From Paenibacillus amylolyticus (GTDB lineage: Bacteria > Bacillota > Bacilli > Paenibacillales > Paenibacillaceae): a stretch of DNA of 64,000 nucleotides. The stretch covers positions 1,860,001 to 1,924,000 of the forward strand of contig NZ_CP121451.1 of the NCBI RefSeq assembly GCF_029689945.1. The letters run 5' to 3'. Below the pieces are notes generated by a model, which saw only the letters and a program-made list of their open reading frames with translations, was not told the DNA's origin and did not search any database. Shown here piece by piece: positions 1 to 64,000 of this stretch; the first letter of the stretch is position 1; every line of letters begins with the position of its first letter. The position numbers and the translations under genes are program-made.

Positions 1-142
1 TTTCAGCTTTAGGCTGAGTTGCTATTTCGGATGCAGTCGCACTCGGCTCTGCTTCCTTATCACCCATATTACCAATTACTCCGATAAAGATTATGATACC
101 TAGCCAAAACCACCACTTCTTATAAATTGGTTTCTTTTCCAA
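1..142 (-). CDS. Small N-terminally anchored membrane or lipoprotein-like protein (partial)
   Basis: Reading on the minus strand, a TTG start at 142 is preceded by GGAGG (complement of 150-154) at about 7 nt. The visible 47 residues begin with a basic stretch (MEKKPIYKKWWFWLG), then a hydrophobic segment (IIIFIGVIGN), then an acidic and Ala/Thr-rich linker. This is the layout of a short secreted or membrane-anchored Firmicutes protein such as those carrying DUF4352-like domains, but the domain itself lies outside the window, so no function can be assigned. It does not appear in the ATG-based reading because it runs off the edge. Confidence 0.5.
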   Translation of the reverse strand, partial: MEKKPIYKKWWFWLGIIIFIGVIGNMGDKEAEPSATASEIATQPKAE

Positions 143-217
143 GGTATTTCCTCCTATGTATTTGATAGGATTAGTCTATCAGACCTAGGAAAATGTTTCT
201 AGATTTATTTGAAACAA

Positions 218-246
218 TTTACAAAACTGTCGAAAGAGGTTACTAT
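218..246 (+). promoter_or_regulatory. SigA-type promoter of a short leader or small RNA
   Basis: TTTACA (218-223), 17 nt spacer, TACTAT (241-246). The predicted start near 253 lies only about 25 nt before a terminator hairpin, so it would give a transcript of about 60 nt. Motif match only. Confidence 0.35.
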
Positions 247-277
247 ACAACTATAAACCGAAAGCATCGGTGAAAGA

Positions 278-312
278 GGCACTCCTGGCATTAAGCTGGA
301 GTGGCTTTTTTT
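278..312 (+). terminator. Intrinsic terminator upstream of the LexA-like gene
   Basis: CACTCC (280-285) pairs with GGAGTG (298-303), followed by a T-run of seven. It precedes the SOS promoter at 317 and has no protein gene in front of it on this strand. Confidence 0.5.
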
Positions 313-316
313 GTTA

Positions 317-346
317 TTGATAAAAGAACATATGTTCGCATATAAT
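317..346 (+). promoter_or_regulatory. SOS-regulated promoter with LexA (DinR) box
   Basis: TTGATA (317-322), 18 nt spacer, TATAAT (341-346). The spacer contains GAACATATGTTCG (326-338), which fits the Gram-positive LexA box CGAACRNRYGTTCG in all but the first base. A box between -35 and -10 is the classic repressing position. This places the genes at 364 and 684 under DNA-damage control by inference. Confidence 0.75.
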
Positions 347-363
347 AAATCCGAGGTGATTAT

Positions 364-657
364 ATGCTTACGGATTATCAACGAAAGGTACTACGGATCT
401 TATATAACTACAATAGTGGACGCAGGCGCCTGCCTACTGTGCATGAACTTACAATTAAAACAGGGAAGCATACGCCTGATGTTATGGCTGCTCTTGACGC
501 TCTTATTGACGCTGAGTACATACATTGGGAAGACAAGTCAGACACCAGTAATCTTGTTATTCTGGAAGGCTGGGAAAGAGAATCGGAAAAGCCTAAGCTT
601 CCCAAGGTACTGCCACCGGCGCAGTCAAACGATTTAAGTTACTGGACCCTATACTAG
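364..657 (+). CDS. Stand-alone LexA-like winged-helix DNA-binding protein
   Basis: 97 residues, ATG preceded by GAGGTGAT. Residues 1-60 resemble the LexA N-terminal winged helix: an initial helix (LTDYQRKVLRILY), a turn followed by LPTVHEL, which matches the LexA 'PTVREI' helix, and a wing helix ending in DAEYI. The S24 self-cleaving protease domain of LexA is absent; the last 30 residues are polar and unrelated. It sits directly behind a LexA box (326-338) and 26 bp before the YolD-like gene, so the two probably form one damage-inducible operon. A role as a local transcription regulator is inferred. It could equally be a phage-type small regulator. Confidence 0.7.
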   Translation: MLTDYQRKVLRILYNYNSGRRRLPTVHELTIKTGKHTPDVMAALDALIDAEYIHWEDKSDTSNLVILEGWERESEKPKLPKVLPPAQSNDLSYWTLY

Positions 658-683
658 GACCCTATATTAAGGAGGTTTGCAAT

Positions 684-1018
684 ATGGCAAGCAAATTGAC
701 GGCGAACGGCGTATACGAGGGATCGCGGATCATCCTTCCTGAACACAGGGAAGCGTACTTGGCTCAAGAAGCACTTCAAAGGCGCCGGGGAAACCGATCC
801 TTGATGAACAAGAAATGCAGCTCATTGAGGATGCGATTTTTGAATCGTACCAGGAATGCAGATCGATCACGTTGACCGTGTTCAATCCGTTCGATGATGA
901 AACTCTTCGTGGGGTTGTCACAGCGATTGATAAGCCAAACAGGAGAATAAAACTTGTACGCGGCGAAGAGGATTACAGTTGGCCTAAGATAGAAGAGATT
1001 ATTTCAGCTTCAATATAA
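684..1018 (+). CDS. YolD-like family protein (one-base frameshift)
   Basis: AAGGAGG precedes ATG 684. The N-terminal part (KLTANGVYEGSRIILPEH) matches the YolD-like signature 'KLTANGLWESSRMMLPEH', and the C-terminal part (TVFNPFDDETLRGVV then IKLVRGEEDYSWPKIEEI) matches the rest of the family, but the halves lie in different frames. One A missing from the AAA run near 790 restores a 111-residue protein of usual length (RRRGKPILDEQEMQ). YolD-like proteins commonly sit beside SOS-induced Y-family polymerases (UvrX/DinB) in Bacillales; no polymerase is present here. Likely co-transcribed with the LexA-like gene upstream. Confidence 0.8.
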
Positions 1019-1028
1019 GAATAATTAT

Positions 1029-1060
1029 AATCCGTCAGGGCAGACTAGGCGGATTTTTTA
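1029..1060 (+). terminator. Terminator after the YolD-like gene
   Basis: AATCCG (1029-1034) pairs with CGGATT (1050-1055), followed by a T-run. It closes the two-gene SOS unit. Confidence 0.6.
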
Positions 1061-1160
1061 TTGCTATAAATCATCCCAAAAACCTTCCTATATACTACCT
1101 CGCATATCCAGCTTTTATATTAAGATCAGAATACATTCGACAAAATAGTGTTCATAATCA

Positions 1161-1172
1161 GAACGTGAGTTC
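1161..1172. promoter_or_regulatory. Second LexA-box-like palindrome
   Basis: GAACGTGAGTTC, flanked by A and T, has the GAAC-N4-GTTC core of the Bacillus LexA box. It lies in a 340 bp AT-rich stretch (1019-1356) with no clear gene. No good promoter is evident beside it, so binding is uncertain. Confidence 0.35.
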
Positions 1173-1356
1173 TACCAATATTGTTAGGAATACTTTTTAA
1201 ATAAAGTATATTCAAAGTTTCGAGAAGTTTATGAATGTAAAGTTTTACCTTCAGGACGTTCGACACATTGCGACACCATATGTCGTAGGAAAAAGGTATT
1301 ATTTTCATATATATACCTTATAATCTAATCCGTGTGTTTAAGGGAGGGGACAAGTC

Positions 1357-1440
1357 ATGTACGAAGTAAATGTATGGCTAAACCATACAAATGCCCGTGG
1401 GGAGAGCCGACCAGGCTCAATGATAGATCAAATCGTATAA
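1357..1440 (+). CDS. Possible 27-residue peptide, unknown
   Basis: ATG 1357 has a good ribosome site (AGGGAGGGG, 6-7 nt upstream). The peptide starts MYEVNVWLNHTNARGES and ends at TAA 1438-1440, overlapping the 3' end of the convergent XRE gene. No family recognised. Given the indel rate in this sequence it may be a truncated reading of a longer gene. Confidence 0.25.
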   Translation: MYEVNVWLNHTNARGESRPGSMIDQIV

Positions 1441-1632
1441 CTCTTCAACTTTGCAACCTAAGGCATGAGCTACAGTAAGCATAGCATCTGCGGACATCTT
1501 ATCCTGATTATTGGCCCAATTAGATATAAGGTGTCTGCTATAGCCAGTCAGTTTTACTAAGTCAGATTGTTTCATACGACGCTCTTTGAGAAGTATTTTA
1601 AGTCGGCATCTCCCACGGGAGACTTTGACCAC
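1417..1632 (-). CDS. XRE/Cro-type helix-turn-helix regulator
   Basis: 71 residues, GTG start with AAGGAG about 10 nt upstream on the minus strand. Residues 12-65 form a compact HTH_3/HTH_26 domain: LKILLKERRMKQSDLVKLTGYSR (helices 1-2), HLISNWAN (recognition helix), then MSADAMLTVAHALGCKVEELYDL, the usual last two helices. It is a DNA-binding protein of the small YozG/Cro class typical of prophage and mobile regions. It faces the other genes of the accessory segment. The target is unknown. Confidence 0.75.
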   Translation of the reverse strand: MVKVSRGRCRLKILLKERRMKQSDLVKLTGYSRHLISNWANNQDKMSADAMLTVAHALGCKVEELYDLIYH

Positions 1633-1778
1633 TTTTGTAATTCTCCTTGATCTATAAGGGTGATTCGAGGCAAATTATAGCACGATGGGAAATTGGGGTA
1701 AACAAAAATACTTATATCTACCTTTCCAATACATTAGATAGATAACATGCTGCACGAGAATGGGGAGTGTGATTCGAA

Positions 1779-2005
1779 ATGATTAATAAGGCAGAATCCA
1801 TAGGTGAAGTATTTTTGATAGCATGGGAAAAAGGACTCCGTATTAATGTAGAAAAAAATGAGATCAGCATAAATTCATACGATGACTTAAGTGTTGATGA
1901 TCTACTTTGTGTTGGGTGGGATCAGGAAATCCACCAATAGAAGAAGACGATGTAGCGTTTATCGCGCAGTACATCCAGTTTAAGAAAATCTACTCATCAA
2001 AATGA
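1779..2005 (+). CDS. Small acidic protein of unknown function (one-base frameshift)
   Basis: ATG 1779 follows GGGGAGTG. The reading runs 53 codons to TAG 1938. Restoring one G in the GG run near 1925 gives a continuous 75-residue protein that continues GNPPIEEDDVAFIAQYIQ and stops at TGA 2003-2005, exactly at the left arm of a terminator. That fit supports the corrected reading. The protein is soluble and acidic; I do not recognise the family. Confidence 0.5.
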
Positions 2006-2030
2006 AGCCTGATAAACCAGGCTTTTTTTA
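2005..2030 (+). terminator. Terminator at the edge of the accessory segment
   Basis: AAGCCTG (2005-2011) pairs with CAGGCTT (2018-2024), then a T-run. It lies about 35 bp before the first recognisable comFC codons. Confidence 0.75.
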
Positions 2031-2061
2031 TTTTGATTGTAAAAGAGTCTATCATATCACT

Positions 2062-2652
2062 ATGTACAAATTCAGAGGCCATGAACGATACGCGCCGCTC
2101 TTAACCGCGCTGTTGACTCAAGCCTTTCAAGCGATGAGCGAGGAACAGAGTTCAACTTTGGCAAAAGAACCCCCAGCCCCCGTGGCTCATTCCGCCACAC
2201 CTGCTCAACCAACGAAGCCGCAATGGCGGCCTGACGCGGTCACCTATGTTCCGGTGAGCAGCGAGCGCCTGGCCGAGCGCGGCTTCAATCAGGCGGAGCG
2301 GCTGGCTACTGGGCTTGCCACCGCTTGCCGCCTGCCTATCGTTGATCTGTTGCAGCGCCAGATCAACACCACCAAACAAAGCTTCAAATCACGCGGTGAG
2401 CGTATCGAAACGATGAAGAATGCTTTCTCCATCAGCCGGGATGGCATGCATTTAATTGAAGAGCTACACAGGGGATCTCATCTGACAGCAAAAAAGGGCA
2501 TGTTACATGACGAACCCATGCAGATCCTGCTGATCGATGATATATACACAACAGGCAGCACCTTGGACGCTTGTGGGCGGGTTATCTTAAATGATGGTTT
2601 TACCATGGGAATTCCGGTTGAGATTTACACACTAACACTGGCAAGATCATAG
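2062..2652 (+). pseudogene. comFC: comFC remnant, competence phosphoribosyltransferase lacking its N-terminus
   Basis: The reading from YKFRGHERYAPLL onward matches the C-terminal two thirds of ComFC/GntX-type amidophosphoribosyltransferases: VTYVPVSSERLAERGFNQAE, the substrate loop SFKSRGER, and the PRPP motif ILLIDDIYTTGSTLDA. The N-terminal zinc-ribbon third of the family is missing. Upstream the frame opens only onto a foreign terminator, and no ribosome site precedes ATG 2062. ComFC supports natural DNA uptake in the cytoplasm. The gene appears cut by the segment at 1-2030, perhaps an integrated element whose other end lies outside the window. Its place before yvyF/flgM matches the B. 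subtilis comF-flg order. Confidence 0.75.
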
Positions 2653-2968
2653 AAAGGAGCTCCGAATAATGAATGACTGCCCAGCATCTTTCAGCCACTT
2701 TAGGTGTGGGATCTATACTGTATGATTAATAGTAGACAGGAAAATATGTTCTTTTATTAATCGTTGGTGCATATGTGTGTATCACCTTTCCATGTATACC
2801 GTGTGAAATATAATTGTTTGATGAAATTATAAATGAAAGCGCAACAAGAAATTTTTTACATGTAAAAAAGAGGAATTGGTTTTCTCGCGCAGAATAGATA
2901 GTTTTGCCGTTCATAAAGGTGACAGCATAGGGAGTGGCACAACATATCTTTTGAAGGGGAGAACAAAA
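2653..2968. other. Intergenic region before the FN3 gene, with an 18-bp perfect palindrome
   Basis: The stretch is AT-rich. TTTTTTACATGTAAAAAA (2852-2869) is perfectly self-complementary and could be an operator. A Shine-Dalgarno-like AAAGGAGC at 2653-2662 is followed by an 18-codon reading beginning MNDCPA (2670-2726), reminiscent of the YvyF start. I see no SigD promoter or known riboswitch. Confidence 0.4.
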
Positions 2969-5900
2969 GTGGTCGCAGGAAGAAAAAACGGATTTTACTT
3001 ATGGACTGTCCGTCTACTAGTATTCATGCTGGTATTCGGACAGTTTGGCATGTACGGGGGAACCGGGCACATGCAGCGGTAGGAAGCGGGATAGTCTCAT
3101 CAAGCAATGATTATCAATATGTAATGACCAACAATAACGGCCAATTAGAGGTGAACCAAAAATCAGTTAAACTGAGTTGGGCGAGATCCTACAATATTTC
3201 ATCAACGGGATATTCGTTCACCAGAATGCAGTCCATCCTGGGTTTCACAAGTGATATTACCAACATAAGCTTTGGATCGTATACTTCAAAATATGCTGGA
3301 CAGATCGACAACGCTTTTTTAATTGATCTGAGCAAAGTGCGTGAAATTGCTACCGAGATGACGTACAGACAACCCTATAACCAGGTCGGACAATGGGAGA
3401 TCACACACTATAATGTGCTAGGTCAACTGACGCCGATTGATGTATATGATTATGATGTCAGACAGTTGAGTTTGGTTGTAAACGCAGATACGGGAGAAGT
3501 TGTAGATTTTTACTCTGAACTTAATCCGTACTATACACGTAAAGCAGAGCCTGCTTCTTTTACTAAGCAGGTTGTAAATCCATTACCGATTAATAATGTA
3601 CCCTCTGTGCCTTTGAATATAACGGGTAACTCCAGTGAAAACACGACTCATATCCGCTGGGATCATGCACAGGAAGCTGTACAGTATGAAATTGAGCGTG
3701 ATGGTATTTTAATGGGGCCTTATTATGGTACGAGTTTGGTTGATGCCGTACTCACTCCTAACCAAAATTACTCTTACAAAATACGTGCCGTAAATTCGAT
3801 AGGAAAAAGTGAATGGAGTAGTGTCTTTACTATTAAAACACTGCTTAACGAACCTGTGATCTCCACAAGTTCTGAGCAAGGGAAAAATATAATAGAGTGG
3901 GCTGCAATTAATCATGCCGATGGTTATCAACTTCAGATTGATGGTGAAGCCCCGATTGATCTAGGGAATGTAACGAATTACGAACATGTTGGTTTGGAGG
4001 CCAATTCCAGTCATACCTATGCATTAAAAGCAGTATCCTCAGATAATGAGAGCAACTGGAGTAGAACGGCTACGCAACTTGTTGTGCCAGACTCAGCAAG
4101 TGGTTTGAAAATTACAGAAGCTACATCCAATAAAATCTCTCTAAGTTGGACTGCAATTAAAGGTTCTAGCGGATATGATCTAGAGGTTGATGGGGTGGTT
4201 GTTCCGGTCTCTGGTACAACGTACAGCAAGACGGCTCTTACACCCAATACTGAGCACACATTTCGATTGAGATCTAAAAATGCAGGCGGCGTAGGTACGT
4301 GGACTGACATGCTAACGGTGTCGACACTTTTAAGTACACCTGTTCTTAAAGCCATTTCTTCGCAAGAAGAGATGATTGTGGTATGGCCTGCAATTGAGGG
4401 AGCAAGCTCTTACGAGGTGGAGGCTGATGGAGTTAACGTAGGAATTGTTGTAGATCCCGCTTACACACACACGGATCTATTACCAGGGACACTTCATAAG
4501 TATCGTGTACGAGCTTTGAATGATAGGAATACAAGTGCCTGGACTGCAATCTTTTCCCAAAGTACACTCCCCAATTCTGTTTCAAACTTCACTATAAACT
4601 CGGTTACTAATGCAGCAATTGGTCTGAAATGGACAGCAGTTACAGGGGCGACAGGGTATGATCTGGAGATTGACGGTGCAGTTGTACCTGTTACTGGCGT
4701 AGCCTACACAAAGAGTAGCCTTGCAGCAAATACAGAACACACCTTCCGTATTCGTTCGAAAAATGCAGCAGGCGTGGGTGATTGGAGTGATCCTCTCAGT
4801 ACAACGACACTGCTGAATACACCTGTATTAAAGGCTACTTCAGCAGAAACGAGTATCAAGCTGACTTGGGCAGATGTACCAGATGCGACTACATACGAGA
4901 TTGAAGCCGATGGTACTATTATGACAACATCCAGCGAACTAACATTTGTACACAGCGATCTATTGCCGGGAACGGCACATAAGTATCGTATTCGTGCTTT
5001 GACAGAAAACAATGCAAGTGCCTGGACAACAATGCTGACGCAAAGCACGATACCTGCTTCGGTTACAGGGTTGATAATTAGCTCTGCGACGAACGTGGCC
5101 ATTTCCTTGAAATGGACAACCGTAACTGGAGCGACGGGGTACGACCTGGAAATCGACGGTACCGTTGTACCGGCAACGGGAGCGGCCTACACGAAGAGCG
5201 GTCTTGCAGCAAATACAGACCATACCTTCCGTATCCGTTCGAAGAACGCCGCAGGAGTAGGTGCTTGGAGCGATCTGATTAGCGGAACAACACTACTGAA
5301 TACACCTGTATTAAAAGCAACATCAGAAGAAGATTCAATTAACTTAACTTGGGCAGCTGTTGCAGATGCGGTCACTTATGAGATTGAAGCCGATGGTGCA
5401 GTAATTGCAACAACTAGTGATCCGGCATATTCACATATTGGATTGTTACCAGGAACAGCGCACAAGTATCGTGTGCGTGCTCTAACGGATACCAACACAA
5501 GTGCCTGGACAGCAATCCTGACACAGAGCACGATTCCTGCTTCCGTTACAGGATTAACCGTTAGCTCGGCTACGAATGTAGCCATTGCATTGAAATGGAC
5601 AGCAGTAACGGGAGCAACGGGATATGATCTGGAGATCGACGGGACGGTTGTCCCAGTAACGGGAGTGGCTTATACGAAGAGCGGTCTTGCAGCCAACACA
5701 GACCATACCTTCCGTATTCGTTCGAAGAATGCGGCAGGAGTAGGTACCTGGAGTGATCTAATCAGCGGAAAAACACTACTGAATACACCCGTATTAAAAG
5801 CAGCATCAGAAGAAACTGCAATTAATCTAACTTGGGCAGCTGTTGCAGACGCAACTACTTATGAAATTGAAGCCGATGGAGCAGTGATTGCCACAGTTAG

Positions 5901-7476
5901 TGATCCGGCATATTCACATATTGGGTTGTTACCAGGAACAGCGCACAAGTATCGTATACGTGCTCTAACCGATAACAATACGAGTGCTTGGACTGCTGTG
6001 CTGTCGCAAAGTACGATCCCTGCTTCAGTTGCGGGGCTTAATATTAGTTCTGTTACGAATGTGGGCATCACTCTAAAATGGACAGCAGTAACCGGGGCAA
6101 CGGGGTATGACTTAGAAATTGATGGTACCGTTGTCCCAGTAACGGGAGTGTCCTATACGAAAAGTGGTCTTGCTGCGAATACGGAGCACACCTTCCGTAT
6201 TCGTTCAAAGAACGCCGCAGGAGTAGGAGGTTGGAGCGATCTAATCAGTGGTATGACTCTTTTGAATACACCTGTATTAAAGGCAACATCGGGAGAAACA
6301 GCAATCAATCTATCATGGGCTGATGTAGAAGATATGACCGCGTATGAAGTTGAAGCCGATGGTACAATTGTTGGAATAGTTAGTGAGCCAGTATATGTAC
6401 ACGATGGTTTATTGCCCGGAACGGCACACAAGTATAGAATTCGCGCTTTAAAAGGTGAAAACACAAGTGCATGGACAGCAGTGCTGACGCAAAGTACCAT
6501 CCCTGCTGCAGTTAACGGTTTTATGTTAAATACCGCTACACCTGTTGCAATCTCAATGAAATGGAGCCCAGTTACGGGCGCTACCGCTTATGATATGGAA
6601 ATTGACGGTGCTGTAATTTCTGTCAGTGGATCTGCTTATACGAAAAGTGGTCTTCTACCTAATACAGATCATACCTTCCGTATTCGTGCAAAGAATGCTG
6701 CTGGCTTGAGTAGCTGGAGTGAGATGGTAACCGTTTCGACTCAATTAAATGTACCAACATCACTGAAAGCTGTACCTGAAGAAACTTCAGTTACGCTGAC
6801 ATGGAATGAAGTTGTGGGTGCAACAAAATATGAGATTGAGGCCGATGGCATAGTGGTTGCTACGGTGAGTGATCCCTTATATGTCCACAATGGATTACTT
6901 GGTGGGACAGCGCATAAGTACCGTATTCGTGCCCTGACCGACACTAATGTGAGTGCTTGGACAGCAATACTGTCCCAAACTACGTTGCCTGCCAGTGTCT
7001 CAGGTTTAAGTATTACCTCTGCAACTACAGCGGCGATCGCGCTGAGATGGACTGCTGCAACCGGAGCTACCGGGTATGATCTGGAGATTGATGGTACGGT
7101 GGTTGCCGTGAGTGGAGTCGCTTATACGAAGAGCGGACTTGCCCCAGATACGGAGCATACTTTCCGAATTCGTGCTAAAAATGCTTCTGGCGTAGGAGCT
7201 TGGAGTGAGATGATTACGTTAATGACTCAATTAACTACACCTGTGCTGAAAGGAACTTCAGACAGAACAAACGTTATTCTGACATGGGGTGAGGTTATGG
7301 GTGCTTCGTCTTATGAGATTGAAGCCGATGGGCAAATTGTGGCGACGGTCAGTGATGCAACATTTACTCATTCTGACCTGTTACCGTCCAGTTTGCATAA
7401 ATATCGCATTCGCGCATTTAATGAACAGAACACAAGCGTATGGTCTTCTGTACTAAGTATCAGAACATTAAATTAG
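2969..7476 (+). CDS. Giant secreted fibronectin type III repeat protein (one-base frameshift in signal peptide)
   Basis: GTG 2969 follows AAGGGGAG. Residues 1-36 are a signal peptide: basic start, hydrophobic core LLVFMLVFGQFG, and cleavage site AHA-AV. The signal and the rest are in different frames unless one G is restored in the G5 run near 3057. The corrected protein has about 1,502 residues. Residues about 37-210 form a unique N-terminal domain ending in a PepSY-like phrase (LSLVVNADTGEVVDFY). Sixteen FN3 modules of about 80 residues follow, alternating two types: A (GYDLEIDG...HTFRIRSKNAAGVG) and B (YEIEADG...HKYRIRALTDNNTSAW). No LPXTG, SLH or catalytic domain is seen. A surface or extracellular binding role is inferred. 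It sits between comFC and yvyF, where related genomes have no such gene. Confidence 0.8.
4087..7473 (+). repeat. Seven tandem 483-bp units encoding paired FN3 modules
   Basis: The phrase encoding LNTPVL recurs at 4813, 5296, 5779 and 6262, a constant 483 bp (161 residues) period. Seven units fill 4087-7473. Units near 5050-6260 are the most alike at the DNA level, which suggests recent duplication or conversion. Copy number is at risk of misassembly. Confidence 0.85.
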
Positions 7477-7485
7477 GAATATAAA

Positions 7486-7540
7486 ATTGGGGAGCAGGGT
7501 TGCGTATATGTGCATCCTTCTCTCCTCTTTTGTTTTGCAA
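7486..7540 (+). terminator. Probable terminator after the FN3 gene
   Basis: An imperfect hairpin (GGGGAG and AGGGTTGC arm against GTGCATCCT and CTCTCC arm) is followed by TCTTTTGTTTTG. Confidence 0.45.
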
Positions 7541-7626
7541 ATAGACTATGGATTCATCAGAGAAAATAAGGTAATGTATAGTTATTATCTATTCGGAAAT
7601 GGAAGTTTGAGAGGGGCGTTTTAGCG

Positions 7627-8031
7627 ATGAATCTAGGTAATTGTCCTCGCTGTGGTAAATTATATGCGTTGAATTTTCGAGATGTATGCTCGAATTGTAT
7701 TAAGGAAATGGAACAGGAATATCAGATCTGTGTAGAGTATTTGCGTGAAAACAAAGGCACCAATATACAGGAACTATCTGATGCAACAGAAGTTTCGATC
7801 AAAACCATTACCAAGTTCATTCGTGAGGGACGGATTTCCATCGAAAATGCCCCGAATATGATGTATCCTTGTGAAGTATGCGGAACATTGATTCGTGAAG
7901 GTCATATGTGTGACTCTTGTCGTAATCGTTTGACGAAAGACTTGGCTAGTGCAGCTCGCGATGTAGGTCAGAAGGATAACGGCAATATAGGCGGACGAAC
8001 CTACAATGCTCTCGACAAACTACGCGATTAA
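7627..8031 (+). CDS. yvyF: YvyF family flagellar-operon zinc protein
   Basis: 134 residues. The N-terminus holds a zinc ribbon (CPRCG at about 6-10 and CSNC at about 23-26), followed by a helical region with a helix-turn-helix-like segment (LSDATEVSIKTITKFIREG), then a second Cys cluster (CEVCG, CDSC). This matches the YvyF/TIGR03826 family found between comFC and flgM in Bacillus. The molecular role is unproven in the family; nucleic-acid binding is plausible. Start chosen at ATG 7627 with GAGAGGGGCG upstream. Followed by its own strong terminator, so flgM has a separate promoter. Confidence 0.85.
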   Translation: MNLGNCPRCGKLYALNFRDVCSNCIKEMEQEYQICVEYLRENKGTNIQELSDATEVSIKTITKFIREGRISIENAPNMMYPCEVCGTLIREGHMCDSCRNRLTKDLASAARDVGQKDNGNIGGRTYNALDKLRD

Positions 8032-8083
8032 TAGGAGCGAGGGCTCAAATACATGTTTTGCTATAACAAATGTTTTGAAACGT

Positions 8084-8119
8084 ACCGATAAACTTATTAA
8101 AGATTATCGGTTTTTTTTA
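8084..8119 (+). terminator. Terminator after yvyF
   Basis: ACCGATAA (8084-8091) pairs perfectly with TTATCGGT (8104-8111), followed by a T8 run. Confidence 0.8.
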
Positions 8120-8142
8120 TTATCCTAATCATTTCGATAACA

Positions 8143-8169
8143 TAAAGATAAAGTAAGAAAAACGTATAT
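8143..8169 (+). promoter_or_regulatory. Candidate SigD promoter of flgM-flgL
   Basis: TAAA (8143-8146), 15 nt, ACGTATAT (8162-8169), compared with TAAA-N15-GCCGATAT. The -10 is a partial match; spacing and position before flgM support it. Confidence 0.5.
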
Positions 8170-8207
8170 CAATGTAAAATTCTAACGTGGAAGGAAGTGT
8201 AGTTCAT

Positions 8208-8492
8208 ATGAAAATCAATGAACCGAGTAGAATTGGCGCCATCAATTCATACCAGAGGAACGTTGAATCCAATCAGCAGGCTGATGCCAAGAAGAGCCGC
8301 CGTAAGGACGAAGTATCCATTTCTCCGGAGGCGATGAAGATGCTTGAGGAACAAGGGCGTACACAAGATGCAGGACGCATTCAGCGGATACAGGAACTGA
8401 AAGAACAAGTCAGTTCGGGAACGTATCAGGTAGACAGTAGCAAGCTTGCTGACAAGCTGCTGCCGTATTTTAAGTCTTTTGATAAGGAATAG
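8208..8492 (+). CDS. flgM: FlgM, anti-sigma-D factor
   Basis: 94 residues from ATG 8208, chosen because AAGGAAG lies about 10 nt upstream; a GTG at 8187 overlaps that site. MKINEPSRIGAINSYQRN is the typical Bacillales FlgM start. The disordered middle (KKSRRKDEVSISPEAMKMLEEQ) and C-terminal helices (RIQELKEQVSSGTYQVDSSKLADKLL) are the sigma-binding region. It holds SigD inactive until the hook-basal body is complete, then is exported through it. First gene of flgM-flgN-flgK-flgL; 11 bp before flgN. Confidence 0.95.
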   Translation: MKINEPSRIGAINSYQRNVESNQQADAKKSRRKDEVSISPEAMKMLEEQGRTQDAGRIQRIQELKEQVSSGTYQVDSSKLADKLLPYFKSFDKE

Positions 8493-8503
8493 GTGATCAC
8501 GTA

Positions 8504-9007
8504 ATGGCAGCACTGGACAGATTAATTGCAGTTTTGCAGCAAATGGAACAAAGTCACCGCGATATGCTGGCACTCAGCGAGGTCAAGAGACAGGTCATTG
8601 TCAAAAACGATGTGGATGAACTCATTGCCGTTCTGAACAAAGAATCCCGTTTCATGAAACAACAGGAGCCATTGGAGATCGAAAGGCAGAGTGCAGTTCA
8701 CGAATTGCTTCAGGAACGTGGAATCAAGTCCATGCTGAACCTGAATATTACAGAGATCTCCAAACTGATATTTGATCCGGCTGACAAACAGCGATTGCTC
8801 GAAGTCCAGAAGAAGCTGGCGGGAACACTGCAGGAGTTAAAGGAAATCAATCAACTGAATCAAAAGCTGATCGAGCAATCGTTGATGTTTATTGATCTTT
8901 CAATGGACATCTTTGCTTCTCGGCCAGAACAGGATGCCACATATCAGCATCCTGCTGATAAGAACGGCAATCCAGGGCGAATCGGTCTGTTTGACACGCG
9001 TGCCTGA
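8504..9007 (+). CDS. flgN: FlgN-type export chaperone for FlgK/FlgL
   Basis: 167 residues, almost entirely helical with coiled-coil spacing: LIAVLQQMEQSHRDMLALSE at the N-terminus, then the characteristic 'K...DVDELIAVLNKES' helix and a long helix LLEVQKKLAGTLQELKEINQLNQKLIEQS. This is the FlgN (B. subtilis YvyG) family. It keeps hook-filament junction proteins unfolded in the cytoplasm and escorts them to the export gate. Start ATG 8504 has AGGTGA upstream. The next gene, 19 bp on, is its client flgK. Confidence 0.9.
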   Translation: MAALDRLIAVLQQMEQSHRDMLALSEVKRQVIVKNDVDELIAVLNKESRFMKQQEPLEIERQSAVHELLQERGIKSMLNLNITEISKLIFDPADKQRLLEVQKKLAGTLQELKEINQLNQKLIEQSLMFIDLSMDIFASRPEQDATYQHPADKNGNPGRIGLFDTRA

Positions 9008-9026
9008 TTAATTAGGGGGAAACCAG

Positions 9027-10580
9027 GTGACATCTACATTTCATTCAATCGAAACGGCTAAACGCAGTTTGTTCACACAGACGACAGCTCTTAGCACAAC
9101 AGGCCATAACGTAGCCAACGCCAACACGGAAGGGTACTCACGTCAAAAGGTAAACATGCAGGCATCCATTCCAATGGAGCCATTCGCATTTCTGCATAGT
9201 ACAACACCAGGGCAACTCGGTACAGGGGTAGAGTTCGACTCCATTACCCGTGTGCGCGAGAAATTTCTGGATGACCAGTATCGTAATGAAAACACCAACT
9301 TCGGGAGTTGGTCCATTCAACGAGATACACTTGAGAAACTTGAGGCTATTGTAAACGAACCATCGGATACCGGATTTCGGACCGTAATGGATAATTTTTA
9401 TAAATCATGGTCAGATCTGAGCAAAAACCCTGAGGACGTTACGGCACGCCGGATTGTTAAGGAAACCACACTCGCTCTGACAGATGCGATGAATCAGATT
9501 AGCCGCCAATTGGATGCACTCAGTCAGGATTTGGATAGTAACATCGCTGTGAAAAGTAATGAGATCCAGGGTTACCTGGGTAACATTGCGAACCTCAATA
9601 GTGCCATTGTGAAAATTGAGTCACTTGGCGACAATGCCAACGATTTGCGTGACCAACGCGATCTAATGACGGACAAGCTGTCCAAAATCATGAATGTTAC
9701 CGTTACGGATTCCCCGCAAGGATATCAGATTCAGATTAATGGGCAGGCACTCGTTACAGGCGGAGCAGTACAAGTCGCGGTAGATCCTGCTTTTCTGAAT
9801 GATGCATATACTGCCGGTACACTCACCAATGGTGAAGTTCATGGTATGATTAAGTCCAGAGATACCTTGGTAAGTGATTACCGAAAACAAATGGACGACT
9901 TGGCTAATACCCTTGCTAATGGAGATATCGAGATAACTCTTCCGGCAGGTTCGGTTTTACCAGACAATACTGTACTGGATGGGGTTACATACACGGGTGC
10001 AGCACGTACACTTGCAACAGACTTGAAGGTTACAGTCAAGGGTCTGAATGGACTGCATCAGCTGGGGTACAGCATGGATGGTACGAACACGGGAGGTGTC
10101 CCATTCTTTACAGCAGCGGGTGGTGGAACAACCATTACAGCCGGCAATATCTCATTGAACGCAGAGATCTTGGCTGATCCGAATAAAATTGCGACTTCAC
10201 TACGAACATCGGATGCTTCTGGTACAGAGACTGTAATCAAAGGTAACAATACACTTGCCATCTTGCTTGCGAATCTGAAAGATACACCAATGAAATCAGC
10301 GGATGGTTTACGTAATGCAACAATTGGTGCACAATTCAGTGCCATTGTGGGACAACTGGGGGTACAATCTCAGGAAGCGGCTCGTCAGACATCCAACTCG
10401 GAGTTCCTGGTAGAACAAGTGGATACTCGTCGCCAATCCGTGAGTGGCGTATCTTTGGATGAAGAGATGGCCAATATGATCAAGTTCCAACATGCTTATA
10501 GTGCTTCTGCACGTTTTATGACCACATATGATCAACTTCTCGATAAATTGATTAACTCTACCGGCATGGTAGGCAGATAA
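9027..10580 (+). CDS. flgK: FlgK, flagellar hook-associated protein 1
   Basis: 517 residues from GTG 9027 with GGGGGA upstream. The N-terminal flagellar rod signature (STFHSIETAKRSLFTQTTALSTTGHNVANANTEGYSRQ) and C-terminal DVDTRRQS-type region (VSLDEEMANMIKFQHAYSASARFMTTYDQLLDKLIN) are diagnostic of FlgK. The protein is exported and forms the first junction ring between hook and filament. The central region (about 220-400) is variable, as usual. Operon position between flgN and flgL is canonical. Confidence 0.95.
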   Translation: MTSTFHSIETAKRSLFTQTTALSTTGHNVANANTEGYSRQKVNMQASIPMEPFAFLHSTTPGQLGTGVEFDSITRVREKFLDDQYRNENTNFGSWSIQRDTLEKLEAIVNEPSDTGFRTVMDNFYKSWSDLSKNPEDVTARRIVKETTLALTDAMNQISRQLDALSQDLDSNIAVKSNEIQGYLGNIANLNSAIVKIESLGDNANDLRDQRDLMTDKLSKIMNVTVTDSPQGYQIQINGQALVTGGAVQVAVDPAFLNDAYTAGTLTNGEVHGMIKSRDTLVSDYRKQMDDLANTLANGDIEITLPAGSVLPDNTVLDGVTYTGAARTLATDLKVTVKGLNGLHQLGYSMDGTNTGGVPFFTAAGGGTTITAGNISLNAEILADPNKIATSLRTSDASGTETVIKGNNTLAILLANLKDTPMKSADGLRNATIGAQFSAIVGQLGVQSQEAARQTSNSEFLVEQVDTRRQSVSGVSLDEEMANMIKFQHAYSASARFMTTYDQLLDKLINSTGMVGR

Positions 10581-10603
10581 TAGAAGGGAGTGACCTAACA
10601 ACT

Positions 10604-11524
10604 ATGAGAATTACGAATAACATGCTTAGTTCACAGTTGCTTTTGAACTTGAACCGGAATGCACAGCAGATGAACAATACGCAGACTCAACTGGCAACAG
10701 GCCGTAAAATTAACAAACCTTCGGATGATCCGGTAGGGATAACATACTCCCTTCGTTATCGTGCAGAACTTTCATCCAATGAGCAGTATCAGAAAAACGT
10801 AGATAGTGCGGTTTCCTGGCTTGAGTTCAACGATACTGTTATGAATCAGGCGGGGAATGTCGTGCAGCGTCTGCGTGAGTTGACGGTACAAGCTTCAACA
10901 GGTACGAATCCTCAGTCTGCTCTGGATAGCATTAAAGAAGAGGTAAAACAACTTAATGAACAGTTGATTGATATCTCCAATAGTAAGCTTAACGGCAAAT
11001 ATGTTTTCAATGGTGAGACATATGATGTGAAACCGTACGATTTCCCTGCAAATCCTGATGGTACGTTGGATACAACAAATGCTGCCTCTGTTGTTACGGA
11101 TAAAGGAAAAATTAACTTCATTGTAGGGGAAAGTGTTCAATTGCCTATTAATGTGAGTGGTAATGAAGTATTTGGAACAGAGACGGAAGAAGATAATCTT
11201 TTTGTCATTATGAATACCATTATGCAAGCCTTGACTGAAGGTGATCAGAAAGAGCTATCTGATCAGTTGGATAACATCGATAGTAGAATGGGTAAAATGT
11301 TGTCAATTCGATCCGAAATTGGAGCAAAGACTAACCGTGTTGACTTGATGATGGGGCGCTTGGAAGATCTCGGTATTAATCTGACAGATCTGCAATCCAA
11401 GGTGGAAGATGCGGATTACGCAGAACTATCTTTGCAATCTAAAATTCAAGAAAATATCTATAATGCTTCTCTTTCAGCAGGTGCCAAAATCATCTCGCCA
11501 TCTCTGGTGGACTTCCTGAGATAA
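10604..11524 (+). CDS. flgL: FlgL, flagellar hook-associated protein 3
   Basis: 306 residues, GAAGGGAG before ATG 10604. It begins MRITNNMLSSQLLLNLNRN and has the flagellin-like N-terminal helix pair with 'GRKINKPSDDPVG', plus the C-terminal helix ADYAELSLQSKIQENIYNASLSAGAKI. The flagellin-fold ends and short middle domain identify the second junction protein. It links FlgK to the filament outside the cell. Ends 19 bp before yviE. Confidence 0.95.
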   Translation: MRITNNMLSSQLLLNLNRNAQQMNNTQTQLATGRKINKPSDDPVGITYSLRYRAELSSNEQYQKNVDSAVSWLEFNDTVMNQAGNVVQRLRELTVQASTGTNPQSALDSIKEEVKQLNEQLIDISNSKLNGKYVFNGETYDVKPYDFPANPDGTLDTTNAASVVTDKGKINFIVGESVQLPINVSGNEVFGTETEEDNLFVIMNTIMQALTEGDQKELSDQLDNIDSRMGKMLSIRSEIGAKTNRVDLMMGRLEDLGINLTDLQSKVEDADYAELSLQSKIQENIYNASLSAGAKIISPSLVDFLR

Positions 11525-11543
11525 TATAAGGAGGAGCCATGTT

Positions 11544-12113
11544 ATGAACACTCTTCCTGTTGTTCAGATTCGAACTACGCCATCTATTTTAAACATCGAT
11601 GCTGACCCTGGACAGTACTCCATTCGTCAGCCTAAGGCGGAGGTTCAACTTCATACCAAACCTGCGAAACTGACTGTACAAAGCCATCCAATTGAGCTGA
11701 ACGTTGATCAAAGTAAGGCATTCTCTGCATATACCGGTGGCAACATGATTGATATGAACGCTCGTATCTATTCGGGGATCCAACAGAATTTTCTGCAAAA
11801 TATAGCTTCACGTGTAGAGCAGGGTAATCAGTTAGCAGCTATTCATAAACCGGGAAATACGATTGCTAATATTGTGGGTACCGACTGGAAGCCGCAACCT
11901 TTTCCAGAGACGAGAACCCCTGCTTCTTTTGATAATGTGGATATTCGTATCAACACAAGACCTCCAGATATTAGCTATGATCCGGCGGTCTCTGAGATGA
12001 ACGTCATCGTGAATAAGCCGGAGATTGAGTATCAGAGAGGCAAACTGGACATTTATGTAAAACAGTACGCATCAGTGCAATATACTCCACCAGCCATAGA
12101 TATGGAGTTATAA
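11544..12113 (+). CDS. yviE: YviE/DUF6470 family protein
   Basis: 189 residues, AAGGAGGAG upstream. It has no signal peptide and is built of repeating beta-rich phrases (VQIRTTPSILNIDADPGQYSIRQPKAEVQL; DISYDPAVSEMNVIVNKPEIEY). This matches the DUF6470/YviE family that lies between flgL and fliW in B. subtilis. Function is unknown in the family; context points to flagellar assembly or filament control. A terminator follows. Confidence 0.85.
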   Translation: MNTLPVVQIRTTPSILNIDADPGQYSIRQPKAEVQLHTKPAKLTVQSHPIELNVDQSKAFSAYTGGNMIDMNARIYSGIQQNFLQNIASRVEQGNQLAAIHKPGNTIANIVGTDWKPQPFPETRTPASFDNVDIRINTRPPDISYDPAVSEMNVIVNKPEIEYQRGKLDIYVKQYASVQYTPPAIDMEL

Positions 12114-12121
12114 GTTATAAT

Positions 12122-12165
12122 GAGCTATAGACGGTCTCGGACACAGCCCTCTATGGCTCTTTTTG
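12122..12165 (+). terminator. Terminator between yviE and fliW
   Basis: GAGCTATAGA (12122-12131) pairs with TCTATGGCTC (12150-12159, one G-U pair), then T5. Confidence 0.75.
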
Positions 12166-12195
12166 TATAAATTCATCGCCAAGGAGGCGTTTATT

Positions 12196-12645
12196 ATTCA
12201 TATTCAGACAAGCATGTGGGGAGAAGTAGAGGTTCAGGAGAAAGACATATATCAATTTCCAAAAGGGTTACCTGGATTTGATGAGGAGACGGAATTTGCG
12301 CTGATCCCATGGGAAGACACACCTTTTAGTTATTTACAATCTGTTCGAGAAAAGGACTTGTCTTTCTTGTTGGTAAGTCCATTTACATTTGTTACGGATT
12401 ATAGTTTTGAATTAAGCGAAGTGGATAAGCAAGAATTGGAGATTGCAGAGCAAGTATCAGTATACTCTCTGGTCACAATTCATTCCCAGACGAATCATTC
12501 CACAATGAACCTACTTGCACCTGTTGTGCTCAATCCTGAAAAGCGCCTAGGTAAGCAAGTTATACTCCATCAGTCGATCTATGAGACGCGTCATCTGATC
12601 TGGTCAGAAGACGAAGAAGCTAAATCCGTGAAGGGTGGGGTTTGA
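12196..12645 (+). CDS. fliW: FliW, flagellar assembly factor and CsrA antagonist
   Basis: The protein ([36 protein letters not shown]...) is a clear FliW: the '[11 protein letters not shown]' motif and C-terminal [17 protein letters not shown] are diagnostic. FliW binds both flagellin and CsrA; when flagellin is low it sequesters CsrA, relieving repression of hag. No ATG/GTG/TTG stands at the right place. AAGGAGG (12181-12187) is followed 8 nt later by ATT at 12196, which fits the usual FliW N-terminus. The upstream TTG 12163 lies within the terminator and the ATG at 12214 lacks a ribosome site. An AUU start or a substitution error are the options. The stop is one base from csrA. Confidence 0.85.
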
Positions 12646-12646
12646 C

Positions 12647-12892
12647 ATGCTGGTATTATCGCGAAAAAAGGGCGAGTCTATAGTTATTCAAGACCACATC
12701 GAAGTAACGGTACTAGCAGTTGAAGGAGATACTGTACGCATAGGGATATCTGCACCCAAGCATATTGATATCTTTCGTCAGGAGATCTATGCATCTATTC
12801 AAGAGGCTAACAGAGAGTCTGCAACACCGCTTGCGGCCAATGTTGAGGCCTTTATGGAACGTCTTAGAAATAACGGAATAAAAAAAGATTAA
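12647..12892 (+). CDS. csrA: CsrA, translational repressor of flagellin
   Basis: 81 residues from ATG 12647 ([23 protein letters not shown]). The in-frame GTG 12635 is too early for the family. Core RNA-binding residues are present: LSRKKGE at the start and [17 protein letters not shown] near residue 45. The homodimer binds GGA motifs in RNA hairpins; in Bacillus it blocks the hag ribosome site. It overlaps the fliW end almost directly, so the two are translationally coupled. The C-terminal extension beyond residue 60 is common in this genus. Confidence 0.95.
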
Positions 12893-12911
12893 AAAATATT
12901 CCAATTTGCTA

Positions 12912-12939
12912 TAAACAGTTGTTCACCTTCCGTCGATAT
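12912..12939 (+). promoter_or_regulatory. SigD promoter of the flagellin gene
   Basis: TAAA (12912-12915), 16 nt, GTCGATAT (12932-12939), seven of eight bases of GCCGATAT. Leaves a leader of about 90 nt before hag. Confidence 0.8.
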
Positions 12940-12992
12940 ATAATTTAGACGCTGCTTCGGCAGGGCGGCCGACCTTAATGTCGCGGCGTTTA

Positions 12993-13037
12993 CCACATGG
13001 ATGTGGAACTAATTTATTTTCAGGGAGGAAATACTCT
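12993..13037 (+). promoter_or_regulatory. CsrA-type binding region in the hag leader
   Basis: CCACATGGATGTGG (12993-13006) folds into a hairpin presenting GGA in the loop, the preferred CsrA target. A second GGA lies in the ribosome site CAGGGAGGAAAT just before ATG 13039. The two-site layout equals that of the B. subtilis hag leader; binding is inferred. Confidence 0.65.
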
Positions 13038-13038
13038 A

Positions 13039-14748
13039 ATGATTATCAACCATAATATCGCGGCGTTGAACACACACCGTCAACTGTCTGCAAACACTGC
13101 TAACACTAACAAAAACATCGAAAAATTGTCTTCCGGTCTTCGCATCAACCGTGCTGGTGACGATGCTGCAGGCTTGGCAATTTCCGAAAAAATGCGCGGT
13201 CAAATCCGTGGTTTGGACCAGGCTTCCCGTAACGCTCAAGATGGTATCTCTTTGATCCAAACAGCTGAGGGTGCATTGAACGAAACTCACTCCATCCTGC
13301 AACGTATGCGTGAGCTTTCCAACCAATCCGCGAACGGAACAAACACTGATTCCGATCGTCAAGCTCTGCAAGACGAAATGAACCAACTGACTTCCGAAAT
13401 CAACCGTATCGGTAACACAACTGAGTTCAATACTCAAAAATTGCTTAACGGTGGTATTGGTTCAGGTGATAACGCTAAGTTGACTCAAGCTACTAAAGCT
13501 ACTATTGCTGGTACGCAAGCATTTACTGGTGGAGATACAACTGGTCAAACAGCTTCTATCACCGTTGATGGTAAGACTTTTGATCTTTCCGAGCTTTTGA
13601 ATAAAGACCACTCTGCAACTACAAAAGCAGACTTTGCCGATGCTTTGAAAAATGTAACCTCTGGTGGAGTGAAATTGAGCGACCTCGTTGATGTTGATTC
13701 TAGCGGTGCTGCACTCAAATTCACTGCTAAATCCGCTGGTGCAACAAGTACGCTTGAGCTTAAAGTAGGAACTGGTGATGATGCTGCAGCACAATTGTTG
13801 GGATATGCTACTGAAGCAGCAGCGAATGCTGTTGGTAAAGTTAAAGGAGATCCAGCTACTGTAGAGCGTTCCGGTCTGCAAGCTGGCACTGACCTTACTG
13901 CAGTTGCAACTAATCCTAGCATTGCATCCAATGCTTCGTTGAAATTCACTGTTGGTACAGACAGTGAAGTAGAAGTGGTTCTTAATTCTGGCAAAGATGC
14001 AAAAGTATATGATACAAAAAACGCGGATGCTAACGTAGCAAAAGCGGCTATGGACGATCTGGTTAAAGATCTGAACGCTGCATTGCAATCTGCCGGACTG
14101 GACAGCAAAGTTACTGCTTCATTGTCTAAAGATAATGAAATTCAGTTCCTTTCTGAAACTGGTAAAGATATCAGTATCGCTGCAGGTGCTGGTGGAGCTT
14201 TAACAGAACTTGGTTTTGCTGGTACAGAAACAGTTAAAAATGTTGAGCAAGTTGTAGGCGCTGGAGCACAAGGTGTAGGCTTCTCAACGAAGTTCCAAAT
14301 CGGTGCTAACACTGGTCAATCCATGTCCTTGACAATCAACGACGTTCGTTCCGCTGCCCTGGGAATCACAGGTAACGCAGGACAAGCTGGTTTCACGAAA
14401 GAGAACTCCGTTACTAACGGAACTAACGACATCAAAGCTGAAGCTGCTCTGAACATCTCCACTCGTGAAGATGCTTCCAAAGCAATCGACATCTTGGACA
14501 AAGCAACTTCCCTGGTTTCCAGCGAGCGCGCTAAACTGGGTGCTGTTCAAAACCGCTTGGAGCACACAATCAACAACTTGGGAACGGCTTCCGAGAACTT
14601 GACAGCTGCTGAATCCCGTATCCGTGACGTTGACATGGCGAAAGAAATGATGAGCCAAACGAAAAACAACATCTTGGCTCAAGCAGCTCAAGCAATGTTG
14701 GCTCAAGCTAACCAACAACCACAAGGCGTTCTGCAATTGCTTCGTTAA
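13039..14748 (+). CDS. hag: Flagellin
   Basis: 569 residues from ATG 13039, chosen because GGGAGGAAAT precedes it and [17 protein letters not shown] is the flagellin start; an in-frame ATG at 12997 lies inside the leader hairpin. Conserved D0/D1 ends are present: residues 1-145 ([20 protein letters not shown], then [16 protein letters not shown]) and the last 110 ([20 protein letters not shown], then [20 protein letters not shown]). A long Ala/Thr/Lys/Asp-rich central region of about 300 residues replaces the short loop of B. subtilis Hag (about 304 residues), giving extra surface domains on the filament. Controlled by SigD, CsrA and FliW. Confidence 0.97.
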
Positions 14749-14768
14749 TCTTAACTTGCTTTATACTA

Positions 14769-14797
14769 AACCTTGGATCTCTGATCCAAGGTTTTTT
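14769..14797 (+). terminator. Terminator after hag
   Basis: AACCTTGGAT pairs with ATCCAAGGTT across a short loop, followed by a T-run. Confidence 0.85.
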
Positions 14798-14817
14798 ATT
14801 AGATTTTACATATTTCC

Positions 14818-14845
14818 TAAAGCTGGACAGGCGATACGCCGATAT
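14818..14845 (+). promoter_or_regulatory. SigD promoter of flaG-fliD-fliS-fliT
   Basis: TAAA (14818-14821), 16 nt, GCCGATAT (14838-14845): exact match to the SigD -10. Confidence 0.85.
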
Positions 14846-14882
14846 ATACTATAAATGCGAAATAGTTGGAGGTCGTTCAAGG

Positions 14883-15269
14883 GTGAACATTCAATTTTCC
14901 TTATCTGCTGCCTCATCTGCAAGTAATCCTGCTATAGAGGTGCAGCACCCGGCAGGCGCTTCTCAAGCGGGAACCGACACAGTAAACATCAGGACAGCGA
15001 AAGAAGCCTATAGCAAAGAAAAGCAGGGTGTTAATTTATCTGTGGGAGAAGAACTGCTGATCCGTAATATTGACCGAGCAGTAAAAGCTCTACAAGGTCC
15101 GGAGACAACGCTGGACATCAGCATCCACGAGAAGACACATGATATTATGGTCAAGGTGCTGAACAAGGAGACGGGAGAAGTGCTTCGGGAAATTCCACCT
15201 GAGAAAACATTGGATTTGGTAGCCAAGATGATGGAAATAGCGGGAATCCTGATCGACGAGAAGGTATAG
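14883..15269 (+). CDS. flaG: FlaG family flagellar protein
   Basis: 128 residues from GTG 14883 with TGGAGGTCG upstream. A Ser/Ala-rich disordered N-terminus leads to the FlaG core: a helix (LLIRNIDRAVKALQGPETTLDISIHEKT) and the motif IMVKVLNKETGEVLREIPPEK with a final helix. FlaG influences filament length; its biochemistry is unclear. First gene after the SigD promoter and 39 bp before fliD. Confidence 0.9.
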   Translation: MNIQFSLSAASSASNPAIEVQHPAGASQAGTDTVNIRTAKEAYSKEKQGVNLSVGEELLIRNIDRAVKALQGPETTLDISIHEKTHDIMVKVLNKETGEVLREIPPEKTLDLVAKMMEIAGILIDEKV

Positions 15270-15308
15270 AAAAGTGCTAAATATATCCTAAAAGCAAGGA
15301 GTGAATTT

Positions 15309-16853
15309 ATGCGTATTAACGGATTTTCCGGTATGGATGTTGATAGTATGGTCAAAGAACTCATGACAGCCAAACGTGCTCCGCTTGATAAATTAAACCA
15401 GAAGAAAACCTTGCTTGAGTGGCAAAGGGACAGTTATCGTGAACTGAACAGTAAGATGTATGAATTCCGTAACACCAAGCTGCAACAGACGTATAGACTG
15501 TCATCAGCACTTAATACACAAAAAGCAGTGGTAACTGGTAATACCGACGCAGTCAAAGCTGAGGCAGGTGCGGCAGACTAACGGAATTAAAATGGAAGTT
15601 TCCGTTGAACAATTGGCTACTGCTAAAATGCAGGTAACTGATGGAAAGGGTCAAGGCTTTAGTTCAAGACAATCGTTAGCTGAGCTGGCCAACGGTATTA
15701 AATTCGGGCAGCCTACTACAAGCTTGGGAACAAGTGACTATACCAAAGAATACAAAATTAAGATTAACGACGTGGAAATGACCTTTACGGGTCAAGACAC
15801 GGTGTCTTCCATTCTTGCAAAAATTAATAGTAAAACGGATTTAAACGTCAAAGCCAGTTTTGATGATCTAACAGGGAAGTTTACTGTCGCTGCTAAAGAT
15901 CTTGGTACTACGGGGATCCTTGATGTTCAGCCCCAGATGCCGGAAATAATTCTTTACTAGATATTTTTGGACAAGGTGCTACTGCGGTGATCACTGACGT
16001 TGCAGCTAAAGATGCAATAGTTAAGATTAACGGATTAACGTTAAATCCAGCTCCAACGAGTAATGTCATTACTTACAATGGTGTGCAGATGAACCTGTTG
16101 GCGGAGACTGTTACAAGAGATACAAATGGTGTCATAACTGGCGACAAACCATTCACCATAAATACTCAGAGTGATCCAGACAAGGCCCTTAGTACGGTTA
16201 AATCCTTTATTGAGGATTACAACAAAATGCTGGACCTCATGAATACGAAGGTTGGAGAGGAGAAATACCGTACCTTCCAACCACTAACTTCTGAACAGCG
16301 AAGTGCGATGTCGGAGAGCGACATTAAGCTGTGGGAGGAAAAAGCCAAGAGTGGTCTTCTCAAAAATGATGATATTCTCTCTAGTCTGACTTCTACCCTG
16401 AGAACGATTATGGGCGAGAAAATGGGAGAGTTAAGCAACATAGGGATTACAGCGGGTAAGTATTACGAAAACGGTAAGATTTATCTCGATGAAGAGAAGT
16501 TCAAAAAAGCGATTATTGACAATCCGCAACAAGTCTCCGATCTTTTGCAAGGCTCTGGTGCTAATGCGGACAACTCAATATTTGGAAAAATATACAAAGA
16601 AATGGATACTGCAATGACCAAAGTTGCAGAACGTGCCGGTACAACCAAATTTAGCGGTGACGTTAACAGCCTCTACAAGGAAGAAAGCGTTATGGGTAAG
16701 GCCTTGAAAGGTTATAATACTCAGATCACAGCGCTTGAAAAACGCCTCGCAGATCTTGAAAATCGTTACTACAAACAATTCACGGCTATGGAAACGGCGA
16801 TGAGCAAGTATCAAAGTCAGGCTTCAAGCTTATCCAGCTTCTTCTCCAGTTAA
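15309..16853 (+). CDS. fliD: FliD, flagellar filament cap (two one-base frameshifts)
   Basis: The reading begins [29 protein letters not shown], the FliD_N signature, and ends with the coiled helix [38 protein letters not shown], the FliD_C signature. Two indels split it: an extra base near 15571 and a missing G near 15931. Correcting both gives a continuous 514-residue protein of normal length, so a working gene is likely. FliD forms the pentameric cap outside the cell under which flagellin polymerises. Next gene fliS. Confidence 0.9.
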
Positions 16854-16882
16854 GTTAACTTAAAGATTGAAAGGGTGTAAAT

Positions 16883-17278
16883 ATGATTAAGTCTCCATAT
16901 GATCAATATCGTCAGTCGTCCGTTCAGACCTCTTCACCGGGGCAGTTGTTGATAATGTTGTATGATGGGGCTATTCGTTTTGTGCGGACAGCGATTGATG
17001 GATTGGGTGCCAAGGATTATCAGAAGGTTAGTTTGAATCTTGGAAAAGCACAAACGATTGTTAGCGAGTTATCAGTTACGCTGGATCGCTCTTCCGATAT
17101 TGCAGAGAATCTTAATGCTTTGTACGAATATATTAATTATCTTCTTATTGATGCTAATACGAAGAAGGCTGCTGAGCCAGCTGAGGAAGCTTTGGGCTAT
17201 TTGAAAGAGCTGAAAGAGACCTGGGTTCAGGCAAGTAAAATGGTAACCTCATCTGAACTCGGAGCTGTTCATGGATGA
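16883..17278 (+). CDS. fliS: FliS, flagellin export chaperone
   Basis: 131 residues, GAAAGGGTG upstream. The signature is present: YDQYRQSSVQTSSPGQLLIMLYDGAIRF, a four-helix bundle, and the LYEYINYLLIDANTKK segment. It binds the flagellin C-terminus in the cytoplasm to prevent premature polymerisation, and in Bacillus also contacts FliW. It overlaps the next gene by 8 bp. Confidence 0.95.
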   Translation: MIKSPYDQYRQSSVQTSSPGQLLIMLYDGAIRFVRTAIDGLGAKDYQKVSLNLGKAQTIVSELSVTLDRSSDIAENLNALYEYINYLLIDANTKKAAEPAEEALGYLKELKETWVQASKMVTSSELGAVHG

Positions 17279-17606
17279 GTTGATTAAGGAGCTAGAGCAA
17301 CTAACGCAAGATATCATGCTTCAGATCGATGAATTGAGTTCAGATGAATTGGAACTATTTGTGGACAAGCGTCAGAATATTATTGATTCCATGCTAAAGC
17401 AAGGTCAGGGTGAGGCTTCGATACCTCAACAAGCACGGCTTAAGAAGATCATGGATAATGATCATGCTATTCTGATGAGAATGAACAGCTTGAAGATCGA
17501 AGCTAAAGACTGGCTCATTCAACGCAAACAGGCTAAAGTACAGAAGAATGCATATGAGACGTCCTACGCAGTGGACAGCATTATTGTAGACACGAAAAGA
17601 TATTAA
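17271..17606 (+). CDS. fliT: FliT-like flagellar chaperone
   Basis: 111 residues starting within the last codons of fliS (overlap ATGGATGA), so translationally coupled. An all-helical small protein (LIKELEQLTQDIMLQIDELSSDELELFVDKRQNIIDSML), consistent with the B. subtilis YvyD-adjacent FliT that serves FliD. Assignment rests mainly on size, helicity and position. Confidence 0.75.
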   Translation: MDELIKELEQLTQDIMLQIDELSSDELELFVDKRQNIIDSMLKQGQGEASIPQQARLKKIMDNDHAILMRMNSLKIEAKDWLIQRKQAKVQKNAYETSYAVDSIIVDTKRY

Positions 17607-17618
17607 ATAATAATATAG

Positions 17619-17663
17619 AAGGATGTAAGATACCTATGGAGGATATTTTACATCCTTTTTCTG
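17619..17663 (+). terminator. Terminator after fliT
   Basis: AAGGATGTAA (17619-17628) pairs with TTACATCCTT (17648-17657), then T-rich. Between here and the csp promoter (17664-17906) the DNA is AT-rich and I see nothing in it. Confidence 0.8.
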
Positions 17664-17906
17664 TTGTTTTTTTTGATATTCTTATATGAATATTTTGGCA
17701 TTTTGAAATGTTTACACTACGCAACGTATATATAACTCTCGTTATATGAATAATAGACTCTTATACAATCCTATCATAAACATATCTCTCTAAATAAAAT
17801 AGACTTACCAACCTGCCAATTACCTGATATATTCAAGTTATCCCACCATTCAACACAATCCCCAATTAATCTACAAAAAATTCCAATAAAACATTTTCTT
17901 TACCAA

Positions 17907-17936
17907 TTGACAATGGATAACTTTGGGTGGTATCAT
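17907..17936 (+). promoter_or_regulatory. SigA promoter of the cold-shock gene
   Basis: TTGACA (17907-17912), 18 nt, TATCAT (17931-17936); about 60 nt leader to the csp start. Confidence 0.6.
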
Positions 17937-18003
17937 CTGAATTGTGGGCAGAGGTTAAGGCCGAAAGCTTCACTTCATTTGATGACGAAGGGAATGTTAG
18001 TGC

Positions 18004-18201
18004 ATGCAAGGTAAAGTAAAATGGTTCAACGCAGAAAAAGGTTACGGTTTCATTGAGACTGAAGATGGCGGCGACGTATTCGTACATTTCTCCGCAATTC
18101 AATCCGAAGGATTCAAAACTTTGGAAGAAGGTCAATCCGTAGAATTCGACATCGTCGAAGGCGCGCGTGGACCGCAAGCAGCTAACGTAATCAAATTATA
18201 A
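18004..18201 (+). CDS. cspB: Cold-shock protein, CspA/CspB family
   Basis: 65 residues. A single OB-fold with the two RNA-binding motifs KGYGFIE (RNP1) and VFVHF (RNP2); it starts [13 protein letters not shown]. Binds single-stranded RNA and DNA and melts RNA structure. GAAGGGA lies upstream of ATG 18004. Monocistronic with its own promoter and terminator. Which csp paralogue it is cannot be told. Confidence 0.95.
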
Positions 18202-18266
18202 TCATCCGGACAATCCGACCTACATATATGGTTAGATGGTTACCAAATTGAATTATCGCTAGCATC

Positions 18267-18297
18267 AGACTCCGGTATGTTCCGGGGTCTTTTTTTG
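18267..18297 (+). terminator. Terminator after csp
   Basis: AGACTCCGG (18267-18275) pairs with CCGGGGTCT (18282-18290), then T7. Confidence 0.85.
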
Positions 18298-18572
18298 TTT
18301 CAATAGATTCGAGATTAAGATCATTCCGGGAACAGTATTTTTGTGAGTTTAATAGATTAAAGCAGTTGATCCAAGAGATCGAGTGAAGTTCATTTTACAT
18401 ATTAGATTGAGGTGGCTCAAAAACGGTTAATTACATCATCAAGCGCCTAATAATTCATACCAACTAAATATTCGATTATGGCTGAATATGATGAAATATC
18501 GCGAAATATGGCGTTATGTCTATGTTGGCAGATGTGGCTTCAACAGATGTCATTATTCGGTCACCGGGAGTT

Positions 18573-18602
18573 TTTACATGGCGCTTACATTCGTGTTATA
18601 AT
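18573..18602 (+). promoter_or_regulatory. Promoter of hpf
   Basis: TTTACA (18573-18578), 18 nt, TATAAT (18597-18602), then a 31 nt leader with AAAGGAGGAG. The rest of the 18298-18572 gap shows no gene. Confidence 0.55.
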
Positions 18603-18633
18603 GAAGTGGCAAAGGAAAAAGGAGGAGTGCCCT

Positions 18634-19198
18634 ATGAATTTAAGTATTCGAGGTCAACAAATCGAGGTTACTGATGCTTTGAAGGATTATGTCGACAAAA
18701 AGTTGAGTAGACTCGAGAAGTATTTCGATGCACCCCTTAACTCTGACGGTGCTGTTACATTGAGCACGACGAGAGGTTTGCATACGGTAGAGGTGACGAT
18801 CCCTTTGAAAGGCATTGTGCTCCGCGCTGAGGATGAGAGCGACGATATGTACGCATCCATTGACTCCGTGGTGGACAAGCTGGAACGTCAGATCCGCAAA
18901 CACAAAACAAAAATTAACCGTAAGTTCCGCCAGGAAAGGCAGCCTGAAAACACTCTTCGTTGAAGATCCAACAGGTACTGTAGCTACAGCTGAACTGGAT
19001 GCGGACACGGATGAAGATGATTTGGAAGTTGTACGGACCAAACGCTTTATGTTGAAACCAATGGACGTGGAAGAGGCTATCCTCCAAATGAACATGGTTG
19101 GTCACAATTTCTTCGTATTCTCCAACATTGACAGTGAAGAAGTTAGCGTGGTTTACAAACGGAACGATGGTAAGTACGGATTGATCGAACAAGGTTAA
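18634..19198 (+). CDS. hpf: Long ribosome hibernation promoting factor (one-base frameshift)
   Basis: The N-terminal domain (MNLSIRGQQIEVTDALKDYVDKKLSRLEKYF) is the S30AE/HPF fold; the C-terminal part (RTKRFMLKPMDVEEAILQMNMVGHNFFVFSN) is the dimerisation domain of long HPF. The halves are in different frames because of one extra A near 18935 (GGAAAGG for GGAAGG); removing it gives 187 residues, the usual long-HPF length. It dimerises 70S ribosomes into 100S in stationary phase. Precedes secA, as in Bacillus (yvyD-secA). Confidence 0.9.
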
Positions 19199-19293
19199 TT
19201 TTAACGTACAGGATCATCGGATCGGAATTGAATAAGAATATCTAAATTTTAATAATGAGCACAGGGACTTAGTTTCCTGGATTAGACTTAACA

Positions 19294-19328
19294 AGAGCTT
19301 CCATCCTTTAAGGGATGGGGCTCTTTTG
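19294..19328 (+). terminator. Terminator after hpf
   Basis: AGAGC and CATCC pair with GGATG and GCTCT, followed by TTTT. Confidence 0.75.
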
Positions 19329-19989
19329 TGCTTAGAGGCACTGGGAAATGATGTGTGGAAATAAAATGGTGAAACTATTCCCTATGCTGCTGCGTCTAAT
19401 AGATAGTATGAAGAATCAATAATAAGTCCAATTTAACCACCAGGTTCCGATGGTTACGAAAATGTTCGTACACTTAATATCAACAATTGAATTTTGAGAT
19501 TATCATCCAAATTTACCATCAAAATTCGTTGGCAGGGCAGTCTGCCTTGTAAAATAAAACATGACAATAGAACGCTTCCGCTAACGACTATGATTTTTTG
19601 CACTAAAACTCCATTTGATATGTCTCAGAAGTTCAAAGAAGTGTGCCGTGGCGTGTTGCGGCGGCCCTTACAAACTGTTACAATTTATGCAAAGAGAATC
19701 ATTGTCCTGATGAGGAATTGTCAACGAATGATCGCTAATCATAATCAATGACAGGCACAGCACCATGAACATGATTCGCAAGACTTGGTCTTCGGCGAGT
19801 TTTTAATAACCGAATCCGTTAGAACACCGAATCAGCTTCATGAGGAACCCTTGGCAAGCCTGGAGTTGATTCATCCATATTACTTTTTATATTGTTTGTC
19901 ACCCCCGGGCAAGTGGAGCAACATCCATCCGATGGTGTCGCGTGGCGGCAACAGGGGGTCTATTCTGTTTTGCACGAAAGGGGTATACC
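19329..19989. other. 660-bp gap before secA, promoter only
   Basis: No convincing gene: open readings here lack ribosome sites and family resemblance. One promoter-like pair is seen, TTGCGG (19656-19661), 17 nt, TACAAT (19679-19684), which would give secA a leader of about 300 nt. I see no clear regulatory fold such as a SecM-type arrest peptide. Confidence 0.4.
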
Positions 19990-22493
19990 ATGCTAGGACT
20001 TGTCAAAAAGATCTTCGGCGACATGAATGAACGTGATGTTAAACGTCTGATGAAGACGGTCGATGTGATCAATAAACTGGAACCACAATTTCAGGCGTTG
20101 TCTGATGAACAACTGAAAGGTAAAACGGAGGAATACCGTGCTCGTATTGAAAAGGGAGAAACAACAGATGAGCTTCTTCCAGAGGCATTTGCAACTGTAC
20201 GTGAGGCATCACGCCGTGTACTGGGCAAACGTCACTACGATGTACAGATGCTGGGCGGGATCGCGCTGCATGAAGGCCGTATTTCCGAGATGAAAACGGG
20301 TGAAGGTAAAACGCTGGTAGGAACACTTCCGGTATATCTGAACGCGTTGATGTCCAAAGGTGTTCACGTGGTCACGGTCAATGACTATCTGGCACAGCGG
20401 GATAGCCAGGAAATGGGACAAATTTACGAATTCATGGGCATGACGGTAGGGGTTAACCTGAGCGGTATGGACCATGCTTTGAAACAGCATGCATATGCAT
20501 GTGATATTACGTACGGAACGAACAACGAGTTTGGTTTTGACTATCTGCGTGACAACATGGTTCTGTACAAAGAGCAAATGGTCCAACGTCCATTGTTCTT
20601 CTGTATCATTGATGAAGTGGACTCCATCCTGGTCGATGAGGCGCGTACGCCACTCATTATCTCTGGACAAGCTCAGAAATCAACAGATCTGTACTATGCA
20701 GCAGATCGTTTTGTGAAGCGTCTGGTGCCGGAAGAGACTTCACGGTAGACATCAAGGTGAAATCCGTAGCGTTGACTGAGGCGGGTGTGGCCAAAGCAGA
20801 GAAAGCATTTGGGATTGAGAACTTGTATGATCATGCTAACGTTACGCTCAACCATCACATCGTACAGGGCTTGAAAGCTAACGTAATTATGCGTCGTGAC
20901 GTGGATTATGTAGTTAGTGATGAAGAAGTTATGATCGTCGATGAATTCACAGGTCGTTTGATGTCTGGACGTCGTTACAGTGATGGATTGCACCAGGCGA
21001 TTGAAGCCAAAGAAGGTATTGAAGTACAAAACGAGAGCATGACGCTTGCTACGATTACCTTCCAGAACTATTTCCGGATGTACCGTAAACTTGCGGGTAT
21101 GACGGGTACAGCGAAAACCGAGGAAGAAGAGTTCAAAAAAATCTACGGTCTCGAAGTATTGCAGATTCCAACCAACCGTCCGAACAAACGGGATGACATG
21201 GCAGATGTCGTGTACAAGAGCATCGATGGCAAGTTCAAGGCGGTTGTGGAAGAAATCGTGGAACGCCACAGCAAGAATCAGCCGGTTCTGGTAGGTACAG
21301 TGTCTATCGAAAACTCTGAACGCCTATCTGATATGCTTAAGCGCCGTGGGGTTAAACACCAGGTGCTGAACGCCAAGTACCACGCGGAAGAAGCAGAGAT
21401 TATCTCAGGAGCTGGTCAAGCGGGTGCAGTAACGATTGCTACCAACATGGCAGGACGGGGTACAGATATTATCTTGGGTGAAGGTGTAGCTGAAGTAGGC
21501 GGCCTTCATATCATCGGTACAGAGCGTCACGAATCACGCCGGATTGATAATCAGCTGCGTGGTCGTGCAGGACGTCAAGGTGACCCGGGTTCAACACAAT
21601 TCTACCTTTCACTGGGTGATGAATTGATGAGACGTTTCGGTGCGGACAATGTATTGAACATGATGGAGCGTCTTGGTTTTGAAGAAGACCAACCGATCGA
21701 GAGCCGGATGATTACCCGTGCAGTAGAATCGGCGCAGAAGCGTGTTGAAGGTAACAACTTTGACGTACGTAAAGTCGTTCTTCAATATGATGATGTCATG
21801 AACCAACAACGTGAAATTATCTATAAACAGCGCCGCGAGGTACTGGAGTCCGAAAATATCAAACAGATCGTTATGGATATGATCAAACCTTCCATTGAAC
21901 GTATCGTTGAAGCACATTGTAGTGACGATATTCCGGAAAACTGGGAGCTGCAGGAAGTTGCCGATTACATGAACAGCAAATTGCTGGATGATGGTTCGGT
22001 AACGAAAGATGATCTGTGGGGCAAGGAAGCAGAAGAGATTATCGAGTACCTGTTTACGAAAGTGCAGAACAAGTACAATGCCCGTGAAGAGCGAATTGGC
22101 GAAGAGATGGTTCGTGAGTTCGAGAAAGTGGTTGTGCTCCGTGCAGTAGACAGCAAGTGGATGGATCATATTGATGCGATGGATCAATTGCGTCAAGGTA
22201 TCCACCTTCGTGCTTACGGCGGTACAGATCCACTGCGTGAGTACCAGTTCGAAGGCTTCGAGATGTTCCATCAGATGATCGCTTCGATTCAGGAAGAAGT
22301 TGCGACTTATGTGATGAGAGCACAGATCGAGAGCAATCAGGAGCGTCAAGCGGTTGTGGAGGAAAGTCAGATCTCGACAAGCGGTGAACCTGCTGAGAAA
22401 CGTCCAGTGAAGGTTTCCGACCAAATCGGACGTAACGATCCATGCCCATGCGGTAGTGGCAAGAAGTTCAAACACTGCCACGGTCAAGAGTAG
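19990..22493 (+). CDS. secA: SecA, preprotein translocase ATPase (one-base frameshift)
   Basis: ATG 19990 follows [27 protein letters not shown] is the SecA start. Walker A region [13 protein letters not shown]-like [20 protein letters not shown], helicase motif [10 protein letters not shown] and [13 protein letters not shown] are all seen, and the C-terminal zinc finger [14 protein letters not shown] is intact. A G missing near 20733 (GAAGAGACTTC for GAAGAGGACTTC) breaks the frame before [13 protein letters not shown]; corrected length is 834 residues, normal for Bacillales. Essential membrane-associated motor that pushes proteins through SecYEG. Confidence 0.95.
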
Positions 22494-22732
22494 TACAACG
22501 ATTTTTATATAACATGACATAAACGGCTCCTTGCAGCCGGGTATTCCATAGGATGAAGTGAAGGATGCAAAACCGGGGAATGGTGCATAGTTATAAACAT
22601 GTGACCATGATCATGGAGAAGAGATATACTGAAATAACAGTTGTCTCAACATCACGGTGGTGCATCGAATACTTGATCTGGAGGAATACCCTGGATGCGG
22701 GGAGCTTATCTTAATGAAAAGAGGAATTGCAC

Positions 22733-23846
22733 ATGATTGATCCAAACGTGAAGCATGACCTGCGTGAAATAGGAAAGAAACTAACAAACCTTAGGGGGTC
22801 TCTTTGACTTAGATCTGAAGCAAGAGATGATCGGCAACTTCGAAGTGAAGATGTCTGCTCCGGATTTCTGGGACGATAGTGACAAGGCACAATCCATCAT
22901 CGCTGAGCTGAATGCGGTGAAGGGATCGGTGGATCAATACACCAAATTGCAACAGGACTATGATGATGCCGTGATGATGATCGAGCTGGCGGATGAAGAA
23001 GGCGACGAAGACCTCGCTACCGAGATTGGTAACAGTATTACCGCAATCGTGAATAAGGTTGCAGAGTTCGAACTTCAGCTTCTTCTGAATCAACCATACG
23101 ACAAGATGAATGCGATTCTGGAGCTTCACCCGGGTGCGGGCGGTACCGAGTCCCAGGATTGGGGACAGATGTTGCTCCGGATGTACACGCGTTGGTCCGA
23201 GAAGCGTGGCTTTAAAGTCGAGGTGCTGGATTATCTGCCAGGTGATGAGGCTGGCATCAAGAGTGTTACGTTGTCGATCAAGGGACATAACGCTTATGGT
23301 TATCTAAAAGCCGAGAAGGGTGTACACCGACTGGTACGGATATCTCCTTTTGACTCATCGGGCCGTAGACATACGTCCTTCGTATCCTGTGATGTTGTAC
23401 CGGAGATTGATGATACGATTGAAGTGGACATCCGCACAGAGGATCTCAAGATCGATACGTACCGGGCAAGTGGCGCGGGTGGACAGCATATCAATACCAC
23501 CGACTCTGCCGTGCGGATCACTCACCTTCCGACAGGCGTAGTTGTAACGTGTCAGAATGAACGTTCACAGATCAAGAACCGTGAGCGAGCGATGACGATG
23601 CTCCGTTCGAAATTGTATGAGCGTAAAATTGAAGAGCAAAAACAACAGCTGGATGAAATCCGAGGAGATGAGTCGGATATTTCATGGGGTAGCCAGATCC
23701 GCTCCTATGTGTTCCATCCCTATAGTATGGTAAAGGATCACCGTACAAGCGTAGAGACTGGAAATACAGGAGCAGTAATGGACGGCGACCTCGATGCATT
23801 CATCGATGGTTATTTGCGCAGCCAGATTAAAGTAGAAACCGATTAA
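22733..23846 (+). CDS. prfB: Peptide chain release factor 2 with programmed +1 frameshift
   Basis: ATG 22733 (AAAGAGGAA upstream) opens 24 codons ending in an in-frame TGA at 22805; translation continues in the +1 frame from GAC 22806 to TAA 23844. The joined protein has 370 residues. Tripeptide SPF ([10 protein letters not shown]) for UGA/UAA recognition and GGQ ([15 protein letters not shown]) for peptidyl-tRNA hydrolysis are present. This is the conserved autoregulatory recoding of RF2: low RF2 slows termination at UGA and favours the shift. Typical position after secA. Confidence 0.97.
22793..22808 (+). promoter_or_regulatory. RF2 programmed frameshift site
   Basis: AGGGGG acts as an internal Shine-Dalgarno, followed at the standard distance by the slippery CTT and stop TGA C (CTTTGAC). 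This equals the E. coli and B. subtilis RF2 signal. Confidence 0.95.
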
Positions 23847-23850
23847 TAGA

Positions 23851-23912
23851 AGTTCCTGTATGGACCCATACGTGTAGGCGTATGCTGGTGTATACAGGGG
23901 CTTTTTTTTGAA
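23851..23912 (+). terminator. Terminator after prfB
   Basis: AGTTCCTGTAT pairs with ATACAGGGGCT around an inner hairpin, followed by T8. Confidence 0.75.
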
Positions 23913-23978
23913 TGATTTTATAGGATATAGATAATGTACGAACAACTGATCAGTCACAACAAAGGAGAGCACGAGAAC

Positions 23979-24887
23979 ATGCAACAACGATCACAATTTC
24001 ATAATAATCGCAAAAAGAGGTTAACCAGCCTTATCCCCCTAAACGGGCCATGGAGAAACGTCGTGGATACGTTATCCATTATTGTAGGTTCATTTTTAAT
24101 CGCAGTGGCCTTTAATTTATTCCTATTACCGAATCAGATCGCTTCCGGCGGGGTGTCCGGGTTATCAATCCTGGGCAAGGAATGGCTCAATTGGGAGCCG
24201 GCTTATACTCAGTGGGCAATTAATATACCACTCCTGATTGCAGGGTTTCTACTCATTGGTAAGCAGTACGGGGTTCGCTCCGTATTGGGCAGTATTGTTC
24301 TGCCATTGTTAGTCTATCTGACGAAGGATTGGGCCATTCCCACAACGAATCCACTTCTTGGTTCACTGTATGGCGGGATTGGCGTGGGTCTGGGAATCGG
24401 TATTGTATATCGAGGTAGAGGATCAACAGGGGGCATGAGTATTCTTGCCAGAATCGTACAGAAATACAGCGGACTGAGTTACTCTCTATGCGTTGTAATT
24501 ATGGACGCCACTGTTATTATTATGGCTGCATTTGTATTATCTTTGGAGCAGTCTCTCTATGCGTTGATTGGGTTGTATGTTACCGGTAAAGTGATCGATG
24601 CGGTAGAGATGGGATTGGGTTTCTCCAAGGTGGCTTATATTATCTCCAACCAGACGGAAGCGATCAGCAAAGTAATTCTGGATGATCTGGATCGTGGCTT
24701 AACGAAGCTGGAGGCCAAAGGCGGATACACCGACGATCAACGAACGGTACTGATGGTCGTGGTTGGGCAAAATGAGGTGCCAAGACTCAAAGCGTTGATC
24801 CGGTCTGTGGACCCGGGAGCTTTTGTCATTATCAGCAATGCACACGAAGTGCTCGGCGAAGGCTTTAAGCGGGGAGAACATGTGTGA
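23979..24887 (+). CDS. YitT family membrane protein (DUF161/DUF2179)
   Basis: ATG 23979 chosen over 23934 because AAAGGAGAG precedes it. 302 residues. A basic N-terminus is followed by about five membrane helices (VDTLSIIVGSFLIAVAFNLFLLP; WAINIPLLIAGFLLIG; VLGSIVLPLLVYL; LYGGIGVGLGIGIVYRG; VVIMDATVIIMAAFVL) and a C-terminal cytosolic DUF2179 domain (GYTDDQRTVLMVVVGQNE). This is the YitT/YvjA family of unknown transport role; B. subtilis yvjA also lies by prfB. Confidence 0.9.
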   Translation: MQQRSQFHNNRKKRLTSLIPLNGPWRNVVDTLSIIVGSFLIAVAFNLFLLPNQIASGGVSGLSILGKEWLNWEPAYTQWAINIPLLIAGFLLIGKQYGVRSVLGSIVLPLLVYLTKDWAIPTTNPLLGSLYGGIGVGLGIGIVYRGRGSTGGMSILARIVQKYSGLSYSLCVVIMDATVIIMAAFVLSLEQSLYALIGLYVTGKVIDAVEMGLGFSKVAYIISNQTEAISKVILDDLDRGLTKLEAKGGYTDDQRTVLMVVVGQNEVPRLKALIRSVDPGAFVIISNAHEVLGEGFKRGEHV

Positions 24888-24942
24888 ACGGGTATAAAAA
24901 TAGCGAGTGAGCCATATAGGCTCATAAGTTAGGGAACTTAAG

Positions 24943-25000
24943 AAAAAAGCAGGTACGCCCTTCTCTGGCATAACGGAGATGGAGTACCTGCTTTTCTTTT
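24943..25000. terminator. Bidirectional terminator after the YitT gene
   Basis: AAAGCAGGTAC pairs with GTACCTGCTTT, with A- and T-runs outside. Confidence 0.8.
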
Positions 25001-25008
25001 ATTAAAAG

Positions 25009-25200
25009 TTCAACTTAACATTTCACATAACGGAGAGGACAGAAATATCCTGAAGAAGTGGAACGTTCGCCTAAAAGCTTTCTGAAAGAAAGCTACTTGT
25101 GAAGCATATGCTATCCCCGGGATTTTCCCATTTAGAATAGGGAATCAAAAAAATCTGGGGATAACAGCGATCAGAAGGATGTTCTGTCATCGGAGTGCCA
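25009..25200 (+). repeat. Structured intergenic repeat, copy A
   Basis: Outer stem GACAGAAATATCCT against AGGATGTTCTGTC; conserved internal loop GAAGAAGTGGAACGTTCGCC on the left and AACAGCGATC on the right; inner stem CTATCCCCGGGATTT against AAATCTGGGGATAA. Compared with copy C, it has an extra segment of about 38 nt (25073-25110) with its own small hairpins. It lies between the YitT gene and the 3' end of the cardiolipin synthase gene. No named family recognised. Confidence 0.75.
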
Positions 25201-25203
25201 CCA

Positions 25204-26652
25204 CTACAGAATCGGAGATAACAGACGGGAAATCGCTTCTTTGAAGCGGATAACCAGACTGCGTTTTTGGTACTCCTCGAGCGTCATTTCCCTTGATACA
25301 TGCAGGTCGTGCTCAAAGGTTTGTACAAGTGCTGTCGCAATCGTTTCATCGTACATAAAAGCATTCACCTCAAAGTTCAACCGGAAACTGCGGTAGTCAA
25401 TATTGGCGGTTCCCACGGATGCAACCAAACTGTCAATGATAAGTGTTTTGGCATGAATGAAGCCATTGTCATAAATGAATACTTTGGCGCCAACCTTTAA
25501 CAACTCGCCAATATAAGATAACGTTGCCCAATACACGAAAGCATGGTCGGGTTTATTTGGAATCATAATGCGAACATCAATACCGGACAGACACGCGAGA
25601 CGAATGGCTTCGAATACACTGGCATCCGGGATAAAATAAGGCGTTTGGATCATAATCGAATGTTTGGCACCATTAATCATCTTGAGATAACTGTTCTTGA
25701 TATGCTCAGTCTCTGCATCCGGTCCACTGGACACAATCTGCATGGCCGTGTTGCCCGTACCCTCGATATGAGGGAAATGTGCCGGAACATAAGGTGTATC
25801 ATGCTGTTTGGATGCTTCATTCCAATCCAGGAGGAAACGGGTCTGCAATGCATGAACGGCATTCCCCTGAATACGCAGATGTGTGTCGCGCCAGTAACCG
25901 AATTTCGAGTTCAAGCCTAGATACTCATCACCAACATTAAATCCGCCCGTGTACCCAAGATTACCATCAATGATGACAATCTTGCGGTGATTACGATAGT
26001 TCATACGCAAGTTGATCAGACTGAATTTCGATGGGAAAAAGACTTCAACCAACCCGCCTGCTTCGCGCAATTCTTTGAAAAAGCGTTTGGATACCCGCCG
26101 CGAGCCGAGCGCATCATACAGCAAACGAACTTTGATGCCTTCCCGCGCTTTGCGGATGAGTGCGTCCCGAATTCTTTTGCCCAGACGGTCGCCTCTATAA
26201 ATGTAGTATTGCACGTGCACGTGATCCTTGGCCGCTTCGATGTCATCCAAGAGCCGCTGGAATTTGTCGGTACCGTCCGTAATGATCTCAACCGCATTAT
26301 CCTCTGTCAGCAGAGCACCGTTTTGCTTCAGATTCATATAGATCATGTCCTGGCTACTCTCGGTTGCCTGGTTGCGGAAGGGGGTACGGTTATCATGCAA
26401 CTGTGCGAGCTGGGCTTCAATACGTTCCTCAAGCCCGAGCTTCTTGCGTTCCTTCCACTGGAAAAGCCGATATCGGGTCAGATTCTGACCGGTTAGAAGA
26501 TAAAGTACAAACCCAAACACTGGAATAAAGTTCAAGACGAGCAGCCAAGCCCAGGAAGCGCTGGCATCTTTCCGTTCGAAGAAAACAACGGCTGCCGCAA
26601 AAATAATATTCAGGCCCAGGAGTACAATAAGTAAAATGGATTCGATATGCAC
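25204..26652 (-). CDS. cls: Cardiolipin synthase, phospholipase D superfamily
   Basis: About 482 residues. Two N-terminal membrane helices (SILLIVLLGLNIIFAAAVVFF; WAWLLVLNFIPVFGFVLYLL) are followed by two phospholipase D domains, each with an HKD motif (HRKIVIIDGNLGYTGG; HAKTLIIDSLVASVGTANID). It joins two phosphatidylglycerols into cardiolipin plus glycerol at the membrane. Start GTG 26652 is chosen because GGGG lies 6 nt upstream; GTG 26664 is the alternative. Single gene on the minus strand, divergent from argC. Confidence 0.93.
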   Translation of the reverse strand: MHIESILLIVLLGLNIIFAAAVVFFERKDASASWAWLLVLNFIPVFGFVLYLLTGQNLTRYRLFQWKERKKLGLEERIEAQLAQLHDNRTPFRNQATESSQDMIYMNLKQNGALLTEDNAVEIITDGTDKFQRLLDDIEAAKDHVHVQYYIYRGDRLGKRIRDALIRKAREGIKVRLLYDALGSRRVSKRFFKELREAGGLVEVFFPSKFSLINLRMNYRNHRKIVIIDGNLGYTGGFNVGDEYLGLNSKFGYWRDTHLRIQGNAVHALQTRFLLDWNEASKQHDTPYVPAHFPHIEGTGNTAMQIVSSGPDAETEHIKNSYLKMINGAKHSIMIQTPYFIPDASVFEAIRLACLSGIDVRIMIPNKPDHAFVYWATLSYIGELLKVGAKVFIYDNGFIHAKTLIIDSLVASVGTANIDYRSFRLNFEVNAFMYDETIATALVQTFEHDLHVSREMTLEEYQKRSLVIRFKEAISRLLSPIL

Positions 26653-26981
26653 TATAGTCCCCACGTCTCATAATGACGATCATGAATCTATTCATATGTC
26701 CTCGATTAGCAGGTTAGTTATGAATGAGACCCTGATTGTAATGTTTCCTACTAATACGTATTTTAACAGAAGTATACCTGTTCGTCCCGGATGTTAAAAA
26801 AGATATGTTCGGATTGGATGGAAATCCATGTGAAATTCATGATAGAGTGTTGTATTTATATAACCAGAGTCGTATAATAATACACAAATATGCATATAAG
26901 CGACGGAATTGCTATGTTCGGGCCTTTTTCATGCAAGGGCATAGCACAAGTAGCGCATACATCGAGATTGGGGGAGCGAGA
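26653..26981. promoter_or_regulatory. cls-argC divergent region with argC promoter
   Basis: TTGTAT (26850-26855), 17 nt, TATAAT (26873-26878) faces argC. TGAAATTCA (about 26831-26839) and TATGCATA (about 26889-26896) are short palindromes that could belong to AhrC/ArgR boxes, but neither is a full match, so repression by arginine is only likely from context. Confidence 0.5.
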
Positions 26982-28031
26982 GTGAATAACAAATTAAAAG
27001 TAGCAATCGTCGGTTCCACCGGCTACGGCGGGGTGGAACTGATTCGTTTTTTCCAGAACCATCCGCAGGTTGAAATCACATCGGTGATCTCATCATCGAG
27101 CAGTGGTGAGTCCATCGCAGATGGATTTCCGCATTTGACGGACGTGATTCACAGGCCACTTGACGGCGTAGATCCGGCTGAGATTGCGGTTCGTGCGGAT
27201 CTGGTATTCACAGCGACCCCGTCCGGCGTAAGCGCAAAACTCGTACCAAGCCTGCTGGCAGCAGGGCTTAAGGTCATTGATCTGTCTGGCGATTTCAGAC
27301 TCAAGGATGGAACAGTATACGAAGAGTGGTATAAACATCCGGCGCCTCCAGCTGATTTGCTGGAACAAGCGGTGTACGGTATGGCTGAGGTGTACGGTGA
27401 AAAGGTGAAGGGACAGAATTTTATTTCCAACCCGGGCTGTTATCCAACGGCTACCCTGCTTGGACTGATCCCTGCGGTAGAGGCAGGCTGGATTGATCCT
27501 TCTACTATTATTATAGATGCCAAATCCGGTGTATCCGGAGCAGGACGCGGAACAAGTCTGACGAACCATTATGCAGAGATGAATGAGAATTTCAAAGCCT
27601 ACAAGCTCAACAAACACCAACATATTCCCGAGATCGAGCAAGTGCTTGGCAACATAACGGGAACGCCTGTTACGGTTACCTTCACCACACATCTGGTGCC
27701 AATGACACGTGGAATCATGAGTACGATGTATGCAACACTCGTTGGGGAACACAGCAACCGGGAGATCGTGGATTTGTATCGCAAATATTATGAGAACAGA
27801 CCTTTCGTACGTGTACGTGAACCAGGTATCTGGCCTTCTACCAAAGAAGTGTACGGATCCAACTATTGTGATATCGGATTTGCGGTGGATCCTCGCACAG
27901 GGCGTTTGACGATTATTTCGGTCATCGACAACCTGGTGAAGGGTGCTTCGGGGCAAGCGATTCAAAATATGAACCTGATGATGGGATGGGAGGAGAACCT
28001 CGGGCTGAACATGACACCGGTATATCCATAA
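26982..28031 (+). CDS. argC: ArgC, N-acetyl-gamma-glutamyl-phosphate reductase
   Basis: 349 residues from GTG 26982 with GGGGGAGCGAG upstream; an ATG at 26805 in frame is too early. It begins VAIVGSTGYGGVELIRF, an NADP-binding Rossmann start, and carries the active-site cysteine motif FISNPGCYPTA. It reduces N-acetylglutamyl phosphate to the semialdehyde, step three of arginine synthesis. First gene of a seven-gene arg cluster. Confidence 0.96.
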   Translation: MNNKLKVAIVGSTGYGGVELIRFFQNHPQVEITSVISSSSSGESIADGFPHLTDVIHRPLDGVDPAEIAVRADLVFTATPSGVSAKLVPSLLAAGLKVIDLSGDFRLKDGTVYEEWYKHPAPPADLLEQAVYGMAEVYGEKVKGQNFISNPGCYPTATLLGLIPAVEAGWIDPSTIIIDAKSGVSGAGRGTSLTNHYAEMNENFKAYKLNKHQHIPEIEQVLGNITGTPVTVTFTTHLVPMTRGIMSTMYATLVGEHSNREIVDLYRKYYENRPFVRVREPGIWPSTKEVYGSNYCDIGFAVDPRTGRLTIISVIDNLVKGASGQAIQNMNLMMGWEENLGLNMTPVYP

Positions 28032-28164
28032 GGATTGGAGTTCGGAAGGCACTGGAATATTCGTTGTAAAATTAAAGTGCATTCTAGGAGCCACTTAGGG
28101 AGATTGGGTCAGGTTAAGCAGGCGGATCATCGGCATATAGCTGAACGCATACGGGGGATATGAT

Positions 28165-29402
28165 ATGGGAACGAATGTGGAGCAACAGAGTTTTACCGTG
28201 ATTGAGAACGGAACGATTGTAACCCCTGGGGGGTTCACTGCGGGTGGACTTCACTGCGGATTGAAAAAGACATCTCGCAACGACATCGGAGCGATCCGCT
28301 GTGATGTACCGGCAACAGCTGCTGCGGTGTATACAACGAATGTGTTTCAGGCGGCGCCACTCAAAGTAACACGTGAAAGCCTGAGCAATGGACGTCTTCA
28401 GGCGGTCATCGTGAATAGCGGTAACGCCAATGCGTGTACAGGGCAACAAGGGGAAGAAGATGCCTATGCGATGCGTTCAGCCGCTGCGCGTGAGTTGGGT
28501 GTGGCAGAAGAGGACGTAGCTGTGGCATCCACGGGTGTCATTGGGGAATTGCTCAAAATGGATGCTGTGTATTCAGGCATTACCGGCCTTCCGGCGCATA
28601 TGGGCAAGGAGTCGAATGAGGCGGAACAATTTTCACAAGCGATACTGACGACGGATTTGGTGAAAAAGGAAGCCTGCGTCTCCGTTACGGTTAACGGTAA
28701 GACGGTTACGATTGCGGGTGCCGCCAAAGGCTGGGGATGATTCATCCGAATATGGCGACGATGCTCGCTTTCATGACCTCTGACGCGGTCATTGGTGCAG
28801 AAGCGTTACAGCGCCTGCTGCGCCAAGCAACGAATCATACTTTCAACATGATTACTGTTGATGGGGATACAAGTACGAACGACATGCTGGTAGCCATGTC
28901 CAGTGGATATGCAGGCAATGAAGAGCTGACCACAGAACATCCGGATTGGGACGCTTTTGCAGCCGGCTTCACCTATGTATGCCAAGTGTTGGCCAAAGCC
29001 ATTGCACGCGATGGTGAAGGGGCAACCAAGCTGGTTGAGGTAGAAGTTACAGGTGCGGTAAGCGATGAATCTGCGCAAGCAATTGCCAAAACGGTTATCG
29101 GGTCCAGTCTGGTGAAATCCGCTATGTTCGGCGCTGACGCCAACTGGGGACGGATTATTGCAGCCGTAGGACGTGCAGGACAACCAGTGAACCCGGATAC
29201 GGTAAATATTCGTTTGGGAGAGATCTCGGTACTCGAACAGTCCCGTCCAGTCGTTTTCGACGAAGAAGCAGCATTGGCGTATTTGCAGACCGATACGGTG
29301 CGCATTGTGGTGGATCTGCACCACGGCGAAGGAACAGCAACAGCCTGGGGCTGTGACCTGACGTATGACTACGTCCGAATTAACGCAGCATACCGCACGT
29401 AA
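28165..29402 (+). CDS. argJ: ArgJ, bifunctional ornithine acetyltransferase (one-base frameshift)
   Basis: ATG 28165 after GGGGGATAT. N-terminal half: GGFTAGGLHCGLKK, VNSGNANACTG. C-terminal half: MIHPNMATMLAFMTSDA with the autocleavage site before the Thr of NMAT. The two are split by a C missing near 28732 (GGCTGGGG for GGCTCGGGG, restoring AKGSGMIHPNMA); corrected length is 412 residues, normal. The enzyme moves acetyl from N-acetylornithine to glutamate, recycling it; many bacterial forms also act as NAGS. Confidence 0.95.
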
Positions 29403-29524
29403 TAAGCCTTTGGAACAAAATGTTTACGAAACAGCTATCTTCTATTGTGAAGCTGGTTTGAAATATTTCAAAAATCATCAATGAAATTTAAACTTGTTAT
29501 TTTAATGTTTGATATATAGCGATA

Positions 29525-29660
29525 GTAATGGAGAAGACGGAATTGATTCTGAAGAAGTGGAGCGGTCGCCTTTGTCTCCGGGTTTCTCCCATATAGGAGG
29601 AATTCAAAAAACCTGGAGACAACAGCGATCGAAAGAACAATCCGAATTCGGAATGGACTC
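29525..29660 (+). repeat. Structured intergenic repeat, copy B (argJ-argB)
   Basis: Same architecture as copies A and C with different bases in the stems: inner stem TTGTCTCCGGGTTT against AAACCTGGAGACAA; outer stem CGGAATTGATTCT against AGAACAATCCG. The loop motifs GAAGAAGTGGAGCGGTCGCC and AACAGCGATC are kept. It fills most of the 334 bp gap, ending about 75 bp before argB. Confidence 0.75.
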
Positions 29661-29736
29661 ATAGCAGCCTTTGTCATCTTTTAAAGGTGTTGAATTTTAT
29701 TGAATGTGATTTTTACTAAGAAAGGAGCTTGCCCTC

Positions 29737-30575
29737 ATGAATTCAACAATGCCAAACAAGAGTACCGCAACGGAAGCGAGCACAGAGAAACAGATGTTTG
29801 TCATGAAATGTGGAGGCAGCACGCTGGCAGCATTGCCTGAGTCATTCTTCGCGGATCTGCGTGATTTGCAGTCTCAAGGTACACAGCCAGTGATCGTGCA
29901 TGGTGGAGGTCCTGCGATCTCGGACAACCTGACAAAGCTTGGTATCGAAACCGAATTCGTTAATGGTCTTCGCAAGACGACTGAACCTGTGCTGGACGTA
30001 GTGGAGATGGTGCTTGCAGGCAGTATCAACAAACAAATCGTGCGTCTGATCCAACGTGCTGGAGGTCGTGCACTAGGCTTATCAGGCGTGGACGGAGGTC
30101 TGATCCAGGCCAAACCTGTTACCAACCACGCAGAGATCGGTTGGGTAGGCGATGTCACTGGTGTGAACGCAGAGATTATCCAAGGCATCGTGAACTTGGG
30201 TTACATGCCCGTTATCGCACCAGTTGGTGTAGATGCAACCGGACAACGTTACAACATTAACGCAGATACAGCTGCGGGTGCAGTGGCGTCTCATCTTGGC
30301 GTAAGTCGAATGATTGTCGTGACTGACGTTCCTGGCATCATGAAGAACGTAGGCGGCGAGAAAAAGTGTTGCCATCCGTATCTGTACAAGAGATTGAGGA
30401 CATGATCCAGACCGGAGAAATCTATGGCGGCATGATTCCCAAAGTGCGTGCAGCAATCGCATGTATTCATGGTCAAGTACGTGAGGTCATCATCGTAGAT
30501 GGCAGCGAACCCCAGATCCTGAGCCGTGTGCTTGGCGGAGAAACCATCGGAACAAAAATCATCCGTATGCAATAA
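29737..30575 (+). CDS. argB: ArgB, acetylglutamate kinase (one-base frameshift)
   Basis: ATG 29737 after AAGAAAGGAG. Kinase motifs FVMKCGGST, IVHGGGPAIS, FVNGLRKTT and the nucleotide-binding NINADTAAGAVASHL are seen. An A missing from the poly-A run near 30362 (GAGAAAAAG) breaks the frame before VLPSVSVQEIEDMIQTGEIYGGMIPK; corrected length is 279 residues. It phosphorylates N-acetylglutamate, the usual arginine-inhibited step. The N-terminal 20 residues are a polar extension. Confidence 0.93.
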
Positions 30576-30642
30576 TTTTCTCAGTGCACTAAGGTCTTCA
30601 TGGTCTTATAGTAAATAAAAAAATATGTGCACGGCTTTTTAT

Positions 30643-30812
30643 GTGAAGATTGAACATTACACAATAACGTAGAGGACAGAAATAACCTGAAGAAGCGAAG
30701 CGTGCGCCTTTATCCCCGGATTTTCCCCTTTAAGGGACAATCAAAAAATCCGGGGATAACAGCGATCGGAAGGTTGTTCTGTCATCGAAGTGACAAGTGT
30801 AAAGTTAAGGTG
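30643..30812 (+). repeat. Structured intergenic repeat, copy C (argB-argD)
   Basis: Outer stem GACAGAAATAACCT against AGGTTGTTCTGTC; left loop GAAGAAGCGAAGCGTGCGCC; inner stem TTATCCCCGGATTTT against AAAATCCGGGGATAA capped by CCCCTTTAAGGG; right loop AACAGCGATCGG. Outermost arms TGAACATTACAC and GTGTAAAGTTAA are also roughly inverted, as in a small mobile element. It ends about 40 bp before argD. Confidence 0.8.
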
Positions 30813-30853
30813 TTCTCATAATTAGTGCCGTTGCACCAACCAATAGGAGTGAT

Positions 30854-32113
30854 ATGGTGATGGCAAAAGGCAACGAACAGCCAGGTTCTGGCACAGCGGT
30901 AGCGGGCGCAGCAGCAACAGGTGCAACGGCACAGACGGAAAGCTCGCTTTTTCAAACGTATGCACGTTATCCAATCAGTCTGGTCAAAGGTAAAGGCAGT
31001 TGGTTGTGGGATGACCAGGGCAACCGTTATCTCGATTTCATGTGCGGACTTGCTGTAACCAGCCTCGGCCATGCACCGGAGAAAGTCGGCGCCAAGCTAA
31101 AAGCTCAGATTGATGAGCTGTGGCATGTGTCCAACCTGTTCCAGATTCCGGGCCAGGAGAAAGCAGCAGCATTGTTGACAGCCAATACCTGCGCTGATGC
31201 CGTGTTCTTCTGTAACAGTGGTGCAGAAGCGAATGAAGCGGCTATTAAGGTAGCCCGTCGGTATCACCAGAAGGTGAAAGGCACAGATCGTTATGAAGTG
31301 ATCACCTTTGCCCAGTCCTTCCATGGACGGACACTCGCAACACTGACAGCAACCGGACAGGATAAGGTGAAAGAAGGATTTTTGCCATTGCCAGCCGGAT
31401 TTGTAACGGTACCTCTGCATGATATTCCTGCACTTGAAGCGGCCATTGGGCCCAAAACAGCAGCAATTATGCTGGAGATGGTTCAGGCCGAGGGTGGGGT
31501 ACATCCGGTTGAACCGGAATTCGTTAAGCAGGTACGGAAACTGTGTGACGAGCACGGATTGTTACTCATTGTGGATGAAGTGCAGACCGGAATGGGACGT
31601 ACAGGTACATTGTTTGCACACGAACATTATGGTATTGAACCAGACGTGTTCACTGTAGCCAAAGGTATCGGTAGTGGCTTCCCTGTAGGCGCGATGCTGG
31701 GGAAAGGTTTCCTGCGGGATGCGTTCACACCAGGTAGCCATGCGACAACATTTGGCGGAACACCGCTCGCTTCATCTGTTGTAGTTGCAACCATCGAAAC
31801 GATGTTGGAAGATCGTCTGCCAGAGCGTGCAGCGGAAATGGGTGAATACCTGATGAGCTCCCTGCGGGAGCGTTTGGCGGGCAATTCATTTGTGAAGGAA
31901 GTTCGTGGCTTGGGATTGCTCGTTGGTATCGAATGTGCTGAGCCGGTAGGTGATATTGTACTTGCTGGACAAAAACGCGGTATCTTGTTCGTCTCTGCAG
32001 GACCGAATGTAATTCGTTTGCTTCCGAACCTGTATGTGAGCAAAGAAGAGATCGACGAGGCAGTATCCCTGGTAGCGACACTGATCGAAGAGCACGTAGC
32101 GGCGAAAGCCTAA
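30854..32113 (+). CDS. argD: ArgD, acetylornithine aminotransferase
   Basis: 419 residues; ATG 30854 or, with better spacing to TAGGAGTG, ATG 30860. After an Ala/Thr-rich start of about 20 residues it carries the class III aminotransferase fold: FFCNSGAEANEAAIKVARR, LLIVDEVQTGMGRTG, and the PLP lysine in TVAKGIGSGFPVGAML. Converts N-acetylglutamate semialdehyde to N-acetylornithine. Intact, unlike argJ and argB on either side. Confidence 0.95.
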   Translation: MVMAKGNEQPGSGTAVAGAAATGATAQTESSLFQTYARYPISLVKGKGSWLWDDQGNRYLDFMCGLAVTSLGHAPEKVGAKLKAQIDELWHVSNLFQIPGQEKAAALLTANTCADAVFFCNSGAEANEAAIKVARRYHQKVKGTDRYEVITFAQSFHGRTLATLTATGQDKVKEGFLPLPAGFVTVPLHDIPALEAAIGPKTAAIMLEMVQAEGGVHPVEPEFVKQVRKLCDEHGLLLIVDEVQTGMGRTGTLFAHEHYGIEPDVFTVAKGIGSGFPVGAMLGKGFLRDAFTPGSHATTFGGTPLASSVVVATIETMLEDRLPERAAEMGEYLMSSLRERLAGNSFVKEVRGLGLLVGIECAEPVGDIVLAGQKRGILFVSAGPNVIRLLPNLYVSKEEIDEAVSLVATLIEEHVAAKA

Positions 32114-32179
32114 TATAAAAATGAGAATCTTTCTGTCTCGGGGCCATTACCGGCCTCGAAGCAGAACGAGATGATGAAT

Positions 32180-32286
32180 CCCTGTAGCCGCATGGTGAAC
32201 GTGCAGAAGGTTAGGATGAATAAACCTGAGAGGCACCCAGACAACGTATCAACGTAGCTCGCTCTTCTGCCCATGCGGGTGCAGGG
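32180..32286 (+). promoter_or_regulatory. Long hairpin in the argF leader
   Basis: CCCTG, GCCGCATGG and GCAGAAG on the left pair with CTTCTGC, CCATGCGGGT and CAGGG on the right, about 24 imperfect base pairs closing a 50-nt inner region. It ends about 25 nt before ATG 32312. No terminator T-run; role unknown. Confidence 0.5.
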
Positions 32287-32311
32287 AACCGGAAATAAGG
32301 AGGACATATAG

Positions 32312-33277
32312 ATGACAGCACAACAGACGGAAAAGGTTCAGAAGATTGATCTGAGAGGCCGGGATTTTATCGAGTTCACGGACTACACGGCAGAGGAGAT
32401 TCGTTATCTGCTTGATCTTGCGATCGAGATTAAAGGCAAGCAAAAAAGCGGTGTACCGTTTCAACCGTTGAAAGGCAAAACGATCGGACTTATTTTTGAA
32501 AAATCATCTACACGTACCCGTGTATCCTTTGAAGTGGGCATGTTCCAATTGGGCGGACACGCACTCTTCCTGAGCAAAAATGATATCCAACTCGGTCGTG
32601 GGGAAACCACACATGATACAGCCAAAGTATTGTCCCGCTACCTGGACGGCATCATGATCCGTACCTTTGGACACCATAATGTAACTGAACTGGCAGAGCA
32701 TGCGGATGTTCCGGTTATCAACGGCCTGAGCGATGCAGCGCATCCTTGTCAGGTACTGGCAGACTTCCAAACGGTGCTGGAGCACAAAGGCAAGCTGGCA
32801 GGTCTGAAAATGGCTTACATCGGAGATGGCAACAACATGGCGCACTCCCTGATGCTCGGTGCAGCGAAGATGGGTATGCATGTTGCTGTAGCAACGCCAG
32901 AAGGCTATGAGCCGGATCGTGCAGTTGTGGAGCAAGCGCGTATTATCGCACAAGAGAGCGGTTCTGAAGTGACTGTAACCTACAGTGCACAAGAAGCAGC
33001 CAAAGATGCAGATATCGTGTACACGGATGTATGGGCAAGCATGGGCTTTGAAGAAGAGCAGAAGATTCGGGAGCAGGCATTTGCGGCATATCAAGTGGAC
33101 GAGGAACTGATGAAAGGCGCGAAGCCGGACTACATGTTCTTGCACTGTCTGCCAGCACACCGCGGCGAAGAAGTGAGCGCTGGAGTAATTGACGGACCGA
33201 ACTCCCTGATCTTTGATCAGGCGGAGAATCGTTTGCATGCACAGAAAGCATTGATGGCTGCGTTAATGAGCGAATAG
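32312..33277 (+). CDS. argF: ArgF, ornithine carbamoyltransferase
   Basis: 321 residues, AAGGAGGAC upstream. Carbamoyl-phosphate motif EKSSTRTRVSFE, the HPCQVLADFQT segment and the ornithine-side MFLHCLPAHRGEEV are present. It condenses ornithine with carbamoyl phosphate to give citrulline. Downstream of argD with a 198 bp gap holding a long hairpin. The arginine-catabolic paralogue arcB is unlikely given the biosynthetic context. Confidence 0.96.
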   Translation: MTAQQTEKVQKIDLRGRDFIEFTDYTAEEIRYLLDLAIEIKGKQKSGVPFQPLKGKTIGLIFEKSSTRTRVSFEVGMFQLGGHALFLSKNDIQLGRGETTHDTAKVLSRYLDGIMIRTFGHHNVTELAEHADVPVINGLSDAAHPCQVLADFQTVLEHKGKLAGLKMAYIGDGNNMAHSLMLGAAKMGMHVAVATPEGYEPDRAVVEQARIIAQESGSEVTVTYSAQEAAKDADIVYTDVWASMGFEEEQKIREQAFAAYQVDEELMKGAKPDYMFLHCLPAHRGEEVSAGVIDGPNSLIFDQAENRLHAQKALMAALMSE

Positions 33278-33434
33278 AGGCTGTTTGCCTTTATGGGTTG
33301 ATTTTAGGCGCAGATTTCGCGATGATAGATTAAATATAATGTACTTTAAAAAGTTAATTAAACAAGAAGCTTGTAGGATTCAGTGTATGAAGGCTCTTTT
33401 TTAACTTAACTGATCTTGGGGAGGACCATCGAAC

Positions 33435-34670
33435 ATGGCTAAGGAAAAAATTGTACTCGCATATTCAGGCGGGTTGGACACATCTGTAATTTTGAAATGG
33501 TTGAAAGAAACGTATGATGCAGAGATTATTGCATTCACAGCGGACATTGGACAAAAGGATGAATTGAACGGTTTGGAGGAAAAAGCACTGGCAACAGGCG
33601 CTTCCAAAGTATACATTGACGATCTGCGTGATGAATTCGCCAAAGATTTCATCTATCCTATGTTCCAGGCAGGCGCCCTCTATGAAGGACAATACCTGCT
33701 CGGCACAAGTATCGCTCGTCCACTGATCGCTAAACGCATGGTGGATATCGCTCGTGCAGAAGGTGCTACAGCCATTGCTCACGGCGCTACAGGTAAAGGA
33801 AATGACCAAGTTCGTTTTGAGCTGAATGCGGCTGCGCTGACACCAGACATTAACGTCATTGCACCTTGGCGTCTGGAAGAATTCCGTAACCAGTTCCCGG
33901 GACGTGCCGAGATGATCGCATATGCTGAGAAACATGGCATTCCGGTAACCGCATCTGCGGCTAAACCGTATTCTACAGACCGTAACCTGCTGCATATCAG
34001 CTATGAGAGCGGTGTGCTCGAAGATCCTTGGTTCGATCCAAGCGCGGATGAGAACAAGGACATGTTCCTGCTCAGCAGTGCACCTGAAGATGCACCAGAT
34101 CAAGCAGAATATGTTGAACTGGAATTCGAACAAGGCGACTGTGTTGCACTGAACGGTGAGCGTCTGAGCCCACTGCAAGTGATGGAGCAACTGAACGAGC
34201 TGGGTGGCAAACATGGTATTGGCCGTGTAGATATGGTTGAGAACCGTTTTGTGGGTATGAAGAGCCGCGGCGTGTACGAAACACCAGGCGGAACAATCTT
34301 GTTCACAGCACATCGCAAAATGGAATCCATCACGATGGACCGTGAAGTGATGAACCTGCGTGATAGCTTGATCACACGTTACAGCACACTGGTATACAAC
34401 GGTTTCTGGTTCGCACCAGAGCGTCTTGCATTGCAAGCGCTGGTAACTGAGAGCCAGAAGAACGTAACAGGTACAGTTCGTGTGAAACTGTACAAAGGCA
34501 ATATCATCGGCGCAGGTGTGAAAAGTCCTGTCAGCCTCTACAATCCGGACATCGCTACGATGGAAGCTGATCCAACACAAGCTTACGATCAAGGGGATGC
34601 AACGGGCTTTATTCGCCTGAACGCACTGCGTCTGAAAGTAAACTCCGGCGTGGAGCAAAACAAAAACTAA
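33435..34670 (+). CDS. argG: ArgG, argininosuccinate synthase
   Basis: 411 residues, GGGGAGGAC upstream. It opens [18 protein letters not shown], the ATP pyrophosphatase P-loop, and carries [17 protein letters not shown] and [16 protein letters not shown] motif [16 protein letters not shown]. Joins citrulline and aspartate using ATP. A TATAAT-like box at about 33336 may give a separate promoter within the 157 bp gap after argF. Confidence 0.96.
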
Positions 34671-34776
34671 CTTCAACCTGCATACCAGAGCCATATTAAT
34701 ATAATTGACAAGGCAGGCCGTTCTTGCACATCTGGCAGGAGCGGCTTTGTCCATGAGCGAAAGGGGAGTACTCACT

Positions 34777-36181
34777 GTGAGCAAGCTGTGGGGAGGACGT
34801 TTTACGAAACAAACCAATCATTTGGTTGAGGAATATACGGCATCAATCAATTTTGACAAAGCTTTGGCTGAGGAAGACATTCAGGGGAGTCTGGCCCATG
34901 TAACGATGCTGGGCAAATGCGGCATTCTTCCGGCGGAAGATGTGGAAACGATCAAAGAAGGTCTGATCACCGTTCTGCATAAAATCCGTGCGGGCGAAGT
35001 GGAATTCTCCGTATCAGATGAAGACATCCACATGAACATTGAGAAAAACCTCATTGATACGATTGGCCCTGTAGGCGGCAAATTACATACAGGCCGTAGC
35101 CGGAACGACCAGGTTGCAACGGATATGCACTTGTATCTGCGTGAGCGTGTGGTTGGCTTTGTAGGCATGCTGCATTCCTTGCAGGAAGCGTTGATTGGAC
35201 AAGCTAAAGATAACCTCGATACCATCGTACCAGGTTATACGCATCTTCAGCGGGCACAGCCGATTCTGTTCGCCCATCACCTGATGGCGTATGTATCCAT
35301 GTTCCAACGGGATGCGGAGCGTCTGATGGACAGTTACAAACGCATTAACATCCTGCCGCTGGGTGCAGGTGCGCTCGCGGGCACAACCTTCCCGATTGAC
35401 CGTCATTTTGTAGCGGAACAATTGGGCTTTGATGGCGTGTACGAGAACAGTCTGGACGCAGTAAGCGACCGTGACTTCATCGTTGAGTTCCTGGCAGCCG
35501 CTTCCCTCATCATGACTCACTTGTCCCGTCTGAGTGAAGAGTTGGTCCTGTGGAGCAGCACGGAGTTTGGATTCGTTGAACTGGACGATGCGTTCTGCAC
35601 AGGCAGGCAGCATTATGCCGCAGAAGAAAAACCCGGACGTTCCCGAACTTGTTCGTGGTAAAACAGGACGTGTGTACGGCAACCTGATCGGTTTGCTGAC
35701 AGTACTGAAATCTCTTCCACTGGCATACAACAAGGACATGCAGGAAGACAAAGAAGGCATGTTCGACACCGTAGCGACGCTGGAGGGTGCACTGCAACTG
35801 TTTGCGCCAATGGTCGCAACAATGACCGTGAACAAAGATCGGATGCGTCAAGCGGTCAATCAGGATTTCTCCAACGCTACGGATATTGCCGACTTCCTCG
35901 TGGGCGAAGGCTTGCCTTTCCGTCAGGCGCATGAAGTAATTGGTAAAACGGTGCTGTACTGCATCCAGAACAGCAAGTATTTGCTTGATCTGACGATTGA
36001 TGAATTCCGTCAGTTCTCACCACTATTCGATGACCGGATCTATGATGTGCTTCAACCGGAAGCGGTAGTCAACGCTCGTAATGTCTACGGTGGAACAGCT
36101 TCGGGTCAAGTTGCTGAAGCCATTGCACGCAGTGAGAAGGTACTGGAGATTACCGAGCAATGGATTACGAACCGCGGTTAA
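34777..36181 (+). CDS. argH: ArgH, argininosuccinate lyase (one-base frameshift)
   Basis: GTG 34777 follows [32 protein letters not shown] is the usual start. Family motifs include [19 protein letters not shown] and the catalytic signature [12 protein letters not shown], which is split by an extra G near 35605 (GGCAGGCAGC for GGCAGCAGC). Removing it gives 467 residues. Splits argininosuccinate into arginine and fumarate, the last step of the pathway. Confidence 0.95.
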
Positions 36182-36228
36182 TACCACAGTTACGATAGGT
36201 ATCGTACAGATACGACAATACAATAAAG

Positions 36229-36271
36229 AAGCAGGCCAGAGAACTTTGTTCTCCACGGCCTGCTTTTTTGT
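36229..36271. terminator. Terminator of the arg cluster
   Basis: AAGCAGGCC (36229-36237) pairs with GGCCTGCTT (36257-36265) around an inner AGAAC/GTTCT stem, then T6. Confidence 0.85.
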
Positions 36272-36376
36272 GTTTTACAGCCATGTGATATAGTTCATTC
36301 CAACTCCATAGCCACGAAAGTTTATTATGTCATCGGAATACCGTCTTCATTGTCTGAAGCGGCTATTCATGGGCTA

Positions 36377-37165
36377 CTAATCACGTTTGGGCAAAGGCAG
36401 CCATTTCAATACATCCTGGATCTTGGCATCCCAGTAGCCCCATTCATGTTCACCAGGCCCTTCTTCGTATGTCAATTCGAAGTTCGTTTGTTCACAGGCT
36501 TGACGGAAAGTTTGATTATCCTCATACAGGAAATCTTCCGTTCCGCAACATTGGTAGAGCAGAGGTCGCGGGCTTTCGCCAGATTGGTTTTCCTTTAACA
36601 GATGGATCAGATCGTTCTCTGTACCTGTCACATCGGGTCCAAAAATTCGTTGTAACTCCGTCTGCTGTAATGCTGAGGATGCGTTTCTATCCATATGTGC
36701 AGACATATCAAGTGCTCCCGACAAACTTGCAGCTGCCGCGTATTGATCCGGTTTGCGAAGGGCCAGCTTAAATGCACCATATCCACCCATGGATAAACCG
36801 GCGACATAGTTATCCTCACGTTGATGCGATAGTGGAAAGAAAGAGCGAGCGAGTGTTGGCAGTTCCTCGCTGATAAACGTCCAGTACTTCCCGCCTTCCA
36901 CCATATCCGTATAGAAGCTGCGATGTACCTGTGGCATAACGACAGCGATACCGAGGTTGGCTACATAACGTTCAATGGAAGTCCGGCGCAGCCAAATGGA
37001 ATCATCATCAGACAGACCATGCAAGAGGTACAAGGTGGGATGCAGTCCTTTGCCGGTTACATTCTCCATACCGATCTGATTGTGGGTTTGTTGCGGCAGA
37101 ATGACATGCATGCTGGTGCTTAATCCAAGTGTATCCGAGTAAAAATCACATTTAATAAGTGCCAT
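36377..37165 (-). CDS. Esterase, S-formylglutathione hydrolase/tributyrin esterase family
   Basis: 262 residues, no signal peptide. Alpha/beta hydrolase with [19 protein letters not shown] (oxyanion region), nucleophile elbow [11 protein letters not shown], an acid after [11 protein letters not shown] and final His in GEHEWGYWD, so the Ser-Asp-His triad is complete. It resembles EstA-type acetyl or tributyrin esterases. Natural substrate unknown; short acyl esters are likely. Single gene, divergent from yhbD. Confidence 0.88.
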
Positions 37166-37390
37166 GAGTAAAAGAAACCCCTTTCATAAGTTCGTTAACC
37201 ACGTGTTTTTGACTTGAGAGGATGAGGCGGGATTGCTCCCTAATAGCTTTTAAGTGTTCATATTTAACAGGTTATACGCATTGCTCGTGCAATGCAATAA
37301 CAAGATGCACATTAAAAAATCTATGCAGGAGTATCTCTGAATTGAAAGGTATTAGCAGGCTAAGCAGATGAGTGGCATGGAGAAAAGATT

Positions 37391-37435
37391 AACACGGTTA
37401 CGGTGTTATTTACAACGTAACAATGTTATGTTACA
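37391..37435 (+). promoter_or_regulatory. Two dyad operators upstream of yhbD
   Basis: TAACAC-N7-GTGTTA (37391-37409) and GTAAC-N8-GTTAC (37418-37435) stand 30-70 bp before the yhbD start, overlapping the likely promoter. Their TAACA/GTAAC cores are alike. Autoregulation by the MerR-like HTH of YhbD is a fair guess. Confidence 0.5.
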
Positions 37436-37463
37436 CTGTTTTCACTAAGAGGGGTGAGTGTAT

Positions 37464-38087
37464 ATGACGGATGATTTGATCTCCAAAAAAGAATTGCTGG
37501 ACCTGACAGGAATCTCATACGGTCAGTTGTACCGCTGGAAGCGGAAAAATCTCATTCCGGAAGAATGGTTTATTCGGAAGTCGTCCTACACCGGACAAGA
37601 GACCTTTTTTCCGAAACAGCAGATATTACTTCGCATTGACAAGATACTCCATATGAAAGACGGATTATCGCTGGATGAGCTGGCAGACGTGTTCTCGCCT
37701 ACATTGGGTGACGTGGAGATGTCTGCCAAACAACTGTTAGAGCGAAACATTGTTTCACAAATATCGCTGGATCTGTTAAAAGAGGCAGGTCGGGAACAAC
37801 CGCTGTATGCTTTGGAGCAGATTATGATGCTCTACGTCCTTGATAAGCTGTTAATGAGCGGAGACATTACAAGGCAAGAGGGTGCGTTGCTCATTGATGT
37901 GATGTCCGAACATTATTATCGTTTCACTGGCAAACCGAGCGAACTCATGCTTATTCGCAAGATGGGTGTTCCTTCTTTCATGCTGGTTACAGCAGGAACG
38001 GAGTTTTATTTTGACAATGGTGTAAAGGTGGTTCTTAGGCAGTCGATGGGAACATTTATGGAAGAATTAAAACTCAAATTGGGATAA
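37464..38087 (+). CDS. yhbD: YhbD family protein (DUF4004) with MerR-like N-terminus
   Basis: 207 residues from ATG 37464 (AGGGGTGAG upstream). Residues 5-60 form a MerR-like winged helix (SKKELLDLTGISYGQLYRWKRKNLIP...EWFIRKSSYTGQETFFP); the rest is helical with a final DUF4004 domain. In B. subtilis yhbD precedes the bactofilin genes yhbE and yhbF, and the same order is seen here with a 14 bp gap. A regulator of the operon is likely; not proven. Confidence 0.88.
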   Translation: MTDDLISKKELLDLTGISYGQLYRWKRKNLIPEEWFIRKSSYTGQETFFPKQQILLRIDKILHMKDGLSLDELADVFSPTLGDVEMSAKQLLERNIVSQISLDLLKEAGREQPLYALEQIMMLYVLDKLLMSGDITRQEGALLIDVMSEHYYRFTGKPSELMLIRKMGVPSFMLVTAGTEFYFDNGVKVVLRQSMGTFMEELKLKLG

Positions 38088-38101
38088 GGGGAGAATCATC
38101 T

Positions 38102-38830
38102 ATGGAAGAGCGCAATAAGCGGAATGATCTGAATGTGGCGGGCATAAGTCAAACGGCAGGCGGGAATTTTCACCGTGTATCGATTGATGGCATGGCTAAG
38201 GTGAACGGCAACCTGGATTGCACCTCTATGGAAGTGAATGGAACACTGAAGATGCACGGCGCTTTGAACTCCGAGAGTGCAACGATTAACGGCATGTGTA
38301 CGCTGAACGGCCCTTTGACCAGTTCTCGTGTTCGTGTGGATGGCTTGACGACGATTAACGGAGATATCCATAGCCCTGACCTTGAAGTGAACGGAAAGTG
38401 TACCGTACGCGGACGAGTGGATGGGGAACGAATTGATATTGGCGGTGTAATCGATGTAGATGGCGATGTGCAATGTGAGTCCCTGAATGTACAGGGCAAT
38501 ATTAAGATCAGTGGCTTTCTGAATGCGGGAACCGTAGAGATCAGGCTGCATACTTCTTCTTCGGCTAAAGAGATTGGCGGAGAGCGGATCGATATTCGTC
38601 GCAAGGAACAACAGAGTGGATTTTGGAAAAGTATTGGTCTGGGCGGGACCCCTTCATTTAAGGCATCCTTGATTGAGGGTGATGAGATTGTGCTGGAAGA
38701 TACCGAAGCTGATATTGTGCGGGGAAGCAACATTCATATTGGTCGTGGCTGTAATATCAGGCTGGTCGAGTACTCAGGTGAACTCGAGGTGGATCAGGAT
38801 GCCAAGGTGGGCAGCAGTCAGCGGATTTAA
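38102..38830 (+). CDS. yhbE: Bactofilin, BacE/YhbE type
   Basis: 242 residues. Repeating six-residue-like beta steps rich in NG, DG and V/I (VSIDGMAKVNGNLDCTSMEVNGTLKMHG; VDGLTTINGDIHS) make a right-handed beta-helix, as in polymer-forming bactofilins, with a longer C-terminal extension (GDEIVLEDTEADIVRGSNIHIG). In B. subtilis BacE/BacF form membrane-near foci needed for flagellar hook-basal body assembly. Second gene of yhbD-yhbE-yhbF. Confidence 0.88.
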   Translation: MEERNKRNDLNVAGISQTAGGNFHRVSIDGMAKVNGNLDCTSMEVNGTLKMHGALNSESATINGMCTLNGPLTSSRVRVDGLTTINGDIHSPDLEVNGKCTVRGRVDGERIDIGGVIDVDGDVQCESLNVQGNIKISGFLNAGTVEIRLHTSSSAKEIGGERIDIRRKEQQSGFWKSIGLGGTPSFKASLIEGDEIVLEDTEADIVRGSNIHIGRGCNIRLVEYSGELEVDQDAKVGSSQRI

Positions 38831-38862
38831 AGTTTGATTAGGAGAGAAAGGGAGGGATAGGC

Positions 38863-39546
38863 ATGAATAATAATCATGGGCGTTCAATGGACAAAAAATC
38901 GGATATCAGCATCATGGGTGATGGCAGTTCTGCAGGTGGCGTGTACGGCAAGGTCAAGGTCGTAGGGGACGCATCCTTCAACGACAATCTATATTGTGAT
39001 CAATTCAAATGTACGGGTACATCGGTTGTATACGGATCGCTTGAGTCCACAGATATTAAAATCACGGGAACCCTTACTCTGACAGAGCGAGCGGCCAGCA
39101 ACGAAGGTGAGGATGGCATCCAGGCTTCTGGCCTGCACGCCAAAGCTGAGCAGATCAAAGTGGTCGGTGAACTTCATCTGTCCGGGGATTGTCAGGCAGA
39201 AAATATCAAGCTGAACGGGAGATTGACGATAGCGGGGATGCTTAGCGCCGAACATATGACACTCAAAATCATGGGTCCATCCGAGGTCAAGGAAATGGGC
39301 GGTTCCATCATCTCCGTGAAGAGTGGCCGGTTGAATGACTTGTTCACGGGCAACAAGTCAATTCTCAAGGCAGAGATTATCGAGGGTGACGACATTGATT
39401 TAGAGAATACGGTGGCCGAGATTGTCCGTGGGGATAAAATAAAAATCGGTCCTGGCTGCCGGATTGGCACAGTGGAATACCGTTCATCGCTGCATATTCA
39501 TCCGCAATCGGAAGTTTTGCTGCAAAGCAATCGGTCTTTGGACTGA
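38863..39546 (+). CDS. yhbF: Bactofilin, BacF/YhbF type
   Basis: 227 residues, AGGGAGGGA upstream. Same beta-helix pattern as its neighbour (GGVYGKVKVVGDASFNDNLYCDQFKCTG; LKAEIIEGDDIDLENTVAEIVRGDKIKIGPGC). The closing motif 'E(A/T)...IVRG..I.IG.GC.I..VEY' is shared with the upstream protein, so the two are paralogues. Likely to co-polymerise. Link to motility fits the flagellar genes elsewhere in the window. Confidence 0.87.
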   Translation: MNNNHGRSMDKKSDISIMGDGSSAGGVYGKVKVVGDASFNDNLYCDQFKCTGTSVVYGSLESTDIKITGTLTLTERAASNEGEDGIQASGLHAKAEQIKVVGELHLSGDCQAENIKLNGRLTIAGMLSAEHMTLKIMGPSEVKEMGGSIISVKSGRLNDLFTGNKSILKAEIIEGDDIDLENTVAEIVRGDKIKIGPGCRIGTVEYRSSLHIHPQSEVLLQSNRSLD

Positions 39547-39618
39547 TTAACGCAGACTTCCTTTCGGATATACTAATGCAGTCATATGAATAGAGCGTGA
39601 ATGGAGAGATTGAGTACA

Positions 39619-41170
39619 ATGGTTGCACGTAAAAACAGTATTGGATTGGTGCTGGCAGGCTTACTGCTCAGCATACTCATGGCCTCGATGGATAATACCA
39701 TCGTTGCCACGGCAATGGGGATATTGTCGGGAAGCTGGGCGGGCTCGACAAGTTCGTCTGGGTGACCTCCGCGTACATGGTGGCTGAGATGGCCGGGATG
39801 CCGATCTTCGGTAAGTTATCCGACATGTATGGACGGAAGAAGTTTTTTGTCTTTGGTATTCTTGTGTTTATGCTTGGCTCAGCACTGTGCGGAACGGCCA
39901 CGTCTATTGTGGAATTGACGATGTACAGAGCCATTCAGGGTATTGGTGCGGGTGCATTGGTGCCGATTGCCTTTACAATCATGTTTGATGTCGTAGCACC
40001 CGAATCACGTGGTAAACTGGGCGGATTGTTTGGAGCGGTCTTCGGTCTGTCCAGCGTCTTTGGACCACTGCTGGGTGCTTACATTACTCAGTATGCGACA
40101 TGGGAATGGGTATTTTATATCAACCTGCCGCTAGGCTTGATTGCATTTGTGTTTATTGCATTCTTCTACAAGGAGTCTCATCAGCATCAGTCCCAGCAGA
40201 TCGACTGGCTGGGTGCTGTAACGCTGATCGGTGCTGTTGTGTGCCTGATCTTCGGTCTGGAACTGGGCGGCAAGACGTTTGCCTGGGGTTCATGGCAGAT
40301 TCTTGGCTTGTTTGCCGGATTTGTAGCACTAGCGCTGCTTTTCCTGTTTGCAGAGACAAAAGCCAAGGAACCCATTATCTCCTTTGGCATGTTCCGCAAC
40401 CGGGTCTACTGGTCCAGTAATGTTATTGGTATGTTCAGCGGTGCGGCGTTCATTACAGCATCCGTGTATATTCCGATCTTCATTCAGGGTGTACTCGGTG
40501 GTAAAGCGACCAACTCCGGTCTCGTGCTTTTACCGATGATGCTGGGTCCGTTGTGACGGCATCCCTGGGCGGGGTACTCATGACCAAGATCAAGTATCGC
40601 AATATCATGATCCCTACGTTGGCCTTGCTTGTCATTGGACTTGGATTGCTGACTACGCTGGATGAGGGTTCTTCCCTTTGGACGATACGGATTTACATGG
40701 TGATGGTGGGTCTGGGCGTGGGTGCTTCGTTCTCGGTACTCAGCAATGCAGCCATGAACGCATTTGAACCGCAACGACGCGGAGCAGCAAGCTCCACACT
40801 TAACTTTTTGCGGTCCCTTGGCATGACAATGGGCATTACAATCTTTGGTATCGTACAGAGTCAGGTATTTACACGTAAAATGAATGATGCCCTTGCAGGT
40901 TCAGCTGCAGAAGCAGGGGGTGCCTCCGCGGGTGGTATGCCTCAGGGAATGGATCTGACCGACCCACATGCGTTGCTGTCACCAGAGCTCAGACAGGCGA
41001 TTTCACCTCAGGTGCTTGAATCGATCACACATGCCCTGTCTTCTTCCATTGTGCAGTTATTTGCCTGGGCTGTGATCCCGGCTGCACTCGCATTGATCGC
41101 TTCCTTCTTCATGGGAAAAGAGAAGATGGTCGTAGGCGAAGAGCAAGGCGAGTACACAGGCGGTCATTAA
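39619..41170 (+). CDS. MFS drug exporter, DHA2/EmrB-QacA type (two one-base frameshifts)
   Basis: ATG 39619 after GGAGAGATTG. It begins with a first helix ending SILMASMDNTIVATAMG, the DHA2 motif D1 (LDxTIVNVAxP-like), then motif A GKLSDMYGRKKFFVFG and motif C-like GLFGAVFGLSSVFGPLLGAY. An A is missing near 39720 and a G near 40550; corrected, it has 517 residues with 14 helices. Proton-driven efflux of an unknown substrate. Start and ribosome site lie 70 bp after yhbF, so possibly co-transcribed. Confidence 0.88.
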
Positions 41171-41251
41171 GCCGTTATACCAGCTAACTATGATTAAGGT
41201 ATTAGAACTAATCGTAGTTTAGTAAAGCTTCAATATCCTATTTAGACCACG

Positions 41252-41306
41252 AAAGACACACTTCTGGCGTTTCCTCAAAGGGCCGGGAAGTGTGTCTTTT
41301 CTTTTG
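41252..41306. terminator. Bidirectional terminator between the MFS and VanW genes
   Basis: AAAGACACACTTC (41252-41264) pairs perfectly with GAAGTGTGTCTTT (41287-41299). Confidence 0.85.
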
Positions 41307-41381
41307 GTTGCTTCGAACATATACTCTTATGGCTGTTTCGTATCGCTAATCCCGTCTTCGACAACAGAAGGTTCCTGTGGA

Positions 41382-42761
41382 TCAGGCAGGCTGCTGATGA
41401 CCGGAGCGGGCAATCAGACGATTCTGGGCTTTGTAGGTGTCCCGTGTAATTGTTTTGGATTCAACGACTTTACCGTCTACACGCTTCGTCCGTACCGTCT
41501 CGACAATATATCCAGGCTGTCCGTCCTGCAGCACCTGTTGGGCACCATCAGGCAGCACCGCACTCGACACATACTTCACCGGAACACTTAATGTTTCAAT
41601 GGTACGAGATTCAAGTGCATAGCTGACATTCTCCGGGAATGTGCCGAAAAATTTCACCATCAATTGGTGGTTCTTCACCTCTGCATGAATGAGTAAGGAT
41701 TTTCCGGTGTTGTTCTTGAAACGAAAGTTAATGGCTCCGGAGGCAAAGGTGGCATCCAGCCCTTTCGGCAAATATTTGACCGGCAGGGAGTGGTTGCGAC
41801 GCTCGATAATATCGAGACCCGTCAATAGCGCTGCATTATATACCGTACTGGATACCTGGCAGATTCCTCCGCCAATGCCGGGGGTTAGTCTTCCATTGAC
41901 AATGACCGGAGCCTCACGAAATCCATAATCCTTCTCCGCTTTACGGATGACCTTCTCATAATCAAAGGTGGCATCCGGCGGCAGAATCATGCCGTTAATC
42001 GCTTCCGCTGCTGCGCTGACATTATGTATGCGGCCTTCACTACTATTGCCCAAACCCGTGGAGAATTGGATGATCTTTCGGTCAATACCTTCTTGGCGTA
42101 GCGAATCAAGGGTTACTTCCGGCTTCAGCGTATACAGTGGTACCTGAATCAGCAATGGAGCGGGTTTCTCATTCGGGCTCAGTACACTGAAATCCCTGTG
42201 AAGCTTCGTCTGAATGAGACTTGCAAGTGTTTCCCAATCAATCCGACGGACGCCCTTTTCCGGGATATACTGGACTTTGTCAGTTGTGGTAATGCGGCGA
42301 ACAGCCTCCGCGGGTGTACCGAAGGTTTCTTTTTCCCAGGCAGGGCTGAGATGTTCCTGAAGTGAACGGGAGTCGTAGCTCATATCGAGAGCGAACTCTT
42401 TCGGAAAATGATAACGTGCATATGCGCGTTCCCACAGGTTACCTTCCTCCAACTGCTGAATCGCGGATTCCAACCTGTTAACGTTATATTTCACTCCCAC
42501 CTGAGCTGCGGTGTACGTCATTGTCTGGGGGTCGGGTTCAGTCACTTCCAAGGTGACAGGCCAGTCCTCCAGCTTTTGAATCTGTTCATGCACTTCATGC
42601 AACAGGTTCTTGCGATTTTTTCCCTCCACTAGCATGCCGCCAACATGAACATTTTTGGGCATGGCAGGTTGATTCACGTACATATACAGCAATCCATAAG
42701 ACGCGGAACCGATCAAGAGGATGGAGAATAGAACAATGACCGTCACATGTATTTTTTTCAT
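41382..42761 (-). CDS. VanW family protein with peptidoglycan-binding and G5 domains
   Basis: 459 residues. One N-terminal membrane helix (VTVIVLFSILLIGSASYGLLYMYV), then a PG_binding_4-like region (residues about 40-210), the VanW core (LGNSSEGRIHNVSAAAEAINGMILPPDATFDYE...GGGICQVSSTVYNAALLTGL, about 230-350) and a C-terminal G5-like domain (about 390-450: VLQDGQPGYIVETVRTKRVDGKVVESK). An extracellular wall-associated protein; VanW function is unknown, and vancomycin resistance is not implied. Minus strand, divergent from ftsE. Confidence 0.88.
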   Translation of the reverse strand: MKKIHVTVIVLFSILLIGSASYGLLYMYVNQPAMPKNVHVGGMLVEGKNRKNLLHEVHEQIQKLEDWPVTLEVTEPDPQTMTYTAAQVGVKYNVNRLESAIQQLEEGNLWERAYARYHFPKEFALDMSYDSRSLQEHLSPAWEKETFGTPAEAVRRITTTDKVQYIPEKGVRRIDWETLASLIQTKLHRDFSVLSPNEKPAPLLIQVPLYTLKPEVTLDSLRQEGIDRKIIQFSTGLGNSSEGRIHNVSAAAEAINGMILPPDATFDYEKVIRKAEKDYGFREAPVIVNGRLTPGIGGGICQVSSTVYNAALLTGLDIIERRNHSLPVKYLPKGLDATFASGAINFRFKNNTGKSLLIHAEVKNHQLMVKFFGTFPENVSYALESRTIETLSVPVKYVSSAVLPDGAQQVLQDGQPGYIVETVRTKRVDGKVVESKTITRDTYKAQNRLIARSGHQQPA

Positions 42762-42855
42762 AACAATACGCTCCTTTATACTTCAGTTGTTCCGCACTTT
42801 GTAACACTTTCTATATATATGATCCAATGCAGGAAAACTTTCGGGTACTCAATAG

Positions 42856-42871
42856 GTAACAAATTTGTTAC
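42856..42871. promoter_or_regulatory. Perfect 16-bp palindrome between vanW and ftsE
   Basis: GTAACAAATTTGTTAC is fully self-complementary in the 253 bp divergent region, and another GTAACA lies near 42800. It has the look of an operator; the regulator is unknown. Confidence 0.5.
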
Positions 42872-43014
42872 AATAAACTTCATATGAATCCATGCTTCAC
42901 CAACAAAACAGGGATCAAGTGGATTTTTCCTGATGAAATTCAGGTCTTTTTAAAGGAAATGCCGGGATTGTGTCGAAATGATAATGGCTAACTATGCGAG
43001 CAGGAAGTGATGAT

Positions 43015-43700
43015 GTGATAGAAATGCAGGACGTGTGGAAGACCTACGCCAATGGTACCCACGCATTACAAGGGGTGTCGGTGAAGATCGACCGCAATGA
43101 ATTTGTCTATATCGTCGGTCCGTCCGGCGCAGGCAAATCGACATTTATGAAATTGATGTACAGAGAAGAAGTTCCGACCAAAGGACAAATATCCATTAAC
43201 GGATTTAATATTGGTAAGTTGAAGCCAAGGAAGATTCCTTATGTGCGTCGTAATATCGGTGTTGTGTTCCAGGATTTTCGTCTGCTGCCACGGATGACCG
43301 CATTTGAGAATGTGGCATTTGCCATGGAAGTTATTGAAGCACCGAAGCGTCATATCAAGAAACGGGTGATGGAAGTACTCGACTTGGTGGGACTGCGCAG
43401 CAAGGCGAATCGTGAACCTTCTCAACTATCAGGCGGGAACAGCAACGTATTGCCATTGCACGGGCTATCGTCAATAACCCGTCAGTTATTATCGCCGATG
43501 AGCCTACAGGGAACCTTGATCCGGAGACGTCATGGGGCATTATGCAACTGCTGGATGAGATTAATTTCCGGGGAACAACCATCGTGATGGCGACCCACAA
43601 CAAAGATATCGTAAATACAATGCGTAAACGGGTAATCGCGATTGAACGTGGACAGATTGTACGGGATCAGATGAGAGGAGAATACGGTTATGAATTTTAG
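43015..43700 (+). CDS. ftsE: FtsE, cell-division ABC ATPase (one-base frameshift)
   Basis: GTG 43015 ([22 protein letters not shown]) with AGGAAG upstream. Walker [11 protein letters not shown]-loop VFQDFRLLP, signature LSGGEQQR and Walker [13 protein letters not shown] are present; the signature is broken by one G missing near 43437. Corrected length 228 residues. It overlaps ftsX by 11 bp. FtsEX activates wall hydrolases; in Bacillus it regulates CwlO and asymmetric septation. Confidence 0.95.
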
Positions 43701-44607
43701 TACTCTCTTGCGCCATCTGCGGGAGGGATTCAAAAACGTATTCCGCAACGGCTGGATGTCTGTAGCCTCCATCATGTCCATCATTGTGTCGCTGTTGATT
43801 CTTGGTGTGTTTATGCTGCTGGTACTTAATGTGAACTCCATGGCGAATCAGGTGGATAGTCAGGTGGAGATCAGCACGTTCCTCGAACTGAATGTGGACG
43901 AGAACCTGCGTAACACACTGGAGCAAGAGATCAGCGCCATGCCTGAAGTAAGTGAGATTCGTTTTGTTTCCAAGGAAGAGGGACTCAAGGAGTTCCGTGA
44001 GCGTCTTGGAGAGAGTGCAGATAATGTACTTAGCGGTTTCGATGTGGACAACAATCCATTGCCGGAGACCATTGAAGTTGAGGTCATTGAACCGGAAACC
44101 GTCACTTTTGTGGCGCAAAAAATCGAAGCATTGAACGAAAAACACCCGGAGAAGCCGATCATGAAAGTGAATTACGGCAAGGAAACGGTGGAAGTATTGT
44201 TCAAATTTACGAAACTTGTTCGTAACATCGGGTTTATTTTTGTTGGGGGACTGGGTCTCATGTCCATGTTCCTGATCTCGAATACGATTCGCGTAACGAT
44301 TCTGGCACGTCGCCGGGAGATCGGTATTATGAAACTGGTCGGTGCAACCAATACCTTTATTCGTTGGCCTTTCTTTATTGAAGGTGCACTCATAGGATTT
44401 ATTGGCTCGGTTATTACGGTGGCGGTACTGTTCGTTGGATACAGCCAGTTGATGTCCACGATTGGTCAGGATGTCTTCATGCAGATGCTTAACTTGATTC
44501 CGCTCAGCGAAATCTGGTTGCTGTTTGGAACCCTGTTGATCGGACTGGGTGTGCTGGTAGGTATTTTGGGAAGTACACTGTCCATACGGAAGTCACTTAA
44601 AGTTTAA
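43690..44607 (+). CDS. ftsX: FtsX, cell-division ABC permease-like protein
   Basis: 305 residues, starting inside the ftsE end. One helix near the N-terminus ([24 protein letters not shown]), an extracellular loop of about 110 residues that contacts hydrolase partners, then three helices ([58 protein letters not shown]), the usual four-helix FtsX. The coiled-coil peptidase downstream is a likely partner. Confidence 0.95.
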
Positions 44608-44792
44608 TCTTGTTTTCAACGATCAAATTGCAGAATATGTCGAAAAGAATGACAAAGCAGGTTCATTAATGGACGCTGTTTGACGATATGTAAGAAAGAC
44701 GGAGTCTTTAAGATGGAAGAAAGCAAAGAACATGCTTTTCACCACCTGTGCAGGTTGCTTTCTTGTGAAATCATAGGATGGGGATCATCATT

Positions 44793-46071
44793 TTGAAAAA
44801 AACTGCTTCGCTACTGGCCTTTACGTTATTGGCCGGTTTGACGCTTCAACCTTCTGACGGATATGCCAAGAGTAGCATCAGCGATATTGACCAACAGATT
44901 CAGCAGCTGGAGAGCAAGGCGGCTGCTGCCAAGCAGGAGCAAAAAAAGCGGCTTCCAACAAGAAGGAAGCGCAGCATTACAAGAATAAAACCAACGCTTA
45001 TCTGAAGGTTGTCATGGAACAGATCAATGTCGTTAGTGATGAACTCGCCAGTGTATCTTTGCAGATTGAGAACACGGAGGACGATCTCCGTACAACGAAG
45101 AAAGATCTGCAAGCGGCAGAAGAACGCATTGTTGCAAGGGAAAAATTGTTGGAGTCACGTGTACGCCTGATGTACACGGACGGTGCTGTATCCTATCTGG
45201 ATGTATTGTTGTCCTCTACCAGCTTCACTGACTTTCTGACTCGTGCGGATTCACTCAAAACGATTGTGGATCAGGATCAGCATCTGCTGGATGAGCACAA
45301 AGCGGACAAGCAACTGGTCGTGGACAAAAAGGCAGAACTGGATGTGCAATATGCGGAAGCCAAAAGCCTGTATGCACAGAAGAAACAGCGCAAGTCGCAA
45401 TTGAATGAAAAGAAGCGGAAAAGCAAGTGCTTCTCGCTTCATATGATGCTAAAATCGAAGAGTCAGAAGAGTTGACACAAGAGCAGGAAGACGTACTGAT
45501 GCAGATTGCCAGCAAACGTTCGGCACTTCTTCAAGAGAAAAATAAATTGCGTGAACAGCAGGCGGCAGCCGCAGCCAAAGCAAAAGCCGCAGCAGCCGCC
45601 CGTGCGAAAGCAGCAGCCAAGACACCAACCAGAGTCAGCTCGGATAGCAGCAGTGAGGTTACCTATTCATCGGGTAATGGTATCTTCGCAAAACCAGTAT
45701 CTGGAGGACGTATTTCTTCAGGATTCGGTCCTCGTACCCATCCTATTACAGGTGTAGTGGGTAAAATGCATGCCGGTGTCGATTTTGCTGTCCCTCAGGG
45801 AACTTCAGTTCACGCTGCCTCTGGCGGAATCGTGATCATGGCTGAATGGTATAGCGGTTATGGGTATACGGTTATTGTGGACCATGGCGGCGGACTATGG
45901 ACTTTATATGGTCACTTGCGTGAGGGTGGATTCAAAGTCAGCAAGGGAGACACGGTAAGTAAAGGGGATACCATTGCTGAGTCAGGAAATACAGGAAACT
46001 CCACGGGACCTCACTTGCACTTTGAAGTGAGAGATAACGGTACCGCGGTAAATCCGATGAACTATTTGTAA
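44793..46071 (+). CDS. Secreted coiled-coil M23 peptidase, EnvC-like (two one-base frameshifts)
   Basis: TTG 44793 has GGATGGGGAT upstream. A signal peptide (KKTASLLAFTLLAGLTLQPSDGYA) is followed by a long coiled coil (residues about 30-250), an Ala-rich linker and a LytM/M23 domain: GPRTHPITGVVGKMHAGVDFA (first zinc His, Asp), then TLYGHLREG and GPHLHFEVR. All zinc ligands are present, so it should be an active endopeptidase. One A is missing in the A7 run near 44947 and one near 45414; corrected length 426 residues. Position after ftsEX suggests FtsEX-controlled septal wall cleavage. Confidence 0.9.
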
Positions 46072-46207
46072 TTTTTTCATTCTTAGACCGAATGGAAAAA
46101 ACATATTCCGTACAAGCTAGACATATACTAAGCTGGCATGTTCAGGGAATGGAATCTGGCAACAATGGATTCGGACACGCTTCAAAACTAAAGGCGGTGA
46201 CAAACGG

Positions 46208-47679
46208 ATGATGAAAAAAGATCGGCGCTACTGCTTGTCATTGTGGGTCTGCTTGGCGGTAGTTTGCTAACCCTGGTATTGATGACTTACCCGGGAATAG
46301 GGAGTCAGACCACAGCGGGTGAAGGTTTGCTGGCCAGTGTAACCGGCAATACGCAGCAGAAGAATGATTTGAAGAAGATTGAAACCGCGATGGATTTGAT
46401 CTCAAGCAACTATTATAAAGACGTGGATCAGACCAAATTGATTGATGGTGCGATCAATGGCATGATGGAATCCCTTGGTGATCCGTACTCCAATTATATG
46501 GGGCAGGAAACGGCTGCTCAGTTTGAAGAGTCGATCGAAGGTTCATTTACCGGTATTGGTGCAGAGGTATCCTCACAGGATGGAAACGTCGTTGTGGTTT
46601 CTCCCATCAAAGGATCACCTGCGGAGAAAGCAGGTATTCGTGCAAAAGACATGATTATGTCTGTTAACGGAGAATCGCTGCAAGGGTTGGAACTGAACAA
46701 GGCTGTTAACAAAATCAGAGGTCCTAAAGGCAGTGAAGCGAAAGTACAAGTAAAACGTGCTGGATCTTCTGAACTGATTGAATTTGTTATTGTTCGTGAT
46801 GATATTGATCTGGAGACCGTATATGCTCACATGGAGGACGGCGGAATTGGCGTTATTGCCATTACTCAATTCTCTTTGAATACAGGCGATCGCTTCAAGG
46901 AAGAATTGGCGAAGCTTGAGAAGCAGAATATGAAAGGTCTTGTCATCGACGTGCGGAATGACCCGGGCGGTGTCCTGCAAGTCGTTATTGATATTGCGGA
47001 ACAGTTCGTTCCTAAAGGCAAGGTTATTGTGCAAGTCGAAGATAAGAACGGCAAAAAGGAACAAAGCAAATCCAATGGATCAGCCAAAGCTTATCCAGTC
47101 ACAGTCCTGATGAACAAAGGTAGCGCGAGTGCGTCGGAGATTCTGGCCGGTGCATTGCAGCAGTCAGCAGGCGCGAAGCTGATTGGTGAGAATTCCTTTG
47201 GTAAAGGAACCGTACAGACGAGTTATGACAAACAGATGGGTGACGGCAACTTGCTGAAGATCACCATTGCCAAGTGGCTCACTCCTAACGGGGACTGGAT
47301 TCATGAAAAAGGAATCAAACCGGATATCGCGGTTAACCAGCCGGATTATTTCTCGGTGGCACCGATAAACAAAGAGAAGTTACCACTTAAATATGACAGC
47401 AATAGCACGGATGTGAAAAGTGCGCAGACGATGCTGAGAGGACTCGATTTCAAACCGGATCGTGTGGACGGATACTACGACCAGAAGACAGAAGAAGCGG
47501 TCAAGGCATTCCAGAAGCAAAAAGGCATTCAGGCTACAGGCCAGATTGATGAGAAAACCGCTGAATCACTGGAAGCGGCTCTGATTGAACGTATTGCCAA
47601 TCCTCAATATGATGCACAGCTGAAACGCGCGATCGAAAATGTCTCAAAGGATATTTCGTCCGCTGTGTCGAAGCCATAA
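46208..47679 (+). CDS. ctpB: CtpB-like S41 carboxy-terminal processing protease (one-base frameshift)
   Basis: ATG 46208 after AAAGGCGGTGA; one A missing in the A6 run near 46219 joins it to a membrane anchor (LLLVIVGLLGGSLLTLVLM). Then a PDZ domain (VVVSPIKGSPAEKAGIRAKD), the S41 catalytic core with Ser in GSASASEILAGALQQ and Lys in NSFGKGTVQT, and a C-terminal PG_binding_1 domain (DVKSAQTMLRGLDFKPDRVDG). 490 residues. In B. subtilis CtpB cuts SpoIVFA/SpoIVFB-signal proteins in sporulation and lies next to ftsEX and minJ, as here. Confidence 0.92.
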
Positions 47680-47688
47680 AGAAGGCTG

Positions 47689-47714
47689 ATTTTCAGCCTT
47701 CTTTTTTCTGAACC
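47689..47714 (+). terminator. Terminator after ctpB
   Basis: AAGAAGGCTGA pairs with TCAGCCTTCTT around TTT, then T-run. Confidence 0.85.
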
Positions 47715-47742
47715 GGCTGAAAGAGAGGGGTGAAGAACCACG

Positions 47743-49071
47743 ATGGAATGGGTATGGCCGTGGTTAACTACATTAGGCGAAGCAGTGTTGCAGTTGTTTA
47801 TTCAGCCGTTTTATTATATTGCGGTGATCCTGATTGCACTCATCTATCATCGTCAGTTACTGCAGGAGCGTAAATTGTTTCATGTTCGTTTGCAAAGCTC
47901 GATTACACAGACGATTCGTGCCGTGCTGGGAGGCATACTCATCGGTACCATCGTCTCAATCATCTCCCTATTTCTCGGGGCACATCTTACCCTGGGAAGC
48001 GTGATATGCATATGGGCTGCAACGATTGTTCTATCCTTGTTCCGTATCCGGTATCTGTGTTTTGCTTACGCAGCCGGGTTACTGGGTGTGCTGCAATTTG
48101 GTTTAAATCTGGCTTCAGGATGGCAGCCCTCGGGTTGGACGGGTAGCATTACGGAGACGCTACGTGCTTTGGACATGCCTGCCCTGCTTGTCCTGGCGGC
48201 ACTTCTACATATGGGTGAAGCCCTGTTGGTGCGTATGCAGGGGGTATCGATGGCATCACCGCTTCTCTTCGAGGGAAAACGCGGGAAACTGGTTGGTGGG
48301 TATCAACTGCAACAGTTCTGGGCCATTCCCTTACTGATTCTTGTACCAGTCACAGGAGGTGGCGCTGAGCTGGCATGGAATCCACTCATGAATGCAGGTC
48401 AGGGCTATATGCTGTTTGCGATGCCCATCATGCTCGGATTTGGTGAAATAACGCAAAGCATGCTTCCTGGACGGAAGGTGCAGATCTCGTCCAAACGGTT
48501 GATGATATATGGGACAACCTTGCTCGTGTTCAGTTTGCTTGCTGCATGGTGGTCTCCACTCATGGTGGTTGCTGCACTGATTGCATTTATCGGACATGAG
48601 TTTCTGATATGGTACAGCGCGTTTGAAGAGCAAAACCGCAGTCCGGTATTTGTCCATCCGCAGCATGGGTTGAAAGTATTGGCTGTTATTCCGGAGAGTC
48701 CGGCTGCAGATCTGGGAATTGAAGCCGGAGAGACGTTGTACAAGGTGAATGGCAAGTTGGTTCATTCGCCGGAAGAGTTGCATCGCGCCTTGCGGATGAA
48801 TCCGGCTTTTTGCAAGCTTGAAGTACGCAATCATCAGGGAGAAAGCAAGTTCATGCAACGAGCGATCTACGAAGGGGAGCATCATCAGCTTGGAGTCATT
48901 ATGGCACCGGATAATCACGAGGTCTGGGCGATTCGGTTACGTCCACTGACGCTGTTCCATATCATCTATCTTAAATTGTTTGCCCGTCTGAAAAAACCAC
49001 AAAGGGACGAAGGCACATTGGCGTTACCGCCAGCCCCTGTGGCCAGTGATAAAGGATCCATAGAGATGTAA
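47743..49071 (+). CDS. minJ: MinJ-like polytopic membrane protein with PDZ domain
   Basis: 442 residues. Seven to eight membrane helices in the first 300 residues (for example LFIQPFYYIAVILIALIY; LLVFSLLAAWWSPLMVVAALIAFIG) and a C-terminal PDZ domain (VLAVIPESPAADLGIEAGETLYKVNGKLVHSPEEL). Same layout and position after ctpB as B. subtilis MinJ (YvjD), which bridges DivIVA to MinD to keep division at midcell. Orthology rests on topology and synteny; no catalytic motif. Confidence 0.8.
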   Translation: MEWVWPWLTTLGEAVLQLFIQPFYYIAVILIALIYHRQLLQERKLFHVRLQSSITQTIRAVLGGILIGTIVSIISLFLGAHLTLGSVICIWAATIVLSLFRIRYLCFAYAAGLLGVLQFGLNLASGWQPSGWTGSITETLRALDMPALLVLAALLHMGEALLVRMQGVSMASPLLFEGKRGKLVGGYQLQQFWAIPLLILVPVTGGGAELAWNPLMNAGQGYMLFAMPIMLGFGEITQSMLPGRKVQISSKRLMIYGTTLLVFSLLAAWWSPLMVVAALIAFIGHEFLIWYSAFEEQNRSPVFVHPQHGLKVLAVIPESPAADLGIEAGETLYKVNGKLVHSPEELHRALRMNPAFCKLEVRNHQGESKFMQRAIYEGEHHQLGVIMAPDNHEVWAIRLRPLTLFHIIYLKLFARLKKPQRDEGTLALPPAPVASDKGSIEM

Positions 49072-49113
49072 CTAAGCATACGTGATGAACTATGTTGCAT
49101 AAATGAGGTAATG

Positions 49114-49158
49114 AAAAGGTATTTCCGGCGCCGTTACAGGCGAAGGAAATACCTTTTT
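49114..49158. terminator. Bidirectional terminator between minJ and the response regulator
   Basis: AAAAGGTATTTCC (49114-49126) pairs perfectly with GGAAATACCTTTT (49145-49157). Confidence 0.85.
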
Positions 49159-49159
49159 G

Positions 49160-49849
49160 TTATTTTTTTAACATAAAGATGGCGATTTGCGTCCGATCAC
49201 GCAAGCTCAGTTTGCCGAGAATATCCGTGACATAGTTTTTGACCGTACCTTCACTGAGGAACAATTTGGCGGCAATTTCTTTATTGGATAAACCCTCCGA
49301 TATGGCCTCAGCAACCGCCAGCTCCATACGAGTCAGCCCATAGGATTCGATTGAATGCTGTGTCGGGGGAATCGCGGCAGGACGAAGCAGGCCTGCCAAT
49401 TTGCGGGCAATATCCGGATGAATTAACATATCGCCATGATGCACGGTCTTGATGCCTTGAATGATCCGCTCAGGTGGTACGTTTTTGAGCAAATAACCGC
49501 TGGCTCCATTCTGTAATGCCTGAATTATATACTCATCGTCGTCAAACGTAGTCAGCATGAGCACCTGGATTTCGGGAAAACGTACCTTGATCAGCCCAGT
49601 GCCTTCGACTCCGTCACATTCCGGCATCCGAATATCCATCAACACCACATCCGCAGGGGTGCCTGCTTCAAGTAATGCCAAGGCCTCCCGTCCATTTGAG
49701 GCCGTGCCTGTGACGCTAATACCGGAGTCCAGTCCCAGCAACACTTTAAGGCTCTCGCGAATGAAATAGTCATCGTCAGCGAGAATCAGCTGAATAAGTG
49801 GGGGTTGGGCTGACTCATGCTTGTTGTTCACATCATTCCGTTCGGACAT
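49160..49849 (-). CDS. NarL/LuxR-type response regulator (LnrK-like)
   Basis: About 229 residues. Receiver domain with acidic pocket LILADDDYF, phosphoacceptor Asp in VVLMDIRMPE, Thr in MLTTFDDD and Lys in GYLLKNVPP; C-terminal LuxR HTH (LTRMELAVAEAISEGLSNKEIAAKLFLSEGTVKNYVTDILGKL). Start is ambiguous: ATG 49849, or GTG at 49855/49861. Directly follows the sensor kinase gene on the minus strand, so they form one two-component pair. Confidence 0.93.
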   Translation of the reverse strand: MSERNDVNNKHESAQPPLIQLILADDDYFIRESLKVLLGLDSGISVTGTASNGREALALLEAGTPADVVLMDIRMPECDGVEGTGLIKVRFPEIQVLMLTTFDDDEYIIQALQNGASGYLLKNVPPERIIQGIKTVHHGDMLIHPDIARKLAGLLRPAAIPPTQHSIESYGLTRMELAVAEAISEGLSNKEIAAKLFLSEGTVKNYVTDILGKLSLRDRTQIAIFMLKK

Positions 49850-49870
49850 AAGCACATTCACTTCCTTTTT

Positions 49871-51082
49871 TCAGAGTATATCCATCTGGTTCGTTATTGG
49901 AATGCGTGTAATCACTGTATATGGATAAGCTGATTGAATCTCCAAGGTTCCTCCCACCATTTGTGTTCGCAGATGCATGCCTTCCTGTCCCATACCACTT
50001 CCCTTAGACGAAAGGGGATTAATTATTCCATCATTCTTTACACTCATACAGACTTCCTGATCCCCGAATACCAACTCTACTGTGATGGAAGAAGCATTTC
50101 CGTGTCGCAGGGCATTGGTCATGGCTTCTTTGGCATTTTTGAACAAAACAATCTGAATGCTTGGGTAGAGCGCATGAGATGGTCCATGAACTTCATAAGT
50201 TGTCTTCACGCCGGTATCTCTGCCCACTTCCTCCAGGAGACGTTTCAGGTCGTAAGTTTCGGAGGCATAAGAATCAGGTTGCAGTTTGTGCAGGGTGCTG
50301 CGCATATCATCCATACTGTTGGCCAATTGATCACGAATCTGTCTCACCATTTCCGTTCCTTGTTCCGTATTAATAGGGAGGGTCAGGAGAGCGGCTTCCG
50401 ACATCATTTTGGTACGAATCAGTCGATGCCCGATATCATCATGAAGCTGTCTTGAGATTCGGATACGTTCCTCTGCCTGTGCTGCTCCTTCAAGTTGCTT
50501 TGTAAATAACAGGAGCTGTGCACGCGTTTCCTGTAGCTCATAATGTTTATTGCGGAGCTCATCATAGACTTGTTCCAGTTGTCCGCGGCTGCTCGCCGTT
50601 CTTGATCCCTGCCAGGACAGAGCCGCTGTGATGAGCAGAAGCAGGTTGCCAAGTACCATCGCTATTGTCTCTATGGAGAATAATGTAGTGGTGGTTATAT
50701 TTACTGTGGTTGACGCTGGCTGCGGTGCCTGTGACACCGAATAATACCATCCCAGAGCGACATTGCTTGAGATCAGCTGAATTGCTAACATCAACCACCT
50801 CCGGCTTCCATCGAGTCTGTATATGTACACGTAGAGCACGGATAAAGCGAGGAATAGCAGGATTGGTCCATACGAAGCAATTAGCCAACAGCTCCAGAGT
50901 ATTTCGGCCAGAAGCAACAGCCACTGCTGTGTACTTGCACGAGTGAAATCTTTCCACACGGAGAGTCCAAGCGCGATAATGATATACAGGGTGTAGACGG
51001 CTTCGTTTTCCAAGGGCAGCATCAACATGTACAGCACGGCTGGAACGATAATTAATCCATATTGCAGAAACCGCATCGGCAT
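49871..51082 (-). CDS. Sensor histidine kinase, HisKA_3 family (LnrJ-like)
   Basis: About 403 residues from ATG 51082 (AAAGGA upstream; ATG 51094 abuts the ribosome site). Five N-terminal membrane helices with almost no extracellular loop, a coiled helix (QLEQVYDELRNKHYELQETRAQLLLF), the HisKA_3 phosphoacceptor RISRQLHDDIGHRL and an HATPase domain (FKNAKEAMTNALRHGNAS; KGSGMGQEGMHLR). Intramembrane-sensing kinase architecture. It is divergent from the ABC exporter it probably controls. Confidence 0.92.
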   Translation of the reverse strand: MPMRFLQYGLIIVPAVLYMLMLPLENEAVYTLYIIIALGLSVWKDFTRASTQQWLLLLAEILWSCWLIASYGPILLFLALSVLYVYIYRLDGSRRWLMLAIQLISSNVALGWYYSVSQAPQPASTTVNITTTTLFSIETIAMVLGNLLLLITAALSWQGSRTASSRGQLEQVYDELRNKHYELQETRAQLLLFTKQLEGAAQAEERIRISRQLHDDIGHRLIRTKMMSEAALLTLPINTEQGTEMVRQIRDQLANSMDDMRSTLHKLQPDSYASETYDLKRLLEEVGRDTGVKTTYEVHGPSHALYPSIQIVLFKNAKEAMTNALRHGNASSITVELVFGDQEVCMSVKNDGIINPLSSKGSGMGQEGMHLRTQMVGGTLEIQSAYPYTVITRIPITNQMDIL

Positions 51083-51292
51083 ATGTAATGACATCCTTTA
51101 TATAAAAAATGGAGTAGAAAATCTCTCGGTAATGCGCCCTTGATTATACCACAAGCAGCAAGCGAATCAGGAGATGACTTAAGTCACCTTCGATTCATGA
51201 CTTTTCGTACCTTCGCCATAGACGACGATCCGGTACAATACAAATATGAAATCCAGCGGCAGAGGCCGAAACGGAAGAGGGGCGTAAAAGAG

Positions 51293-52228
51293 ATGGGTAT
51301 ACTTGAAGTGCATCATGTAGTGAAGCGATACGGCAGTAAGCTGTCCGTGGATCATTTGAACCTTAGTGTTGGCAAAGGCGAAATTTTTGGATTGCTCGGT
51401 CCCAACGGAGCAGGGAAAAGTACCACCATCAGCATGATTGCAGGACTCCTGAATATGGATCAGGGTGAGATCAGATTAGATGGAATATCGGTCAAAGAGC
51501 AACCGCTTGAAGTGAAGCGCAAGATTGGACTGGTTCCGCAAGATCTGGCTTTATACGAAACGATGACGGCTGCGGAGAATGTGACTTTTTTTGCCCGGCT
51601 GTATGGATTGCGTGGGAAATTGCTGAAGGAAAGAGTGCAGGAGTCCCTTGAGTTTGTAGGGTTACAGGATAAAGCCAAGGATGCCCCCTCGACCTTCTCC
51701 GGAGGTATGAAACGCAGGTTGAACATCGCATGTGCGATTACACATCGCCCGGATCTCATTATTATGGATGAACCGACAGTAGGCATTGATCCGCAATCGC
51801 GGAACCATATTCTCGAATCGGTACGCACACTTAACAAAATGGGTTCAACGATTATCTATACAAGTCACTACATGGAGGAAGTGGCGGCGATTAGTCACCG
51901 GGTTGCGATTATGGATCAGGGGCGAATCATTGCCTGTGGAACTGAAGCAGAGCTGAGAGAACGAGTAGCATCGGAGGAAAAAGTAGTGCTCTCCACTTCC
52001 GGTATTGGTCCGGGCGTCGTGGAAGAATTGAAACTTCACCCTCGCGTGCGATCGGTAGACGTTTCAGAGAATACGCTGACCATTACGCTGCCTTCGGCAC
52101 AGCAGGATCTCCAGGATCTGCTCTTCATTTGCAGCAAACATGAAATTACCATTCAGTCACTTAAGGTCGAAGAGCCTGATCTGGAAACATTGTTCCTCAA
52201 TCTAACCGGGCGTACGCTGCGAGACTAG
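51293..52228 (+). CDS. ABC-2 exporter ATP-binding protein (LnrL-like)
   Basis: 311 residues from ATG 51293 with AGAGGGGCG upstream; the frame is open from 51140 without a ribosome site. Walker A GPNGAGKST, Q-loop VPQDLALYE, signature FSGGMKRRL, Walker B LIIMDEPTVGID and the H-loop IIYTSHYMEE are complete. C-terminal extension as in drug-type CcmA ATPases. Divergent from the two-component genes and 12 bp before the permease. Confidence 0.93.
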   Translation: MGILEVHHVVKRYGSKLSVDHLNLSVGKGEIFGLLGPNGAGKSTTISMIAGLLNMDQGEIRLDGISVKEQPLEVKRKIGLVPQDLALYETMTAAENVTFFARLYGLRGKLLKERVQESLEFVGLQDKAKDAPSTFSGGMKRRLNIACAITHRPDLIIMDEPTVGIDPQSRNHILESVRTLNKMGSTIIYTSHYMEEVAAISHRVAIMDQGRIIACGTEAELRERVASEEKVVLSTSGIGPGVVEELKLHPRVRSVDVSENTLTITLPSAQQDLQDLLFICSKHEITIQSLKVEEPDLETLFLNLTGRTLRD

Positions 52229-52240
52229 GGGGAGCAAGCA

Positions 52241-53436
52241 ATGAATATATGGCATATTTGCATCTTTGAATTAAGACGTATTCTTAAGATTCGATCTGTG
52301 GTATTGAACCTGTTCATCCTGCCGTTGTTACTGATCTTTATATTGGGCACGGCACTTTCCAGTACAATGGGTACGGCGGATGATGTTATTCCAGATAATA
52401 TACGAGTGGGAGTTATCCATTTAAGTACTGAATCCGGCGGCGGTTCAAATCCGGTTAATCAAGCGCTGGATACATTTGTGAATTCCCCGGCGGTAGCTGA
52501 GATGATCAAGGTGCAGAACCTTAAGACAGAAGAAGAGGCTGTCCATTTGCTGCGTACCGATAAACTCGACTTTGCTGTAATGATTCCTGCTGATTTTGAG
52601 CAGAAGGTGATGATGGGAAAAGAGGCCAGGTTACAGTGGATACGAGGAAAGGATAATACGCTTAATACCTTGGGTGAAACGTTGTTCACACGATTTACGG
52701 ATGAATGGAACCGACAGATGGCGATGACCAAAGTGCTTGGTCCGGAAGTGATAGCTGCCACGGCCTTTTCTTCGGAGTCTGGTGCGGCAAGTACCACTTC
52801 CATAACTGTCACCAATCCCGGAAAAACAGGCACAACCTATAGCGCTTCTCAATATTATGCCGCATCCATGCTGGCCATGTTCATGTTGTACTCGGGTATG
52901 ACCACAAGTACCAGCCTTTTTGGAGAGCGGGATAACCGAACGTTGATCCGCCTTCAGGCTGCCCGATAGGTAATGGAGTTATTTTCGCTGGTAAAATTGC
53001 AGGCAATAGTCTGCTCGCGTTCTTGCAAGCAACAACGATTATCCTTATGACGTATTGGTTCTACGGTGTGGATTGGGGAACGCATCCTTGGTATATTGTG
53101 CTGACTTGTGTAGGAATTACATTGGCGTCCATGACTCTAGGCGTGATCGTGGCATTGGTATGCAAAAGTACGGCATCGGCCAGTGCTGCCCTTCAAGGTA
53201 TCATCGTTGCCATGACATTCATCAGTGGTGGGTTCATGCCCATTCCAATTGATTTTGTACAACGGATTAGCGAATTCACGGTTAACCACTGGGCGCTCCA
53301 GAGTTTTCTGAGAATGATGCTGGATGCACCTGTAGGCGAGATTGCATATAGCATTCTGATGCTGGGCGTGGTATGTGCTGTATTACTGGCCATCTCAGGA
53401 TTAATCTATAGAAAGGCAGGATACCGGTATGAATAG
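52241..53436 (+). CDS. ABC-2 type permease (LnrM-like, one-base frameshift)
   Basis: AGGGGGAGCAAG precedes the ATG. One N-terminal helix (VLNLFILPLLLIFILGTAL), an extracellular domain of about 170 residues, then five helices; the frame breaks in the middle of the cytosolic loop (RTLIRLQAA) where one C is missing near 52962. Corrected length 398 residues with PIGNGVIFAGKIAGNSLLAFL following. It overlaps the second permease by 8 bp. The pair make the membrane channel of the exporter. Confidence 0.9.
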
Positions 53437-54606
53437 TCTACACATCGCCTGGTTGATGATCAGACGGACACTTGGCCGTAAAATGGGCTTCATTACGTTT
53501 CTGCTTCTGCCTTGCCTGGTGGTTACAGGGGCGGTTGCTCTTTTGGAAACGAGCAGAATGCACGTACGGTTATTCCCTATGTCAATGAGGATGGAGGGGC
53601 AGCAGGTGCGTGGATGATTCATGAACTTGCTGGCAAAGAGGAGTACCTGCTCAAGCCGATGACGAACGAAGCAGAAGTGAAAGAAGCCATCGCTCAGCAA
53701 AAAGGAACTTCTGGCATCATTATTCCGAAGCGGTATACGGAAGATCTCTTACAAGGCAAGGCAACCGAAATTCAACTGGTGGAGCTGCGGATCAGCGAAG
53801 CTTCCTACACACTGCGAGCAGCAGTTGAAGGTTTGACGAGCGGATTGCAACAGTCTGCTTCAGCTGTTAAGGTGGCGACAGGTCCTGAATCAAGTGAGAC
53901 TGATAAACAATCGGGTAAAGAGAAGCAATTTGAACAGCTTTTACAGGAAATAGGTAAACATCAGGTCGCTGGTGAAGTCAATGCTCTGCAGATCTATCCC
54001 AAGCCAGGTCTCAACAATGTGACTGGATTTACGATCATGTTCATGATGGGTCTGCTGACCAGTGCAGTGGCTGTGATTATGGAAGATCGCAGGAAACGTA
54101 CCATGGCCAGAGTGTATACGGCACCTGTCCGTGCCTATGAGATTGCGCTTGGTAATTTCCTGGGCAGCTTTGTCATTGGCATGATTCAGATTGTGATCGT
54201 ACTGGGAGTCAGCAGGTGGCTGATTCATTATGATGCCGGTATTCCTTTTGGCATTCATTTCATCATCTTGGCAGCATTCATGCTGGTCTCCATGGGACTC
54301 GCAAGTACCGTGGCCGGATTAATCCGTAACCCGAAGAATGCGAATATGCTCAATTCGCTTGTCATTATGCCAACCTGCATGATAGGTGGTTGTTTCTGGC
54401 CAATCTCGTTCATGCCGGACTATATGCAGAAGCTTGCCAACTTTGTTCCGCAGAGATGGGTGATTCAGGCGGTGGAGACAATCTCCGCTGGCGGTACGTT
54501 ATCAGATATTACACTGCCACTATTGATTTTGTTTGGTATGGCTGCCATTTTGCTGACTGTAGGCTCCGCAATTCTGCGTCCTAGCCAGCCAGGAGTAGAG
54601 GCATAA
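53429..54606 (+). CDS. ABC-2 type permease (LnrN-like, one-base frameshift)
   Basis: ATG 53429 lies in the last codons of the previous permease. N-terminal helix (MGFITFLLLPCLVVTGAVALF), extracellular domain, then five C-terminal helices (FTIMFMMGLLTSAVAVIME; FLGSFVIGMIQIVIVLG). One T missing near 53538 (CTTTTGG for CTTTTTGG) breaks the frame; corrected length 392 residues. The set kinase-regulator facing ATPase-permease-permease is that of the B. subtilis LnrJK-LnrLMN lipid-targeting antibiotic resistance system; the substrate here is unknown. Confidence 0.9.
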
Positions 54607-54660
54607 GCTGTAGCTCTAGACGAGTTTTGGAGAGCTGGTATCACGCTGAAAGATTAATCA

Positions 54661-54705
54661 AAAGCACGTACTGCCTGAGCTTGATTCAGGCAGTACGTGC
54701 TTTTT
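54661..54705. terminator. Bidirectional terminator between the ABC exporter and motB
   Basis: AAAGCACGTACTGCCTG pairs with CAGGCAGTACGTGCTTT, a 17-bp stem with T-runs on both strands. Confidence 0.9.
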
Positions 54706-54766
54706 GTTTTAAATGAAAAATGAAGGACGAAGAATGTTAATGATGCATTAAGCGAGATATTGGTGA

Positions 54767-55609
54767 TTAGGGTTGTAGTTGACGCAGGACCGTTATTTCG
54801 ACCCGACGGTTCTTTTGTCTTCCGGCTGCTGTGGTGTTGTCACCCGTTGGGCGAGTATCCGCATACCCGGCATACTGGAATCCGTCGGGGTCAAGCTTCT
54901 CTGTATCCAAAAAAAATCGCAATACAGACAGTGCACGTTCCCCGGAAAGCTGCCAGTTATCGGTATAGGCGGAGTTGGCTCCGACAGGAACATTATCGGT
55001 ATGACCCTCAATGCTGACAACGGTATTCAGGTCACGGAACAGGCTGGCAAGTTTACTGAGTGTTGGCGCTGCACCGTCCTTTAGGGCGGCCTGTCCCTGG
55101 TCAAACAGAAAGCGGTCACTGAGTGTAATGGATAGACCCTGCGGCTTGTCCGCAACAAAAATCTGATTTTCCAGTTTATTATCCTCGATATATTGGGTAA
55201 TCACATTGAACAGATTTTGCAATTCCTGCTCCTGTGATCTGAACTGTTCTTCTCGTTCTGTGAGGGGTTTGTTGTCATCATCTGGCGTTGCAGTCCCAGA
55301 ATCGGAGGCGTTTCCTTCACCTTTTGAAGAATCTTCCCCTTGAATCCCGGCTGGTGGCGTTTCTGTAATCGTTTGTCCGGGTTTCTCACCAAGTCCCTCA
55401 CCCAGCTCAAGGATCGAGTCGGAGGAATTGAATGTATTTTGTAACGATTGGGTAACGACATCATATTTACCGGAATCCAGATTGCTCATGGCATACATGA
55501 TGACAAAAAAGATCAAAAGCAAAGTGATGAGATCGGCATAAGTAATCATCCAGCGATCCCGATGATCAACTGTTTCACGTTTTCCGCGCCGCTTACTGCG
55601 CCGACTCAT
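54767..55609 (-). CDS. motB: Flagellar stator protein MotB (MotS-like features)
   Basis: 280 residues. A basic N-terminus (MSRRSKRRGKRE) is followed by a single membrane helix with the ion-binding Asp (WMITYADLITLLLIFFVIMYAMS), a Ser/Gly/Asp-rich linker, and an OmpA-like peptidoglycan-binding domain (VVSIEGHTDNVPVGANSAYTDNWQLS...RRVEITV). It anchors the stator to the wall. Sequence around YADLI...MYAMSNLD is closer to what I recall for sodium-type MotS than proton MotB, but ion choice cannot be settled. Overlaps motA by 17 bp. Confidence 0.92.
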   Translation of the reverse strand: MSRRSKRRGKRETVDHRDRWMITYADLITLLLIFFVIMYAMSNLDSGKYDVVTQSLQNTFNSSDSILELGEGLGEKPGQTITETPPAGIQGEDSSKGEGNASDSGTATPDDDNKPLTEREEQFRSQEQELQNLFNVITQYIEDNKLENQIFVADKPQGLSITLSDRFLFDQGQAALKDGAAPTLSKLASLFRDLNTVVSIEGHTDNVPVGANSAYTDNWQLSGERALSVLRFFLDTEKLDPDGFQYAGYADTRPTGDNTTAAGRQKNRRVEITVLRQLQP

Positions 55610-56390
55610 CCAATCCCTCCTTCACTAGAGGGCGTATATGCTGACGATGCGTAAGGGTGAAAGACTCCAGTCTTTTGCGTACAAGTTGGGGATTCTCACC
55701 GTTCTGAATGGCAAGTACACCTTCAAGAAGCATTTCCATCGTCTGCACTTCGTCGGCACCTCTGGATTTGATCTTGGAGGCGATGGGCAAAAAGATAAGA
55801 TTGGCACTGGCGACCCCATACAGGGTTGCGGTAAAGGCAACAGCAATGGCAGGTCCGAGTCCTGTGGGATCGGTCAAACTGCCGAGGACCTGAATGAGTC
55901 CCATCACGGTTCCGATGATTCCCATGGTTGGGGCGTAACCGCCAGCAGATTCGAAAATCTTGGCATAGCCCTCATGTTTTTGTTCAATAGAGTCAATCTC
56001 CATCTCGAGGATTTGACGAACCACATCCTGATCCGTACCATCGACAACCATCTGAATACCGTCTTGCAAAAATGGGTGCGGATGATCCATAACCTTGCGT
56101 TCCAATGCAAGCACACCTGAGCGGCGTGCGACCGAAGACATCTCGACCAATTCTTCAACCCATAAGTCTGAGTCATTATTGTGACGTCCAAAAGCCATGC
56201 GCAGGGCAGCTGGAATCGTACGCAGACGATGAGCCGGGAAACTTGCAACCACAGCAGCAATCGTTCCACCGAATACAATTAAAGCAGCCGTTTTTTGCAG
56301 GAGACCGGACAATTGGCCGCCTTCCCACAAAAAACCGCTAATGACTGCGGCAATTCCGGCAATAATACCGATAAGTGTCGCAATATCCAT
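55593..56390 (-). CDS. motA: Flagellar stator protein MotA (MotP-like)
   Basis: 265 residues, AGGAGTGGG upstream on the minus strand. Four membrane helices (MDIATLIGIIAGIAAVISGF; AALIVFGGTIAAVVASFP; GGYAPTMGIIGTVMGLIQVL; IAVAFTATLYGVASANLIFLPIA). The cytosolic loop carries the charged RTIPAALRMAFGRH segment that contacts FliG. Functions with MotB as the ion-driven stator of the flagellar motor. I see no SigD promoter before it. Confidence 0.93.
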   Translation of the reverse strand: MDIATLIGIIAGIAAVISGFLWEGGQLSGLLQKTAALIVFGGTIAAVVASFPAHRLRTIPAALRMAFGRHNNDSDLWVEELVEMSSVARRSGVLALERKVMDHPHPFLQDGIQMVVDGTDQDVVRQILEMEIDSIEQKHEGYAKIFESAGGYAPTMGIIGTVMGLIQVLGSLTDPTGLGPAIAVAFTATLYGVASANLIFLPIASKIKSRGADEVQTMEMLLEGVLAIQNGENPQLVRKRLESFTLTHRQHIRPLVKEGLDESAQ

Positions 56391-56421
56391 AAATTAACCC
56401 ACTCCTATCTTCATTTCACGT

Positions 56422-56470
56422 TTGCATCACTAAAACGAACGAGGTATAATTAAACGGGAACAAATATTCC
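56422..56470 (+). promoter_or_regulatory. uvrB promoter with LexA-box-like site
   Basis: TTGCAT (56422-56427), 17 nt, TATAAT (56445-56450). GGAACAAATATTCC (56457-56470) lies at the expected start and differs by one base from the LexA core GAAC-N4-GTTC. uvrB is LexA-regulated in B. subtilis. Confidence 0.6.
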
Positions 56471-56559
56471 TATTACTATAAGTTTTCCCATATGAAAATT
56501 CGGGGAACTTCGACAATATATAGTGACTATTATTTTAGACGATAGGGTGAGATACGGCA

Positions 56560-58550
56560 ATGAGCGATATTATAATGAGCGACAAAACGTTCGAAATCGA
56601 GTCAGAGTTTTCTCCCAAGGTGATCAGCCTGCAGCCATTCAAGAATTGGTGAAGGGTGTTCAGGAGGGGAAGAGGTACCAGACACTGCTGGGGGCAACCG
56701 GTACGGGTAAGACGTTTACGATCGCCCAGACGATCGCCCAACTGCAACGTCCTACGCTGATTATTGCACACAACAAAACGTTGGCAGCGCAGCTTGCAAG
56801 TGAGTTCAAAGATTTTTTCCCTAATAACATGGTTGAGTATTTCGTCAGTTATTACGATTATTTTCAGCCGGAAGCATATATCCCGTCCTCCGATACGTAT
56901 ATCGAGAAGGATTCAAGTATTAATGAAGAGATCGACAAACTGCGGCACGCAGCGACAAGTTCGTTGTTTGAGCGCAGGGACGTCATCATTGTAGCGAGTG
57001 TGTCCTGCATTTATGGTTTGGGTTCACCGCACTCATATTCAAGCATGTTGCTGTCACTTCGTGTAGGCATGGAGAAACCTCGCAATCAGATTTTGTCTCG
57101 TCTGGTCGAGATTCAGTATCAGCGGAACGATATTAACTTTGTGCGGGGCACATTCCGTGTCCGTGGGGATGTTGTTGAGATTTTCCCTGCCTCCAAGGGC
57201 GAACACGCGATTCGGGTTGAATTGTTTGGTGATGAGATTGAGAGAATTACGGAGATTGACGTGTTGACCGGAGAACTGATTGGCGAACGTGAACATATTG
57301 CCATCTTCCCGGCATCTCACTTCGTAACGCAAGAAGAGACGATGAGGGTTGCGCTGGTGAACATTGAGCGTGAACTGGAAGAACGTCTTGAAGTGTTGCG
57401 TGAACAGGGAAAACTGCTTGAGGCCCAGCGACTGGAGCAACGCACACGATATGATATCGAGATGATGAAGGAAGTCGGCTTCTGTTCGGGGATTGAGAAC
57501 TATTCCGGTCCGCTGACCTTCCGCGAACGCGGCGATACGCCATATACGCTGATGGACTACTTCCCGGATGACATGTTGATCGTGGTCGATGAGTCTCACG
57601 TGACTTTGCCGCAGATTCGTGCGATGTACAATGGTGACCAAGCGCGGAAGACGGTTCTGGTTGAACATGGTTTCCGCCTCCCGTCAGCGCTGGATAATCG
57701 TCCGCTCAAATTCGAAGAGTTCGAAGACAAGATGGATCAGATTATTTATGTATCGGCCACACCAGGCCCGTATGAGATTGAGCATACCGATACGATGGTG
57801 CAACAGATCATCCGTCCAACCGGTCTGCTTGATCCAATTATCGAACTGCGTCCAACGAAGGGACAGATCGATGATTTGATCGGCGAGATTAACGACCGGA
57901 TTGCCAAAGACGAGCGTGTATTAATTACCACATTGACGAAGAAGATGTCCGAGGATCTAACGGATTATCTGAAGGAGATTGGAATCAAGGTTCGTTATCT
58001 GCACTCCGAGATCAAGACGCTGGAACGTATGGCCATTCTGCGTGATTTAAGGCTGGGTACATTCCATGTACTGATTGGAATCAACTTGCTCCGGGAAGGT
58101 CTCGACCTGCCGGAAGTGTCTCTAGTAGCTATACTGGATGCTGATAAGGAAGGATTCCTGCGTTCCGAACGCTCATTGATTCAAACCATTGGTCGTGCGG
58201 CACGGAACAGCGAGGGTCGCGTTATTCTATATGGTGACAAAGTGACCGATTCGATGGATAAGGCGATAAAGGAAACCGAGCGTCGCCGTGCAATTCAGAT
58301 CGAGTACAACGAGAAGCATGGAATTACACCACAGACGATTCGCAAAAAAGTGCGTGATGTAATTGAGGCAACCAAAGTTGCCGAATCCAAGAAAGACTAT
58401 CTCACAGGTGCTGCCGAGAAGATGTCGAAGAAAGATCGCCAGGCACTTATTCAGCGCCTAGAGGTAGAGATGAAAGATGCAGCCAAAAACCTGCAGTTTG
58501 AACGTGCTGCCGAGCTTCGCGATGCGTTGCTGGAACTTCGTGCTGAATAA
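56560..58550 (+). CDS. uvrB: UvrB, excinuclease ABC subunit B (one-base frameshift)
   Basis: ATG 56560 with AGGGTGAG upstream starts the proper N-terminus ([18 protein letters not shown]); one C missing near 56615 (TCCCAAGG for TCCCCAAGG) shifts to the frame [20 protein letters not shown]. Helicase motifs [10 protein letters not shown], the beta-hairpin ([20 protein letters not shown]), [10 protein letters not shown], and a C-terminal UVR domain ([20 protein letters not shown]) follow. 663 residues. Damage-verification helicase of nucleotide excision repair, loaded by UvrA. Confidence 0.96.
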
Positions 58551-58590
58551 GATACTGCTCATTCATATGCTCCAATTAAGATGGATCTGT

Positions 58591-58624
58591 AACAAGAGAA
58601 CGGCCAAATGGCCGTTCTCTTGTT
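58591..58624. terminator. Hairpin after uvrB
   Basis: AACAAGAGAACGGCC (58591-58605) pairs perfectly with GGCCGTTCTCTTGTT (58610-58624). The T-run is weak, but the stem suggests termination. Confidence 0.65.
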
Positions 58625-58754
58625 GAGTAAGGAATTCGATGGTATCTACCAATAATAAGAGATGTTGAAATCTTGAATTCAGGTCTATACTGATAGAAAT
58701 GTTGAAATTGGTTAAAAGGTTTATAGGAAAGCAATTGGGAGTCGTGTCCCCTGG

Positions 58755-59055
58755 GAGCCGAGCCGAAGGCAATGGCGACCTTGCCCTGAACGAGGCGAAG
58801 CCGAGAGCGTCCGGGTGTTGACCTTGGAGCCGAGCCGAAGGCAATGGCGACCTTGTCGGGAACGAGGCGAAGCTGAGAGCGTCTCCTCGCAGTAGAGCGG
58901 TCGCCTAAGGTTTCGGCAATGAGCCGTAACCTTAGGCGGAACCGCGGGCACACGACAACCCTTCACATAGCAAGACCCGCCCCCTCACCGTTGCACCGCT
59001 TGTTTCGGGTGTCCAGAGGGCTGCGCCCTCTGGGGCCCTCCCTTGGAAGGGAGGG
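58755..59055. repeat. GC-rich repeats and hairpins between uvrB and uvrA
   Basis: Two direct copies starting GAGCCGAGCCGAAGGC at 58755 and 58827 (72 bp period). Then GCGGT and GCCTAAGGTT (58897-) pair with AACCTTAGGC and ACCGC (to 58945), a long hairpin. Then CCAGAGGGC-TGC-GCCCTCTGG (59013-59033) and CCCTCCCTT-GG-AAGGGAGGG (59036-59055). Base composition differs from both flanks. No gene is seen here. Confidence 0.7.
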
Positions 59056-59111
59056 TTTGGGAGGGATCGAAAAGCAAGGTTTGGATTAACACACTGAGAG
59101 GATGAATACTA

Positions 59112-61969
<2,858 letters not shown>

Positions 61970-62013
61970 GGTCCTCTAATCCTGTAGTTATAATAATATG
62001 AAATGTTAGGATT

Positions 62014-62089
62014 AGCCCTTCTTTTCGAAAAGGCTGAGACGTTGGATTACGATCTGATGTGCTCTGCTTCCGAGAAGAAGGGCTTTTCA
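62014..62089 (+). terminator. Long-looped terminator after uvrA
   Basis: AGCCCTTCTT (62014-62023) pairs with AAGAAGGGCT (62075-62084), followed by TTTTC. The loop of about 50 nt is unusually large. The remaining gap to 62301 is AT-rich and shows no gene. Confidence 0.6.
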
Positions 62090-62301
62090 GTTTGCACAGT
62101 TTATCTTCGGATTCAAAGTTATATCGTGAAAGTGTTTACATATGCATTATGACGAGCTTTACAGGAATATTCAGCCAAATTGTCTTTTTTTCATTTTTAT
62201 GGATGATAGGGCTTGCATTACTAGCAGGGTACAGATAACATAGAGGAAGATATTAGGGTATGCGTTAGCTGTTCAACTATGGTAAGGAGGTCTGTCTATC
62301 C

Positions 62302-62514
62302 ATGCTGTTTGCAGAAGCTGCCACGGCGAGTACATCGAATTTTAATGCATTTGATATTTTTGTCATCCTATTTACGATCCTGATTTTCATTGGAGTCGTT
62401 CGCCTTCTTCGGGCACCGAAGAAGAATCTGTTTGCGATCGGATTTGCAGTCGTCAGCCTGCTTGTTTTTCTGATGACGGACTATGCGATGATAACGGGTT
62501 GGTTTGCTCAGTAG
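62302..62514 (+). CDS. DUF2759 family small membrane protein
   Basis: 70 residues, AAGGAGGTC upstream. Two membrane helices (FDIFVILFTILIFIGVVRLL; LFAIGFAVVSLLVFLMTDYAMI) separated by the basic turn RAPKKN. Size and the NLFAIGF...VSLLVF...TDY pattern match DUF2759, a Bacillales family of unknown function. Monocistronic, with a terminator downstream. Confidence 0.8.
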   Translation: MLFAEAATASTSNFNAFDIFVILFTILIFIGVVRLLRAPKKNLFAIGFAVVSLLVFLMTDYAMITGWFAQ

Positions 62515-62619
62515 GAAGCGCTTATTTCGGCTGAATTTCAACTTCGATGTTGATGATGCCGCTCATCCTTTGTAATCAAAAGCGAACTTATTGAACAACC
62601 TCTAAAAGAGGTATGAGGG

Positions 62620-62656
62620 AACACTTTCCATGGGAGACATGGAGGGTGTTTTTTTC
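62620..62656 (+). terminator. Terminator after the DUF2759 gene
   Basis: AACACTTTCCATG (62620-62632) pairs with CATGGAGGGTGTT (62638-62650), then T7. Confidence 0.85.
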
Positions 62657-62843
62657 GTTTATATCGAGCGATTGAACCAGATTCTATCTTCTCTACTAAA
62701 ATAGGACTTAAAACAATTGTATATCCAGATTTTGTATGATACATTGAGGGATACCGGAATTGCAGATGAGAGAAGAGAGAATAGATTCAGCAATGAATCC
62801 GATGTCGCGCAAGAAGGATGTATAGAGAGGGTCAGGTGAGAAG

Positions 62844-64000
62844 ATGAGCGTGTTGGGTAAAAAGGGAATAGCCATACTGATGGCTGCTGTACTCTCAATT
62901 AGTGTAGCGGCAACGGCCGGCGCGGCTGAATCCAAAACGGCAATGCAAGCGAAAGTGGTAGACGGTCAAGTCTATGTGAACACCAAGGATCTGCTCAAGG
63001 CAGTTGGTGGAAGTGGCCAGTATGATGCCAAATCCGGAACGTACACGTACAAGGGAAGTGAAGCCATTCCCAAAGTGATCGTAAAGGTATCCCCTTCGGT
63101 TGTTGGCATTATTGGGAAATCTACCGAAGTGCAGGAAGGTGCATCATCAGACAACCGTTATAATCTTGCACATGGTACAGGTGTTATTATCCGGTCCAAC
63201 GGATGGATCGTAACGAATGCCCATGTGGTCGATGGATTAACGAATCCGGTGGTCGTAACGACGGATGGAACTACATACAAAATTACGAAAACATACAGTG
63301 ATGCACTCAGTGATCTGGCGCTAATCAAAATCAATGCCAAATCGCTCCAACCGGCGAGCTTCGCCAAAGCTTCACAAACCTCTGTTGGAGAAACGGTGAT
63401 TGCCTTAGGTACGCCGATTTCCTTTTCTTTGCGCAACTCGGCAACGGTAGGGGTCATTAGCGGCTTGAACCGTGGTGTTGAGGCGACCTATCGGTTAATT
63501 CAGACCGACACGGCCATTAACCCGGGAAATAGCGGAGGACCGCTGATCAACCTGAAGGGTGAAGTAGTGGGTATCAATTCAATGAAATTTTCTGCGGTTG
63601 GCGTAGAGAGTTTGGGATTTTCGATTCCGGTGGATACCGTTCAATATATCATCGATCAATTTTTTAAATATGGCAAAATCAAACGTGCAAGTCTGGGGTT
63701 ACAGCTGGAAGAAAGCTGGTCTGCGATTGTAGGCCTGCCTACAGATGATCCATTAACAATTACAGGCGTACTGTCTCCTGAAGCGAAGAAAGCCAAAATC
63801 AAAGAGGGCGACTTCATTTATAGTGTGGCAGGTACACGAGTCTCTTCGGTAGTAGATATCAATGAGCTGCTCAAAACATATCTGCCTGGACAAAAGGTAA
63901 AGCTGTTGATGCAAACGGATGGTGATATCGTCACCCGCACGTTGGTGCTTGCTGATCGCGCAGACATCGTAGACGAGGAAGATGAAGCATTCCTTGCAGA
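62844..64000 (+). CDS. HtrA/DegP-type secreted serine protease (partial, 3' end outside window)
   Basis: 385 residues visible from ATG 62844 (AGGTGAG upstream), open to the window end. Signal peptide (KKGIAILMAAVLSISVAATAGAA), a short stalk-type domain as in copper amine oxidase-like N-termini (VDGQVYVNTKDLLKAVGGSG), then a trypsin-like domain with His in VTNAHVVDG, Asp in SDLALIKI and Ser in NPGNSGGPLIN, and a PDZ domain (ITGVLSPEAKKAKIKEGDFIY). Probably an envelope quality-control protease. The stalk domain in front of the protease is unusual for HtrA of B. subtilis. Confidence 0.9.
   Translation, partial: MSVLGKKGIAILMAAVLSISVAATAGAAESKTAMQAKVVDGQVYVNTKDLLKAVGGSGQYDAKSGTYTYKGSEAIPKVIVKVSPSVVGIIGKSTEVQEGASSDNRYNLAHGTGVIIRSNGWIVTNAHVVDGLTNPVVVTTDGTTYKITKTYSDALSDLALIKINAKSLQPASFAKASQTSVGETVIALGTPISFSLRNSATVGVISGLNRGVEATYRLIQTDTAINPGNSGGPLINLKGEVVGINSMKFSAVGVESLGFSIPVDTVQYIIDQFFKYGKIKRASLGLQLEESWSAIVGLPTDDPLTITGVLSPEAKKAKIKEGDFIYSVAGTRVSSVVDINELLKTYLPGQKVKLLMQTDGDIVTRTLVLADRADIVDEEDEAFLA

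Follow-up and report, generated by a model that had tools for sequence, protein, structure and literature searches.

Folded repeats between bacterial genes are often dismissed as clutter, and their hairpins as a by-product of inverted repeats. The window considered here, which is the whole stretch of 64,000 nucleotides of Paenibacillus amylolyticus DNA that was analysed, carries three related elements of this sort, two of them inside the arginine operon, and raises the question of whether they are the residue of a mobile element, a folded RNA that serves the genes beside it, or both.

Three copies in the window and a family in the genome

All three copies lie on the plus strand, where the first-pass annotation had placed them in a shared orientation, and the stems and the two loop motifs that it quoted are all present in the sequence. 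The copies were scored with two covariance models: R1, which was built from 43 copies of the P. amylolyticus genome on an RNAalifold structure, and R2, which was built from 41 copies (alignment A3: 19 from this genome and 22 from five relatives). Copy 1 (25020-25208; 109.1 bits with R1, 72.5 bits with R2) belongs to a long class and measures 189 nt in model coordinates. It is flanked by convergent genes, its last bases touch the cardiolipin synthase gene (25204-26664, minus strand) at the 3′ end of that gene, and it contains an accessory stem-loop module of 39 nt (25073-25111, plus strand) that was recognised from the sequence and the long-class alignment and is of the same kind as the module of the genome's long-class elements. 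Copies 2 and 3 are of the short class and are located inside the arginine operon, each sense to both adjacent genes: copy 2 in the argJ-argB gap (29517-29666; 118.9 bits with R1, 116.6 bits with R2) and copy 3 in the argB-argD gap (30656-30803; 171.4 bits with R1, 148.3 bits with R2), the R2 scores of both being those of members of training set A3, to which copy 1 does not belong. Compared with 200 shuffles each, copy 3 folds with a z-score of -7.17 and copy 2 with one of -4.62, 0 of 200 shuffles being as good in either case, and the folding of copy 1 is modest (z -2.78, 2 of 200 as good).

The architecture is best followed along the plus strand of copy 3, in which the helices were assigned from a hand-made structure and pair counts. 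The 5′ arm of P1 (30675-30688) is followed by P2a, a mini-hairpin of two pairs with a GAA loop (30695-30701), by the 5′ arm of P2b (30702-30707) and by the two arms of P3 (30710-30724 and 30745-30759); the 3′ arm of P2b (30762-30767) lies inside the AACAGCGATC motif, and the 3′ arm of P1 (30771-30783) closes the structure. Comparison with the end consensus reveals decayed terminal inverted repeats on the same strand, at 30649-30662 on the 5′ side and at 30797-30815 on the 3′ side.

The element is far from confined to the window. In the 6.83-Mb genome, BLASTN with copy 3 finds at least 42 matches (40 of 211 candidates scored), and R1 finds at least 150, so that the covariance-model search proposed in the first-pass annotation returned far more than its three copies. 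Beyond the 150 matches listed, nine more were present in 555 kb of the genome's sequence examined, two of them spanning more than 100 model positions (about 497 kb of background); by extrapolation from this background, the number of full-length copies is estimated at about 180. By length, the 150 matches listed form a short class (about 149 nt, 90 matches) and a long class (about 187 nt, 60 matches); the latter owes its length to an extra stem-loop module, roughly 38 nt long, that sits near P2 at one of two sites and is single in the long-class alignment. None of this corresponds to a named family in Rfam 15, as the annotation had surmised: the whole window yields no match at the gathering threshold, and at E up to 10 the interval 24800-31000 yields six chance-like matches, nothing credible being found near the copies.

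Covariation and the folded strand

In A3, the shared structure comprises 13 pairs in P1, two in P2a, five in P2b and 15 in P3. P1 carries a bulged A and leads into an asymmetric junction (GAAGAA and the 2-bp mini-hairpin), which is followed by P2b and by the 15-bp P3 with its variable tip. The two-stem layout proposed in the first-pass annotation is refined by this structure; its stems stand, and the layout consists of four helices (P1, the 2-bp P2a, P2b and P3). Across the 41 copies, 89.9% of cells are paired and 30 of the 35 pairs have varied in both partners. On each of five measures all 500 shuffles fall short of this structure; slid structures pair 37.9-50.5% of cells. An RNAalifold structure of the genome's own copies had the junction partly wrong, and the hand-made structure was substituted for it after divergent copies had been seen.

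To avoid circularity, a new alignment of 167 distinct copies was made without structure (rows outside 125-175 nt were removed, which kept 169 of 181, 167 of them distinct), and 60 nulls were generated by permuting the substitutions inferred on its tree along the branches. Twenty column pairs covary beyond this null at E<0.05, all of them on helix diagonals, with E-values that are approximate, since they derive from a fitted exponential tail in our own script on the idea of R-scape, and with copies that are biased towards the fold, since the model had been used to collect them. The weakest significant pair scores 90.8 and the top null value 89.2. P3 contributes 12 of the 20, i.e. 12 of its 15 pairs; P1 contributes seven, one of them lying outside the 35 pairs, where P1 extends outwards; and P2a contributes its outer pair (E 0.03). 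P2b has no significant pair, and most of its columns are nearly invariant. A conserved core is formed by 14 columns, each with one letter in at least 95% of the 167 copies, which lie within the junction, next to it or at the foot of P3. The claim of a selected RNA fold with compensatory changes is thus borne out in a diverse set of copies.

When the copies come from named genomes and their loci from an exact sequence pattern, 92 copies give nine significant pairs, all in P1 or P3; 42 BLAST-found copies of the P. amylolyticus genome give none under the tree-based null. A link between columns 38 and 156 of alignment A1 (29 G-C, 13 A-U and one A-C of 43) is not claimed, because the own-genome set yields no significant pair.

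Which strand folds can be read from the intermediates of pair replacement. Without selection on a single strand, steps to G-U and to A-C are expected to be equal in number. By parsimony over 37 pairs (the helices and four outward), one Watson-Crick pair has replaced another 393 times by a double change. Of the single steps away from Watson-Crick pairs, 179 lead to G-U, 95 to A-C and 204 to some other mismatch (p 4e-7 for G-U versus A-C). Since steps to G-U exceed those to A-C, the reported strand is the one that folds. P3 shows the excess clearly (107 G-U versus 42 A-C cells) and P1 slightly (133 versus 119), and the two outermost pairs show none (14 versus 18).

This asymmetry bears on two alternatives. 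The element could be a plain DNA palindrome kept by replication template switching, in which arm-to-arm copying mimics compensatory change, and both the long imperfect inverted repeats and the signs of exchange between copies would fit. Such a process, however, has no preference between G-U and A-C, and the counts of 179/95 here and 15/2 at the arginine sites discussed below are unequal; nor would it conserve an asymmetric unpaired core. On account of the strand asymmetry, we give template switching hardly any credence. The other alternative holds that the element is purely selfish and that its fold serves movement only, in an RNA intermediate or in one specific strand of single-stranded DNA, and that hosts gain nothing. 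A specific folded DNA strand would also tolerate G-T better than A-C, and a folded single DNA strand is a possible source of the strand asymmetry in place of folded RNA. We rate the purely selfish reading as unlikely, albeit well worth weighing against the position of the copies and their history.

Position before genes and upkeep in place

Ninety-six copies of the P. amylolyticus genome were classified with their flanks. Two lie inside an accepted ORF, and the remaining 94 are sense to both neighbours in 55 cases and antisense in 13, with 11 convergent and 15 divergent contexts; the same preference is seen in the named-genome set (39 sense versus 12 antisense of 78 classed, 11 inside ORFs) and in the distant set (27 versus 8 of 53 classed, 14 inside ORFs), in all of which ORFs are longest-frame calls and some are probably spurious. 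Replication is a possible part of this bias, as the leading-strand counts show: dnaA lies near 1.06 Mb, and on the assumption that the terminus lies opposite, 112 of the 150 matches listed are on the inferred leading strand, as are 19 of 26 copies in convergent or divergent contexts. Among tandem genes on the lagging strand, six copies are sense and two antisense. That the leading-strand bias extends outside tandem contexts (the same 19 of 26) is in keeping with a selfish element.

Placement was also measured by the distance to the next start codon. Start codons within 400 nt of the end of the element were accepted if they had a Shine-Dalgarno-like site and opened a frame of 100 codons. Such a start follows the 3′ end in 71 of the 96 copies; past the 5′ end, in the opposite strand, there is one in 22 of the 96. 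Starts at 25-75 nt make up 42 of the 71 on the sense side versus 4 of the 22 on the antisense side (Fisher p 0.001). The corresponding figures are 24/53 versus 3/19 in the named set and 16/42 versus 2/11 in the distant set, which sums to 82 starts on the sense side and 9 on the antisense side over the three sets. Because the inverted repeat extends about 24 nt beyond the end of the model, the element itself ends near the Shine-Dalgarno site. Stop-codon distances were left aside, as they are confounded by antisense frames. The placement before genes suggests that the element helps in tuning many of them.

From a selfish point of view, sense orientation and closeness to ribosome-binding sites would reflect an insertion preference combined with the loss of harmful insertions, but the 82-to-9 clustering on the sense side speaks against it. 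The same clustering would be unexpected if the copies were independent small RNA genes with a promoter and terminator of their own. Tandem arrays of the element, which are present in some genomes, would suit free-standing genes; promoter-like sites (11 versus 8.6 in shuffles) and terminator-like sites (4 versus 6.3) are in no excess in the region, and we deem small RNA genes very improbable.

Placement before ribosome-binding sites and a conserved unpaired core (the 14 columns in 167 copies) are also what one would expect of a leader regulon, in which every copy is a switch for one shared ligand or RNA-binding protein and the downstream genes form one regulated set. The genes downstream do not look like such a set: nine of ten downstream proteins tested have Pfam families, of eight kinds, two of the proteins being solute-binding proteins, and the single downstream pathway of a riboswitch is absent among the ten. 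To our knowledge, the copy number of known riboswitch classes in one genome lies far below 150, which the at least 150 copies here far exceed, and a regulon with one shared signal appears quite doubtful to us.

The arginine operon allows the fate of individual copies to be followed. A 2.86-kb arg query matches 40 of 40 Paenibacillus genomes, P. amylolyticus included, and loci were recovered for 30, of which 22 carry both elements (P. amylolyticus and 21 of 29 relatives), two carry one and six carry none; the coding sequences of the 21 relatives are 83-93% identical to those of P. amylolyticus. At the argJ-argB site four relatives bear another subfamily and one of the 22 the long class, and at the argB-argD site four of the 22 bear the long class, which implies that exchange between copies or repeated insertion does happen. 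With these rows dropped, 17 of 22 rows at the first site (four of another subfamily and one long removed) and 18 of 22 at the second (four long removed) were available for a curated count. Pooled over both sites, the curated helices show 19 Watson-Crick double changes, with 15 steps to G-U and two to A-C, and 23 changes (21 single and 2 double) that broke a standard pair; part of the double changes may stem from conversion or exchange between copies. Folding of the arg copies with flanks included gave wrong outer pairs and no clear G-U excess at site 1 (17 versus 10 A-C). The fold is mostly kept in place at both orthologous sites, and its upkeep is partial. A purely selfish element hardly accounts for in-place changes that keep the pairing at both sites, across 17 species at one and 18 at the other.

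Spread, mobility and known repeat families

The element is a property of the order. R1 matches 15 of 20 genomes including its own, 12 of 12 in Paenibacillus and 3 of 8 among others of the order, and R2 matches 253 of 296 sampled genomes of the order, in 36 of 48 genera (E<=1e-5), with copy numbers that are lower bounds since ten candidates were scored per genome. In 30 genomes, one per genus and chosen because they had already matched, 1-44 matches each were found. Across the phylum, 7 of 398 sampled genomes match R2, all of them from the same genus or family as P. amylolyticus, in a sample that gives kinship for 20 of the 391 unmatched genomes. Of at least 80 named loci with the core pattern, 75 are from Paenibacillus, three from Saccharibacillus, and one each from 'Paenibacillaceae bacterium' and 'Bacillus sp. 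FJAT-27264', a tally that covers the matches listed and from which absence in other taxa cannot be read. The phage sequences searched contain no match, and the single match among plasmids, a weak one, falls in a Paenibacillus record of 2.7 Mb.

A MITE-like origin had been proposed from the roughly inverted outer arms. The inverted ends hold up, being recognisable on both sides, over about 30 bp, in 44 of the 96 own copies examined; transposition is what one may infer from them. Many copies in the genome terminate in CTATATAAGTTGAACTAA and its complement, the ends are of TATA type, and such copies of P. amylolyticus are short, non-coding and bounded by terminal inverted repeats, as a MITE is by definition. 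By eye, the 44 rows show no consistent target duplication, a TA duplication being indistinguishable from TATA-type ends. Searching 12 genomes for the end pattern gave 45 matches, in three genomes, and the 30 examined are all full or partial copies of the element, with no autonomous partner among them.

In 400 kb of one relative there are 22 matches of at least 80 model positions. Flanks could be compared for 10 of the 16 P. amylolyticus copies of one region: six loci are matched in the relative (two of them short, 84 and 115 nt) and four are unmatched, three with element remnants and one without. The three are losses, as the retained remnants indicate, and the lack of a match at 4 of 10 loci in a close relative implies that many copies are dispensable; none of the ten loci compared with this relative is a clean new insertion. 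Many copies per genome, inverted ends and copy losses are all in keeping with the purely selfish reading, and the absence of a clean gain among the ten loci counts against it.

Taken together, we moderately favour an order-wide RNA element, formerly mobile, that acts in cis as an mRNA leader or intercistronic element. It is preferred over a riboswitch because the ten downstream genes are mixed, and over a purely selfish element because of its upkeep in place and its clustering on the sense side. On this view, one branch in Paenibacillus would have multiplied in MITE-like fashion, with inverted ends of about 30 bp, moved in the past by a transposase acting in trans. Copies would share a transcript with the gene that follows, and their folded RNA would act in cis on that mRNA; in the likeliest case it would be recognised as a site for processing or stability and would in this way shape the 5′ end of the downstream cistron and its output. 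More boldly, and with a rather low probability in our estimate, transposition placed an ancient RNA leader, recognised by one order-specific factor, before well over 100 unrelated genes, where it was retained, and a post-transcriptional regulon spanning the genome thereby arose from a selfish element. The interpretation of the first-pass annotation is supported: none of the outcomes that it named against itself (a search that finds only these copies, no significant covariation, an exact match to a described repeat family) occurred. Sense bias, placement before ribosome-binding sites, order-wide spread, the accessory module and conservation at orthologous sites lie beyond what it had seen.

No description of this family was recognised in the literature searched, as judged from titles and the beginnings of abstracts, and the family is apparently undescribed, MITE-like folded repeats being already known as a kind. 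Naming it would label about 180 features in the P. amylolyticus genome that carry no label, plus features in many relatives, and its covariation, strand, core and place make it directly testable whether a mobile RNA can turn into a means of gene control.

The closest parallels, as described in excerpts of the respective papers, share some of these features. ERIC/IRU and NEMIS (Correia) elements are short folded intergenic repeats with inverted ends that are transcribed with neighbouring genes; the orientation of ERIC matters, and cleavage by RNase E or RNase III has been proposed for ERIC and NEMIS RNA (PMC2229807, PMC3049150). The present element resembles them in being short, folded, intergenic and inverted at its ends, and the descriptions of these enterobacterial and Neisseria repeats set it apart by its strand-specific covarying junction and order-wide occurrence. 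Bacillus cereus repeats of 100-400 bp often lie in UTRs or inside operons, and bcr1, with up to 130 copies per genome and 39 on average (PMC6542083, PMC3446304), is reportedly restricted to the B. cereus group and bears a TTTAT motif (PMC6542083; title cited in PMC3446304). Like bcr1, the element is a many-copy repeat with some copies inside an operon; unlike bcr1 as described there, it has TATA-type ends and belongs to another order. BOX elements of Streptococcus pneumoniae are folded repeats of modular build, in which an inner module is optional, and they are transcribed within 5′ or 3′ operon regions (PMC3049150). An optional inner module is shared, whereas boxB, in that description, can be tandem and the module here is single, in another genus. 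Structured-RNA surveys list MRSC candidates such as MRSC-65-2, a covarying motif with dozens of copies per genome, found in diverse phyla and marked by UYCCGG repeats, and inconsistent orientation is a mark of the MRSC candidates of the survey (PMC11109978), in whose main text the string 'Paenibacill' is absent. The present element is likewise a covarying structured motif in many copies per genome but, unlike those candidates as the survey portrays them, it is oriented with its genes; what is new here is a strand-specific fold spread across an order, together with a preferred place before ribosome-binding sites.

Arrangement of the element copies

In several genomes, copies of the element stand in tandem arrays of two to three (loci L104, 1198-1948; L121, 787-1645; L281, 5123-5748; L251, 7218-7861; and L099, 1329-1652). 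At the arg sites, the argJ-argB and argB-argD gaps compared among relatives, the copies in the species represented by loci L179-L181 have one P1 helix type in common at both sites, which is a sign of exchange between copies. This P1 type is unlike that of most other species; L177 and L182 each carry it too, but at a single site.

Variation within the fold

The 38-nt stem-loop module of long-class copies in the P. amylolyticus genome (e.g. L056-L095) occupies two alternative places, the P2a loop or the stretch that separates P2b from P3, a pattern that would fit two insertions or a move of the module. In the alignment of 43 copies from this genome (A1), columns 38 and 156, which are unpaired in the final model, read G-C in 29/43 and A-U in 13/43; this association perhaps reflects a tertiary contact or a single inherited change.

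Sequences flanking the copies

Copy 1 is closely preceded by an inverted repeat (window 24939-25001) with 21-nt arms that are 86% complementary and a T-rich stretch at its end, perhaps the transcription terminator of the upstream gene. In the arg operon, argJ (28165-29402) appears as two adjoining frames, 28165-28740 and 28737-29402, matching the first and second parts of the ArgJ profile, respectively; a frameshift or an assembly error is possible. The argB frame (29737-30405) ends prematurely, and its 222-aa product matches positions 1-184 of the 231-position model, possibly through a second such event in the same operon, again either a frameshift or an assembly error.
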